From: a virus
IMG/VR virus record: IMGVR_UViG_3300007510_000799
Location: 1-38,720 of that record
DNA length: 38,720 bases
Strand: one strand, 5' to 3'
In this document: positions 1 through 38,720 of the stretch, in pieces
Layout of the letters: the number at the start of each line of letters is the position of its first letter
How positions within the stretch are numbered: position 1 is the first letter of the stretch
Translations under genes and position numbers: made by a program
The notes under the pieces: generated by a model
The model's database searches: none
What the model was told of the DNA's origin: nothing
The model's input: only the letters and a program-made list of their open reading frames with translations

Positions 1-136
1 TGCTATGCGGTGTGAAGACAGTAACAGTGGGTCCATAATGCTTCCGGTCCCAGGCACTCTCCCTGCCAGTGTATCCAATAGCCAACACCACACCGATATG
101 GCCGCGGCCGCTTCTTACCAAGTCACCGACTTTCAC
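1..136 (-). CDS. Small SH3/KOW-like barrel protein, array unit 1 (cut by window edge)
   Basis: The gene starts with GTG at 136 and runs off the left edge, so at least 45 codons are present. The N-terminus is MKVGDLVR, followed by GHIGVVLAIGY. This G-D-hydrophobic-V start with a G-V-hydrophobic strand about 10 residues later resembles the first two strands of small SH3/KOW-like barrels. It is the last visible unit of a tandem array of paralogues. Its start codon and first five codons are embedded in the last five codons of the preceding gene (14-base overlap, 123-136). The RBS GAGG lies inside the coding end of that gene. The fold assignment is my inference; function unknown. Confidence 0.75.
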   Translation of the reverse strand, partial: MKVGDLVRSGRGHIGVVLAIGYTGRESAWDRKHYGPTVTVFTPHS

Positions 137-302
137 TGATGACCTCGCAGCTCTCTTCAATGTACTGTTTTGAAAAATAATCCAGGTTTCCTTGAGGAGT
201 CAAAACTCTGTAGGCATTGACATCCCCATATTCATCCTTGTAAACAATGACGCCAACCTCGTCTGGGTATTCTTTGTCCACTATTAAATCACCGACCTTC
301 AT
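123..302 (-). CDS. Small SH3/KOW-like barrel protein, array unit 2
   Basis: 59 residues from ATG at 302, beginning MKVGDLIVDKEYPDEVGVIVY and ending CEVISESR. It is shorter than the usual ORF cut-offs. The start overlaps the stop of the preceding paralogue by 14 bases (289-302), and its own end overlaps the next start by 14 bases (123-136). The MKVGD start and internal G-V-I-V strand match units 1, 3 and 4, so I call them paralogues. The SH3-like fold is inferred from the pattern of short strands and glycines. A role in the cell cannot be read from the sequence. Confidence 0.8.
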   Translation of the reverse strand: MKVGDLIVDKEYPDEVGVIVYKDEYGDVNAYRVLTPQGNLDYFSKQYIEESCEVISESR

Positions 303-486
303 TGACCACCTTCAAATCATAGTCCCATACATTGTTTCCAATGGTGCCGTTGCGCCACAAGACCTTGAACATTTTATTGGTGCAACCCAAACCCTTGTTG
401 TGTCCGACATTTTCAATAAGCACACCGAACCTCTCATTGAGCCTCCGGTTTGGATGGTTGTCTTTCACCATGTCACCGACTTTCAC
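289..486 (-). CDS. Small SH3/KOW-like barrel protein, array unit 3
   Basis: 65 residues from GTG at 486, beginning MKVGDMVKDNHPNRR, with FGVLIENVG as the second strand and FKVLWRNG as a later one. It ends in KVVNEGR. The open frame continues upstream to 531, but GTG at 486 fits the family N-terminus and has GAGG 6 bases upstream. The C-terminal EGR-stop differs from ESR-stop in its neighbours because the next unit starts ATGAAGG instead of GTGAAAG. This directly shows the two frames constraining each other. Function unknown. Confidence 0.82.
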   Translation of the reverse strand: MKVGDMVKDNHPNRRLNERFGVLIENVGHNKGLGCTNKMFKVLWRNGTIGNNVWDYDLKVVNEGR

Positions 487-628
487 TGATAACCTCACAG
501 TAGCTTGTGACGAACCAATCAATTTTACCAAACTTATCCAACACTTTTAGTGTGCCACCAGGTTCGTTCACGTAAAGAATAACGCCGGTTCTTGAATAAC
601 CATATTTTACAATGTCACCGACTTTCAC
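473..628 (-). CDS. Small SH3/KOW-like barrel protein, array unit 4
   Basis: 51 residues from GTG at 628, beginning MKVGDIVKYGYSRTGVILYV and ending YCEVISESR. The RBS GGAGG lies just upstream, inside the end of the preceding gene. 14-base overlaps occur at both ends (615-628 and 473-486). It is one of the shortest units and has the clearest MKVGD(I)VKY...GVIL barrel signature, close to small phage proteins of the GD-V-K type. Function unknown. The gene is too short for most automatic callers. Confidence 0.82.
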   Translation of the reverse strand: MKVGDIVKYGYSRTGVILYVNEPGGTLKVLDKFGKIDWFVTSYCEVISESR

Positions 629-785
629 TGATAACCTCCATTATGCTCCTTTGAATGGGAGTCTCCTCACCATATACGAAAACCCAATTGTTTTTTGGTT
701 CCACTCTTCTGACAAGATAAAGTTTACCGGCTGTCAGGAAATGAGAAAAACAATCTTTATGCTTTATCAAATCTCCGGCTTTCAC
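615..785 (-). CDS. Small SH3/KOW-like barrel protein, array unit 5 (first of the array)
   Basis: 56 residues from GTG at 785, beginning MKAGDLIKHKDCF and ending RSIMEVISESR. Strand-like pieces KLYLVRRV and NWVFVYGEE follow. The start lies 29 bases inside the preceding cytidylyltransferase gene. The junction sequence here is a diverged copy of the one between the later units (GTGAAAGCCGGAGA). The upstream stop has been lost (TGA to AGA), so the upstream protein carries extra residues. The end overlaps unit 4 by 14 bases. Function unknown. Confidence 0.78.
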   Translation of the reverse strand: MKAGDLIKHKDCFSHFLTAGKLYLVRRVEPKNNWVFVYGEETPIQRSIMEVISESR

Positions 786-1176
786 TTTTATATACCCTCT
801 CTCTCAATTCAGAAGAAGACCAATTGTGACTTCTTGAATTAAAGTATAACTCAATTTCTAGCTCATGTCCAGTAAATTTTTTATTTTTATGGTCTTCGCC
901 TAAAATTCTTATGTCAGGATTGAGATACACCAACCAATTAAACAAGTCTTTTTCCGTTTGGTATATTATTATTTCATCGACGAATTTAACTGCTTTTAGC
1001 TGAATCTCCCTCTCTTCTAAGGTCTGTATTGGCTTGTTCTTGTGTTTCCTATCCACGGACGGGTCCATTTGTAAGCCCACTATTAGCTTATCACAAACTG
1101 ACCTCGCCTCCTCTAGCATTAGTAGGTGCCCAGCATGAAGAAGGTCAAAGGACCCGCATGTGAAGCCAACCTTCAC
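757..1176 (-). CDS. Cytidylyltransferase-like nucleotidyltransferase (TagD/RfaE family)
   Basis: 139 residues from GTG at 1176. The N-terminus has GSFDLLHAGHLLMLEEA, the HxGH nucleotide-binding motif of the cytidylyltransferase superfamily. A later WSSSELRERV fits the family's (S/T)xxxR substrate-binding motif. Enzymes of this family transfer a nucleotide to glycerol-3-phosphate, heptose-phosphate, ethanolamine-phosphate or similar, releasing pyrophosphate. Which substrate is used cannot be told. It overlaps the previous stop by 4 bases and unit 5 of the array by 29. Its last residues, KSESRRFDKA, contain the SESR that ends the array genes, so the junction cassette has been joined to its 3' end. 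Confidence 0.85.
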   Translation of the reverse strand: MKVGFTCGSFDLLHAGHLLMLEEARSVCDKLIVGLQMDPSVDRKHKNKPIQTLEEREIQLKAVKFVDEIIIYQTEKDLFNWLVYLNPDIRILGEDHKNKKFTGHELEIELYFNSRSHNWSSSELRERVYKSESRRFDKA

Positions 1177-1424
1177 TCACTTTTTTTCCTTTTTCTTCTG
1201 TTCTTCATCGTACCGTAGAACACCTCCACATCTCCTCGGTCAATTGCTCCGTAAATAAGCTCTGCTTTTACAGTAAACTCGTTCACCACTATTGTCTTAT
1301 TGTCTACATGCAATGGTGATCTCAAGGCGTAATACCATTTACTGCCTATTTTCCTGGTAAGAATGCCGTAGGCATTTGTCTCGTCTCTGTAGATTGCATC
1401 CCCTGCTTTCAGGTAATATTTCAA
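1173..1424 (-). CDS. Small SH3/KOW-like protein with basic tail
   Basis: 83 residues from TTG at 1424, with GGAG 8 bases upstream. It begins MKYYLKAGDAIYRDETNAYGILTRK and ends in a run of Arg and Lys. The frame is open to an ATG at 1478, but that stretch contains a very good promoter (1450-1478), so the longer start is unlikely. The KAGDAIY...GILTR pattern matches the barrel family of the array. The basic tail could bind nucleic acid, which is inference. It is the first gene of the transcript that continues into the cytidylyltransferase and the array. Confidence 0.75.
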   Translation of the reverse strand: MKYYLKAGDAIYRDETNAYGILTRKIGSKWYYALRSPLHVDNKTIVVNEFTVKAELIYGAIDRGDVEVFYGTMKNRRKRKKSE

Positions 1425-1449
1425 AGTATTTTCTCCGTAGTCTTTAATA

Positions 1450-1478
1450 AATATAAAACAAATAATTCCAAAAGTCAA
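1450..1478 (-). promoter_or_regulatory. Sigma-70-type promoter for 1424 gene, cytidylyltransferase and array
   Basis: The minus strand reads TTGACT (1473-1478), 17 bases, TATATT (1450-1455). The TGA of the upstream small gene (1475-1477) lies inside the -35 box. It should drive 1424 to the left edge. Confidence 0.8.
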
Positions 1479-1651
1479 GACTTTTTGTGAGATTTATTTT
1501 TTCCCAAAAGATTTAACCAACCAGGTATCGCTTCCCACATCCTAGACCCGTAAAACACTTTTACAAATTTATCTTCAGGCTCGTGATCATCCATGACAAC
1601 GGCTACGAACATACTCTGAATCATCACGAGATCACCTGATTCAAATTTCAT
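1475..1651 (-). CDS. Small SH3/KOW-like protein
   Basis: 58 residues from ATG at 1651, beginning MKFESGDLVMIQSMFVAVVMDD and ending KSHKKS. The SGDLVMI...VAVVMD pattern matches the barrel family of the left-end array. The ATG overlaps the upstream stop as ATGA. Its own TGA stop sits inside the -35 box of the next promoter. Function unknown. It fills a gap that would otherwise look intergenic. Confidence 0.8.
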   Translation of the reverse strand: MKFESGDLVMIQSMFVAVVMDDHEPEDKFVKVFYGSRMWEAIPGWLNLLGKNKSHKKS

Positions 1652-2283
1652 CCTGTCTTCTTCTTTTTCTTTCTCGCTTTCTTTAAGTCGCTTTCGGAGA
1701 CATAGTATGACTTTTGAGAACCAAATGGCAGAATCCTATACACCTTTGCACCCTTGGAGGCTCTACGGATTGGCAGGGCGTCTGGTTCAAGAATTAAAGC
1801 GTGAGCGTTGTTTAATCTGGTGTATTCTCCGTTTTCATGCAAATAATGAGAATTGATTGAAACAGTGGAGCGAACCTGAACCACCTCACCCTTTTCGAAT
1901 CTAGGTTCCTTAAAGTGCTCCTCTACTACCTTGAGAGCGTATTTGTTTTCACATAATTTGTTATAGTCTGTAGGTCCGAGAGCATTTCCTGTTAAGACTC
2001 GGTGGCACAAATTCTGAAAATAATATCCAGACGATCTGTAATACAGAGCCACGACCTTTGCGATCTCTGCACGCTCAGTATCCCAATTTTCGAGATATTT
2101 CTCTAGTTCCAGGCGGGCTTCAGGGGTATTCTTTTTTTCAACTCTTTCTAAAATATCCACCTGGGATTGGGATAGGGTGCGGCCTCCTGATGCTTGTACC
2201 CTGATGCTTTCTAAGAATCCTTTTTCCCAGTCCGATGCTTGCAAGTCTTTGTCGCCTAAAAGGTTGTCGATTCGTTTAAGCAT
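1648..2283 (-). CDS. Phage protein of unknown function with C-terminal barrel-like domain
   Basis: 211 residues from ATG at 2283, with GGAG 8 bases upstream and its own promoter. Residues 1-125 look helical and charged. From about residue 130, FEKGEVVQVRSTVSIN followed by HALILEPDALPIRR and KVYRILPFGSQKSYYVSESDLKK looks like an SH3/KOW-like barrel with the same G-E/D-V-V opening as the tiny array proteins. The tail is poly-Lys. The gene could be the full-length relative from which single-barrel proteins were derived, or only share the fold. No enzyme motif is visible. Confidence 0.8.
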   Translation of the reverse strand: MLKRIDNLLGDKDLQASDWEKGFLESIRVQASGGRTLSQSQVDILERVEKKNTPEARLELEKYLENWDTERAEIAKVVALYYRSSGYYFQNLCHRVLTGNALGPTDYNKLCENKYALKVVEEHFKEPRFEKGEVVQVRSTVSINSHYLHENGEYTRLNNAHALILEPDALPIRRASKGAKVYRILPFGSQKSYYVSESDLKKARKKKKKTG

Positions 2284-2315
2284 TTTTTAGTGCTCCGGTT
2301 TTGTTGATTTTTTAT

Positions 2316-2344
2316 ATACTAAAACAATTTTTATCAAATGTCAA
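2316..2344 (-). promoter_or_regulatory. Consensus-like sigma-70 promoter for 1648-2283
   Basis: TTGACA (2339-2344), 17 bases, TAGTAT (2316-2321) on the minus strand. The TGA stop of the preceding lipoprotein gene (2341-2343) is inside the -35 box. Confidence 0.85.
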
Positions 2345-2565
2345 GACTTTTCTAAATCTTTTTCACCAGGGCAAATAAATTTTTCAGTACAATACTCCGA
2401 GAAGTTATGGTAACAATCTTTTCCGCCTTCTTCAGATTGTCTCTCTTCGCAATAACTCTCTTCATCTACATTACAATCGACAATCTTCTTGCAGGACTCG
2501 GGATTCTCCTCGGTCAAAGGACAGCCTTGTAGGAATAAGAAGAATAGCATCACTAAGTATTTCAA
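2341..2565 (-). CDS. Small Cys-rich lipoprotein
   Basis: 74 residues from TTG at 2565. MKYLVMLFFLFLQGC is a short lipoprotein signal peptide with lipobox LQGC, so Cys15 would be lipidated and the protein anchored to a host membrane. The mature part is very acidic and has seven more cysteines, suggesting disulfides in the periplasm or outside. A second small Cys-rich lipoprotein at 5067-5327 begins with the same MKYL. Phage lipoproteins are often involved in superinfection exclusion, but nothing here proves that. The start codon follows the previous stop by 3 bases. Confidence 0.75.
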   Translation of the reverse strand: MKYLVMLFFLFLQGCPLTEENPESCKKIVDCNVDEESYCEERQSEEGGKDCYHNFSEYCTEKFICPGEKDLEKS

Positions 2566-2568
2566 TTT

Positions 2569-3048
2569 TTAATCCGTGTCGCCATCGAATCCATAAATAT
2601 CGAACCCATAGTCTGAAAGTGGATCTGGGCTGTAGCCTTTGAATAGCGGGGCTGAGTTACTATTCGACTTACTTCTAACTTTGTTGCTCTTTTTACCATT
2701 TATTTTCACTTTCTTTTTAGCATTCTCTAATACTCTCTTTCTCAAAGAGCAAGCATTGTCATGATTCTCTATCATTGACAAAGCCTCAACAACGGGACCA
2801 GAAGGGTCGCCGTTCAAATAGACTCTCATCTTGGACCCATCAGACATGGTCAATACGGGGTCGCCGTCTCGGACCTTCTTATGTTCCACAAAATCTTTTG
2901 CAGTATGCGGGTGCATATAAGATAAGCTCTCATTATAATTGCGCTTCTTTCTTATCCTTGGCAGTGGAAATTTACCATTAGCATCCGAACCTATTCTCAA
3001 TCTTTCTCCTGCAAAGAGAAATGAAATTGAAACAATCTTTTTTTTCAT
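2569..3048 (-). CDS. Basic phage protein of unknown function
   Basis: 159 residues from ATG at 3048, overlapping the previous stop as ATGA. It has no recognised domain. The middle part contains VRDGDPVLTMSDGSKMRVYLNGDPSG, which looks beta-stranded. Residues 105-130 are Lys/Arg/Ser/Asn-rich, and the C-terminus is Asp/Gly/Tyr-rich. The N-terminus is somewhat hydrophobic but too short for a clear signal peptide. It belongs to a run of seven small genes that probably start at the promoter at 4214-4242. Confidence 0.65.
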   Translation of the reverse strand: MKKKIVSISFLFAGERLRIGSDANGKFPLPRIRKKRNYNESLSYMHPHTAKDFVEHKKVRDGDPVLTMSDGSKMRVYLNGDPSGPVVEALSMIENHDNACSLRKRVLENAKKKVKINGKKSNKVRSKSNSNSAPLFKGYSPDPLSDYGFDIYGFDGDTD

Positions 3049-3251
3049 TGTGTAACCCTCTCTAGTGATGACAGCATCCTCCTTTTGCGAGCGCCGTCTC
3101 TAGTAAGTATGGTACAAAGCCTATCGGTGGAACAAAATAATTCGTATTCAGAAATGTGCAGCACTAAACCATATTGATATCTTTCTGAGCGATTCACGCA
3201 CTTCGGATTCAGCTTGTATCTAACAAGCTCACCTTGCTTGAACATGTTCAT
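3045..3251 (-). CDS. Small SH3/KOW-like protein
   Basis: 68 residues from ATG at 3251. A second in-frame ATG at 3245 is equally possible. FKQGELVRYKLN then YQYGLVLHISEYELF and LCTILTRDGARKRRMLSSLERV fits a five-strand SH3-like barrel with the G-E/D-L-V-R-Y opening of the array family. A GAGAGG-type RBS lies inside the end of the upstream gene. Function unknown. Confidence 0.72.
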   Translation of the reverse strand: MNMFKQGELVRYKLNPKCVNRSERYQYGLVLHISEYELFCSTDRLCTILTRDGARKRRMLSSLERVTQ

Positions 3252-3254
3252 CTA

Positions 3255-3422
3255 TCATTCCTCTCTGTGAGACATACTCAATTCTGAGCAGTGTAGCCAT
3301 AACGCTGGCTTCCTAACGAAAATCACCAGGACCATGAACCCAGCCTTGTCTATCGCTTGCCCGTATGTCTTGAGCCTTTTGCTCCAAACCATACAACTGG
3401 TCCTGACTTCCTCTTTCTTCAT
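3255..3422 (-). CDS. Short basic protein, unknown
   Basis: 55 residues from ATG at 3422, which overlaps the previous stop as ATGA. It begins MKKEEVRTSCMVWSKR and has a hydrophobic centre GFMVLVIFV between basic flanks. That could be a weak membrane segment or a buried strand. It sits exactly between two genes with no spare bases, which supports it as a real gene in this tightly packed run. No family recognised. Confidence 0.6.
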   Translation of the reverse strand: MKKEEVRTSCMVWSKRLKTYGQAIDKAGFMVLVIFVRKPALWLHCSELSMSHREE

Positions 3423-3670
3423 GGCGCGTAACTAACCACCATCGTTCGTACCCTGGATACAAAATCTCTATTTACCTCTGGCACTCTACCTGGATCCACT
3501 CTTTCTATCCACTCTTCTTTGAATTCGCCCCATTCACCCAAGCGGAGAAAATGAATCAGGTGCTTGCTATTATATTCGCTGGTTTTTAGGTAAATTCCTA
3601 TCTCGTTTTTTGCGTTATGGTCGAATAAATCGTAATCAACCAAAATCTTTACTGCTTCGCCCCTGACCAT
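3419..3670 (-). CDS. Small SH3/KOW-like protein
   Basis: 83 residues from ATG at 3670, with GGAGG 10 bases upstream. An in-frame TTG at 3679 is too close to that RBS. MVRGEAVKILVDYD, then NEIGIYLKTSEYN, HLIHFLRLGEWGEFKEEWIERVDPG looks like strands 1-4 of a barrel ending in the usual W-I-x-R-V-D. The C-terminal tail continues to VVSYAP. Family call is by pattern, not by a search. Confidence 0.65.
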   Translation of the reverse strand: MVRGEAVKILVDYDLFDHNAKNEIGIYLKTSEYNSKHLIHFLRLGEWGEFKEEWIERVDPGRVPEVNRDFVSRVRTMVVSYAP

Positions 3671-3715
3671 AATTACCAAGCCTCCGGGTGCCAGTAGCCT
3701 GACACTGGGTCTTTG

Positions 3716-3994
3716 TTAATATCCTGTTCTCTCGAATATCTCTCGTTGTCCCTTATCGATTTTTTCTGTGAGTTTTTGACATAATTGTAGCCTTTCTTCT
3801 TCGTTATCCAAGCAGTACGATTCTGTGTCTTCCAGTACTTTCCTAATTGTAACAAAAAGTCTTTCAAAGTCATCCCTTGCCTCTCCAATTGATTTTGTGT
3901 CTAAATTATCCACTGTATATCCTTCCGAAAAACTAACATGAGTTTCCATCACCCATTGTATCCCTTTACCTCTTCTGATTTCCCTAGAATTCAT
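3716..3994 (-). CDS. Unknown helical protein
   Basis: 92 residues from ATG at 3994, which overlaps the previous gene's stop by 11 bases. The first half contains VMETHVSFSEGYTVDNLD. The second half (DDFERLFVTIRKVLED..., LQLCQKLTEKIDKGQREIFER) is predicted helical, acidic and basic by turns. No family recognised. A competing frame (3673-3888) overlaps it but has no good start context. Confidence 0.6.
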   Translation of the reverse strand: MNSREIRRGKGIQWVMETHVSFSEGYTVDNLDTKSIGEARDDFERLFVTIRKVLEDTESYCLDNEEERLQLCQKLTEKIDKGQREIFERTGY

Positions 3995-4199
3995 TCGTCG
4001 ATCTCACCTCGTTTGTGACCTCAAGTAAAATATCCGCCAAATCTATTGCAGAGTCCAGATCTAAATCATATCTATTTGGACCTATCATGATGGTGACTCC
4101 CGTACCAAACTCGGAAACTTCCACCAGAGTCATTTCCCCTTCGGGACTGAATAAGTGAGATTCTTGTCTCACGATTTTTTGATTAACTGTTTTTCTCAT
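3984..4199 (-). CDS. Unknown small protein
   Basis: 71 residues from ATG at 4199, directly after a promoter. It begins MRKTVNQKIVRQESHLF. Strand pattern EMTLVEVSEFGTGVTIMIGPNRYDLDLDSAIDLADILLEV resembles a short beta-sheet followed by one helix, a shape common in single-domain phage proteins of the early region. No enzyme motif. It is the first gene of the unit that runs down to the lipoprotein at 2341. Confidence 0.68.
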   Translation of the reverse strand: MRKTVNQKIVRQESHLFSPEGEMTLVEVSEFGTGVTIMIGPNRYDLDLDSAIDLADILLEVTNEVRSTNEF

Positions 4200-4213
4200 T
4201 TGTTGATGAAGTT

Positions 4214-4242
4214 ATAATACAATTTATTCTCACTTTTTGCAA
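4214..4242 (-). promoter_or_regulatory. Sigma-70-type promoter for 4199 to 2341
   Basis: TTGCAA (4237-4242), 17 bases, TATTAT (4214-4219) on the minus strand. The -35 box lies within the end of the preceding gene. Confidence 0.7.
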
Positions 4243-4457
4243 GAGTTTTTTTCAATTTCTGAAATCTTTATTAGTTTCCAATACTTAAAGGAAATTATGT
4301 TCCCCTCGTTCCAGCCGGAATCTATCCTTACGTTATATTTGTCGTTCCCCAGGATCCCAACAATCACTCCAGATACATTAGTCGGATTACCCATCGGATA
4401 ATCGCGAATGAAGACCCTTTCGCCTTTCTCATAAAAGCTCATGAGACATGATATCAC
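4230..4457 (-). CDS. Small SH3/KOW-like protein
   Basis: 75 residues from GTG at 4457 or 70 from ATG at 4442. FYEKGERVFIRDYP, then NVSGVIVGILGNDKYNVRIDSGWNEGNIISF and YWKLIKI give a near-complete SH3-like barrel with the G-E-R-V-F opening, G-V-I-V second strand and W-containing fourth strand. It follows the secreted protein gene at 4461 after 3 bases. A TTGACT at 4459-4464 upstream has no convincing -10, so the gene is probably co-transcribed with 4461-5024. Confidence 0.72.
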   Translation of the reverse strand: MISCLMSFYEKGERVFIRDYPMGNPTNVSGVIVGILGNDKYNVRIDSGWNEGNIISFKYWKLIKISEIEKNSCKK

Positions 4458-4460
4458 AAG

Positions 4461-5024
4461 TCAAAGTCTTCTTAAAATTTTTATTTTTTCCGATTTATCC
4501 ATCACAGGCTTCAGAAACTTGTTGGTATATTCGATCTCTATCAGGATCTCATTATCTAATTCGTCGCCATATACTGCACTGGATATTCTAAACTTCTTGG
4601 ATTCCCAGGCAGAGCTAATCTCCTGTACTCCACGACTTATGGCATAACACTCCCTACTGTAAAGCAAGTCCTCTATTATCGGGTCTTTCACTAAAACTTT
4701 CTTGCGTACAGGTCCGTACTTCACGGACAACGCTTCTGTGATGGACTTATATTTTTTTAAGCAGTTCGTTTCATTCAGCCCTCCAGGGCCGAGGACAAGT
4801 GTTGCTCTTGCAATCCTACCCGCCGCAAACTCTAGTGTGATTTCTGATTCCATCCCAGCTAAGTCCGACGTGCTTAAATAGGTTGCGCTTCCGTAGTGAA
4901 GGTCTCCGTACCAATATTTATAATTTTCTATTTCTGGTACGTCTGAAAGTTCCTTGTCCCATTCCAGACCCAGCGGGGAAAAAGATAATGACATCAGAAT
5001 GGCTGTTAACATTGCTACCATCAT
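4461..5024 (-). CDS. Exported protein of unknown function
   Basis: 187 residues from ATG at 5024, with its own promoter. The first 20 residues (MVAMLTAILMSLSFSPLG) form a signal peptide or N-terminal anchor without a lipobox. The rest is soluble with alternating strands. IENYKYWYGDLHYGSATYLS and EITLEFAAGRIARATLVLGPGG suggest a bacterial-type exported domain that compares or scores a paired sequence, but I do not recognise a family. Two cysteines could form a disulfide in the periplasm. Located among membrane and lipoprotein genes. Confidence 0.7.
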   Translation of the reverse strand: MMVAMLTAILMSLSFSPLGLEWDKELSDVPEIENYKYWYGDLHYGSATYLSTSDLAGMESEITLEFAAGRIARATLVLGPGGLNETNCLKKYKSITEALSVKYGPVRKKVLVKDPIIEDLLYSRECYAISRGVQEISSAWESKKFRISSAVYGDELDNEILIEIEYTNKFLKPVMDKSEKIKILRRL

Positions 5025-5034
5025 AAGTAATTAA

Positions 5035-5063
5035 ATGATAGCATACTTTTTTTACCTATTCAA
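5035..5063 (-). promoter_or_regulatory. Sigma-70-type promoter for 5024 and 4457 genes
   Basis: TTGAAT (5058-5063), 17 bases, TATCAT (5035-5040) on the minus strand, 10 bases before the ATG at 5024. The leader would be very short. Confidence 0.7.
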
Positions 5064-5066
5064 GTG

Positions 5067-5327
5067 TTATTTTTGACAATCCGAGACAAGATAGCAGTAT
5101 TTTGACTTATTTCCTGGCTCGAAACATTCGTCAGTGCATGTTTTTCCATGCAAATGGGATTCCGTATTCCAACAAACCCACTCTTCTCCGCAAGCAGCTT
5201 GTGCATCGTAAAAGGTAACCGTTTGTAATTCTTCTGTTTCTTTTTCTGTTTCTTTTTCTGTGACAATGTCTTCGTTTCCGCAACCAAACGCGATCACCAA
5301 AGACGTGATTATTATTAGGTACTTCAT
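5067..5327 (-). CDS. Small Cys-rich lipoprotein
   Basis: 86 residues from ATG at 5327. A GTG at 5336 is also in frame. MKYLIIITSLVIAFGC is a lipoprotein signal with lipobox AFGC. The mature part opens with an acidic linker carrying a TEKETEKETEE repeat and then has a Cys-rich domain (CGEEWVCWN, GKTCTDEC, KYCYLVSDC) with seven cysteines, likely disulfide-bonded outside the cytoplasm. It resembles the lipoprotein at 2341-2565 in size, MKYL start and Cys content. Role unknown. Confidence 0.75.
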   Translation of the reverse strand: MKYLIIITSLVIAFGCGNEDIVTEKETEKETEELQTVTFYDAQAACGEEWVCWNTESHLHGKTCTDECFEPGNKSKYCYLVSDCQK

Positions 5328-5331
5328 AGTG

Positions 5332-5361
5332 ACCACTATATCATAAGTGGTATTTTTTTTT
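5332..5361. promoter_or_regulatory. Inverted repeat ACCACT-8-AGTGGT with adjacent T/A run
   Basis: Arms at 5332-5337 and 5346-5351 flank ATATCATA, followed on the plus strand by A and a long T run. On the minus strand it sits just before the lipoprotein start, so it may be an operator. On the plus strand it has the form of a terminator for antisense transcripts. Confidence 0.35.
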
Positions 5362-5638
5362 AAGGACCTAACTTCTTTTTGTGCTTTCTTTTGTGTCGTA
5401 GCCTTTCGATCTTCACCGCTTCCTTAATCTCCTCCATATCTCTCTGGAGTGTTTCCAATTCTGCGTTCATTTGCCGAACCTCTCTCAACAACTTCGAATT
5501 CTTTCTTGCTGACTTGGATACAGCGTCTACGGAGACGGAGTTAGACTCGGTGGTTTTTTGCATAACAATTAGTGCGACTCCGCCTAAAGCCAAAAGCAAA
5601 ACAATTGCTACAACGTTCACTAGTTTTTCAAGATTCAT
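5360..5638 (-). CDS. N-anchored coiled-coil membrane protein
   Basis: 92 residues from ATG at 5638 with RBS GAGGAG. Residues 6-27 (LVNVVAIVLLLALGGVALIV) form one membrane helix. Residues 45-80 (KLLREVRQMNAELETLQRDMEEIKEAV) form a coiled coil, and the end is His/Lys/Arg-rich. The layout is that of an inner-membrane protein with a coiled-coil domain, similar in shape to i-spanins, but no lysis genes are next to it. It has its own strong promoter. Confidence 0.75.
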   Translation of the reverse strand: MNLEKLVNVVAIVLLLALGGVALIVMQKTTESNSVSVDAVSKSARKNSKLLREVRQMNAELETLQRDMEEIKEAVKIERLRHKRKHKKKLGP

Positions 5639-5662
5639 TTGTTTTCTCCTCTACTTTATTTA

Positions 5663-5691
5663 ATTATATACTGAGATGTCCGTAGGTTCAA
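5663..5691 (-). promoter_or_regulatory. Strong sigma-70 promoter for 5638 and 5327 genes
   Basis: TTGAAC (5686-5691), 17 bases, TATAAT (5663-5668) on the minus strand. The TGA stop of the DUF2061 gene (5688-5690) is within the -35 box. Confidence 0.85.
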
Positions 5692-5903
5692 GTTTCTTTT
5701 GTTGGACCCACACCCCACTTGGACCTGTACCATAATCTTTCATGGATGTAGTACATGGACGTCTTTGTAATTAGCTCTACTGCTGAAAAGGTGACACCCA
5801 GCGAAGGACTTCCCGTCAAGAACCACGCTATCAAAAAAGTGTCCAATGTACCCAGGCATCTCCAGGTTACTGCTTTTGCTAAATGTCTTTTTCTTTGAAT
5901 CAT
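5688..5903 (-). CDS. DUF2061 family membrane protein
   Basis: 71 residues from ATG at 5903. The sequence RHLAKAVTWRCLGTLDTFLIAWFLTG...FSAVELITKTSMYYIHERLWYR matches the small two-helix DUF2061 family: K-x-x-(S/T)-W-R followed by T-D-x-x-x-(A/S)-x-x-x-T-G, then E-x-x-x-K-x-x-x-Y-Y-x-H-E-R-x-W. These are predicted inner-membrane proteins of unknown role, found in bacteria and in marine phages. Here the gene is intact and full length. Confidence 0.85.
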   Translation of the reverse strand: MIQRKRHLAKAVTWRCLGTLDTFLIAWFLTGSPSLGVTFSAVELITKTSMYYIHERLWYRSKWGVGPTKET

Positions 5904-5910
5904 AATTTAC

Positions 5911-6132
5911 TCATGTTTGGTCAACCACTATTAAACTTCCATAATTTAGTGGACTTTCATCATAACAAGAATATCCGTAACTGTCAACAACTTTCTTAAC
6001 AATATCTCTCATTTTTTGAGATTTTCCGGTGATTATTCTACAAGGGACCGCGCCCCAATTTAGAAAACTGCACACTTGCTCTTCGACGTCGGAATGCCTT
6101 GTTCTATGTAAGTCTAGTGTTTCGAGACTCAC
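5911..6132 (-). CDS. Stand-alone Smr-domain-like protein
   Basis: 73 residues from GTG at 6132, overlapping the previous stop by 4 bases. TLDLHRTRHSDVEEQVCSFL, then VPCRIITGKSQKMRDIVKKVV matches the Smr domain: LDLHG near the N-terminus, then a strand and T-G-x-G loop followed by a helix. Smr domains nick DNA or cleave RNA. Both signature glycines differ here (LDLHR and TGKS), so activity is uncertain. The whole protein is just one domain. Confidence 0.65.
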   Translation of the reverse strand: MSLETLDLHRTRHSDVEEQVCSFLNWGAVPCRIITGKSQKMRDIVKKVVDSYGYSCYDESPLNYGSLIVVDQT

Positions 6133-6284
6133 AGGAAATTGTCGCGGTCTTTATCTCTATTTGATTTGGTTTGTGAGGAAAAGCCTATCATAAGAACAGA
6201 CACCAAAAGAAAGCAGTAAACAATGAAGACTATCCCCATTATCCATGCTGTAGTTATTAAATTCGAAGTAAACCATTCTTGCAT
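6129..6284 (-). CDS. Short single-pass membrane protein
   Basis: 51 residues from ATG at 6284. It begins MQEWFTSNLITTAW, then has a membrane helix IMGIVFIVYCFLLVSVLMIGF and a short charged tail KSNRDKDRDNFL. It overlaps the Smr-like gene as GTGA. One of several single-pass proteins in this region. Function unknown. Confidence 0.68.
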   Translation of the reverse strand: MQEWFTSNLITTAWIMGIVFIVYCFLLVSVLMIGFSSQTKSNRDKDRDNFL

Positions 6285-6293
6285 TGTGTATTC

Positions 6294-6491
6294 CTAATCC
6301 TTCTTTTCCATATCTACTAGCTCTATTTCATCGTTATAAACCCACATGGAAAAACGATGTGATTGAAAATGTATCTTGTGATCACAACCTCCCCAGGGGT
6401 ATTCTTGAGCTGCAATAACTAACCCCAGGGATCCGAGGGGCAAAATATCGTGCCCGCTAAATGCTGATACTTTTTTCTTTAGTCGGACCAA
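6294..6491 (-). CDS. SH3/KOW-like protein with possible shifted start
   Basis: The frame opens with TTG at 6491 (65 residues), then VRLKKKVSAFSGHDILPLGSLGLVIAAQEYPW, FSMWVYNDEIELVD. The G-S-L-G-L-V-I strand and MWVYNDEIELV end fit a barrel. Just upstream a well-placed TTG (GAGGA 11 bases before it) reads TTGAAAAGTAGGGGATTTG. Removing one A would give MKVGDLVRLK, the exact family start. As read, that TTG is in the wrong frame and stops after 16 codons. So it is either a broken start, slippage on AAAA, a sequence error, or a truly shorter protein. Confidence 0.55.
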   Translation of the reverse strand: MVRLKKKVSAFSGHDILPLGSLGLVIAAQEYPWGGCDHKIHFQSHRFSMWVYNDEIELVDMEKKD

Positions 6492-6510
6492 ATCCCCTAC
6501 TTTTCAATCT

Positions 6511-6699
6511 TTATAGTTTCCTCAATTCATGAATCCCCACAAACTTATACACGTTGTGAGTTTGCCAAAAAACCCTGGCGCGGCTAATCTCCTCGTTGAC
6601 CGAAACTACAATTCCAACCAACTTTAATTCTGGACTTGCTTGATACTTTACCAAATCTCCAGGTCTAATGTCTTCTGCTCTTGGTGGGTCGGTTGCCAT
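6511..6699 (-). CDS. Small SH3/KOW-like protein
   Basis: 62 residues from ATG at 6699 with a GAGGGG RBS. The start MATDPPRAEDIRPGDLVKYQASPELKLVGIVVSVNEEISRARVFWQTHN, then FVGIHELRKL fits a barrel with P-G-D-L-V-K-Y opening, V-G-I-V second strand and W in the next. Its start lies 35 bases inside the Arg-rich gene upstream. Function unknown. Confidence 0.72.
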   Translation of the reverse strand: MATDPPRAEDIRPGDLVKYQASPELKLVGIVVSVNEEISRARVFWQTHNVYKFVGIHELRKL

Positions 6700-7258
6700 A
6701 GCTTCCCCTCTTCACCCTGGAGGCTCCCCTCGCTCTTCTCTTGTGAACCCTGGAGTGGGACCTCTTGTGAACCCTGGAGTGGGACCTCTTGTGAACCCTG
6801 GAGTGGGACCTCTTGTGCTTGATTTTCGCCCTTCTAGTGTTCGATCTAACTCTCTTGTGAGGTCGCCGCGATGGCTTACTGACTGTACTAGAGCGCGGGA
6901 GGTGAAGCCGGCGCGTGTTAGGGTGTTTTCTAAAGTGACGTCGTGGTCGAAGTCTTCTAACATTGCGGCGGTGACGACGGACAGACGGTCGGGCAACGGG
7001 TGTTCGATACCTGACATAATAATGGTAAGCTCCCCACCGGGAACGTGATGCGGGCGTGAGTGTCCAATAATCCACTATTGGTGACTCGACCTCATAATAG
7101 ATGTCTCCTCGTGGAAGGTGCTTTACGTGGTCAACGTGTAAGACATGATGCGGTGCCGAAACCATCAGCATGTTTGTTCCATCCACGTAGCAACCTCCCG
7201 TTGCCACGCCGCCGAAACCAGCAACTACATATAAAATACAAGCCTGAATAGTAATCAT
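6665..7258 (-). CDS. Arg/His-rich exported or anchored protein with octapeptide repeats
   Basis: 197 residues from ATG at 7258 with AAGGAAG upstream. The N-terminus ACILYVVAGFGGVATGGCYVDG is a hydrophobic segment ending in Cys. Residues 30-95 are Tyr/His-rich (PRGDIYYEVESP, AYHYYVRYRTP). From residue 90 the chain is almost all Arg, Lys, His, Ser, and includes three copies of the octapeptide SHSRVHKR encoded by a 24-bp tandem repeat. GC is clearly higher than in the neighbours. A second frame (6712-7017) is open across the repeat, giving GPTPGFTR repeats. The present frame is favoured by its start, RBS and packing. Function unknown; possible acquired gene. Confidence 0.6.
   Translation of the reverse strand: MITIQACILYVVAGFGGVATGGCYVDGTNMLMVSAPHHVLHVDHVKHLPRGDIYYEVESPIVDYWTLTPASRSRWGAYHYYVRYRTPVARPSVRRHRRNVRRLRPRRHFRKHPNTRRLHLPRSSTVSKPSRRPHKRVRSNTRRAKIKHKRSHSRVHKRSHSRVHKRSHSRVHKRRARGASRVKRGSYGNRPTKSRRH
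6738..6817. repeat. 24-bp tandem repeat, three copies plus partial
   Basis: Three perfect copies (6738-6761, 6762-6785, 6786-6809) of a unit starting CTCTTGTGAACC, and 8 bases of a fourth. Inside the Arg/His-rich gene. The unit is a multiple of 3, so copy changes keep the frame. Confidence 0.95.
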
Positions 7259-7259
7259 C

Positions 7260-7526
7260 TTATTCTTCCTTTTCCTCTGTGGGCTTTGAAGCCTCTTTCA
7301 ATTGACTCAAACAATTGTCAGCTTTAATCTTATGCCGACTAACAAGTGCTTTCATTGTGACGCAGTAATTGTGACTAGCAATACATTGTTTTGGAATATT
7401 GTGCTCCTCAATGACATTGGTGATATTGTCCTTATAAGAGTGAACATATCCAAGTAAATAGAATAGTGAACCCACTACAGCGACAAACATTACTCTCCTA
7501 ATGAACCCCTTTTCTTTCACTTCCAA
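7260..7526 (-). CDS. Single-pass membrane protein
   Basis: 88 residues from TTG at 7526, with GGGGTG about 10 bases upstream. A basic N-terminus (KEKGFIRR) is followed by the helix VMFVAVVGSLFYLLGYV, then an outside domain with three cysteines and a charged helical tail. Topology by the positive-inside rule is N-in, C-out. It could be spanin-like by shape only. It is the first gene after a promoter, followed by the Arg/His-rich gene one base later. Confidence 0.7.
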   Translation of the reverse strand: MEVKEKGFIRRVMFVAVVGSLFYLLGYVHSYKDNITNVIEEHNIPKQCIASHNYCVTMKALVSRHKIKADNCLSQLKEASKPTEEKEE

Positions 7527-7551
7527 TTTGATTTCACCCCTTTATTTAATA

Positions 7552-7580
7552 AGTATCTCACAAAAAAACATTTTTTGCAA
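7552..7580 (-). promoter_or_regulatory. Sigma-70-type promoter for 7526 and following genes
   Basis: TTGCAA (7575-7580), 17 bases, GATACT (7552-7557) on the minus strand, in the gap before 7526. Confidence 0.7.
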
Positions 7581-7589
7581 GCTAAAAAA

Positions 7590-7823
7590 TCATTTGTTTT
7601 CAGAATCTATTCTTATCAGCCAATTTTCTGAGACCCATCCCTTGGAAGCTCCCACTCTTGTCCCCGTTATTCTCTTCTTGAAATAATCTTCATGGTCAGT
7701 ACCGGGGACCATATAAATTAACGCTTTTCTTCTTATTTCTTTGGGATTCTCATCGAACGAAAGTATCACCCCAATCCACGACTTTCCATGCAATATATGG
7801 TAAACAAGGTCGCCAATCTTCAA
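7590..7823 (-). CDS. Small SH3/KOW-like protein
   Basis: 77 residues from TTG at 7823, which gives the family start MKIGDLVYHI. The open frame reaches a TTG at 7847, but the family N-terminus and the previous stop at 7825-7827 favour 7823. WIGVILSFDENP is the second strand, RKALIYMVPG the third, and the end is WVSENWLIRID, a typical barrel end. No RBS better than AAAGAAAG is visible. Function unknown. Confidence 0.72.
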   Translation of the reverse strand: MKIGDLVYHILHGKSWIGVILSFDENPKEIRRKALIYMVPGTDHEDYFKKRITGTRVGASKGWVSENWLIRIDSENK

Positions 7824-7824
7824 A

Positions 7825-7956
7825 TTACTTTCTTTGCTCCACGTCAACTTTCTTTAGTTCCTCTAATTTGTTTGCTGCCAAATTGGCTACAATACCAAAA
7901 GCGACTAAACTTATGATCCATAAAACAAGAATAACTCTAAAAAACTTATCGTTCAC
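7825..7956 (-). CDS. Tiny single-pass membrane protein
   Basis: 43 residues from GTG at 7956, overlapping the previous stop by 3 bases. The frame is open up to TTG at 8016 (63 residues) with a GGAGGAG stretch nearby, so the longer form is possible. The helix VILVLWIISLVAFGIVANLAA is followed by a charged tail. It shares this shape with four other small genes in the region. Confidence 0.6.
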   Translation of the reverse strand: MNDKFFRVILVLWIISLVAFGIVANLAANKLEELKKVDVEQRK

Positions 7957-8101
7957 TGTCAACAACTTCGCTAGTTTCCGGTGAGTCTGATTGCTTGGAT
8001 CTCTTCTCCTCCTCAATCATTTTCCTTTTTGTAAAAAGCAAGGCAGTGAAGAGTGCTGCCAACAAGTGCAATTTCCAATTAACACGGAAACTCTCAATCA
8101 A
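7946..8101 (-). CDS. Tiny membrane protein
   Basis: 51 residues from TTG at 8101, overlapping the previous stop by 8 bases. MIESFRVNWKLHLLAALFTALLFTKRK, then a charged tail with EEEKRSKQ. A short hydrophobic segment LHLLAALFTALLF could be a membrane anchor. It explains a gap that otherwise has no gene. Start choice is tentative since another TTG lies 4 bases on in a different frame. Confidence 0.5.
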   Translation of the reverse strand: MIESFRVNWKLHLLAALFTALLFTKRKMIEEEKRSKQSDSPETSEVVDSER

Positions 8102-8687
8102 TCTCTTCATAAGAAGTAATCCTCACTATAGTACTTATCTTTGATATATATTTCTGAGTCACATCGGAACGATTTCTACTTCTCGACTCAGCAATGAGAG
8201 ATTTTAGTTTTCTAAAACACTTTTCTGCATTTATATAAAATTCCATCGCCTCAAAAAGTGCCCCAACGGAACACCTAACAAATGACCTTCCTTTGCTGCT
8301 AAAAGCCACCATGTTATTCATTGAGTTTCGAAATTTTATTTCCACTTCGACTTCGGCATCGCTGCCAGAAGCAGTCTTGGTCCCCCAGTCTGGAAAAACT
8401 CCAAACCCCTCAAAGGTAATGCTTCCCAATGACGGGTGCCTTTCCCTGTAGTGGTGTAGTAGAGATCCCCACAGAGCGTCCATGATGCCGTGGCCCAAGC
8501 CTCGGATAACTGTATCTTTTTTGCGACCCTCGGAGAACACACAGCAAATCTCTGTTCCTTCTGTTTTGTAATTTTCTACCACCTCAATACTTTTTACCTC
8601 AAGTGCCGAGTATTCCTTCTTGAGAAAATCTCTTATTAGTTCTGATACTGACTCTCTTTCCAGTTCTTCAACCGTTTTTTTGCGCAT
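8094..8687 (-). CDS. Stand-alone LeuA regulatory (dimerisation) domain-like protein
   Basis: 197 residues from ATG at 8687 (TAATG junction). Residues 63-160 resemble the C-terminal allosteric domain of 2-isopropylmalate synthase: GLGHGIMDALWGSLL corresponds to the G-x-G-P-V-D-A-A helix, TFEGFGVFPDWG to the D-Y-x-V strand, SGSDAEVEVEIKF to the G-x-D-A-x-x-x-V-x-V strand, and SKGRSFVRCSVGALFEAMEFYIN to the G-x-S-x-D-I-x-x-A-S-x-x-A helix. No catalytic HMGL-like TIM barrel is present. In LeuA this domain binds leucine. Here it could bind an amino acid or just be a reused fold. Assignment by eye, moderate certainty. Confidence 0.65.
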   Translation of the reverse strand: MRKKTVEELERESVSELIRDFLKKEYSALEVKSIEVVENYKTEGTEICCVFSEGRKKDTVIRGLGHGIMDALWGSLLHHYRERHPSLGSITFEGFGVFPDWGTKTASGSDAEVEVEIKFRNSMNNMVAFSSKGRSFVRCSVGALFEAMEFYINAEKCFRKLKSLIAESRSRNRSDVTQKYISKISTIVRITSYEEID

Positions 8688-11182
8688 TATTCTATTCTTT
8701 CTACTGAAGAAGAGACTTTGAAGATCTTCTCGACCCCCTTCAGTCTTCTAATATCCCTCAAGATGGAAGCCTTGGCGTCTTCTGGGGCGCGGATGCTCCC
8801 TGGAGTGCTTGGTATGAATTTGACCGACAGACCGGCTATATGCCTGCTTTCTGATACTCTCCTGTTTGATACCACGACAGTAACAATGGTGACGCTCGGT
8901 ATAGCTCTTGCTTCTGCGAGCATGTCCTCAAGCCCTCGATCTTCGGTAATCGAGTATCCTATCATACAATAAAACTTGTAAATACCCATCTGTCTGGATC
9001 TAGTCTGGTCTTCGCCAAGGTATGAGGCTATCTCATTGTCCAGATCAAAAGACTCGTTTAAAGATGAGGCTTGCGGAAGCGGGAGATCTTCGGGCAATTT
9101 CCCAGCTTGCTTTAGGACATCATATAGATTACCAAGTGCTTGAAGAAGTGCTTCATCCGAAACATTGCCTAGCTTCCAGTCATCAACAAAAGACAGGTAG
9201 TGTCTCACAGTCCTGTCCGTTTCTCTCTCTCCAGAAGCAATCTTTAAAAGAGCCTTTGTAGAATCAGTGAGCATGTCCAACCTTGCTTGCGCCTCATCTC
9301 TTATGTTTTGCCGCACACTCTGGAATGTGTCTCCGACCGCTGCTTGAACTTTGGAAAAATTATTGTCGATAAATCTTACCACCTCCAGCGTAGCATCTAT
9401 CGCTTCCTGGGATACTGCTGTATCATCTATACCTATTGTCACATAAGCCTGCAAGTCATTTTGCAAAGACTCTGCGCCTGAACGGTTGCCCACGAGCATG
9501 ACCTTTAACAATTTAGGCATAGTAAGCTGTTTTACTACCTTCGGGGGCAAGTCAGATATTGGCAATTCCAACTGCTTATTGAGATATACTAAGATCCTCT
9601 GTTGAAGGGCTCCCAACCTTGACACTACAGCGTTGGTGAGTCTTTGACTGTGGGATATCATTGCAGGTCCTCTAACCTGGAGACCACTGGCTTTCCCTGC
9701 GTTCTGCACCACCTTCAAATCAGTAAGTCTATCAATTGCAGAAGACTTTATGCCAGTCAATCTAAATGTGTCTGATTTAAACTCAATAAGTTCATCACCG
9801 TAATCAAGATCTTGATCCCAGGTAAAGTTTTTTAACTGGCTGCCGACATCTTCCATCTTGTCTGCTAAATCCAAGAATGCGCCCTGTGCTATGTAACCTT
9901 CATTTTGCAGGAACCTCTCAATTACAGACTTTGCAGCGTCATATTTACTGTCCCACTCCAATAATTCATCAAGAAAACTCTCGTAACCATCAGGGTTGGG
10001 CTCGTAACCTTCCGTTGACATATCCAGCCTGAAGCTAGTAACGCCGCTATAATCGGATATATCAACCTCTTCTGCGTAAATGCTTGCGTTGTTGTCCAAT
10101 GCTTCTCGCACCTCTTCGGACAGATTGTGTAACGCTCTCCATTCAGATGGAAGCGGATACTTGCCATCTTCAAACTTTTCATTTGGAATTTCAATAGTCA
10201 TACCGCCGTTAAAATAAAAGTACTCTGCATCCACATCGTAGCTGGAGTAGGCATTTTGCATTTGCGAATGGTATTGTCGCTCTAGTTCCTCTGCCTTTTC
10301 TGTAAAAGCTTCCGTTGGGTCGGGAGGACTATCCATCATACTTTGATAGCCGGCATCCATGATACCAGATAATACGGAATCGATCTCTTCCTGCTCCTCT
10401 TCGTCAAGATCATCGTAAGGGTTCTGCCCAGTTCTAGAATGATTTAAAGCAATCGCTCTTCTCACCTCGACGTAGGCAAGCTGATCGTCAGTGGCGTCGT
10501 ATGCTTCTTCAAAATCCCCTTCTTGGTCGAACACCAAGGCTATCTTATGATTTTCGTCATCTGGAGGGATATTATCCAACCTTAACATAATAAACCCTTT
10601 GCCGTCTTGAGTGTACTGATTAAAATAGTTTCGGGCCTGAGTGGCAGAGATGCACCATCTTGTGTTCTTTCCGTAATAGCATGATGCGTTCTCATCAAAT
10701 GGTCTTACACCAAGGATGTCGTTGTTATCATAGACGATCTCGGACCCTTCAATGGCTTCTTCCTTTTCTTTGGCTTTCTTTTCCTTGCCACTCGGAGCTA
10801 ATTTCTCGATAGCTTGCTGAAGCTGGGCTGCATTATACTTGTAGATGTCTTTCTCTTCCATCCGTTGTTGATTTTGTTGGAATTTTGTGATGAGATCCAT
10901 AATCTCTTCACCAATTTGCAAAACATCAGCACTATTTTTAATCTCTTCGGCGTTGTCACCTTCAAAGGCAATATTTACCTCTCTCGCCCAATACATCAAG
11001 TATTTGGATACGCCCTTCGGACCTAGAGTATTCTCTATTTGTCTGCGAGCCCAGTTAATCCAGCCTGACTCGTCAAGTACCTTGTACTTTGCTTTTACAT
11101 CCTTGACCCTTGCCTCCAGTAGCATGGCGGGGTCTTGATCTTCTTTTAGAAATTGTTTCCATTTGGCATGAAAATTTGACAT
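8687..11182 (-). CDS. Large phage protein with TRWCIS motif, unknown function
   Basis: 831 residues from ATG at 11182 (in-frame GTG at 11200 lies inside the likely -10 box). The N-terminus SNFHAKWKQFLKED is of a kind seen in virion-associated phage proteins. At about residue 165-195, YYGKNTRWCISATQARNYFNQY, followed by FIMLRL and KIALVFDQEGDFEEAYDATDD, resembles a W-C motif domain I have seen in other phage proteins of unknown function. Residues 240-440 are strongly acidic. The C-terminal 120 residues include two beta-alpha segments with SVTIVTVVVSNRRV and HIAGLSVKFIPSTPG. It may be a virion or packaged protein. It follows a terminator and promoter and heads a unit ending in 7590. Confidence 0.75.
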   Translation of the reverse strand: MSNFHAKWKQFLKEDQDPAMLLEARVKDVKAKYKVLDESGWINWARRQIENTLGPKGVSKYLMYWAREVNIAFEGDNAEEIKNSADVLQIGEEIMDLITKFQQNQQRMEEKDIYKYNAAQLQQAIEKLAPSGKEKKAKEKEEAIEGSEIVYDNNDILGVRPFDENASCYYGKNTRWCISATQARNYFNQYTQDGKGFIMLRLDNIPPDDENHKIALVFDQEGDFEEAYDATDDQLAYVEVRRAIALNHSRTGQNPYDDLDEEEQEEIDSVLSGIMDAGYQSMMDSPPDPTEAFTEKAEELERQYHSQMQNAYSSYDVDAEYFYFNGGMTIEIPNEKFEDGKYPLPSEWRALHNLSEEVREALDNNASIYAEEVDISDYSGVTSFRLDMSTEGYEPNPDGYESFLDELLEWDSKYDAAKSVIERFLQNEGYIAQGAFLDLADKMEDVGSQLKNFTWDQDLDYGDELIEFKSDTFRLTGIKSSAIDRLTDLKVVQNAGKASGLQVRGPAMISHSQRLTNAVVSRLGALQQRILVYLNKQLELPISDLPPKVVKQLTMPKLLKVMLVGNRSGAESLQNDLQAYVTIGIDDTAVSQEAIDATLEVVRFIDNNFSKVQAAVGDTFQSVRQNIRDEAQARLDMLTDSTKALLKIASGERETDRTVRHYLSFVDDWKLGNVSDEALLQALGNLYDVLKQAGKLPEDLPLPQASSLNESFDLDNEIASYLGEDQTRSRQMGIYKFYCMIGYSITEDRGLEDMLAEARAIPSVTIVTVVVSNRRVSESRHIAGLSVKFIPSTPGSIRAPEDAKASILRDIRRLKGVEKIFKVSSSVERIE

Positions 11183-11188
11183 AAACTT

Positions 11189-11217
11189 ATTATACCTCAC
11201 TTTTAGTAATTAGTAAA
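11189..11217 (-). promoter_or_regulatory. Promoter with perfect -10 for the 831-residue protein
   Basis: TTTACT (11212-11217), 17 bases, TATAAT (11189-11194) on the minus strand. The -10 ends 7 bases before the ATG at 11182, so the transcript would be nearly leaderless. Confidence 0.65.
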
Positions 11218-11247
11218 AATAAAACAAAAGGTACCCATTTGAGTACC
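11214..11247 (-). terminator. Hairpin terminator after the 11250-11600 gene
   Basis: On the minus strand GGTACTC-AAAT-GGGTACC (stem of 7 including one G-T pair) is followed by TTTTGTTTTATTTTT. It ends the unit that starts at the groEL promoter and slightly overlaps the next promoter. Confidence 0.85.
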
Positions 11248-11249
11248 AG

Positions 11250-11600
11250 TCAAGCGTAAATCTGAATTAAAATTATCACAATCGAAAGAACGAGGCAAGA
11301 TATGGTTTTGATTGTAAACATGCTCTCACCCAAGCAAAAATAAGTCAACAAAGGAAAGACTAAGAAACCAGTGCCCGATCCTATAAACCTTGCCGTCCAT
11401 ACTGAGTCCGTAGAAGTCGAAATCATTCTCCAAGCATACCAGAAGACTATACTTGTTGGCAAGCCAAACACAAGCGCAGAAACAATAGGTCTACCTTCCC
11501 ACCACTTCCACATAAACTGAGAGTTAAGCTGAAACCAGCCGAGTATCTGTCCGAGTGCAAAAACCAGACAACCCAACAATATACCGGAAGTGGAGCCCAT
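11250..11600 (-). CDS. Four-helix membrane protein (small DMT/SMR-like)
   Basis: 116 residues from ATG at 11600 (TGATG junction). Four membrane helices: GILLGCLVFALGQILGWF, VSALVFGLPTSIVFWYAW, FIGSGTGFLVFPLLTYFCL, and IKTISCLVLSIVIILIQIY. The LGESMFTIKTISCLVLSI part resembles the last helix pair of small multidrug resistance type proteins, where L-(G)-E precedes the final helix. Size is that of a single SMR protomer. No transport substrate can be assigned. The last gene of its unit, followed by a terminator. Confidence 0.72.
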   Translation of the reverse strand: MGSTSGILLGCLVFALGQILGWFQLNSQFMWKWWEGRPIVSALVFGLPTSIVFWYAWRMISTSTDSVWTARFIGSGTGFLVFPLLTYFCLGESMFTIKTISCLVLSIVIILIQIYA

Positions 11601-11965
11601 CAGTGGAGCTTAACGCTTATGTTACTCTTGGTGAGTTCATAATTGAGGTCCGAGATAGCCACCGTCATCCTTACAATGGAGAGTACATGTTTTGCTGTTG
11701 CTCGAAATAGAGCTGTGTCTGGGACTTCATGTATCTGTGCAAAGTTCTTCTCCAAATAAGACTCAAATGCCGCGCTCATAGCGAACAATTCACACAAACA
11801 CTGTAAAGTCTCTGGTCCTACCACTTTTTCTCTGGTGTAGTGCATTTCCAATAGACTGTCAGCCTTTGCTCTGGATTGTGACGCAATCTTGAAAAATTCC
11901 TTTACCTCTGCAACTTTCAAGTCCTTATGGTCACTTGGTGGCTGATTGGGTGGTTGATTAGACAA
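11600..11965 (-). CDS. Unknown helical protein
   Basis: 121 residues from TTG at 11965 with AAAGGG upstream. The longer frame to 12052 would overlap the preceding gene by 95 bases and is rejected. It begins MSNQPPNQPPSDHKDLK and is otherwise almost all helical (EVKEFFKIASQSRAKADSLLEM, LQCLCELFAMSAAFESYLEK, AKHVLSIVRMTVAISDLNYEL). Family not recognised. Confidence 0.7.
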   Translation of the reverse strand: MSNQPPNQPPSDHKDLKVAEVKEFFKIASQSRAKADSLLEMHYTREKVVGPETLQCLCELFAMSAAFESYLEKNFAQIHEVPDTALFRATAKHVLSIVRMTVAISDLNYELTKSNISVKLH

Positions 11966-12365
11966 CTGTTTTTCCCTTTCCCCAGAACAATTTACTTTTC
12001 CTGTCCTCGACAACAAATAGTACAGAAATACACTTCTCTCCACGACGCTCAATCAGCTTAGAATTATAGTACTCTAGCTTTCCGTATTTTGGCTTAGGTT
12101 GACGTTTCGCATACTTCTTTCTTGGTGGGGGCTGGTTCAGGAATTCGATACATTTTCTTGTTATTTCTTCGATGGACTCCTGATCCAGGCAATCATCGTC
12201 TTCTGGCTTTATATACGCTGCGACTACCCACTTCTTTGATCCGAAATCCTTCACATCCCAGAAGCAGCTCCCGTGATACCTCCCATAACGTTGACTACGA
12301 CTGTTTTCCTCTATTTCAACCGAGGTGCCGATAGATGGTAGTGGCAGTAGTTTACAAACTATCAT
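11958..12365 (-). CDS. Unknown protein
   Basis: 135 residues from ATG at 12365 (ATGA junction with glutaredoxin). The first 75 residues alternate strands (SCFWDVKDFGSKKWVVAAYIKPEDDDC) and a helix. The second half has a Pro/Lys-rich linker (PPPRKKYAKRQPKPKYG) and then strands ISVLFVVEDRKSKLFWGKG. No family recognised. It sits between glutaredoxin and a helical protein. Confidence 0.65.
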   Translation of the reverse strand: MIVCKLLPLPSIGTSVEIEENSRSQRYGRYHGSCFWDVKDFGSKKWVVAAYIKPEDDDCLDQESIEEITRKCIEFLNQPPPRKKYAKRQPKPKYGKLEYYNSKLIERRGEKCISVLFVVEDRKSKLFWGKGKTVV

Positions 12366-12616
12366 TTCAAATACTCCATAAGGTCGGAGTACCCGCCAAT
12401 AAGTTTTGTTTTGCCAGAAAACTTATTATTCTCTACAATAATTGGCACTGTTTCTTTCTCATAGAATTCCTTCGCCTCAATTATAGCTTGTGGATCTTCA
12501 GCAAAATCAAAGAAAATACTCTCCTTTCCCATCTCATCCAAAAGGTCGATAGCCTTCCTACAGTATGGACAAGTATTTCTGCCATAAATTATGTACCTGT
12601 TTATATGACTAACCAT
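12362..12616 (-). CDS. grx: Glutaredoxin
   Basis: 84 residues from ATG at 12616, typical glutaredoxin length. The active site CPYC is at residues 17-20 (YIIYGRNTCPYCRKAIDLL). The cis-Pro loop is ETVPII and the glutathione-binding end is IGGYSDLMEYL. It reduces disulfides using glutathione and in phages usually supplies electrons to ribonucleotide reductase. The RNR encoded here (29627-31492) has a C-terminal CxxxxC tail that needs such a reductant, although class II enzymes are more often paired with thioredoxin. It overlaps both neighbours. Confidence 0.93.
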   Translation of the reverse strand: MVSHINRYIIYGRNTCPYCRKAIDLLDEMGKESIFFDFAEDPQAIIEAKEFYEKETVPIIVENNKFSGKTKLIGGYSDLMEYLK

Positions 12617-12887
12617 TTAAAAGAACCCTTCCATCGAAGAGCTTGTTCTCTAGTTCCTTCATTGATCCGACGACAATGATGTCTTCCTTTTCCATGGAAA
12701 GTAAACAGAAATCACAATGATTCGACGCTAATCCCAAAACGCTAGATTCAGAAAGCATCTGTAGCTCTGGCGAAGAATTCCTTATATACCTGATGTGCTC
12801 CGGATTTATGTAAACATCCCTAACTTTATATCTCTGGTGAGGATTTGTGCTGGAGATATGTCTATACACCTCTTTTAACTTTATCAT
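12609..12887 (-). CDS. Unknown small protein
   Basis: 92 residues from ATG at 12887 (ATGA junction). Pattern: KLKEVYRHISS, then VRDVYINPEHIRYIRNSS, LASNHCDFCLLSMEKEDIIVVGSMKELENKL. The INPEHIRYI strand followed by a later DIIVVGSMKELENKL strand-helix is like small proteins built as a beta-sheet plus a C-terminal helix (FlbD-like shape). CxxC at HCDFC could bind metal. Function unknown. Confidence 0.65.
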   Translation of the reverse strand: MIKLKEVYRHISSTNPHQRYKVRDVYINPEHIRYIRNSSPELQMLSESSVLGLASNHCDFCLLSMEKEDIIVVGSMKELENKLFDGRVLLNG

Positions 12888-13156
12888 TCTTCTTGCATCT
12901 CCTGCTGTGTCATTAAGTTTAAGTACCCTGCAAGCATAGTTTCACAATCGCCTATCATTATATCCGTGTCAGCAAACAGTAATCTCAATTCTTCAATTTT
13001 CCTTAAACATTTTTCAATTGCATCATCCTTAGAGTCCTTTAAGCTGGCGGCTATTTCAACCATTTGGTCTACATTTTTCTGTACTTGCTCAAGTAACGGG
13101 TCCGCCTTCTCTGGGACTTTTTCTAAATCCACTGTATAAGTTATTTTTACTTTCAT
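12884..13156 (-). CDS. Unknown coiled-coil-like protein
   Basis: 90 residues from ATG at 13156, which overlaps the previous stop as ATGA. The in-frame TTG at 13168 is less likely. It begins MKVKITYTVDLEKVP and then has long helices (LLEQVQKNVDQMVEIAASL, AIEKCLRKIEELRLLFAD). The strand followed by long helices is common among small phage replication-region proteins with no known role. Confidence 0.68.
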   Translation of the reverse strand: MKVKITYTVDLEKVPEKADPLLEQVQKNVDQMVEIAASLKDSKDDAIEKCLRKIEELRLLFADTDIMIGDCETMLAGYLNLMTQQEMQEE

Positions 13157-13572
13157 AATATCACCCACTTAGTATAGCTCTTGAGAGCTTGGTTTCTGTG
13201 TCTTACCCACGCGGACATGTCCACGTCTAGAGAGAGCCTGTCAATAAGTGTTTCGCCCTCTTCCCATGCGAGAACCTCTTCTCTCAGGACATCAATTCTG
13301 TGGTTGATGTTTCTCTTTTTTGAGTTATAGTCTGCCACCACCATACACGGGAACCTTTGAGGCCAGAATCTCTTCTTGTTCCTTATGATCACATGCCCCG
13401 CTTCGTGAAGAAGACTGCTGAGTCTGCTCTTGAAATTTTGTCTTGAATTTATCTCTATCCTTGAAATTCCATGGTAATAAGAGTCGGCGTAATCACGATC
13501 ATACTCCACCTCTACCCCATATTCGTTATAAAGAAAGCTTTCTATGATGCTAATCTGTCTTTTTACTGACAC
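13153..13572 (-). CDS. HEAGH-motif metallopeptidase-like protein
   Basis: 139 residues from GTG at 13572 with AAAGGA upstream. SLLHEAGHVIIRNKKRFW carries HExxH, the zinc-binding site of many metallopeptidases, at about residue 56-60. A downstream REEVLAWEEGETLIDRL has E-E-x-x-A-W-E, which could supply the third ligand (a gluzincin-like arrangement), and this pairing is common in phage proteins annotated as putative peptidases. The target is unknown. It lies between the XhlA-like protein and a small unknown. Confidence 0.75.
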   Translation of the reverse strand: MSVKRQISIIESFLYNEYGVEVEYDRDYADSYYHGISRIEINSRQNFKSRLSSLLHEAGHVIIRNKKRFWPQRFPCMVVADYNSKKRNINHRIDVLREEVLAWEEGETLIDRLSLDVDMSAWVRHRNQALKSYTKWVIL

Positions 13573-13582
13573 AAGAGTCCTT

Positions 13583-13843
13583 TCAGGTTATTTGTTTCAA
13601 CACGAATGCACTGACCAGACCAACGACTGTGGTAAAAAGGGTCCATATCATCTTAGATGAAGTCCCCTGCCAAGCTTCTAGGGCTCTTAGTCTTGCGTAC
13701 AATCCTTCATCAGGATTATAAACTGCTTCCTTTATCTTTCCCACGTCTTCTGCCATCTCGTCCTGCTTGTCTTTGACCGCTTCTATTGTGAGGCATAATT
13801 TATCAAGTGTTCTAAGTAGATCTGAGTTTTCTTTCTCTGACAT
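13583..13843 (-). CDS. Coiled-coil protein with C-terminal membrane anchor, XhlA-like
   Basis: 86 residues from ATG at 13843 with GGAGGG upstream. An in-frame start at 13873 is less likely. A helical N-terminal part contains LDKLCLTIEAVKDKQDEMAEDVGKIKEAV. Then NPDEGLYARLRALEAWQGTSSKMIWTLFTTVVGLVSAFVL gives a GLYARLRALE motif before a single membrane helix. That arrangement is seen in XhlA/holin-accessory and related phage proteins. It may help lysis or sit in an early membrane complex. Confidence 0.7.
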   Translation of the reverse strand: MSEKENSDLLRTLDKLCLTIEAVKDKQDEMAEDVGKIKEAVYNPDEGLYARLRALEAWQGTSSKMIWTLFTTVVGLVSAFVLKQIT

Positions 13844-13901
13844 CTGGTCATCCCTCCGTCGTGGTTGCAACAATAATAACTAGTAGCTCAAGAGCACAAG
13901 G

Positions 13902-15473
13902 TCATTCAATAATCGCATAATTGGTAGTTATTAGTGTGCCAGCTACCGAGGCTGCATTTTGAAGTGCGCAGCGTGTGACTTTTACCGGGTCGATGATCCC
14001 CACATCCATCAAATTAACAACACAGCCTGTAGTGAAATCAATTCCCATGCTCCCGACTGTGTCAGTTCGCTCCATCTTTCCAAGAATGTCTTTAAAATCT
14101 AATCCTGAATTTTCTGACATCACTCTCAATGGGGAACACAGAGCTTCCCTTACAATCTCACACCCCCTCTCTTGATCAGGATTATCTGCTGTGATCTTTA
14201 ATTCTTTTGCAATTTTATACAGAACAGATCCGCCGCCTGGTACCACTCCCTCTTGCTGGGCTGATCGGACTGCTTCTAATGCGTCTTCAATTCTGTGCTT
14301 CTTTTCGATCATCTCTATCTTGGTTGCCGCACCTACTCGAACAATGGCGATGCCGGATGCCAGTCTAGTGATTCTATCCTGAATTTGTTCGCACTCATAC
14401 AAAGAGTCGTTAGCCCCAAGATCCTCTTTCAGTAAATTTATTCTCTCATCGACAGATTTCATATCACCGCCGCCGTCTACGATGGTTGTAAGTCCCTTAG
14501 AAACTTCAATGGTTCGTGCAGTTCCAAAATCTTTCAAAGAGACGTTCTTGACATTATCTCCGGCAGATTTTCTAAAGTATTTTCCTCCAGTGGCAACTGC
14601 CAAGTCAGACATTATATTTCTGCGACCTTCGCCGTAGCTTGGAGCCTTTACAGCTACGACCTTCATTGATCCTCTAACCGTATTCATGATCAGGGCAGCT
14701 AAAGCTTGTCCTTGAATGTCGTCAGACACTATCAGTAGCGGCTTCGCCTCTCTTGCTGCAATTTCCAAAGCTGGCAAGATCTGGTCAACGTGTTCGATCC
14801 TTTCGTCACTAATCATCATTAGCACGTCTTCGTGACGGGTGATTGCTCTTCTTTCGTCAGTGATAAAGGCAGACGCGGCGAATCCAGATTCGAACCTAAA
14901 GCCCTCTACGAGATCTAGGGTTGTGTCAATAGAGTTTGCTTCCTCGATTGTGATAGCTCCGTCCTTACCGACCTTGTCAACCGCTAGGGCGATTAGGTCA
15001 CCGATGCCATTATCATTGTTGGCAGAAATGGAAGCAATGTGGGAGATATCCTCTGAACTTGATACCGGCCGGGACCGCTCCTTTAGAGATGAGACCACCT
15101 CCACGACAGCCTTGTCGATTCCCCTCTTTAATTCCGTAGGGCTTGCGCCGTCTTCGATATAACTCCAAGCTCCCTCGAAGATGGCACGAGTCAGAACAGT
15201 GGACGTAGTAGTTCCGTCACCAGCATCCACGTTCGTCTTTCCGGACGCCTGCTTGACAACTTGCGCTCCTGCGTTCTCAACTGGATCCTCAAGGTCTACG
15301 AACCTTGCTACGGTGACTCCATCCTTCGTAATGATCGGCATCTTGCCCTTCTCCTGAAGGATCACGTTCCTGCCCCTGGGTCCCAACGTAGACGCCACGT
15401 TGTCTGCCAGCTTGTTGACTCCTGATAAAATTTTATTGTGTAATTCTTCGTTTGACGAAAAGTGCTTCGACAT
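13902..15473 (-). CDS. groEL: GroEL-like chaperonin (HSP60)
   Basis: 523 residues from ATG at 15473 with GAGGA upstream, close to the 545 of bacterial GroEL. ATP-site motif GDGTTT at 85-90, STLGPRGRNV at 28-37, TKDGVTVARFVDLEDPVEN, apical domain from about 190 to 370, QQEGVVPGGGSVLY near 410 and the closing VGIIDPVKVTRCALQNAASVAGTLITT. The Asp in the IDP segment matches the catalytic Asp398 region of GroEL. The Gly-Gly-Met tail of bacterial GroEL is absent. It refolds proteins in an ATP-driven ring, probably with the GroES-like protein at 28944. Unlike in bacteria, the two are 13 kb apart. It has its own strong promoter. Confidence 0.97.
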   Translation of the reverse strand: MSKHFSSNEELHNKILSGVNKLADNVASTLGPRGRNVILQEKGKMPIITKDGVTVARFVDLEDPVENAGAQVVKQASGKTNVDAGDGTTTSTVLTRAIFEGAWSYIEDGASPTELKRGIDKAVVEVVSSLKERSRPVSSSEDISHIASISANNDNGIGDLIALAVDKVGKDGAITIEEANSIDTTLDLVEGFRFESGFAASAFITDERRAITRHEDVLMMISDERIEHVDQILPALEIAAREAKPLLIVSDDIQGQALAALIMNTVRGSMKVVAVKAPSYGEGRRNIMSDLAVATGGKYFRKSAGDNVKNVSLKDFGTARTIEVSKGLTTIVDGGGDMKSVDERINLLKEDLGANDSLYECEQIQDRITRLASGIAIVRVGAATKIEMIEKKHRIEDALEAVRSAQQEGVVPGGGSVLYKIAKELKITADNPDQERGCEIVREALCSPLRVMSENSGLDFKDILGKMERTDTVGSMGIDFTTGCVVNLMDVGIIDPVKVTRCALQNAASVAGTLITTNYAIIE

Positions 15474-15505
15474 CAAGTCCTCTCTTTCTTTGAAATTCTT
15501 TTAAT

Positions 15506-15534
15506 AATATAATACACTCACACAGAAATGTCAA
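15506..15534 (-). promoter_or_regulatory. Consensus sigma-70 promoter for groEL
   Basis: TTGACA (15529-15534), 17 bases, TATATT (15506-15511) on the minus strand. The TGA stop of 15531-16538 is inside the -35 box. It should drive groEL down to the terminator at 11214. Confidence 0.88.
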
Positions 15535-16538
15535 GAAGATTTTTCTATTTTTTCTGCGGCGGCTTTAGTTTTCTCTGCCCTACTCTTAGCCTTTCCGGCT
15601 TGAGCCTTGGTTTGTTTGTCATCTCTGGCGACATACATCAGGTTGTCAACCTGCTCAACTAATGACTGGAGTTCTGCTAAAAGATTATTGAATTTTTGAT
15701 TTAGGGCTTCCATAATACCTTGAGCTACCTGTTCGGTTCCAGACAGGTCTATGCTACCTGCCAGACGTAAATTAAAGTCCTTATATTGCCTAATGGAACC
15801 GTAGAATGATCCCTTGCGAGATTCCAGGTCAGCGCCCTTTGCCATTGGAAGGTTTACAACGTTATCCCTATTGACATCAAAAAGCATAAAGTTAACGGTC
15901 TTGTCGCTAGACATGTCCGGCTTTAGACAAACCAAATAAGTGATAGACTCCATCGAGTCCAAAGACTCCATCAACTTAGACAGGGCACCCTTAACTATCG
16001 GCTTCTTCTTTGAGATAAACTTTGCAGAGATTTGGGAATTGGGAAACTCCACATCGACAATGCCCTCCGTAGAAGCAGCGTCCACCTTTCCGCCGAAAAT
16101 GAGAGCCAAGAACCTCTCAAATGTGTATCCAGCAGAAACAGCCAAGTCTGATTTAACAAGATTATACAAAACTCTCAGGACTTGGATCCTGCTAATTGCC
16201 ATAGAGTGATCAGCTACGTCGACAGGCGCACTCAAAAGGGACTGCATTGCTGTTGAAAATTTCTCTATTTGGTTAATGTCCCTAGGAAGATTAAGTGCTC
16301 GTACCACCTTCATAAACCTCTCAAAGGATGATTTATTTAGGGCGTCTGCCTCATCTGATATCCAGCTACTATCAATTTGAAAATCTGGCATCTTCAGGGT
16401 TACTTCCCTGGGCAAGTCTTTACTTTGCTCAACGAAGACCACCGGACTACTAAGAGCTTCCTCTATTAGATCAAACAAAAGCTCCTGGGAATTCAGTTTA
16501 CCTTCGTATAAACTTGCCAAATCATCAAAACCAGACAT
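15531..16538 (-). CDS. Phage protein, possible PD-(D/E)xK nuclease-like core
   Basis: 335 residues from ATG at 16538, with AAGGAG 8 bases upstream. N-terminal 130 residues are helical. At about 140-190, SAGYTFERFLALIFGGKVDA...GIVDVEFPNSQISAKFISKK followed by ESITYLVCLKPD could be a PD-(D/E)xK-type core: helix with E, D before strands, then S-x-K. The E-D-(x)K order fits, but the match is weak. The C-terminal 60 residues are a coiled coil rich in Lys and Ala. It may instead be a structural protein of unknown type. Next to ClpP and upstream of groEL. Confidence 0.7.
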   Translation of the reverse strand: MSGFDDLASLYEGKLNSQELLFDLIEEALSSPVVFVEQSKDLPREVTLKMPDFQIDSSWISDEADALNKSSFERFMKVVRALNLPRDINQIEKFSTAMQSLLSAPVDVADHSMAISRIQVLRVLYNLVKSDLAVSAGYTFERFLALIFGGKVDAASTEGIVDVEFPNSQISAKFISKKKPIVKGALSKLMESLDSMESITYLVCLKPDMSSDKTVNFMLFDVNRDNVVNLPMAKGADLESRKGSFYGSIRQYKDFNLRLAGSIDLSGTEQVAQGIMEALNQKFNNLLAELQSLVEQVDNLMYVARDDKQTKAQAGKAKSRAEKTKAAAEKIEKSS

Positions 16539-16565
16539 CAAACTTCTCCTTTTCTATAATTAGTA

Positions 16566-17216
16566 TTACACAATCTCATCGGCTATGCCAAATTCCACAG
16601 CTTCTTCCGCCGAAAGATATACATCTACTTGTCTTTTCAGCATCTTTTTTAACTTGGTTACCGTGAGGTTTGTCTCTCTAGCGAGGCACCTCAAGTATTG
16701 CTCTTGCATCCACTTGATCTCCTCTATTTCATTCTCCATGCTGGTCAAGGAGCCTCCGAAGGCACCCAATACACCATGTATCATGACTCTACAGTTTGAG
16801 CCAATCTTCCTCTTCCCTTTTGTTCCTGCTGCCAGGATTAAAACCCCAGCTGACATGACCTTCCCGACGCCGAAAGTGCTGATGTCACAGCTATTCCTTA
16901 CGTGCCGCATAGTATCATATACTGCAAACATTTCCGAGGCGCTTCCACCCCTTGTTGAGATTAAAATGTCTATCGGCTTACTGACAGTCCTAACCTCCGA
17001 CTCTGGGTCGGATGGGTCCACATATTCTAATCTTTGAGAGTTATTTCCTAGGTATAGGATCGCTGTAACTGCGTCAGCGCAGACCTTCTCATTGATGTCT
17101 CCGTAGAGTGTTAATGATCTCAATTCCTCCTGTTGGGGGCTGTCGATGTTGTTTATGATAACAATTTGCTTGTCATCCACCAACTCTTCATCATTTTTTA
17201 AATCTTCTTTTCCCAT
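16566..17216 (-). CDS. clpP: ClpP-like serine protease
   Basis: 216 residues from ATG at 17216 with GAGGA 7 bases upstream. Oxyanion loop RGGSASE at 89-95, nucleophile Ser122 in GKVMSAGVLILAAG, His147 in CRVMIHGVLGAFGG, and Asp198 in VDVYLSAEEAVEFGIAD, where ClpP has its D-x-(F/Y)-(M/L)-(S/T)-A-x-E-A. All three catalytic residues are present. The usual IHQP is IHGV. It may act as a prohead protease or as a general peptidase recruiting a host Clp ATPase. No ATPase partner is in the window. Confidence 0.9.
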   Translation of the reverse strand: MGKEDLKNDEELVDDKQIVIINNIDSPQQEELRSLTLYGDINEKVCADAVTAILYLGNNSQRLEYVDPSDPESEVRTVSKPIDILISTRGGSASEMFAVYDTMRHVRNSCDISTFGVGKVMSAGVLILAAGTKGKRKIGSNCRVMIHGVLGAFGGSLTSMENEIEEIKWMQEQYLRCLARETNLTVTKLKKMLKRQVDVYLSAEEAVEFGIADEIV

Positions 17217-17499
17217 TTATAATCCTCGTTTTTCCAGTTCTAGAGTTAAGTTCCTGTACTGGAAACGGTAGTGTCTTAGCATACTCGATCCAGGACTTTT
17301 TATCTTCGAACGCCCGTCGAAGCAACATAATAGTATTTTCTGTTTGTGGGTCGAAACCCTCTCCCGTCTGCTCCCAACCTTTAGCTTGTTTGTAGAATTT
17401 GTTTATTTCCCTCTTTCCTTTCAGAGCCACTTGCATCGTGTATAAAAGCTTTTCTTCATTTTCCAACTTGGTCCCCCAAGCTACCACATTAATGTTCAT
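17191..17499 (-). CDS. Unknown basic protein
   Basis: 102 residues from ATG at 17499, which overlaps the previous stop as ATGA and has GAGGAGG just upstream. A longer frame to 17631 would overlap the upstream gene by 136 bases and is rejected. It begins MNINVVAWGTKLENEEKLLYTMQ, with a mid helix RRAFEDKKSWIEYAKTL, and ends in RIINGKRRFKK. Its end overlaps clpP by 26 bases. Family not recognised. Confidence 0.7.
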   Translation of the reverse strand: MNINVVAWGTKLENEEKLLYTMQVALKGKREINKFYKQAKGWEQTGEGFDPQTENTIMLLRRAFEDKKSWIEYAKTLPFPVQELNSRTGKTRIINGKRRFKK

Positions 17500-17879
17500 T
17501 GAGTATCCTCCTCTTCTAGTTCCTTTGCTATTTTCTCCAATGATACAGTCTCCCACACATAGTGTGGAATATGTTTTAAATACCTCTCTGGAGTAGATAT
17601 GGCCACGGTGGTAAAAATTGTCTCTTTCCATTGAGACAAGAACATTTTATCATCATCACAGATCTTTGTCAAGAGATCATCTGGGATTGCTGTTGCTTTT
17701 AAGTTTGCATGTTTTATGTCTATAGACTTCCTAAGATCATCGTCCATTGCCGAGATGACCTTGGTAACCCATTTCAGGGTACTCACTACGATTGCTCTCT
17801 CCAGCCTCATAGCGAGTAGGAATGAGAAAAGGCGATAACAGAGTGCGCCGGCGGCGAACCATAAAAAGTAAGTTAACAT
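17496..17879 (-). CDS. N-anchored protein of unknown function
   Basis: 127 residues from ATG at 17879. Residues 1-25 (LTYFLWFAAGALCYRLFSFLLAM) form a membrane helix, then a helical cytoplasmic part with KETIFTTVAISTPERYLKHIPHYVWETVSLEKIAKELEEE. The promoter -10 lies 8 bases before the ATG, so the messenger would be essentially leaderless with no RBS. A downstream in-frame start at Met24 would remove the helix. Function unknown. Confidence 0.68.
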   Translation of the reverse strand: MLTYFLWFAAGALCYRLFSFLLAMRLERAIVVSTLKWVTKVISAMDDDLRKSIDIKHANLKATAIPDDLLTKICDDDKMFLSQWKETIFTTVAISTPERYLKHIPHYVWETVSLEKIAKELEEEDTQ

Positions 17880-17886
17880 ATTTTAT

Positions 17887-17915
17887 ATATTATATTAATT
17901 TTGGAGAGATGTCAA
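17887..17915 (-). promoter_or_regulatory. Sigma-70 promoter before the 17496-17879 gene
   Basis: TTGACA (17910-17915), 17 bases, TAATAT (17887-17892) on the minus strand. It starts the unit with clpP. Confidence 0.78.
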
Positions 17916-17935
17916 TGATAAAATAAAAAAGATCT

Positions 17936-18538
17936 TTACTTCTTGCTTATTCTTCTAGCGATAGCTTCCTTGAGAATCCTCTTGGTCACTCTATCAGTCA
18001 CATTGTTGATAACCTCTTCGAGCTTTTCTTCGTCAATGTCGACTTCCATAAGTTCCTCGGGCTCCTCTTCGACACCCAAATCTTCGCCCTCTGGCTCCAA
18101 TTCTGGTTCTGGCATCAGAGAGTCCTCTTCTGGTGCGTCTCCACCGGAAGCGTCCAGGATTTTCTGAAGCGTTTCTATTGCAACTCGAAGATTTTCAACT
18201 TCTTCCGATGCTATGGAAACTTCCGCCTCGATTTCGCCTTCGGGCTCTTCAGCGTCTAGATCCATTTCTGGCTCTGCGTCCATTGGAGGCTCGTCTAGCG
18301 CAGGCTCAGGGACTTCTTCCTCATCCCGAAGTGCTTCTAATTCGTTAATCCCTGATTCATTAACACTGTTCTCTTCCTCTTCGAGAGTGTCAGTGTCTTC
18401 AGAGACTTCAGCTTCTTCAACCACCTCTTCTTCTTCTTCCTCCTGAAGGAAGTTTGCGGTTTCGCTGAGTGGTGCGAGGCTGGCTAGCTTCATGAAGCGA
18501 CGTATCGTGGATTCTTGTAGTAAGTTTTTCTTGCTCAT
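17936..18538 (-). CDS. Highly acidic phage protein, virion-associated type
   Basis: 200 residues from ATG at 18538 with AGGAG 7 bases upstream. SKKNLLQESTIRRFMKLASLAPLSETANFLQEEEEEE is a start seen in many marine phage proteins: a short helical tag TIRRFMKLA then a run of Glu. Residues 35-120 are a disordered acidic stretch with Pro and Met repeats (EPALDEPPMDAEPEMD). Residues 150-200 are a helical end (EKLEEVINNVTDRVTKRILKEAIARRISKK). Role unknown; possibly capsid- or scaffold-linked. An 82-base leader precedes it. Confidence 0.82.
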   Translation of the reverse strand: MSKKNLLQESTIRRFMKLASLAPLSETANFLQEEEEEEVVEEAEVSEDTDTLEEEENSVNESGINELEALRDEEEVPEPALDEPPMDAEPEMDLDAEEPEGEIEAEVSIASEEVENLRVAIETLQKILDASGGDAPEEDSLMPEPELEPEGEDLGVEEEPEELMEVDIDEEKLEEVINNVTDRVTKRILKEAIARRISKK

Positions 18539-18601
18539 TTTGGTTCTCCTAAGCGATTATGTAGAAAGAAAGATTGTATTTCAGAAGTAAATAGTACAGA
18601 A

Positions 18602-18628
18602 GGATACAAAAAAGATGTTTTTATATCC
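18602..18628. other. A/T-rich hairpin in the leader of the acidic-protein gene
   Basis: GGATA and TATCC arms enclose complementary A and T runs. It overlaps the stop codon of the sigma-4 gene. It could be an attenuator or a weak terminator, but there is no T run after it on the minus strand. Low certainty. Confidence 0.3.
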
Positions 18629-18866
18629 TTTTTGACAATTTCTCTATTGCCATCTTCTCTATTTGTCTGATTCTAACAAAACTTAATCCAAGTCGTTCTC
18701 CGGTTTCCATCAAAGTTAAACCGCCCTTCTTTTCGTTAATAGAAATTAAGCAACAATTCATCTCATCCTCGTAGTCTATCCACTTTCTGCAAGACTTCTC
18801 ACTACATGGCTTTTGAGTCCTTCTGCACTTTATCGCACACTCTGTTAATCCGTATTCCTCACTCAT
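18621..18866 (-). CDS. Short sigma-70 region 4-like protein with Cys-rich N-terminus
   Basis: 81 residues from ATG at 18866 (ATGA junction). Residues 50-80, LTLMETGERLGLSFVRIRQIEKMAIEKLS, match sigma region 4.2, which recognises the -35 box (consensus LTL-E-E-(I)-G-E-x-L-G-(V)-S-x-x-R-V-R-Q-I-E-x-x-A-L-x-K-L). Regions 1-3 are absent. The first half has six cysteines (CAIKCRR, CSEKSCRKW, NCC), which may bind zinc or an Fe-S cluster. It could act as a promoter specificity or anti-host transcription factor. Since the window's promoters keep consensus -35 boxes, it may compete for these. Confidence 0.82.
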   Translation of the reverse strand: MSEEYGLTECAIKCRRTQKPCSEKSCRKWIDYEDEMNCCLISINEKKGGLTLMETGERLGLSFVRIRQIEKMAIEKLSKRI

Positions 18867-19201
18867 AGGTCTGGAAGCTCCTTTGCTATCATATCAAACA
18901 ATTCTTTTGTTTCCTTTTCATCTAAATTAAAAAGATCTCTCAAGTTTTCACCTTCCTTTAGTAATTTCTGTGTTTTCTTAATTCTTCTTTGCCCCTGATT
19001 AGAGACATCGATTTTAACATCTGTAATAAAATCAACAATTCTTGCATCATTTTGTAAATATCCTGTAATCATAGCTTGAAAAAATTGTATTTGAGTTAAG
19101 CCATCATGCCTTAGTCTTACACGCAGATCTGCATGACGCTTATCCGAGTCCTGAAAGACTATTCTCTTTCCTTCCTGGCCATATTTGTACTTTTCAGGCA
19201 T
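18863..19201 (-). CDS. Unknown phage protein (possible DNA-binding)
   Basis: 112 residues from ATG at 19201, with an 8-base overlap on the previous gene. It begins [50 protein letters not shown]: a strand with R-x-x-L-R-x-R-L and then a helix pair. That is similar in outline to ribbon-helix-helix repressors, but with no match I can name. The rest is helical (DLFNLDEKETKELFDMIAKEL). It precedes the sigma-4 gene with an ATGA junction, suggesting joint expression. Confidence 0.68.
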   Translation of the reverse strand: MPEKYKYGQEGKRIVFQDSDKRHADLRVRLRHDGLTQIQFFQAMITGYLQNDARIVDFITDVKIDVSNQGQRRIKKTQKLLKEGENLRDLFNLDEKETKELFDMIAKELPDL

Positions 19202-20195
19202 TTAAAATGTGTGTACTACTTTCGACCATGGAGGCATTAGTTTGTCTAATAAACTCAGCCCTCATTTGCATCTCCTTCATGTTTCTGGCTCCAGTATATG
19301 AAAAGCCACTTCTGATGTTCTGTTCGATTTCCGTCAAGATGTTCCACACGGGTCCCTTGTATGGTATTGTTGTCGAAACTCCCTCTAGAGACCTCGCTTC
19401 ACCTCTCCAGGCGACCTGAGCTTCTACAGAAGCCATCCCCCTGTATACTTTGTATTTCTTGTTCTCCGCCGAAACGAACACCTGCCCAGGAGTTTCATCT
19501 GTGCCCGCTAACATCGAACCCAACATGACGAAATCAGCTCCAGCAGCCAGAGCCTTCACCATATCTCCTGCCTTCTTTATACCGCCATCCGCTATAATAC
19601 TGGCGTCAGAATCAACATCCCTACAATCCAGAACCGATTGGAATGTTGGCATACCATGACCTGTTTGAATCCTAGTGGAGCATATAGACCCTCCGCCGAT
19701 GCCGACCCTTACTGCGTCGGCACCCCAGTCCGACAGGTCCTTGAAGCCCTCTGGTGTAGCAACGTTTCCTGCTATGATTGCTATCTCCTCTCCGTAAGTA
19801 TCCCTTAGATACTTCAAGGCAGCCTCCGTCATCGAATGGTGCCCGTGCGCTACATCGACGCAAACAGTCGTAAGTCCACTCTCTCGCAGTTTAGCCACTC
19901 GCTCTTTAAAGTCTCCAGATACTCCCACTGCTGCTGCGGTGGCGATACCCGGTGTCAACATTTTGCATTGATCCTCTATCGAACAATACCTGTGAACAAT
20001 GCCGAGTCCGCCCTTCTCGCTCATAGTTATCGCCATGACGGATTCAGTTACCGTATCCATCGGACTGGAAATTATTGGCAATTCATATTTTTTGCCTGCT
20101 ATCGATGAGGACAGGGAAATTTCTGAACGACTGTTGATGTCACTCTTTTTTGGCAAAAGCAACACATCATCGAAACTTAGTGATTCTTTAAACAT
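19194..20195 (-). CDS. IMP dehydrogenase/GMP reductase family, without CBS domains
   Basis: 333 residues from ATG at 20195 with [20 protein letters not shown] at the start, [29 protein letters not shown], the DVAHGHH and AGNVATPEG strands, active-site Cys in [11 protein letters not shown] (about residue 172-182), [31 protein letters not shown] and a YKVYRGMAS end. Length matches GMP reductase (346) and IMPDH lacking the 120-residue CBS insert. GMPR turns GMP to IMP; IMPDH turns IMP to XMP. The two cannot be told apart by eye. Either would adjust purine pools for replication. Confidence 0.9.
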
Positions 20196-20460
20196 TTATC
20201 TCCTCCATCTGTTTCTGTAGATCTTTTAGCATATCGTTGGCGTCCTGCCAGCACTCATCGCAATAAAGGTTTACCCTTTGCTCCTTTTCTCTAACTGCCA
20301 CGCGCCAGGATTGGACCTGCTTTTTGTCCTTCTTATCAAAATCCTTTTCACACATTGTGCATTGGTCAGGAATCTTGCCAAAGAGTGCGACCTTTTCCTT
20401 GAGGTCCTTGTTTGCCTCCTTTTTCTTTTTTCTTTGCAGCTTTCTACTAGCAGAAGACAT
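20188..20460 (-). CDS. Zinc-ribbon-like phage protein
   Basis: 90 residues from ATG at 20460 (TAATG junction). The first 25 residues are almost all basic helix (SRKLQRKKKKEANKDLKEK). Then CTMC and CDEC pairs 33 residues apart (QCTMCEKDFD, NLYCDECWQD) form a four-Cys zinc site. VREKEQRVNLYCDECW is like a small conserved protein of T4-like marine phages. Probably nucleic-acid binding; role unknown. Confidence 0.78.
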   Translation of the reverse strand: MSSASRKLQRKKKKEANKDLKEKVALFGKIPDQCTMCEKDFDKKDKKQVQSWRVAVREKEQRVNLYCDECWQDANDMLKDLQKQMEEINV

Positions 20461-20909
20461 TACAAAACTCCTGTAGACCCGAAACCGCCTGCGCCTCTGG
20501 GTGTATGGTATCCGTAAATGTCACCCTTTTCAACCTCTACGAGGACTGGGCTTTCAATCCTGACAAAGACACCCTGAGCCGTTTTCTGACCCACCTTGAT
20601 CGTCTGAGTTTCGGAACCGACGTTATGAAGGTTAATAAATATTTCCCCATCGTATCCTCGATCTACTACGCAGGCTCCTGTGATTAGGCTTCTCCTGCTT
20701 GCAATTCCAGACTTGTTCATTATTTGAAGCATACAGCCCTCCGGCACTTCAACCTTCATTCCCGTCTCAAGCACTGCGGACTGACCGGGTTCGATACATA
20801 CATCCCTATCGTCTTCGGGGCAGAAAAAGAAATCCATTCCCGCATCTGAGTCGTGTGCCCTCTCTGGCAATTTTGCATCGTTTCTGATTTTATAAACTTT
20901 CGCTTTCAT
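20460..20909 (-). CDS. dut: dUTPase
   Basis: 149 residues from ATG at 20909 with AGGAG. All five trimeric dUTPase motifs are present: DAGMDF, NKSGIA (Arg to Lys in the usual RSG), VVDRGYDGEI, GQKTAQ and the C-terminal RGAGGFGSTG. It hydrolyses dUTP to dUMP and pyrophosphate, keeping uracil out of DNA and feeding ThyX. Typical bacterial or phage length. Confidence 0.96.
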   Translation of the reverse strand: MKAKVYKIRNDAKLPERAHDSDAGMDFFFCPEDDRDVCIEPGQSAVLETGMKVEVPEGCMLQIMNKSGIASRRSLITGACVVDRGYDGEIFINLHNVGSETQTIKVGQKTAQGVFVRIESPVLVEVEKGDIYGYHTPRGAGGFGSTGVL

Positions 20910-20917
20910 GATTTCTC

Positions 20918-23900
20918 CTATCCTAGCATCTTAAAATTTGAACTCATTCTTCTGGTGCTGAAGCCCCATTGTGGATTCCAATCCAACTTCATCATATAAG
21001 GTCTGTTGACTCTTACTATATCCTTTTCTGGTCTAACTCCCCAGCACCTTATTGTGTTTGTTTCATTGTTTTCATCAATGACTCTCACAATATAATAATC
21101 CTTTCCGGTCTTCGTTTTCTTCCTTATTACTTCTCTCGGAATGCACCACACAACACCACCCAGCTCGGAGTCGTACTCGCTGATAGGAGGCACCATGTAC
21201 TTGTCCAGGCTTCTCCTTATGTTTTCTGCCATCACCAAGTCAAAGGGAAACACACCAGTGAGATCTATCTTATACTGAATTACTTCTTCTTCTGTGAAGT
21301 CCCCTTCCAGTGCATACTTCTCTATATTTTCGCTCAAGTTCTTTTCTTTGCGAGGACGGTCAACGGCGATGGCAGACCAGAAGTGCTTACGACCAGTGAA
21401 CCGGGAGTCGATTAGACAGTCTATCGCCCCTGATCTGCAAAGAACGTCAAGTGCCTTCTTGTTTAACTTAGAGTAAATTATGTTTTCATTAAATAAGAAG
21501 TCTTCAACAGTATTGAACGGTCTATTCCTGGTGACCTGCTCAATAGCCTTTTCACCCAAACCCTTCACTGAAGTGAGCGGCTGGATGAGTGTATTGGAAT
21601 CTTCCGAGATCTCCCAGACCATACCGGATGTATTTATGTTGAGAGGGTGAATGTCGTACCCCAAAGACTTTGCAATATTTATTGCCTTTTCCTTTCTCGT
21701 TTCCGGCTCCTTGTCCAAAAAAGCGGCAATCCACTCTGAAGGATAGTAATTCAACAGCCAAGCACATTGAAACGATAAAATGCAATAAGAAACCGCGTGG
21801 GACTTGTTAAACCCATAGCCTGAGAAATACTCAAAAGTCTCCCAAAGCTCTCTCGCTTCATGGTCCTTCATGCCTTTCTCTAGGCAACCTCTCTTAAACT
21901 TGTCGAAGATCTTGTCTTTCTCTTCTTGTACTTCTCCGGTGCCTTTCTTTGTTAACAGCTTTCTTAGCTTGTTTCCCTCATCCAGGGACAAATCCTTCCC
22001 CAGCTTATGAGCCAGCATAGCAATTTGCTCCTGGAAAATAAGAAAACCATATGTCTCTTTTGTTACGCCCCTCACATACGAATTGATGTACTTCACGCTT
22101 TCAGGATCATTCTTTGCCGATATAAACTTCTTGTCTACATTAGCGCCCAAAGGTCCAGGTCTATAAATACTCGTTATGGCAGACAATTCAATTAAATTAT
22201 TTGGCTTAACATTTTTGCAAAACTTTTGTGCGCCATCCTCAGTAAACTGAAAAATCCCTGCCCACTTACCGTCGTGAAAAACGTTCTCCCAAACCTTAGT
22301 ATCTGAAAAATCTAGTCTATCCGGGTGGAGGTTGTTTTCATAGAAACTTCTCACGTCTTCGAACGTTGGGTCCTTCACCCCTTTATGCCTAATAAGTATG
22401 TGCCTAATCGCGCCTTCGATCATTCTCAAGGAAGCGAGACCAAGCAAGTCAAACTTAATAAAGCCCATTGGCTCAAGTTGGCGAACGTTTTGTCCCTCGC
22501 TCCAGGGTGTTTGCCTGATTCCACCAGAAGCGATGATCGGCATCCACTCGTTCAAATTCTCTCCCACCACGACGCCGCCGGCATGGCGCGAACAGGACCG
22601 TACCTGACCGTAAAGAGCCTCTACATGTGTCTTTATATGTGGATACTTCTTTAAGAAATTCTTCAGAGAGTCGGAATACTCCATCACCTCGTCAAATGTT
22701 GGATTATAGACACCAGAGGTAATACCGTGCTTCTTTTTTGCCAATGGTGTCGCTTCGTAAATCATCTTACTAGTCACAGTATTCACTTCTGTGAAGGGCA
22801 CGTCATAGAACTTTGAAATATCCTTAATAAGGGACCTCAATTGCAACGTGTTCCAGTTCGAAATGGGGACAACTGTGTTCTCTCCCCACTCCTTAATAAG
22901 TTCTTCTTTCAATTGCATGGGTTCTGCTGTATCAAAATCAATGTCTGGGTAGCCAGATCCAGTCTTAGTCAAGAACCTCTCAAATTGCAAACCGTACTTA
23001 ATGGGATCAACCTGGGTGATACCTAGAGCATATGATACAAGAGACCCTGCTGCGGAGCCTCGGCCGGCTCCTACCAATTGTGTCTGCTTCGCCCTATCTG
23101 CAATTGCCTTCATTGTGAGAAAATATTTACTAAACCCTCTCGACTCAATGATCTCGATCTCCAATGCGGCGCGGTCCAAATATACTTGATTCGCAGACAA
23201 GCCAAGCTCTCTCAAGCCTTCTGATGTCAATTTCTGTAGAGCTTCCCCCTCTGTCGTATCTTGCGGGACTACGAAATCAGGAAGCCTTACCGTATTATCC
23301 GGATAAAAGGACTCAATGCGCTCATGAGCAATTCTGTGTGTTTCCGTGATAGACTGGTGGATGAGCCCGTCGTCATATTCTGCGTCACAAAGTTTAGAAT
23401 ATTCCTTATAAGATTTCCACATTTCATCGCCATTTTTGGGATACAGTTCGTACCCTATCTCTTCAACATCAATTGGCAACTCGTTACTCATCCACTCTGG
23501 GCGCTTGCCAAGCCAGCCCAGGCGCTTATATAGCTCTCGGTCTTTCCAAGCCGTTGGGTTCGGATAATGACTATCTGCTGTTGAGATTAGGGGCAAACCA
23601 AACTCATGATGCATCTGGATTATACACCTGTTTAATTCGTGCTGTTCTGGAACATTGTTCCATTGCAATTCACCGTACCACCTGTCTCCAAAGATTGATT
23701 GCATCTTGTGTGTTGTTCTTCTAAAAGCCGCGAGAACGGCGTCCTCGCCGTTGTCTCGGTTCTCCCAATAGCACCCTGCATAGACACCCCCAAGACACGC
23801 TGAAGACGCTATAATGCCCTCGTTATGCCTCTTTAGGAGTGCATAATCAACCCTAGGGTATCGGTAGAAGTGATTCTTATCATAGCTAGAGGATATCAGC

Positions 23901-24349
23901 TTGAATATGTTTTTCAAACCTTTCTGATTCTGTGCGAGAAGAATAAGGTGCCGTCTTCTGTTCAGAATATTCTTCATCGCTTTCTTAGACTCTTCGTTCT
24001 CCACAGTCGTACCAGACTGGGAATTGTCCAACTTTTTATTCTTCTTATCCTGTAAAGCCTTTTCGTATTCTTTTCTCCAATTCGCAATGGAGGGGAGGAA
24101 ATAAGCCTCTACACCATAAATTGGTTTAAAGCTTTTACCGTCTGCTTGCATCTTCTTTGCGTGGAGCACCTGATATGCTAAACCGTTTGCATTGCCATGA
24201 TCTGTCAGTGCTAATGCGTCCATTCCGTTTTGGTATGCAAAGTCCATATGCTCCTGTGGATAACCCAGGGCATCAAATATGCTCCCGGCGACCGAGTGTG
24301 CATGGAGACCTACAAAAGGGATCGACGTTTCAATTCTGGATTTGTTCAA
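20918..24349 (-). CDS. dnaE: DNA polymerase III alpha subunit (DnaE-type) with intact PHP domain
   Basis: 1143 residues from TTG at 24349, with GGAGG 6 bases upstream. PHP domain: HAH at 16-18, LTDHGN at 48-53, YGVEAYF near 78, ACLGG near 184 and ADSHY near 258-262, so its metal ligands appear intact and it may proofread. Polymerase: GRGSAAGSLVSY at about 429-440, catalytic PDIDFD at 468-473, and KFDLLGL at 632-638 with the third Asp. An HhH region (EDFLFNENIIYSKLNKKALDVLCRSGAIDCL) near 970 and OB domain with KTKTGKDYYIVRVID near 1080. It copies the phage genome. No clamp or clamp loader is in the window. Confidence 0.97.
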   Translation of the reverse strand: MNKSRIETSIPFVGLHAHSVAGSIFDALGYPQEHMDFAYQNGMDALALTDHGNANGLAYQVLHAKKMQADGKSFKPIYGVEAYFLPSIANWRKEYEKALQDKKNKKLDNSQSGTTVENEESKKAMKNILNRRRHLILLAQNQKGLKNIFKLISSSYDKNHFYRYPRVDYALLKRHNEGIIASSACLGGVYAGCYWENRDNGEDAVLAAFRRTTHKMQSIFGDRWYGELQWNNVPEQHELNRCIIQMHHEFGLPLISTADSHYPNPTAWKDRELYKRLGWLGKRPEWMSNELPIDVEEIGYELYPKNGDEMWKSYKEYSKLCDAEYDDGLIHQSITETHRIAHERIESFYPDNTVRLPDFVVPQDTTEGEALQKLTSEGLRELGLSANQVYLDRAALEIEIIESRGFSKYFLTMKAIADRAKQTQLVGAGRGSAAGSLVSYALGITQVDPIKYGLQFERFLTKTGSGYPDIDFDTAEPMQLKEELIKEWGENTVVPISNWNTLQLRSLIKDISKFYDVPFTEVNTVTSKMIYEATPLAKKKHGITSGVYNPTFDEVMEYSDSLKNFLKKYPHIKTHVEALYGQVRSCSRHAGGVVVGENLNEWMPIIASGGIRQTPWSEGQNVRQLEPMGFIKFDLLGLASLRMIEGAIRHILIRHKGVKDPTFEDVRSFYENNLHPDRLDFSDTKVWENVFHDGKWAGIFQFTEDGAQKFCKNVKPNNLIELSAITSIYRPGPLGANVDKKFISAKNDPESVKYINSYVRGVTKETYGFLIFQEQIAMLAHKLGKDLSLDEGNKLRKLLTKKGTGEVQEEKDKIFDKFKRGCLEKGMKDHEARELWETFEYFSGYGFNKSHAVSYCILSFQCAWLLNYYPSEWIAAFLDKEPETRKEKAINIAKSLGYDIHPLNINTSGMVWEISEDSNTLIQPLTSVKGLGEKAIEQVTRNRPFNTVEDFLFNENIIYSKLNKKALDVLCRSGAIDCLIDSRFTGRKHFWSAIAVDRPRKEKNLSENIEKYALEGDFTEEEVIQYKIDLTGVFPFDLVMAENIRRSLDKYMVPPISEYDSELGGVVWCIPREVIRKKTKTGKDYYIVRVIDENNETNTIRCWGVRPEKDIVRVNRPYMMKLDWNPQWGFSTRRMSSNFKMLG

Positions 24350-24542
24350 TTACATCCTCCAAATCAGCCTTGATGGCGGTTAAATCCTCTCTAACCGACG
24401 AACTAGCGAGCGTAGAAAAGTAGAACTCATCTACAAACGATTTTTGGTCATTCGTTAAATCCTCGTATTTATCTGGCATAGATGCCGACTCCTTGATATA
24501 CCAAGGAACGTTTTGATATACCTTAAAAACCCTCTCACTCAT
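24330..24542 (-). CDS. Small helical protein, unknown
   Basis: 70 residues from ATG at 24542 (ATGA junction). MSERVFKVYQNVPWYIKESASMPDKYEDLTNDQKSFVDEFYFSTLAS, then LTAIKADLEDVIEQIQN. Helical and acidic. It lies directly before dnaE with a 20-base overlap, so translation is probably coupled. Role unknown. Confidence 0.7.
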   Translation of the reverse strand: MSERVFKVYQNVPWYIKESASMPDKYEDLTNDQKSFVDEFYFSTLASSSVREDLTAIKADLEDVIEQIQN

Positions 24543-25426
24543 TCGCTCTCCTCCTGTACTAATTTTTTATATTTAGAAGAACCAAGCATAATTTTACTCG
24601 GTCTGTTAATTTCTTCGCTTTCCTTGGAAACAAGGTATTCTCGCAGTCCTTCCCACGAATCAACTCTGTAGTACCAAGGAATCTCTAACTTTGATTCTTT
24701 GTTTATTTTAGCAGATTTAAATATTTTGTCAAGACTAAAAAGCCTCGAAGACCATCTTTCTGCTATCGGCAAACTCTTATCTCCGCCAGAGCACGACTGT
24801 TTTACTCCTGCGACATACTCCTTGTATTCCGAGGCGTCCATCGTAAATCCAAGATATTCCCCATCTTTTATCGTCTTGCCCTCATGACAGATAAAAAAAG
24901 GATTCATGCTGGAGATCCTCTTTCTATGCTTGCTGACTACCCAGGGCGGGTAAATCCCGTAAGGAAATGTAATGTAATATCTACTCGGTATCAACCACTT
25001 GCTGATCTTGTCGCTCATTATGAATGCTGTTAGTGCTCCATGCAAGGCACTCCAGCCGAGGCTGTCTCTCCTATCTCTGTCTTTGGGGTGTATTGGGGTG
25101 TAAAATATCGGTATTTGTCTCCTGTGTTCGCTTGGGTACTTAACAAATCCGGACTTGTCCAAGTAATACGGGTCCTCAATATAATCCCCGAGGCGATGCT
25201 TTATTAGTGGCTGCATATCATCATTGCATACGATCCATATTGTTTCGCAACCTGCATACGCGCACTCAACAACCGCTCGTTCTACAGCAAGGTAATCTTT
25301 GGCTATCGGATTCAAGCAATCGTGCCAAGGAAAACCGAAATCAAATTTCGGGCCCGCTACGGGGACGATGCCTGCCAAATGAAAGGCTCTTATGTTTCCG
25401 TTACCTTCCTCCAACATACTTTTCAA
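24539..25426 (-). CDS. NTP-transferase-like (GT-A fold) protein
   Basis: 295 residues from TTG at 25426, or a few codons less (ATG 25417). LAGIVPVAGPKFDFGFPWHDCLNPIAKDYLAVERAVVECAYAGCETIWIVCNDDMQPLI: A-G-x-x-P-x-A-G loop, L-x-P-I, then a helix with E-R-A-V-x-E-x-A-x-A-G and I-x-I-V-x-N-D-D, all in the order of sugar-1-phosphate nucleotidyltransferases. The usual G-x-G-T-R-(L) loop is altered to GPKFDFG. DQ-W-P-type end unassigned. It may add a nucleotide to a sugar or modified base. Catalytic activity not certain. Confidence 0.68.
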   Translation of the reverse strand: MKSMLEEGNGNIRAFHLAGIVPVAGPKFDFGFPWHDCLNPIAKDYLAVERAVVECAYAGCETIWIVCNDDMQPLIKHRLGDYIEDPYYLDKSGFVKYPSEHRRQIPIFYTPIHPKDRDRRDSLGWSALHGALTAFIMSDKISKWLIPSRYYITFPYGIYPPWVVSKHRKRISSMNPFFICHEGKTIKDGEYLGFTMDASEYKEYVAGVKQSCSGGDKSLPIAERWSSRLFSLDKIFKSAKINKESKLEIPWYYRVDSWEGLREYLVSKESEEINRPSKIMLGSSKYKKLVQEESE

Positions 25427-26165
25427 CCACCTTCTCCGGTGACATCTTTAAGAACTTCACAGTCTCGCTGTTCTGAAAGACATTCTTATTTAAGTTCACC
25501 ATTTCTCTCCGCGTTGGCTCTACCCTTATACTTGATCTTCTTTCATTTCCTATGCCGTTAGTTCTCATATGGGACTCCACCTTAAATTTAGCCATCGTAT
25601 CAGAATAATCGAAATCGTTAATTTGATCGTCTGTCAGATAGGACACCGACACTAGGTCTTTCTTTGTGTGGTCGCCGTCCATTCTTTCCGACTTATAGAA
25701 ATACACTTCTCTAACCAAATCGTCTCCTGTTGTGATTTTGCTTACTCCATGCTTTGCTCCGGCTCTCACATTCATCCAATCGAAAACCCTGTAAAGCGGG
25801 GCTGGTGTCTTTATTGCTTGATTTTCAAAAGATATGTTATTGTCATCGAAAATATAACACTTTTCAAATTCTACCTCTATCCTTGAGCCTGGATTAGGGA
25901 CCACAAATAACTTGTTTTTCTCTATCCTGGCGGAAGAGATGCAAGGACCAAAAGGTATAGACCCCCCAAATGACATCTCATAAACCGCCCAAGACCAGAG
26001 GCGAATATGGCTATTTGTCGATAAGCCCTTAAAGTCGACCTCTTCTTTAAAAGAATCAAATATAAACGGTCTTTGTTCAGAGTTAATTATCAGCGGATAT
26101 TTATTGTAATATGCAAACAAGACCGAAGAGAGGCAGCTCCCTATTGTGATATTCTCTAATCGCAC
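25401..26165 (-). CDS. Unknown conserved-type phage protein
   Basis: 254 residues from GTG at 26165. It begins RLENITIGSCLSSVLFAYYNKYPLIINSEQRPFIFD: a G-S-C-L-S-S-V-L-F-A-Y loop and helix that resembles a dinucleotide-binding P-loop of Rossmann type (G-x-x-x-x-(S/A)), though no G-x-G-x-x-G is present. Middle strands FEKCYIFDDN and IRVEPTRREM. I recall similar proteins beside the nucleotidyltransferase in marine phages, and here too they overlap by 26 bases. Joint function unproven. Confidence 0.65.
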   Translation of the reverse strand: MRLENITIGSCLSSVLFAYYNKYPLIINSEQRPFIFDSFKEEVDFKGLSTNSHIRLWSWAVYEMSFGGSIPFGPCISSARIEKNKLFVVPNPGSRIEVEFEKCYIFDDNNISFENQAIKTPAPLYRVFDWMNVRAGAKHGVSKITTGDDLVREVYFYKSERMDGDHTKKDLVSVSYLTDDQINDFDYSDTMAKFKVESHMRTNGIGNERRSSIRVEPTRREMVNLNKNVFQNSETVKFLKMSPEKVVEKYVGGR

Positions 26166-26168
26166 AGA

Positions 26169-28250
26169 TCACAAACAAATTCCAAGCCTAGCATCATATC
26201 TTCCCCAGGTAGGTCCACTGTTGTGGGAGGCGATAGTCCACCAATTGACCTTATTCTCCACACATGCCATCTCTGGTTCTTCAGGCTCTTCTGGCTCTTC
26301 TTCCTCTTCCTGCCTATTGTTTATACAGGCAGCCTCGTCGATTGCTTCGACGACAGCATCTGATATTGTCTGCGCATTTTCAGCCGCTCGGTTTCCACCT
26401 AGGCGATCTAATCCATTAATATGCACCGCTCCGAAGTCTACCAGGGGCTGATAACTATGAACGTTCGCTCTGTTGCCTATGATAAAAGCCATTGAACCAG
26501 AGTGAGCCATAGCGCGAGCCACATCATGAGCACCCCACTCATCCCCCTGGGCTGGCTCGTCACCAAGAACAATTGCCAATCTGTGGGTATACTGACTTAG
26601 ATCAACATCCCAGGAATCCTCCATCCCCTGTAGTGCCGCCTGTGGTCTACTGGTGCTCCATAGAATACTTTCTGGTACACCGTCATTGTCCCAATCGATA
26701 AGATCATCTGTAAAGAATCTACCTAGTGCGTCGAGGGTGTTTTCAGTCGAGCCACCTTGGTTTATTATTCCTGCGATGATATTTAATCTCAATGTATTAA
26801 CAGCGTTGGACATGTCCTCGATCGGAACCAGGGGCGGGTCCTCTATTCCTGGAACACAGTTATCCGCAGGATAGAAAAGATACGGGTCTGGTCTGTCATC
26901 ATTGCCGACAACCGCTAACATATAGCAAACGTCCGTGATGCCGTCATCAAAAAGCCTTTGCACAGAATTTCTCGTTGCGTTGAAAGCTGCTGCTAGTTCT
27001 TGCTCATTCATTGAGCCAGAGACATCGACAATCATCATCACCGCTACATTTCCTTGGTCGAAATCCTCGTCTGATATACCGTCGCAGTCATTGTCTAAGT
27101 CATCACACCTCTCTACGCCTGGTGAGACTTCCTGCAAGCAATCAAAGTACCCCTTTCCTCGTTCGCCTTCGGCATCAACGCCTTCTTCACAGAATGCTAT
27201 CCCTAGCCGACAAACGCCGCCGACGTACTGTGGACCGTCCTCTCTTCTCTCGTAAGTTATCACTTCGCCGGTCAAGATCTCTGTAGAACACAACTTTGTC
27301 AAAGGACCTCCCAGAGGACCCTCGTCTATAGCACCATCACAGTCATCATCGACGGCATTGCAAGTCTCAGGTTGGGGCACATAATCTGGATGGTCGCAAT
27401 TGCAGGCTCCTTCCTCAAAGTTTTCATCGATTTCTCCGTCGCAGTCATTGTCCAAAAAGTCACAAAGCTCTCTTGGTTCTGGTCCGCAGGCTCCGCAATC
27501 ATTTAACAAGTTTTCATCGATTTCTCCGTCGCAATTGTTATCGAAACCATCACAAATCTCAATCGGAACAAGTCCGCATTCTCCACAGGCGTTGAGAACC
27601 CCCTCGTCAATAGAGTTGTCGCAATCATTATCATCTCCATCACAAGCTTCATTCCTAGGAACTACCTCGTTCTGGCAATCTCCGTACACATACCGTATCT
27701 CGACTCCCGCATCTGTCTCTATGCTAGACTCCTCACAAAGGGAGACTCCGCTTCGACATGGTCCGTTCTTATCCGTGCCTTGAGCACCAGTATAACAACT
27801 TCTTGATAACAATTCATTTTGGGAGTTGGGTGATTCGTTGTTTCTGCCATCGCAGTCATTGTCCAAGCCATCGCAGACCTCGATCCTGGGGAAGGTAACA
27901 GGAAAACAATTTGACCAGCTTGTAACATTACAAATCCTCTTTCCGTTGGCACAAGGCCCCAGTAAGCCGGGAATATTGCAGTCCTCTCGCATCCCCAAGC
28001 GTTGGCACACTGGTGGTACTGGTGCTGCGTCGACTTCTGCGTCTACAATTGGTTGCGCTTGTATAACCTGAGTAACAAAATCCACAGTAACAGACTCGTC
28101 TTGAATGACTTGCACATCCGAAACTGATCTACTTGGTGTGTATGTCGAGGCACCCTTGTCTCTTAACAGTCTCCTGTCTTTTCCGATTGAATCGTCCTCG
28201 CAACCAAATACATTAATAACTAACAAAAACAACAAAAACTTTTTCATCAT
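26169..28250 (-). CDS. MopE-repeat and von Willebrand A lipoprotein
   Basis: 693 residues from ATG at 28250. Signal peptide MKKFLLFLLVINVFGC with lipobox VFGC (Cys17). Six Cys/Asp repeats of type C-D-x-x-D-N-D-C-D-G-x-x-D-E at about 126, 203, 233, 263, 297 and 382, as in MopE and myxobacterial surface proteins, often thought to bind metal. A von Willebrand A domain occupies 402-640, with MIDAS DVSGS (409-413), T near 502 and D at 564. Then an E/P linker and a C-terminal NWWTIASHNSGPTWG. Probably exported, lipid-anchored and host-derived. It lies between ThyX and replication genes. Phage purpose unknown: adhesion, calcium binding, or shielding the infected cell. Confidence 0.93.
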   Translation of the reverse strand: MMKKFLLFLLVINVFGCEDDSIGKDRRLLRDKGASTYTPSRSVSDVQVIQDESVTVDFVTQVIQAQPIVDAEVDAAPVPPVCQRLGMREDCNIPGLLGPCANGKRICNVTSWSNCFPVTFPRIEVCDGLDNDCDGRNNESPNSQNELLSRSCYTGAQGTDKNGPCRSGVSLCEESSIETDAGVEIRYVYGDCQNEVVPRNEACDGDDNDCDNSIDEGVLNACGECGLVPIEICDGFDNNCDGEIDENLLNDCGACGPEPRELCDFLDNDCDGEIDENFEEGACNCDHPDYVPQPETCNAVDDDCDGAIDEGPLGGPLTKLCSTEILTGEVITYERREDGPQYVGGVCRLGIAFCEEGVDAEGERGKGYFDCLQEVSPGVERCDDLDNDCDGISDEDFDQGNVAVMMIVDVSGSMNEQELAAAFNATRNSVQRLFDDGITDVCYMLAVVGNDDRPDPYLFYPADNCVPGIEDPPLVPIEDMSNAVNTLRLNIIAGIINQGGSTENTLDALGRFFTDDLIDWDNDGVPESILWSTSRPQAALQGMEDSWDVDLSQYTHRLAIVLGDEPAQGDEWGAHDVARAMAHSGSMAFIIGNRANVHSYQPLVDFGAVHINGLDRLGGNRAAENAQTISDAVVEAIDEAACINNRQEEEEEPEEPEEPEMACVENKVNWWTIASHNSGPTWGRYDARLGICL

Positions 28251-28954
28251 AACTCCATCTTAAATTCTTCATATGCCGAAACTGAGATCGGGAATTTGTC
28301 TCTTGCAATCTTGAGACAAGCTTCCGCGACTCTTTGTATTTCCCATTGTGCCCCCTTGTGAGCCCTCAACGATACAAATTTTAGCAAATTGTGAAGGTTC
28401 ACTGTACCATAGTACTCTGTATATAGGTTCTGTGGTAGCACCCCTCTCGCCTGTTCTCTACAAACTCCTGAATTAATAAGTGAATTGTAGAGGGCGATGG
28501 ATGTCTTGTTATGCCGGCGAATTGATTCACTTGGGTACCCAGAATGTCCGGTGCCATATGCATCTTGCCAAGACATAATTTTGTTTACGAATTGGTCTTC
28601 GCTTGCTTGCCTGTTGGACTTATGCTGTGCTCTTAGGTTCTCGGGTTCATAAAACCTCATGTCCACAGAAGTGTATCTACGACTAATTTCGTTATACGCC
28701 CAAGTACGGTGACGGTGATGTTGGCTCCTAACAAACAGAGGAACAACAAAGCGCATTGTGACAGTACAATGCTCAAATGGGCTAGTGTGATTGTTCCGCA
28801 TGAGATACTTAATAAGTTTAATATCTTTCTCATCCATCTCATCCTTCTCTGCTCCGAAGCTTACGCGGGCACCGTTGACAACAGATATATCAGCACCCAT
28901 ATGGTCGATATACTCCACTGCACCGATGTCGTCTCCGTAAAGATTAATCTTCAT
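28247..28954 (-). CDS. thyX: Flavin-dependent thymidylate synthase
   Basis: 235 residues from ATG at 28954 (TTG at 28957 also in frame). The ThyX motif RHR-x7-S is present as RHRTWAYNEIS at about residue 80-90. SPFEHCTVTMRFVVPLFVRSQHHRHR and ARGVLPQNLYTEYYGTVNLHNLLKFVSLR fit the family core. ThyX methylates dUMP to dTMP using methylenetetrahydrofolate and FAD/NADPH. It overlaps groES by 11 bases. Pairs with dUTPase to make dTMP. Confidence 0.96.
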   Translation of the reverse strand: MKINLYGDDIGAVEYIDHMGADISVVNGARVSFGAEKDEMDEKDIKLIKYLMRNNHTSPFEHCTVTMRFVVPLFVRSQHHRHRTWAYNEISRRYTSVDMRFYEPENLRAQHKSNRQASEDQFVNKIMSWQDAYGTGHSGYPSESIRRHNKTSIALYNSLINSGVCREQARGVLPQNLYTEYYGTVNLHNLLKFVSLRAHKGAQWEIQRVAEACLKIARDKFPISVSAYEEFKMEL

Positions 28955-29264
28955 CAATCCCTCTTAGGACACCCACAACATAATTCTCCAGAACAACATG
29001 AAAGTCCTTACCCTTATAGTGAACCTTCTCGATCATGCCTCTGTCCACAATAATCTCTCCATTGTCTCTCTTGAGACGGAGAAAAGAAGTAGAACAATCA
29101 GGGGCGACATCTAAAACTGTTGCAGACACATACTTGTCGCTCAAGGGCTTATAATCTTCCGGCAGCAAAATACCGCTTGCGTCTTCTTTCTTTTCCTCAC
29201 GAATGTGTGGGAAAACCAACAAATGTCGATTTACTGGCTTTAACTTGTTTGGAAGATTACGCAT
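28944..29264 (-). CDS. groES: GroES-like co-chaperonin
   Basis: 106 residues from ATG at 29264, 8-base overlap with the previous gene. KLKPVNRHLLVFPHIREEKKEDASGILLPED is the family start with the mobile loop (SGILLP), and IIVDRGMIEKVHYKGKDFHVVLENYVVGVLR the C-terminal barrel strand. It caps the GroEL ring. This is about 13 kb upstream (in transcription) of groEL, in a separate unit, unlike the bacterial groES-groEL operon. It is slightly longer than the usual 97. Confidence 0.88.
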   Translation of the reverse strand: MRNLPNKLKPVNRHLLVFPHIREEKKEDASGILLPEDYKPLSDKYVSATVLDVAPDCSTSFLRLKRDNGEIIVDRGMIEKVHYKGKDFHVVLENYVVGVLRGIDED

Positions 29265-29547
29265 TACGCCCGACCGTCTTCTTTACGTGCTCGAAAAAAT
29301 CCAACAATTGATCAATGTCGGTGTCATTCTTCATTAGCCTATATGCCCTGACAGCCATTCTCAGCTCTTCCTTTGTTAACCATCCGTTTTCCACATAGTT
29401 TGTTCGAAGGTCTCTCTTTTGGTCCTTGAAGGGCTCCATAGCCTCTTCGATGGCGACGAGAGATTTAATAAACATGGTGATGTGTTTTTCTTTTTCAACA
29501 ATATCCCTCTCGTTGGAATTATTAACGATGCGTAAATTGGTAGTCAT
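29257..29547 (-). CDS. Unknown helical protein next to groES
   Basis: 96 residues from ATG at 29547 with AAGGAG. IKSLVAIEEAMEPFKDQKRDLRTNYVENGWLTKEELRMAVRAYRLMKNDTDIDQLLDFFEHVK. The L-x-x-x-Y-x-E-x-G-W-L-x-K-E-E-L-R pattern, then K-(N/K)-D...L-x-x-F, is similar in outline to GapR/DUF2312 chromosome-binding proteins (Y-x-E-A-K-x-x-G-x-D-x-K-x-(L/I)-R). I regard this as a lead only. Its promoter at 29590 starts a long unit of nucleotide-metabolism genes. Confidence 0.7.
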   Translation of the reverse strand: MTTNLRIVNNSNERDIVEKEKHITMFIKSLVAIEEAMEPFKDQKRDLRTNYVENGWLTKEELRMAVRAYRLMKNDTDIDQLLDFFEHVKKTVGRNA

Positions 29548-29589
29548 TTTTTCTCCTTTATTATTCGTGACTAGTTACTCTGTTTTACA

Positions 29590-29618
29590 AGTATAGCTAT
29601 ATTTTGCCATAAATTCAA
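29590..29618 (-). promoter_or_regulatory. Sigma-70 promoter for groES, thyX and following genes
   Basis: TTGAAT (29613-29618), 17 bases, TATACT (29590-29595) on the minus strand, just after the RNR stop. No further promoter is evident until 17915. Confidence 0.78.
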
Positions 29619-29626
29619 GTACTTTT

Positions 29627-31492
29627 TTATAGAAAATTTAAAGTACATTCTCCGCTGGCACATGCTGCCTCTGCTGTAAGATTGGTGTTGTCGCTATTTT
29701 CGACGATCCTAGCTAAGTTAACCTCTTTTAAAGCCTCCAAGAGAGCCTCATAAGTTTCCTTTGAACAGTCTTCGAAAGGAGCCTGTTTGTACGAGCCCCC
29801 ATCATAAGGCAACACAGATAAGCCAGTATAGGAATTTCTATTTTCCCACATCCACTCACCGACATCTGCCCATTCTGCGTCTTTGACGGAGACTGTTGCT
29901 GAAACATTATGGTTATTCGGTCCCTTCCTATATCCGTTGAAGACCCACTCATTTGTAACCCTTTGAACCCTCTTGAGAAGCTGTAAGGCGCTTTCCGTCC
30001 TTAGTACTGAGCCCTCTGGTGCCTTTTGAGGCACAGAAATGACTGCTGTGTCGTGAGGGCTGAAGTATTCGTCCTCCACAAGCTCTGGGTGGTTTTCTTT
30101 CAAGTATGTATAAATCGACTCGTTCTTTCCTACTCTGACCCTTCGGATGTAGTAGTCGTTATGCCAAGCATGGATGCCGCTTGACGTACCTAGTACCAAA
30201 GACGTTGTTCCGGCGGGCTTCACTGCCGTACACCTTGCTGCCGGGTTGATGCCTATGAGTTTTGCTACTCTTGCGTTTTCAGATTTCACGACCTTGGCTG
30301 CAGCCTTCATATCCAAGTCCAAGATGCCCTGAGACGCAATACCTGTCATGCTAACTCCCAAAAGTGCATCTCTCTCACAGTTTGTCTGCCAAGAAGGTCG
30401 TAGGTAATGAAAGTCCGTGTATCCTGCTTGCAGAGTACCAATGAAAGATGCTACACGGGACCTCTCCTCAAATTCTTCCTGAGTTGTTACATCGCTGACG
30501 TTTATCTCCGTTAAGTTGCACATCTGACAAGACCTTAATGAGATCTCGTGGCACGGGTTGAAACCTCTCTCTTTGTCGTTTGTAAAAGAAAAGCCGGGCT
30601 CTCCCGCCCCAGAGGCTTTAATCCTCTCCCAGAGATCCATGAACGTGTCCTTCTCTATCCTGTGTCGCAAAAGAACTACAGAGTTATTGGCGCGGCCGCG
30701 TTGGGGACTCTTTTCCCACCAGTTGCCAGACTTCGCTGCCAACATCTCGCTGTCATTTGCAGAAAACAAAGAAATCATCGCTGCTCTCCTGATTCCGCCA
30801 GATAACACGGCATCTGCCAGATGACACATAATGTCGTGACACTCGATGGGCGTTAGCTTGTCTCCGTCGGTCTTGTCGTCCAAAATTCCCTTCACCTTTA
30901 GCAGACACTCCTTGAGTGGTTGTGGTCCAGGTGCTTTGCCTCCGGAAGTTATCAGTCGCTCTCCCTTGGCTCTAATGTCTCCGTAATCGAAGCGTATATG
31001 GGATGTTCTTATTCCATAGTAAGTCTCCATCAGAGCTTTGACTGCATCAGCCCAGCCCTCGATACTGTCTTGGATGAGGTACCGATACGTCCTTTTCGAT
31101 GTTGGTTTTCTGATCTCTGGAAGTTGTTCTACGTGGTGGCTTTGTACCGAGTAGCCTACGCCACAACCAGACAGCAAAAGAAACATTGATTCATTAAATG
31201 CCCTATAATCGTCTACTGCAACAAAAGAACAATTGAACATCCTAGACGGGTTAATCTCAATTGGCTTTCCTCCGAATTGCATCGAACGCATAGAAGGAAG
31301 AACCTTCTTATCAAATACCATCTTATACGCCTTTCTTATCCGAAGCTCCATATGAGGGTACTTCTTTAAGTGCATATTCATATTCCTGGTGACCAATTCG
31401 CTCCACGTTTCTCTTCTGTTTTCCTCTGCCAAGAATCGGGCGTACTTCATGTGCACGGTTATGTCTGATAATATTTGATTCGATATTTCCAT
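29627..31492 (-). CDS. nrdJ: Class II (B12-dependent) ribonucleoside triphosphate reductase
   Basis: 621 residues from ATG at 31492 with AAGGAG. Active-site thiyl Cys314 in NPCHEISL (312-319), redox Cys88 in FNCSF and Cys325 eleven residues after Cys314, as in the monomeric Lactobacillus enzyme (408 and 419). C-terminal CxxxxC (611 and 616) relays electrons. No R2 subunit or glycyl-radical domain, so it should use adenosylcobalamin from the host. It makes dNTPs from NTPs. It is shorter than the Lactobacillus enzyme (739). Confidence 0.95.
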   Translation of the reverse strand: MEISNQILSDITVHMKYARFLAEENRRETWSELVTRNMNMHLKKYPHMELRIRKAYKMVFDKKVLPSMRSMQFGGKPIEINPSRMFNCSFVAVDDYRAFNESMFLLLSGCGVGYSVQSHHVEQLPEIRKPTSKRTYRYLIQDSIEGWADAVKALMETYYGIRTSHIRFDYGDIRAKGERLITSGGKAPGPQPLKECLLKVKGILDDKTDGDKLTPIECHDIMCHLADAVLSGGIRRAAMISLFSANDSEMLAAKSGNWWEKSPQRGRANNSVVLLRHRIEKDTFMDLWERIKASGAGEPGFSFTNDKERGFNPCHEISLRSCQMCNLTEINVSDVTTQEEFEERSRVASFIGTLQAGYTDFHYLRPSWQTNCERDALLGVSMTGIASQGILDLDMKAAAKVVKSENARVAKLIGINPAARCTAVKPAGTTSLVLGTSSGIHAWHNDYYIRRVRVGKNESIYTYLKENHPELVEDEYFSPHDTAVISVPQKAPEGSVLRTESALQLLKRVQRVTNEWVFNGYRKGPNNHNVSATVSVKDAEWADVGEWMWENRNSYTGLSVLPYDGGSYKQAPFEDCSKETYEALLEALKEVNLARIVENSDNTNLTAEAACASGECTLNFL

Positions 31493-31497
31493 AGTTG

Positions 31498-32871
31498 CTA
31501 TTTCTCCTTTTTAAATGTTTTGTATTTTTCTTTTAATCTCTCTAGTTGCTTCTTTGCTGACTTTTCAACAATGTCGTCCACAGTCTCGTTCGTTGGTGGC
31601 AACACCTTTATCTTTACGTTGCTTGTGTCCATGAAAATTGGATAAACCAATCCATCTGGTCCGTTTCTATTTTTTGCTATAAAGATGCGCCCACTATTAG
31701 TATTCTTGTCCTCTATCGTCCTAGAGACTGTAAAAATAAAGTCTGCAACGAAGCATTTGTTAAACGCCTCCGATATCGCTTCCATCGTAATAACTTCCGC
31801 GTTTAAACCGCTTCTATTTGTTTGAGAGGCTGTCCAGACTGGGCATTTATTTAATTGCGCAATTCCTCTCAACTCCTCATAAATAGTCTCCAGTTGATGT
31901 CTTTTCTCATCTTTTGTAGAAGAAATTGGTCTTAATAGATCTCCATAATCCACGATAATCAGGTCAGGGGAAAAACCCCTCAATTTCATCTTCTCCAGAT
32001 GGTTCTTTAGTGTTTGAACCGTAGCAGATTTCGTTGGATACTCCTTAACAACCAACTTTCCCTCAATTTCCTGAATTTCTTCATAAATCTTTTCCTTAAA
32101 CGACAACATGTTTGATAAGTCGACTCCTGTGAGACAACTATCATATCTTCCGGCGACGACTGTGTCAGCCAACTCCAGAGTATAATGTATTACGTTCTTA
32201 CCTTCCTTTAAAGCCTGTGCCCCCAAGTGCACCAGTGCCATACTCTTTCCCGCGCCAGTGGGCGCGATGCAGACTCCAAGCTCTCCTCTACCCATTCCAC
32301 CCTTGCACAGGTCATCCACTTCTCTCCATCCGGTGGTGACAGGCGACCTGTCTCGAATCTCAAATCTTTTCTCGAAATCCAGGAGGTAATCATATCCAAA
32401 ATTATTATCACTACCTAGCTTGATAGCTTCGTTGATAACTTTACTGACCTCGTCAAAAGACGAGCGTTTAATGAGATCAACAGAATTTATTAAGGCTTCT
32501 TTTAATTTCTGTTTCCTGCAAAAGTCCAGCGCAACGTCTTTGATATATTCGGACCCTTCAACATCAGTGGAGGAGGATAGCACTCGCGCATAATAATCTC
32601 TGATTAGAACCTGAACAGACTCATTCTCTCTACTTATTTCTGTCCGAATCAAAGATTTCATGATCTTATCAGTAGGATGAATGCCGTATCTTTTTCTATA
32701 TTCCTTGATCTTCTTTATAAAGACTCTTAGGTGCTTGAGTTCTAAAAAGTTTATATCCAAAACTTCAAATATCTGATCAGCAAATGGCCGGTCTACTAAG
32801 ATAAGGTGACACAGGTCTTCCTGAAAAGTTTTTCCATAGTTGGAAAAGTCTTCTCTTTCTTTTTCTGTCAT
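31498..32871 (-). CDS. dnaB: DnaB/gp41-type replicative helicase
   Basis: 457 residues from ATG at 32871 with AGAGG. An N-terminal helical domain (1-150), linker, then RecA-like domain with Walker A APTGAGKS (203-210), Walker B LIIVDYGDLL near 313 and PVWTASQTNRSG near 350 (sensor and Arg-finger region). The 5'-3' helicase loads at the fork and interacts with primase. It follows its own promoter and precedes RNR. No primase gene or fused primase domain is seen. Confidence 0.93.
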   Translation of the reverse strand: MTEKEREDFSNYGKTFQEDLCHLILVDRPFADQIFEVLDINFLELKHLRVFIKKIKEYRKRYGIHPTDKIMKSLIRTEISRENESVQVLIRDYYARVLSSSTDVEGSEYIKDVALDFCRKQKLKEALINSVDLIKRSSFDEVSKVINEAIKLGSDNNFGYDYLLDFEKRFEIRDRSPVTTGWREVDDLCKGGMGRGELGVCIAPTGAGKSMALVHLGAQALKEGKNVIHYTLELADTVVAGRYDSCLTGVDLSNMLSFKEKIYEEIQEIEGKLVVKEYPTKSATVQTLKNHLEKMKLRGFSPDLIIVDYGDLLRPISSTKDEKRHQLETIYEELRGIAQLNKCPVWTASQTNRSGLNAEVITMEAISEAFNKCFVADFIFTVSRTIEDKNTNSGRIFIAKNRNGPDGLVYPIFMDTSNVKIKVLPPTNETVDDIVEKSAKKQLERLKEKYKTFKKEK

Positions 32872-32900
32872 TTTTTCCTCTTATTGTGATTGTTTAATCT

Positions 32901-32929
32901 ATACTAGCACAAACCATTGCCGAAAGCAA
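32901..32929 (-). promoter_or_regulatory. Sigma-70-type promoter for helicase and RNR
   Basis: TTGCTT (32924-32929), 17 bases, TAGTAT (32901-32906) on the minus strand, between the exonuclease stop and the helicase start. Confidence 0.7.
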
Positions 32930-32930
32930 C

Positions 32931-33887
32931 CTAAAAGTCTGAAATCATCCTATTAAAACTTTCGTACAAAGAGTTCAGGGAAATCTCCCCTATTCCGTCT
33001 TTGATCATGAGAGTCCTTAAGCCAGTCTTATTGAATTCCGGAGCGTGACTTGCTACTGTTTCGCCTATTCTAATCTTCCCCTGAACTGAGATGGAGGGGG
33101 AATACAATTGCATTATCTTATAATTGCTCTTAATAAGATCTGCGCTTTCCATTATTCTCTGATAAACCTTTAATTTTGATTCTTGCCTTTCACAACACTC
33201 CATTATGTCACTTGTGAAATACTCTTTAGACTCGGATAGGAACGGGAACCTTTTCGCAACAGTGGCGAGACCGACTCCCGGTACTCCCTTGAGATTGTCA
33301 CTTGCATCACCGACTAGTGCCCGTGCAAGAGCAAAATTCGTTGGATGAATTCCATACTTTTCAACAATCTTCTTCTTGTTTAAGACCTCGTTTTGTGTTG
33401 GTCTGTAGAGAATTGTATTATCGTCCAACAGCTGGATAAAATCCTTGTCGCTGGAAACTATTACTCTCTGCCAATCTTTGAATTCGGGTCTCTGAACAAT
33501 ATAAGATATTACATCGTCCGCCTCTACTCTGGGTTCTATAAACTGAATGATGGGAGTCTGGTTCAAATACTCTATTACTCGCATTTGTTGCCACACCCTG
33601 TTTCGCCCCTCTTCTTCCTCAGTGAGGTTACCGCCCCTGTTCAGCCTGATTGGCTTTCTTCCCTGCTTATAGTTTTTATTCTGGGCTCTTCTCTTTTGAG
33701 ATCCGCCTTCACCATCCCAGACAACAAAAATAATGTCTGGACTAATTGTTCTTGTTAATTTATTCAAGATCTTCAAAAAACCCTTTGAGCCGCCGATAGG
33801 TTGCCCATTGGAAGACAAACTCGGGTCAACTATATATGATCTTAAAAATTGATTGTGCGCATCCACAACCATAATTCTGCCTTGCAT
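32931..33887 (-). CDS. 5'-3' exonuclease / flap nuclease
   Basis: 318 residues from ATG at 33887 with AAAGGA. VVDAHNQFLRS (metal Asp9), VVWDGEGGSQKRR, VEADDVISYI, IVSSDKDFIQLL and LVGDASDNLKGVPGVGLATVAKRF (H3TH) are the ordered motifs of the Pol I N-terminal / T4 RNase H nuclease family. The H3TH loop binds DNA. It removes RNA primers or flaps. A polymerase domain is absent. It lies after the recA terminator. Confidence 0.92.
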   Translation of the reverse strand: MQGRIMVVDAHNQFLRSYIVDPSLSSNGQPIGGSKGFLKILNKLTRTISPDIIFVVWDGEGGSQKRRAQNKNYKQGRKPIRLNRGGNLTEEEEGRNRVWQQMRVIEYLNQTPIIQFIEPRVEADDVISYIVQRPEFKDWQRVIVSSDKDFIQLLDDNTILYRPTQNEVLNKKKIVEKYGIHPTNFALARALVGDASDNLKGVPGVGLATVAKRFPFLSESKEYFTSDIMECCERQESKLKVYQRIMESADLIKSNYKIMQLYSPSISVQGKIRIGETVASHAPEFNKTGLRTLMIKDGIGEISLNSLYESFNRMISDF

Positions 33888-33904
33888 GATATGTCCTTTA
33901 TAAG

Positions 33905-33937
33905 AAAATTTCCCCGGAGCGTTGAAGCTCCGGGGAA
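33905..33937 (-). terminator. Terminator hairpin after recA/uvsX
   Basis: On the minus strand CCCCGGAGC-TTCAAC-GCTCCGGGG with two flanking A-T pairs (11-bp stem) is followed by AATTTTCTT. A strong stem with a short T run. Confidence 0.85.
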
Positions 33938-33964
33938 TAAGTTGTCAAGGATTAAACGGAGGAT

Positions 33965-35095
33965 TCACTCCTTGACTGGAGGGATTTCTTCTTTTTCGTA
34001 GTAGTCTGAAGCATTTCCTGTTCTATTGTTGAATTTCATAATAACATCTTGGTCAATGATTTGCAACACTCTTTTTCTAAAATCTTCATTTTCTAACTCT
34101 TTCAACCAACCCTTTCTCTGAAACTTCTTCTCTGTTCCGTCTTCTAAGACAAGAGAGAACCAGGCACCGGACTGTTTGAGGTTGTCAGAGATCTGAATAG
34201 CATCGAACCAACTCTCCTCGTCTTGCACGCCTATATTATTCGCTTCACCCCACAAGATCTTGAAATTACAGTGTCTTCCGGCGGTGCCGAAGCGAGACTT
34301 TTCTAACTTAGCCTTCACCTCGGAGCCGACTCTGAATCCGTTCTCATCCGTGACAAACGAAGCTTTCGCCTTACGTCCTGTTAGCCAGATCCTGAGAGAA
34401 TATGCATAATGCATAGCCTTTCCTCCTGGTGTAACGTAAGGAGTTGTCATCGCTTCTGACGGTGACCTTGTGATGTTCGTCTTAAGCTGATTCAAGACTA
34501 AAAGTGTTGCCTGGCTGTTGGCAATGGGAACAGTCAATTTAGACATACCCTTGGACAAAATCCTAGCCTTAACAGCCATTGACGATTGTGGGTTAAAGTC
34601 TCCCTCAATGTCCGATATCGCTGGGGTTAGTGCTAGGGAATCCCAAATAAATAGCCACTTGTTTCCCGTACCCAGGAGTTCTTCAATTGTCTCTAAGACG
34701 AACTCCACACTTTCTGCCTGAATATACATCAACCGATCAAGGTCACAACCAGCCCTCGCCAAAAAAGAAGGATCAATTGCAGATTCTGAGTCGAAATAAA
34801 CCACATCAATGCCCATCTTTTGGGCATTTGCTGCAATCTGGGTTGCCATATAGGATTTACCTGTTGCCTCAAGTCCCGCAATCTCCACAATTTTACCAAC
34901 AGGAACTCCCGCAAGGCGACCCTTGCACACAATGGAATCTAACCACCTCGAACCAGTGGGGATCCATTCCTTTACCTCTGTCGGATTATCTTGTGCCAAG
35001 CTGTGTGCCACTTCGTGGCCGGCTTTCTTGTTGATTATCTTTCTCATCTCGTCCATCGAGATCTTGCCAGGCTTAATTTTTGTAACCTTGCTCAT
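33965..35095 (-). CDS. uvsX: RecA/UvsX recombinase
   Basis: 376 residues from ATG at 35095. Walker A is GLEATGKS at 74-81 (bacterial RecA has GPESSGKT), VVYFDSESAIDPSFLARAG near 94-112, Walker B LFIWDSLA near 148 and LLVLNQLKTNITRSP plus GGKAMHYAYSLRIWL loops near 199-238. The C-terminal tail is acidic. It performs strand exchange and recombination-dependent replication. Closer in motif style to phage UvsX than to host RecA. Confidence 0.93.
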   Translation of the reverse strand: MSKVTKIKPGKISMDEMRKIINKKAGHEVAHSLAQDNPTEVKEWIPTGSRWLDSIVCKGRLAGVPVGKIVEIAGLEATGKSYMATQIAANAQKMGIDVVYFDSESAIDPSFLARAGCDLDRLMYIQAESVEFVLETIEELLGTGNKWLFIWDSLALTPAISDIEGDFNPQSSMAVKARILSKGMSKLTVPIANSQATLLVLNQLKTNITRSPSEAMTTPYVTPGGKAMHYAYSLRIWLTGRKAKASFVTDENGFRVGSEVKAKLEKSRFGTAGRHCNFKILWGEANNIGVQDEESWFDAIQISDNLKQSGAWFSLVLEDGTEKKFQRKGWLKELENEDFRKRVLQIIDQDVIMKFNNRTGNASDYYEKEEIPPVKE

Positions 35096-35101
35096 AAACT
35101 T

Positions 35102-35602
35102 CTATTCTCCTACATCTACTAATTCAATTTCAAAATTTAAATTCTTGCCAGCCATTGGATGGTTGAAGTCAAGAGTTACGGTTTGTTCATGAAGGGAAAG
35201 AACCTTTGCTTGAAAATTATGCCCCTCCTGCGTTTGACCATACACAGTCTGCCCTTCTACTGGATCGAAGTCTGCAGGAAATGCTTCCTTCTTGACCTCT
35301 TGAATAGCCTTTGGATTAACTACTCCATATGCTTCTTCTGGGGGTAGAGAGACACTCTTCTTTTCACCGATCTTCATACCCTCAACAGCTCTATCAAAGC
35401 CCGGAATCATCTGTCCCGCACCAATAGTGAACGAGATTGGCTCTTCTCTTTCTCTAGAGCTATCAAATTGAGTTCCGTCGTCAAATGTACCGACATAGTG
35501 GACACTTACTGGTTGACCGTTCTTGACCTTCGCTCTACTCTTTCTCTTTCTAGTGGTCTTTTTCTTAGTTGTTGTTGTATTTTCTTCTTCTGTTGTACTC
35601 AT
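35102..35602 (-). CDS. SlyD-like FKBP peptidyl-prolyl isomerase
   Basis: 166 residues from ATG at 35602 with AAGGAG. Basic N-terminal tail, then QPVSVHYVGTFDDGTQFDSS, FTIGAGQMIPGFDRAVEGMKIGEKKSVSLPPEEAYG, an inserted domain of about 50 residues and DFNHPMAGKNLNFEIELVDV at the end: the FKBP-IF arrangement of SlyD. It speeds proline isomerisation and can chaperone unfolded chains. The His-rich tail of SlyD is absent. Adds to the phage's folding set. Confidence 0.93.
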   Translation of the reverse strand: MSTTEEENTTTTKKKTTRKRKSRAKVKNGQPVSVHYVGTFDDGTQFDSSREREEPISFTIGAGQMIPGFDRAVEGMKIGEKKSVSLPPEEAYGVVNPKAIQEVKKEAFPADFDPVEGQTVYGQTQEGHNFQAKVLSLHEQTVTLDFNHPMAGKNLNFEIELVDVGE

Positions 35603-35630
35603 TTATTGCTCCTTGTTGTTTATGAGTTAT

Positions 35631-36491
35631 CTATCTGCTAATGATAAGAACCTCTGATGACGTTCCCATTTTCTTTTTCTTTCCATTTTTTAATTTTTCT
35701 TTTCGCTCTGTTTCTGAGTATATGTTTGACATACCCATTGCCCAGTTAAGACTCACTATCTCATAATCTTTATATGCCTCCCGTACCCATTCACAGTCAT
35801 TATATGATAACACCCAATTAGTCCTTTTTTTAAGCAAATCGCAAAGCCCGTCGTGGTCAAAGCCTCGATGCATATCTCCCTTTTTTCCATAAAGATTGTA
35901 TTGGATCTTATATGGAGGATCACAGTAAAGAAACTTTTCTGGATTTTTAGGTATTGATGTCTTAAAGTCTTCGCACTCGACAGTAAGCTTGTCGGATTTA
36001 AAATCCCTCACCCTGTCTATACTTGAATCAGTAAATCTAGCGTAAGCAGCCCTCTTCGAGTACCCTCCAGATAAAGTCTCTCCAGAAAAACTACTCCTGT
36101 TTAATGCATAAAACATAGCAGCATTATCTACAGAATACTCTGTGGCTTTTCCTAGCCTTTCTTGAATACCTTTAAAATCCTCCCTCAAGAGACCCCTAAC
36201 TTGCTGCTCTTTCCCTTCGCGCTTCAACCTAAAGTTTTCATTCTCCACTCTAAAGGAATCTGTTCTTTCCGCCAAAGCTGTCGGGGATTCTAGGGCAGCT
36301 CTCCAAAACCAAGCCAAAGGCTTAAACAGGTCGTAGGCAGTCACTTGGACCCCCTCGCCTGCAAAATGAAGCTCTAGAGAGCCTCCCCCGAAGAACGGGG
36401 AGCATAACTCCTTCATATCCTCGGGGAAGTAACCTTTCATGTGCTTGATGGCTCTAGTTTTGCCACCTGGGTATCTCAAGGGACTCTTCAT
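35631..36491 (-). CDS. dam: Dam-type N6-adenine DNA methyltransferase
   Basis: 286 residues from ATG at 36491 (TGATG junction). The frame is open to 36554 but lies inside the upstream gene. SPLRYPGGKTRAIKHM (SAM binding), CSPFFGGGSLELHF and FLYCDPPYKIQYN (DPPY catalytic) fit D12-class methylases. It may protect phage DNA from host restriction. The target sequence is unknown. A partner restriction enzyme is absent. Confidence 0.93.
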   Translation of the reverse strand: MKSPLRYPGGKTRAIKHMKGYFPEDMKELCSPFFGGGSLELHFAGEGVQVTAYDLFKPLAWFWRAALESPTALAERTDSFRVENENFRLKREGKEQQVRGLLREDFKGIQERLGKATEYSVDNAAMFYALNRSSFSGETLSGGYSKRAAYARFTDSSIDRVRDFKSDKLTVECEDFKTSIPKNPEKFLYCDPPYKIQYNLYGKKGDMHRGFDHDGLCDLLKKRTNWVLSYNDCEWVREAYKDYEIVSLNWAMGMSNIYSETERKEKLKNGKKKKMGTSSEVLIISR

Positions 36492-37762
36492 CAAGCTGTC
36501 TTCCTTTGGTCCCAACAAAGTTTCGCTGCGATGGTCTTCTCTACGATAGACCAAATAGTGGAGTTGTCTAGGACCTGAACCATTCTGTGCGATTTAGGAA
36601 ATTCTCTTGCAAAGCCCTCTTCGCACTCAATCAAAACATCTTCTTTTACACTATCCCAAAGATCCTTGACCTCGTCGATACTGATTTCGAAATATTGTTC
36701 CTTTGTCTCCCTATCAAAGGACATGGTGCTCTTTAACAGTCCCTGCATGATTACATACAAGAATTCCATATTAATTGCACCTTCCACCTTTTCTTCTGAG
36801 GAAAAGTTGTGGTAAACGTAAAGAGGGCACTCCTCTGCGGTCTTATCCTCAAAGTTTCTCTTACTGTGCTTTCTGAGCACCCTGTACTTCTCCCAGCCTT
36901 CAATACTCTTCCAAGACTCCTGAATATAGTCCGCTAGATCCAGGATTGTCGATGCATGTGGGATAATTGGTGCCATAACATTCTGACCCTTTGCCCACAA
37001 TCTTTCCGTTGACTTCTTAGATACGCGAGGGAACCTACGAGCCGTGTCTTCTGTAAACTCCCAATCACTCTGAGGAGGAATAGCTTGAGCCAAGAGTGTT
37101 GATACAGTAACAATTCCTTTCTGAATTGGGATCACTTTGTTCGATTTGCTATATCTCTGATTTTCCTTCCACCTGATGGTATTTGCGTGCCGTGGTTGTA
37201 ACTTCTTTTTGAGAGTATCAAATTCTCCTCGCTGGTTCTGCTCCGAGGCAAGCTCTTGTGCTTTTCTCTTATTCCAGGCAGCCGCTGCCGATCTCTGCTC
37301 CTCTGGGCTTTTCCAGAATGAATCCTCCAGAAGTGTTACTAACATAGGTTGATTGGGAAACCTAATTTCATCAATGGAGTCCAGGGCAGCGTTTCTTGAA
37401 TGTTGTCCATCGTAGTTGCCTGAATCTACATTATCGCAAGTAAAACTAACCGTGCCTTTTTCCTCATCGTAGATGAAAGATCCTGCATCAATCGTAACCT
37501 GGAGTCCTCCATTGAAAACACAGAAGCCTTCCCTTTTCGTGATCTTTTCCTTAATCTTCTTCACTATTGAAGAGTTTGGGTCATAATCTCTTGGATTGGT
37601 TCCTTTGCGAATACTAGCTAAATCTCCAGGCGAGGATGCGTTAACATACAAGACCCTTTGGCTCGCTTCTCTTACTCCCGTCAATTTATTTTCTCGCTGA
37701 ACAATGCAGTCAGCAGGTGTCGAACCCTCTACTAGGTTTAGGGTGATTACTTTTTTAGTCAT
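36491..37762 (-). CDS. AIPR/DGQHR-like protein
   Basis: 423 residues from ATG at 37762 with GGAG 7-8 bases upstream. The open frame to 37840 would begin inside a terminator and is rejected. FCVFNGGLQVTIDAG, VSFTCDNVDSGNYDGQHSRNAALDSI near 100-135 resembles the N-N-G-(L/I)-x-(V/I)-x-x-D ... (I/V)-x-(N/D)-G-x-(Q)-(T/H) core of AIPR and DGQHR proteins, seen in abortive-infection and DNA-modification systems. The rest is long and helical, with no known domain. It overlaps dam by a base, so the pair may act together. Confidence 0.68.
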   Translation of the reverse strand: MTKKVITLNLVEGSTPADCIVQRENKLTGVREASQRVLYVNASSPGDLASIRKGTNPRDYDPNSSIVKKIKEKITKREGFCVFNGGLQVTIDAGSFIYDEEKGTVSFTCDNVDSGNYDGQHSRNAALDSIDEIRFPNQPMLVTLLEDSFWKSPEEQRSAAAAWNKRKAQELASEQNQRGEFDTLKKKLQPRHANTIRWKENQRYSKSNKVIPIQKGIVTVSTLLAQAIPPQSDWEFTEDTARRFPRVSKKSTERLWAKGQNVMAPIIPHASTILDLADYIQESWKSIEGWEKYRVLRKHSKRNFEDKTAEECPLYVYHNFSSEEKVEGAINMEFLYVIMQGLLKSTMSFDRETKEQYFEISIDEVKDLWDSVKEDVLIECEEGFAREFPKSHRMVQVLDNSTIWSIVEKTIAAKLCWDQRKTA

Positions 37763-37825
37763 GATTTTAACTCCTTTGTTTGTGTTTCGGGCACAACTAT
37801 GGCGCACATTGCGCGTACCCTCATG

Positions 37826-37856
37826 AAAAAAGTGAGGCATCTGTAACCCATGCCTC
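37826..37856 (-). terminator. Terminator after ssb
   Basis: On the minus strand GAGGCAT-9-ATGCCTC is followed by ACTTTTTT. It ends the SSB transcript 16 bases after its stop. Confidence 0.88.
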
Positions 37857-37871
37857 CCTGCGGTTTTTATA

Positions 37872-38639
37872 TTAGTTGTTTAGAAGATCGTTAAAAGCTG
37901 CTTCGACGGCGTCGACATCTTTGTCTTGATTCTTGGTTGCTCCACCGTTGCCAAATCGTTCGACTTGGTTATCTTGGTTGTCTCCGTCAAGAAACGTATC
38001 CAAGATGCCCTGGACCTCCTCTGTAGACTTTCTTTCGAAAAGCTTTTCAAGACTTGGAACCGTCTCTAGCATTTCTGCGCAGCGTTCATCTCCCCCGATG
38101 GCATCGTCGCACAACACAGTCTTTCGAGGGCGTGGGCGAATGTCCGTTCTAGGGAAAGATGCACCAGGTGGCTTACCGTACATGATCTTGAGGTCATTTC
38201 CGGACTCTGGGTCCGTAACATCGCCATAATCTGGGTCTAAAACAATTGTTAATAGCTTTTCGTAAGCCATCTTTCCGTAGCCCCAAATGCGGACTCCCTG
38301 CTCTTCCTCACCACGTACCAAGACCGGCGAAAAAAATCTTTGCTTGGCAAAAAGATCCTTTGCCATCTTCTTGCTCTCTTCAGTTCCTTCATTCCACAGC
38401 TTACTTGCGAAGCTACAAACGGGACAATTATCTCCGAAATTCTTATTCGGACACAAAAAGCCACCTTGCGCTACATTGTAGTGGAAAAACTTTTCCTTGA
38501 AAGGGTCGCCGTCCGGTGTTGGAACGATTCTCACATTATTTTCCCCGTCTTTGGGCTTCCAGAATTCGGTTCGGGATCCTCCGCCCTTGCCCGTTACAGC
38601 GTTAAGTTTATTACGCATCTTATCTAAATCGAGAGCCAT
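37872..38639 (-). CDS. Single-stranded DNA-binding protein, T4 gp32-like
   Basis: 255 residues from ATG at 38639 with AAGGAGG. RTEFWKPKDGENNVRIVPTPDGDPF, then LCPNKNFGDNCPVCSFASKLW (Cys cluster, zinc-binding in gp32) and VRIWGYGKMAYEKLLTIVLDPDYGDVTDPESGNDLKI: the core of gp32. Acidic C-terminus with AVEAAFNDLLNN, as used to recruit partners. It coats single strands in replication and recombination. Followed by a terminator, so it may be made at higher level than the rest. Confidence 0.92.
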   Translation of the reverse strand: MALDLDKMRNKLNAVTGKGGGSRTEFWKPKDGENNVRIVPTPDGDPFKEKFFHYNVAQGGFLCPNKNFGDNCPVCSFASKLWNEGTEESKKMAKDLFAKQRFFSPVLVRGEEEQGVRIWGYGKMAYEKLLTIVLDPDYGDVTDPESGNDLKIMYGKPPGASFPRTDIRPRPRKTVLCDDAIGGDERCAEMLETVPSLEKLFERKSTEEVQGILDTFLDGDNQDNQVERFGNGGATKNQDKDVDAVEAAFNDLLNN

Positions 38640-38682
38640 AGTGTTACCTCCTTGTTGTTTTTGTACTCTATCGGCTAAAGCA

Positions 38683-38702
38683 GGTCGGCAAATTTTCCGA
38701 CC
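38683..38702. other. Hairpin in the ssb leader
   Basis: GGTCGG-8-CCGACC. No T run on the minus strand, so it is a leader structure and not a clear terminator. A TAGTAT-like -10 lies at about 38708-38718, but its -35 is outside the window. Confidence 0.4.
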
Positions 38703-38720
38703 AACTGTTAATACTATACT

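Follow-up and report, generated by a model that had tools for sequence, protein, structure and literature searches.

Most of the known phage lipoproteins that act on the surface of the host are tiny coliphage exclusion proteins. MopE of Methylococcus capsulatus is a secreted protein and, to our knowledge, it has no von Willebrand A (vWA) domain. Its copper site comprises two His residues and a modified Trp, which is a Trp-derived kynurenine (PMC3423442). Infected cells make exclusion proteins at an early stage, and among these Llp of phage T5 is an outer-membrane lipoprotein that blocks the receptor FhuA (PMC9586334). The window analyzed here, a complete IMG/VR virus record of 38,720 bases, is a fragment of the genome of a phage that we assume to be marine. 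It contains a gene whose predicted product combines MopE repeats with a vWA domain, and its features and neighbors are arranged as follows:

28247..28957, minus strand: thyX, upstream of the lipoprotein gene (PF02511, E 3.1e-49)
26169..28250, minus strand: MopE/vWA lipoprotein gene, 693 aa (ORF call, PF11617 E 1.3e-20, conserved family)
28200..28250, minus strand: predicted type-II signal peptide (aa 1-16) with lipobox VFG-C; predicted lipidated Cys17, followed by Glu (+2) and Asp (+3)
27849..27875, minus strand: MopE repeat 1, CDGLDNDCD, aa 126-134 (motif positions, PF11617)
27618..27644, minus strand: MopE repeat 2, CDGDDNDCD, aa 203-211 (motif positions)
27528..27554, minus strand: MopE repeat 3, CDGFDNNCD, aa 233-241 (motif positions)
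27438..27464, minus strand: MopE repeat 4, CDFLDNDCD, aa 263-271 (motif positions)
27336..27362, minus strand: MopE repeat 5, CNAVDDDCD, aa 297-305 (motif positions)
27081..27107, minus strand: MopE repeat 6, CDDLDNDCD, aa 382-390 (motif positions)
26310..27065, minus strand: vWA domain, aa 396-647 (model alignment to solved vWA domains and the folded vWA domains of relatives)
27012..27026, minus strand: MIDAS loop DVSGS (D409, S411, S413), a full metal site with T502 and D564
26169..26309, minus strand: acidic linker and variable C-terminal tail, final residues Cys-Leu (penultimate Cys in relatives)
25401..26165, minus strand: u254, conserved gene starting 3 bases past the lipoprotein stop, kept in both carriers and non-carriers at the locus
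24539..25426, minus strand: nt295, conserved gene, likewise kept in carriers and non-carriers, nucleotidyltransferase-like by eye
20918..24349, minus strand: dnaE (Pol III alpha), the marker gene for the phage tree

Architecture of the encoded lipoprotein

The MopE motif PF11617 matched the window protein at 73.8 bits (E 1.3e-20) against a Pfam cut-off of 27, which by profile score is far above chance, and it was likewise matched by 25/25 relatives. The Pfam vWA signal of the window copy was weak (PF13519, E 0.21), and PF00092 was matched by 14 of the 25 relatives. As the model of the whole protein was poor (pLDDT 46), its vWA part alone was used; here, residues 400-647 match solved vWA domains with Z 14.6 and rmsd 3.4 (172 aligned residues). 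A vWA domain of the commoner subtype, taken from a relative and folded alone, reached pLDDT 90 and pTM 0.90, and matched solved vWA domains with Z 17.9. At the level of modeled structure, the vWA identity of the window domain is settled despite the weak Pfam score. Its MIDAS set is complete (D409, S411, S413, T502, and D564); DxSxS and the equivalent of D564 are invariant across 33 diverse family members, while the commoner subtype does not conserve the MIDAS Thr. Conservation extends beyond the MIDAS to the Glu503, Asp507, and Gln568 positions, which are common to both subtypes. vWA domains with a MIDAS are classic adhesion domains, and our models match, among other solved structures, integrin I domains, TRAP, and VWF A domains. 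These matches favor an adhesin-like lipoprotein through which infected cells would aggregate, attach, or escape predation and thereby aid phage spread, with exclusion not being its purpose, although we regard this as unlikely overall.

The N-terminus of the protein reads MMKKFLLFLLVINVFG followed by CEDD, and Cys17 is unchanged across 25 aligned relatives. The window protein thus bears a bacterial lipoprotein signal, from which lipidation is predicted. A signal and lipobox were also recognized in 77 of 89 distinct phage ORFs, a lower-bound set. Asp at +2 of lipoproteins is the inner-membrane retention signal in E. coli. Since the window protein has Glu at +2 and Asp occupies this position in just 1/77 of the lipobox-bearing phage ORFs, an outer-membrane location is to be expected. 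The +3 residue is Asp or Glu in 57/77 lipobox-bearing homologues, and this conserved acidic residue may be a sorting signal. At the other end of the protein, the penultimate Cys is shared by 90% or more of the 25 relatives, and the last 4 residues include a Cys in 57/77 phage ORFs with a recognized lipobox. Six Cys-Asp repeats, a vWA domain with an intact MIDAS, and a lipobox had all been proposed in a first-pass annotation of this DNA, and each of them holds up in these analyses.

Genomic setting and distribution among phages

The stop codon of thyX and the start codon of the lipoprotein gene overlap by 4 bases (ATGA), as originally annotated, and a good GGAG lies ahead of the start codon. 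The gene resides inside a nucleotide-metabolism/replication operon rather than among virion genes, which agrees with the non-virion setting first described, and from this position, expression may be early. No family was found for u254 or nt295 in Pfam or PHROGs, and u254 had no match among PDB sequences. The N-terminus of u254 resembles a Rossmann fold and nt295 resembles a nucleotidyltransferase; the two may form a nucleotide-sugar pair. Elsewhere in the window, a second small Cys-rich lipoprotein (WxCWNxxSxxHGxxC; 5067-5336, minus strand) is conserved at 43508-43750 of the syntenic relative G001. In addition, a motif like MKLIMENWRxFLNE opens many otherwise unlike ORFs (window 8687-11200 and 17936-18538; G001 at about 62-85 kb) and is perhaps a targeting or capsid-entry tag.

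G001 is 190 kb in length, and its RNR and DnaE are 86% and 85% identical to those of the window, respectively. It encodes a T4-type terminase, portal, major head protein, baseplate wedge, and tail sheath; therefore, the window phage is an uncultured T4-like myovirus. In G001, thyX is missing and the lipoprotein gene is still kept before u254, so the bond of the gene is not to thyX. Related genes occupy other genome positions in other phages, and this freedom to lie elsewhere would be compatible with a lipid-anchored virion component or a part of an envelope-disruption (lysis) apparatus. Even so, the lipoprotein signal directs the protein to the envelope, the window gene sits between thyX and replication genes, the G001 copy (~20 kb) is remote from the genes for sheath, portal, capsid, and terminase (~131-190 kb), and the protein has no spanin-like features. 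A virion or lysis role is therefore very improbable.

The same ORF occurs at the same place, around thyX, RNR, and dnaE, in many IMG/VR contigs. When 104 contigs were placed in a DnaE tree, the 36 carriers at the thyX locus all fell within one clade of T4-like myoviruses with an SH-aLRT of 100 (37 rows, consisting of the 36 carriers and one undetermined contig), and the gene is absent from the locus in the 51 contigs outside this clade whose locus was resolved. Restriction of the gene to a single clade can nevertheless be ruled out, as non-carriers at the locus often hold a copy elsewhere. The gene was found in 14/23 long relatives, with 8 copies at the thyX/u254 locus and 6 in varied gene neighborhoods elsewhere. 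In the lipoprotein tree, a lipoprotein from another genome position (L341) nests within the thyX-locus group with 100/99 support, and therefore the gene is exchanged among phages and shifts its place in the genome. A further copy, L131:12394-13668 (minus strand), also lies away from the thyX locus, on a phage contig of 146.7 kb; its product is a short lipoprotein (424 aa) that has three MopE repeats and a vWA domain.

A wider IMG/VR scan identified at least 308 related stretches, and lipobox, repeats, and vWA domain occurred together in 68/77 loci among the matches listed. With all loci pooled, and with at least two MopE repeats plus a vWA domain required for entry, IMG/VR contains 89 or more distinct phage ORFs of this kind, as given by simple ORF calls in the relatives; the family ORFs carry 3-8 MopE repeats plus the vWA domain. 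No MopE/vWA lipoprotein was found in 50,697 named phage records, PHROGs contained no convincing family (2/25 members matched, best E 0.0068), and our literature search found no MopE phage protein. The architecture had initially been considered rare in phages, which is wrong for uncultured phages given the number of distinct ORFs and of long relatives that carry it. The window gene is one member of a widespread gene family of uncultured phages and not a rarity of a single phage.

Cellular relatives and the host

PF11617 was carried by 49/58 Myxococcota, 2/120 Pseudomonadota, and 0/14 control genomes, in a comparison covering these three groups in which one of the two positive Pseudomonadota genomes was a pre-selected center. 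Matches in genome-wide scans were mostly repeat-only and came mainly from Myxococcota/Deltaproteobacteria MAGs. Two lipoproteins from Myxococcota MAGs, L274 (629 aa) and L418 (599 aa), share with the phage protein a signal peptide II, a linker, 3-4 MopE repeats, and a vWA domain in the same order, and differ from it by an extra C-terminal domain. The shared architecture lends itself both to the adhesin-like role discussed above and to a moron derived from a Myxococcota-like host, which would retain a host-like role in metal or nutrient capture or in envelope upkeep. The Myxococcota enrichment of PF11617 agrees with the latter, and so does the linker of one phage copy (L016), as its DAG-type pattern was found in 20/58 Myxococcota compared to 8/100 Pseudomonadota genomes; it fits Myxococcota, yet is found elsewhere too. 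However, L274, which is the best cellular protein, is just ~25% identical to the phage protein, the copper site of MopE sits in another domain, a profile of 25 relatives matched no solved structure at E 0.001, MopE* included, and among phages the family is both old and diverse. A host-derived moron with a host-like role thus seems quite unlikely.

When Myxococcota genomes were searched with the phage vWA domain (a few candidates scored per genome), there were few matches, and no cellular protein was found that approaches the phage relatives. There was one strong match in a Myxococcota genome (G376, E 1e-35). This candidate host homologue was rejected, since its contig (C1, with L423, L419, and L420) is itself a related phage whose composition is unlike that of the bin, with a GC content of 45.7% in a ~67% GC bin and a tetranucleotide correlation of 0.10-0.18. 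The contig is probably a binning error, or else a weak host hint. In the lipoprotein tree, the nearest rows by path are phage, and the sole cellular row sits on a branch of 5.9, with an unsure placement among very long branches. The first-pass annotation had expected such a tree to reveal the host unless the closest homologues all lay in other phages or in non-myxobacterial hosts; they are all phage, and therefore the tree cannot name the host. Overall, its observations stand, as does the part of its interpretation concerning lipoprotein architecture, Myxococcota enrichment, and the operon, whereas the supposed rarity and the host read-out do not.

Acidic residues after the lipobox Cys are a Bacteroidota export signal, and their presence here raised the prospect of a Bacteroidota host. 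Strong Shine-Dalgarno use argues against this, as such sites precede 47% and 43% of phage genes compared to backgrounds of 13% and 10%. Because MopE repeats are typical of Myxococcota, a Myxococcota-like host is plausible, albeit unproven, from sequence comparison, and the family narrows the host search for these uncultured T4-like phages.

Divergence and a possible role at the cell envelope

The window copy and the commoner subtype share ~20% identity in the vWA domain, and the two are clearly related according to hhalign (probability 94.8, E 5e-8, 206 columns); by sequence, the window copy is a divergent subtype. Both subtypes occur in tandem in L016 (8358-11859) and L173, with the second copy truncated, and the first tandem copy in L016 contains the DAG-repeat linker. 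We infer that the window line gained or duplicated a divergent copy and then lost the old one. In unsaturated pairs, the dN/dS of the lipoprotein gene is ~0.03-0.08, and therefore the lipoprotein is functional and under strong purifying selection, though such selection alone does not discriminate in favor of an adhesin-like role. The lipoprotein also diverges faster than the replication genes. Between L017 and L022, RNR and DnaE are 95% and 97% identical, compared to 48% for groES, 47-53% for the lipoprotein, 39% for u254, and 65% for nt295. The region from groES to nt295 forms a sharply bounded island of 39-79% identity inside 95-97% RNR/DnaE flanks, which suggests a possible allele-exchange hot spot or a changing specificity. 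Fast divergence is as expected of a specificity gene, but could reflect relaxed constraint on the repeats instead of an arms race. A diversity-generating retroelement was also considered as the source of variation in the C-terminal tail and was rejected, as a search of 8 long relatives, in which the positive controls were detected, found no reverse transcriptase (RVT_1).

The most likely reading is that of an envelope lipoprotein with a MIDAS binding domain, serving superinfection exclusion or surface remodeling; surface modification is plausible from the sequence, and an effect of the protein on the infected cell's envelope is probable. We tentatively favor, at a little below an even chance, a phage-made, lipid-anchored envelope protein that most likely masks a receptor or surface structure and so excludes superinfecting phages. 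The lipoprotein would be exported by Sec, lipidated at Cys17 by signal peptidase II, and placed, as predicted, in the outer membrane of the infected cell. There, its MopE repeats would probably bind a calcium-like metal and form a stalk stiffened by disulfides and metal, at the far end of which the vWA domain, judging from its fold and residues, would bind a protein ligand through the MIDAS metal. By binding or masking either the receptor that the phage itself uses or some other structure of the surface, it would exclude superinfecting phages and keep progeny from sticking to infected cells. Exclusion is placed as the leading purpose, and changes in surface adhesion second, because the best precedent is T5 Llp. 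Points against exclusion are the size and the operon position, both unlike those of known exclusion lipoproteins, and the variable MIDAS Thr of the commoner subtype. A broader proposal, about which we have somewhat more doubt, is that of a large undescribed family of mobile, adhesin-like phage lipoproteins that decorate infected cells and set surface specificity through a MIDAS-dependent vWA domain. If the proposed surface role is true, the vWA domain governs which phages can superinfect or to what the infected cell adheres, which makes the window gene a testable candidate for surface specificity. The occurrence of a ~700-aa lipoprotein that is clade-wide, common in relatives, and absent from the named records scanned implies a frequent surface-acting phage function that is missing from studied isolates.

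Among known systems, MopE of M. capsulatus and the window protein both carry the PF11617 Cys/Asp repeat motif. The vWA proteins of Gordonia phage GMA3 and Thermus phage P74-26 have the same fold, compared by structure only at 10-19% identity, and we know of no MopE repeats or lipobox in these vWA proteins of isolated phages. Relative to the Myxococcota lipoproteins, the phage proteins form their own divergent groups, with Glu503, Asp507, and Gln568 conserved in the family. Llp and the T1-type Cor resemble the window protein, given its predicted location, in being phage-made lipoproteins that act at the infected cell's outer membrane (PMC9586334). However, Llp and Cor are small, single-domain proteins, and the llp gene adjoins a receptor-binding gene, whereas the window protein, at 693 aa, combines MopE repeats with a vWA domain, and its gene lies in a replication operon between thyX and u254/dnaE. 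By analogy, the window lipoprotein would work like the Llp/Cor kind, without being a member of it, as both its size and its gene position differ.
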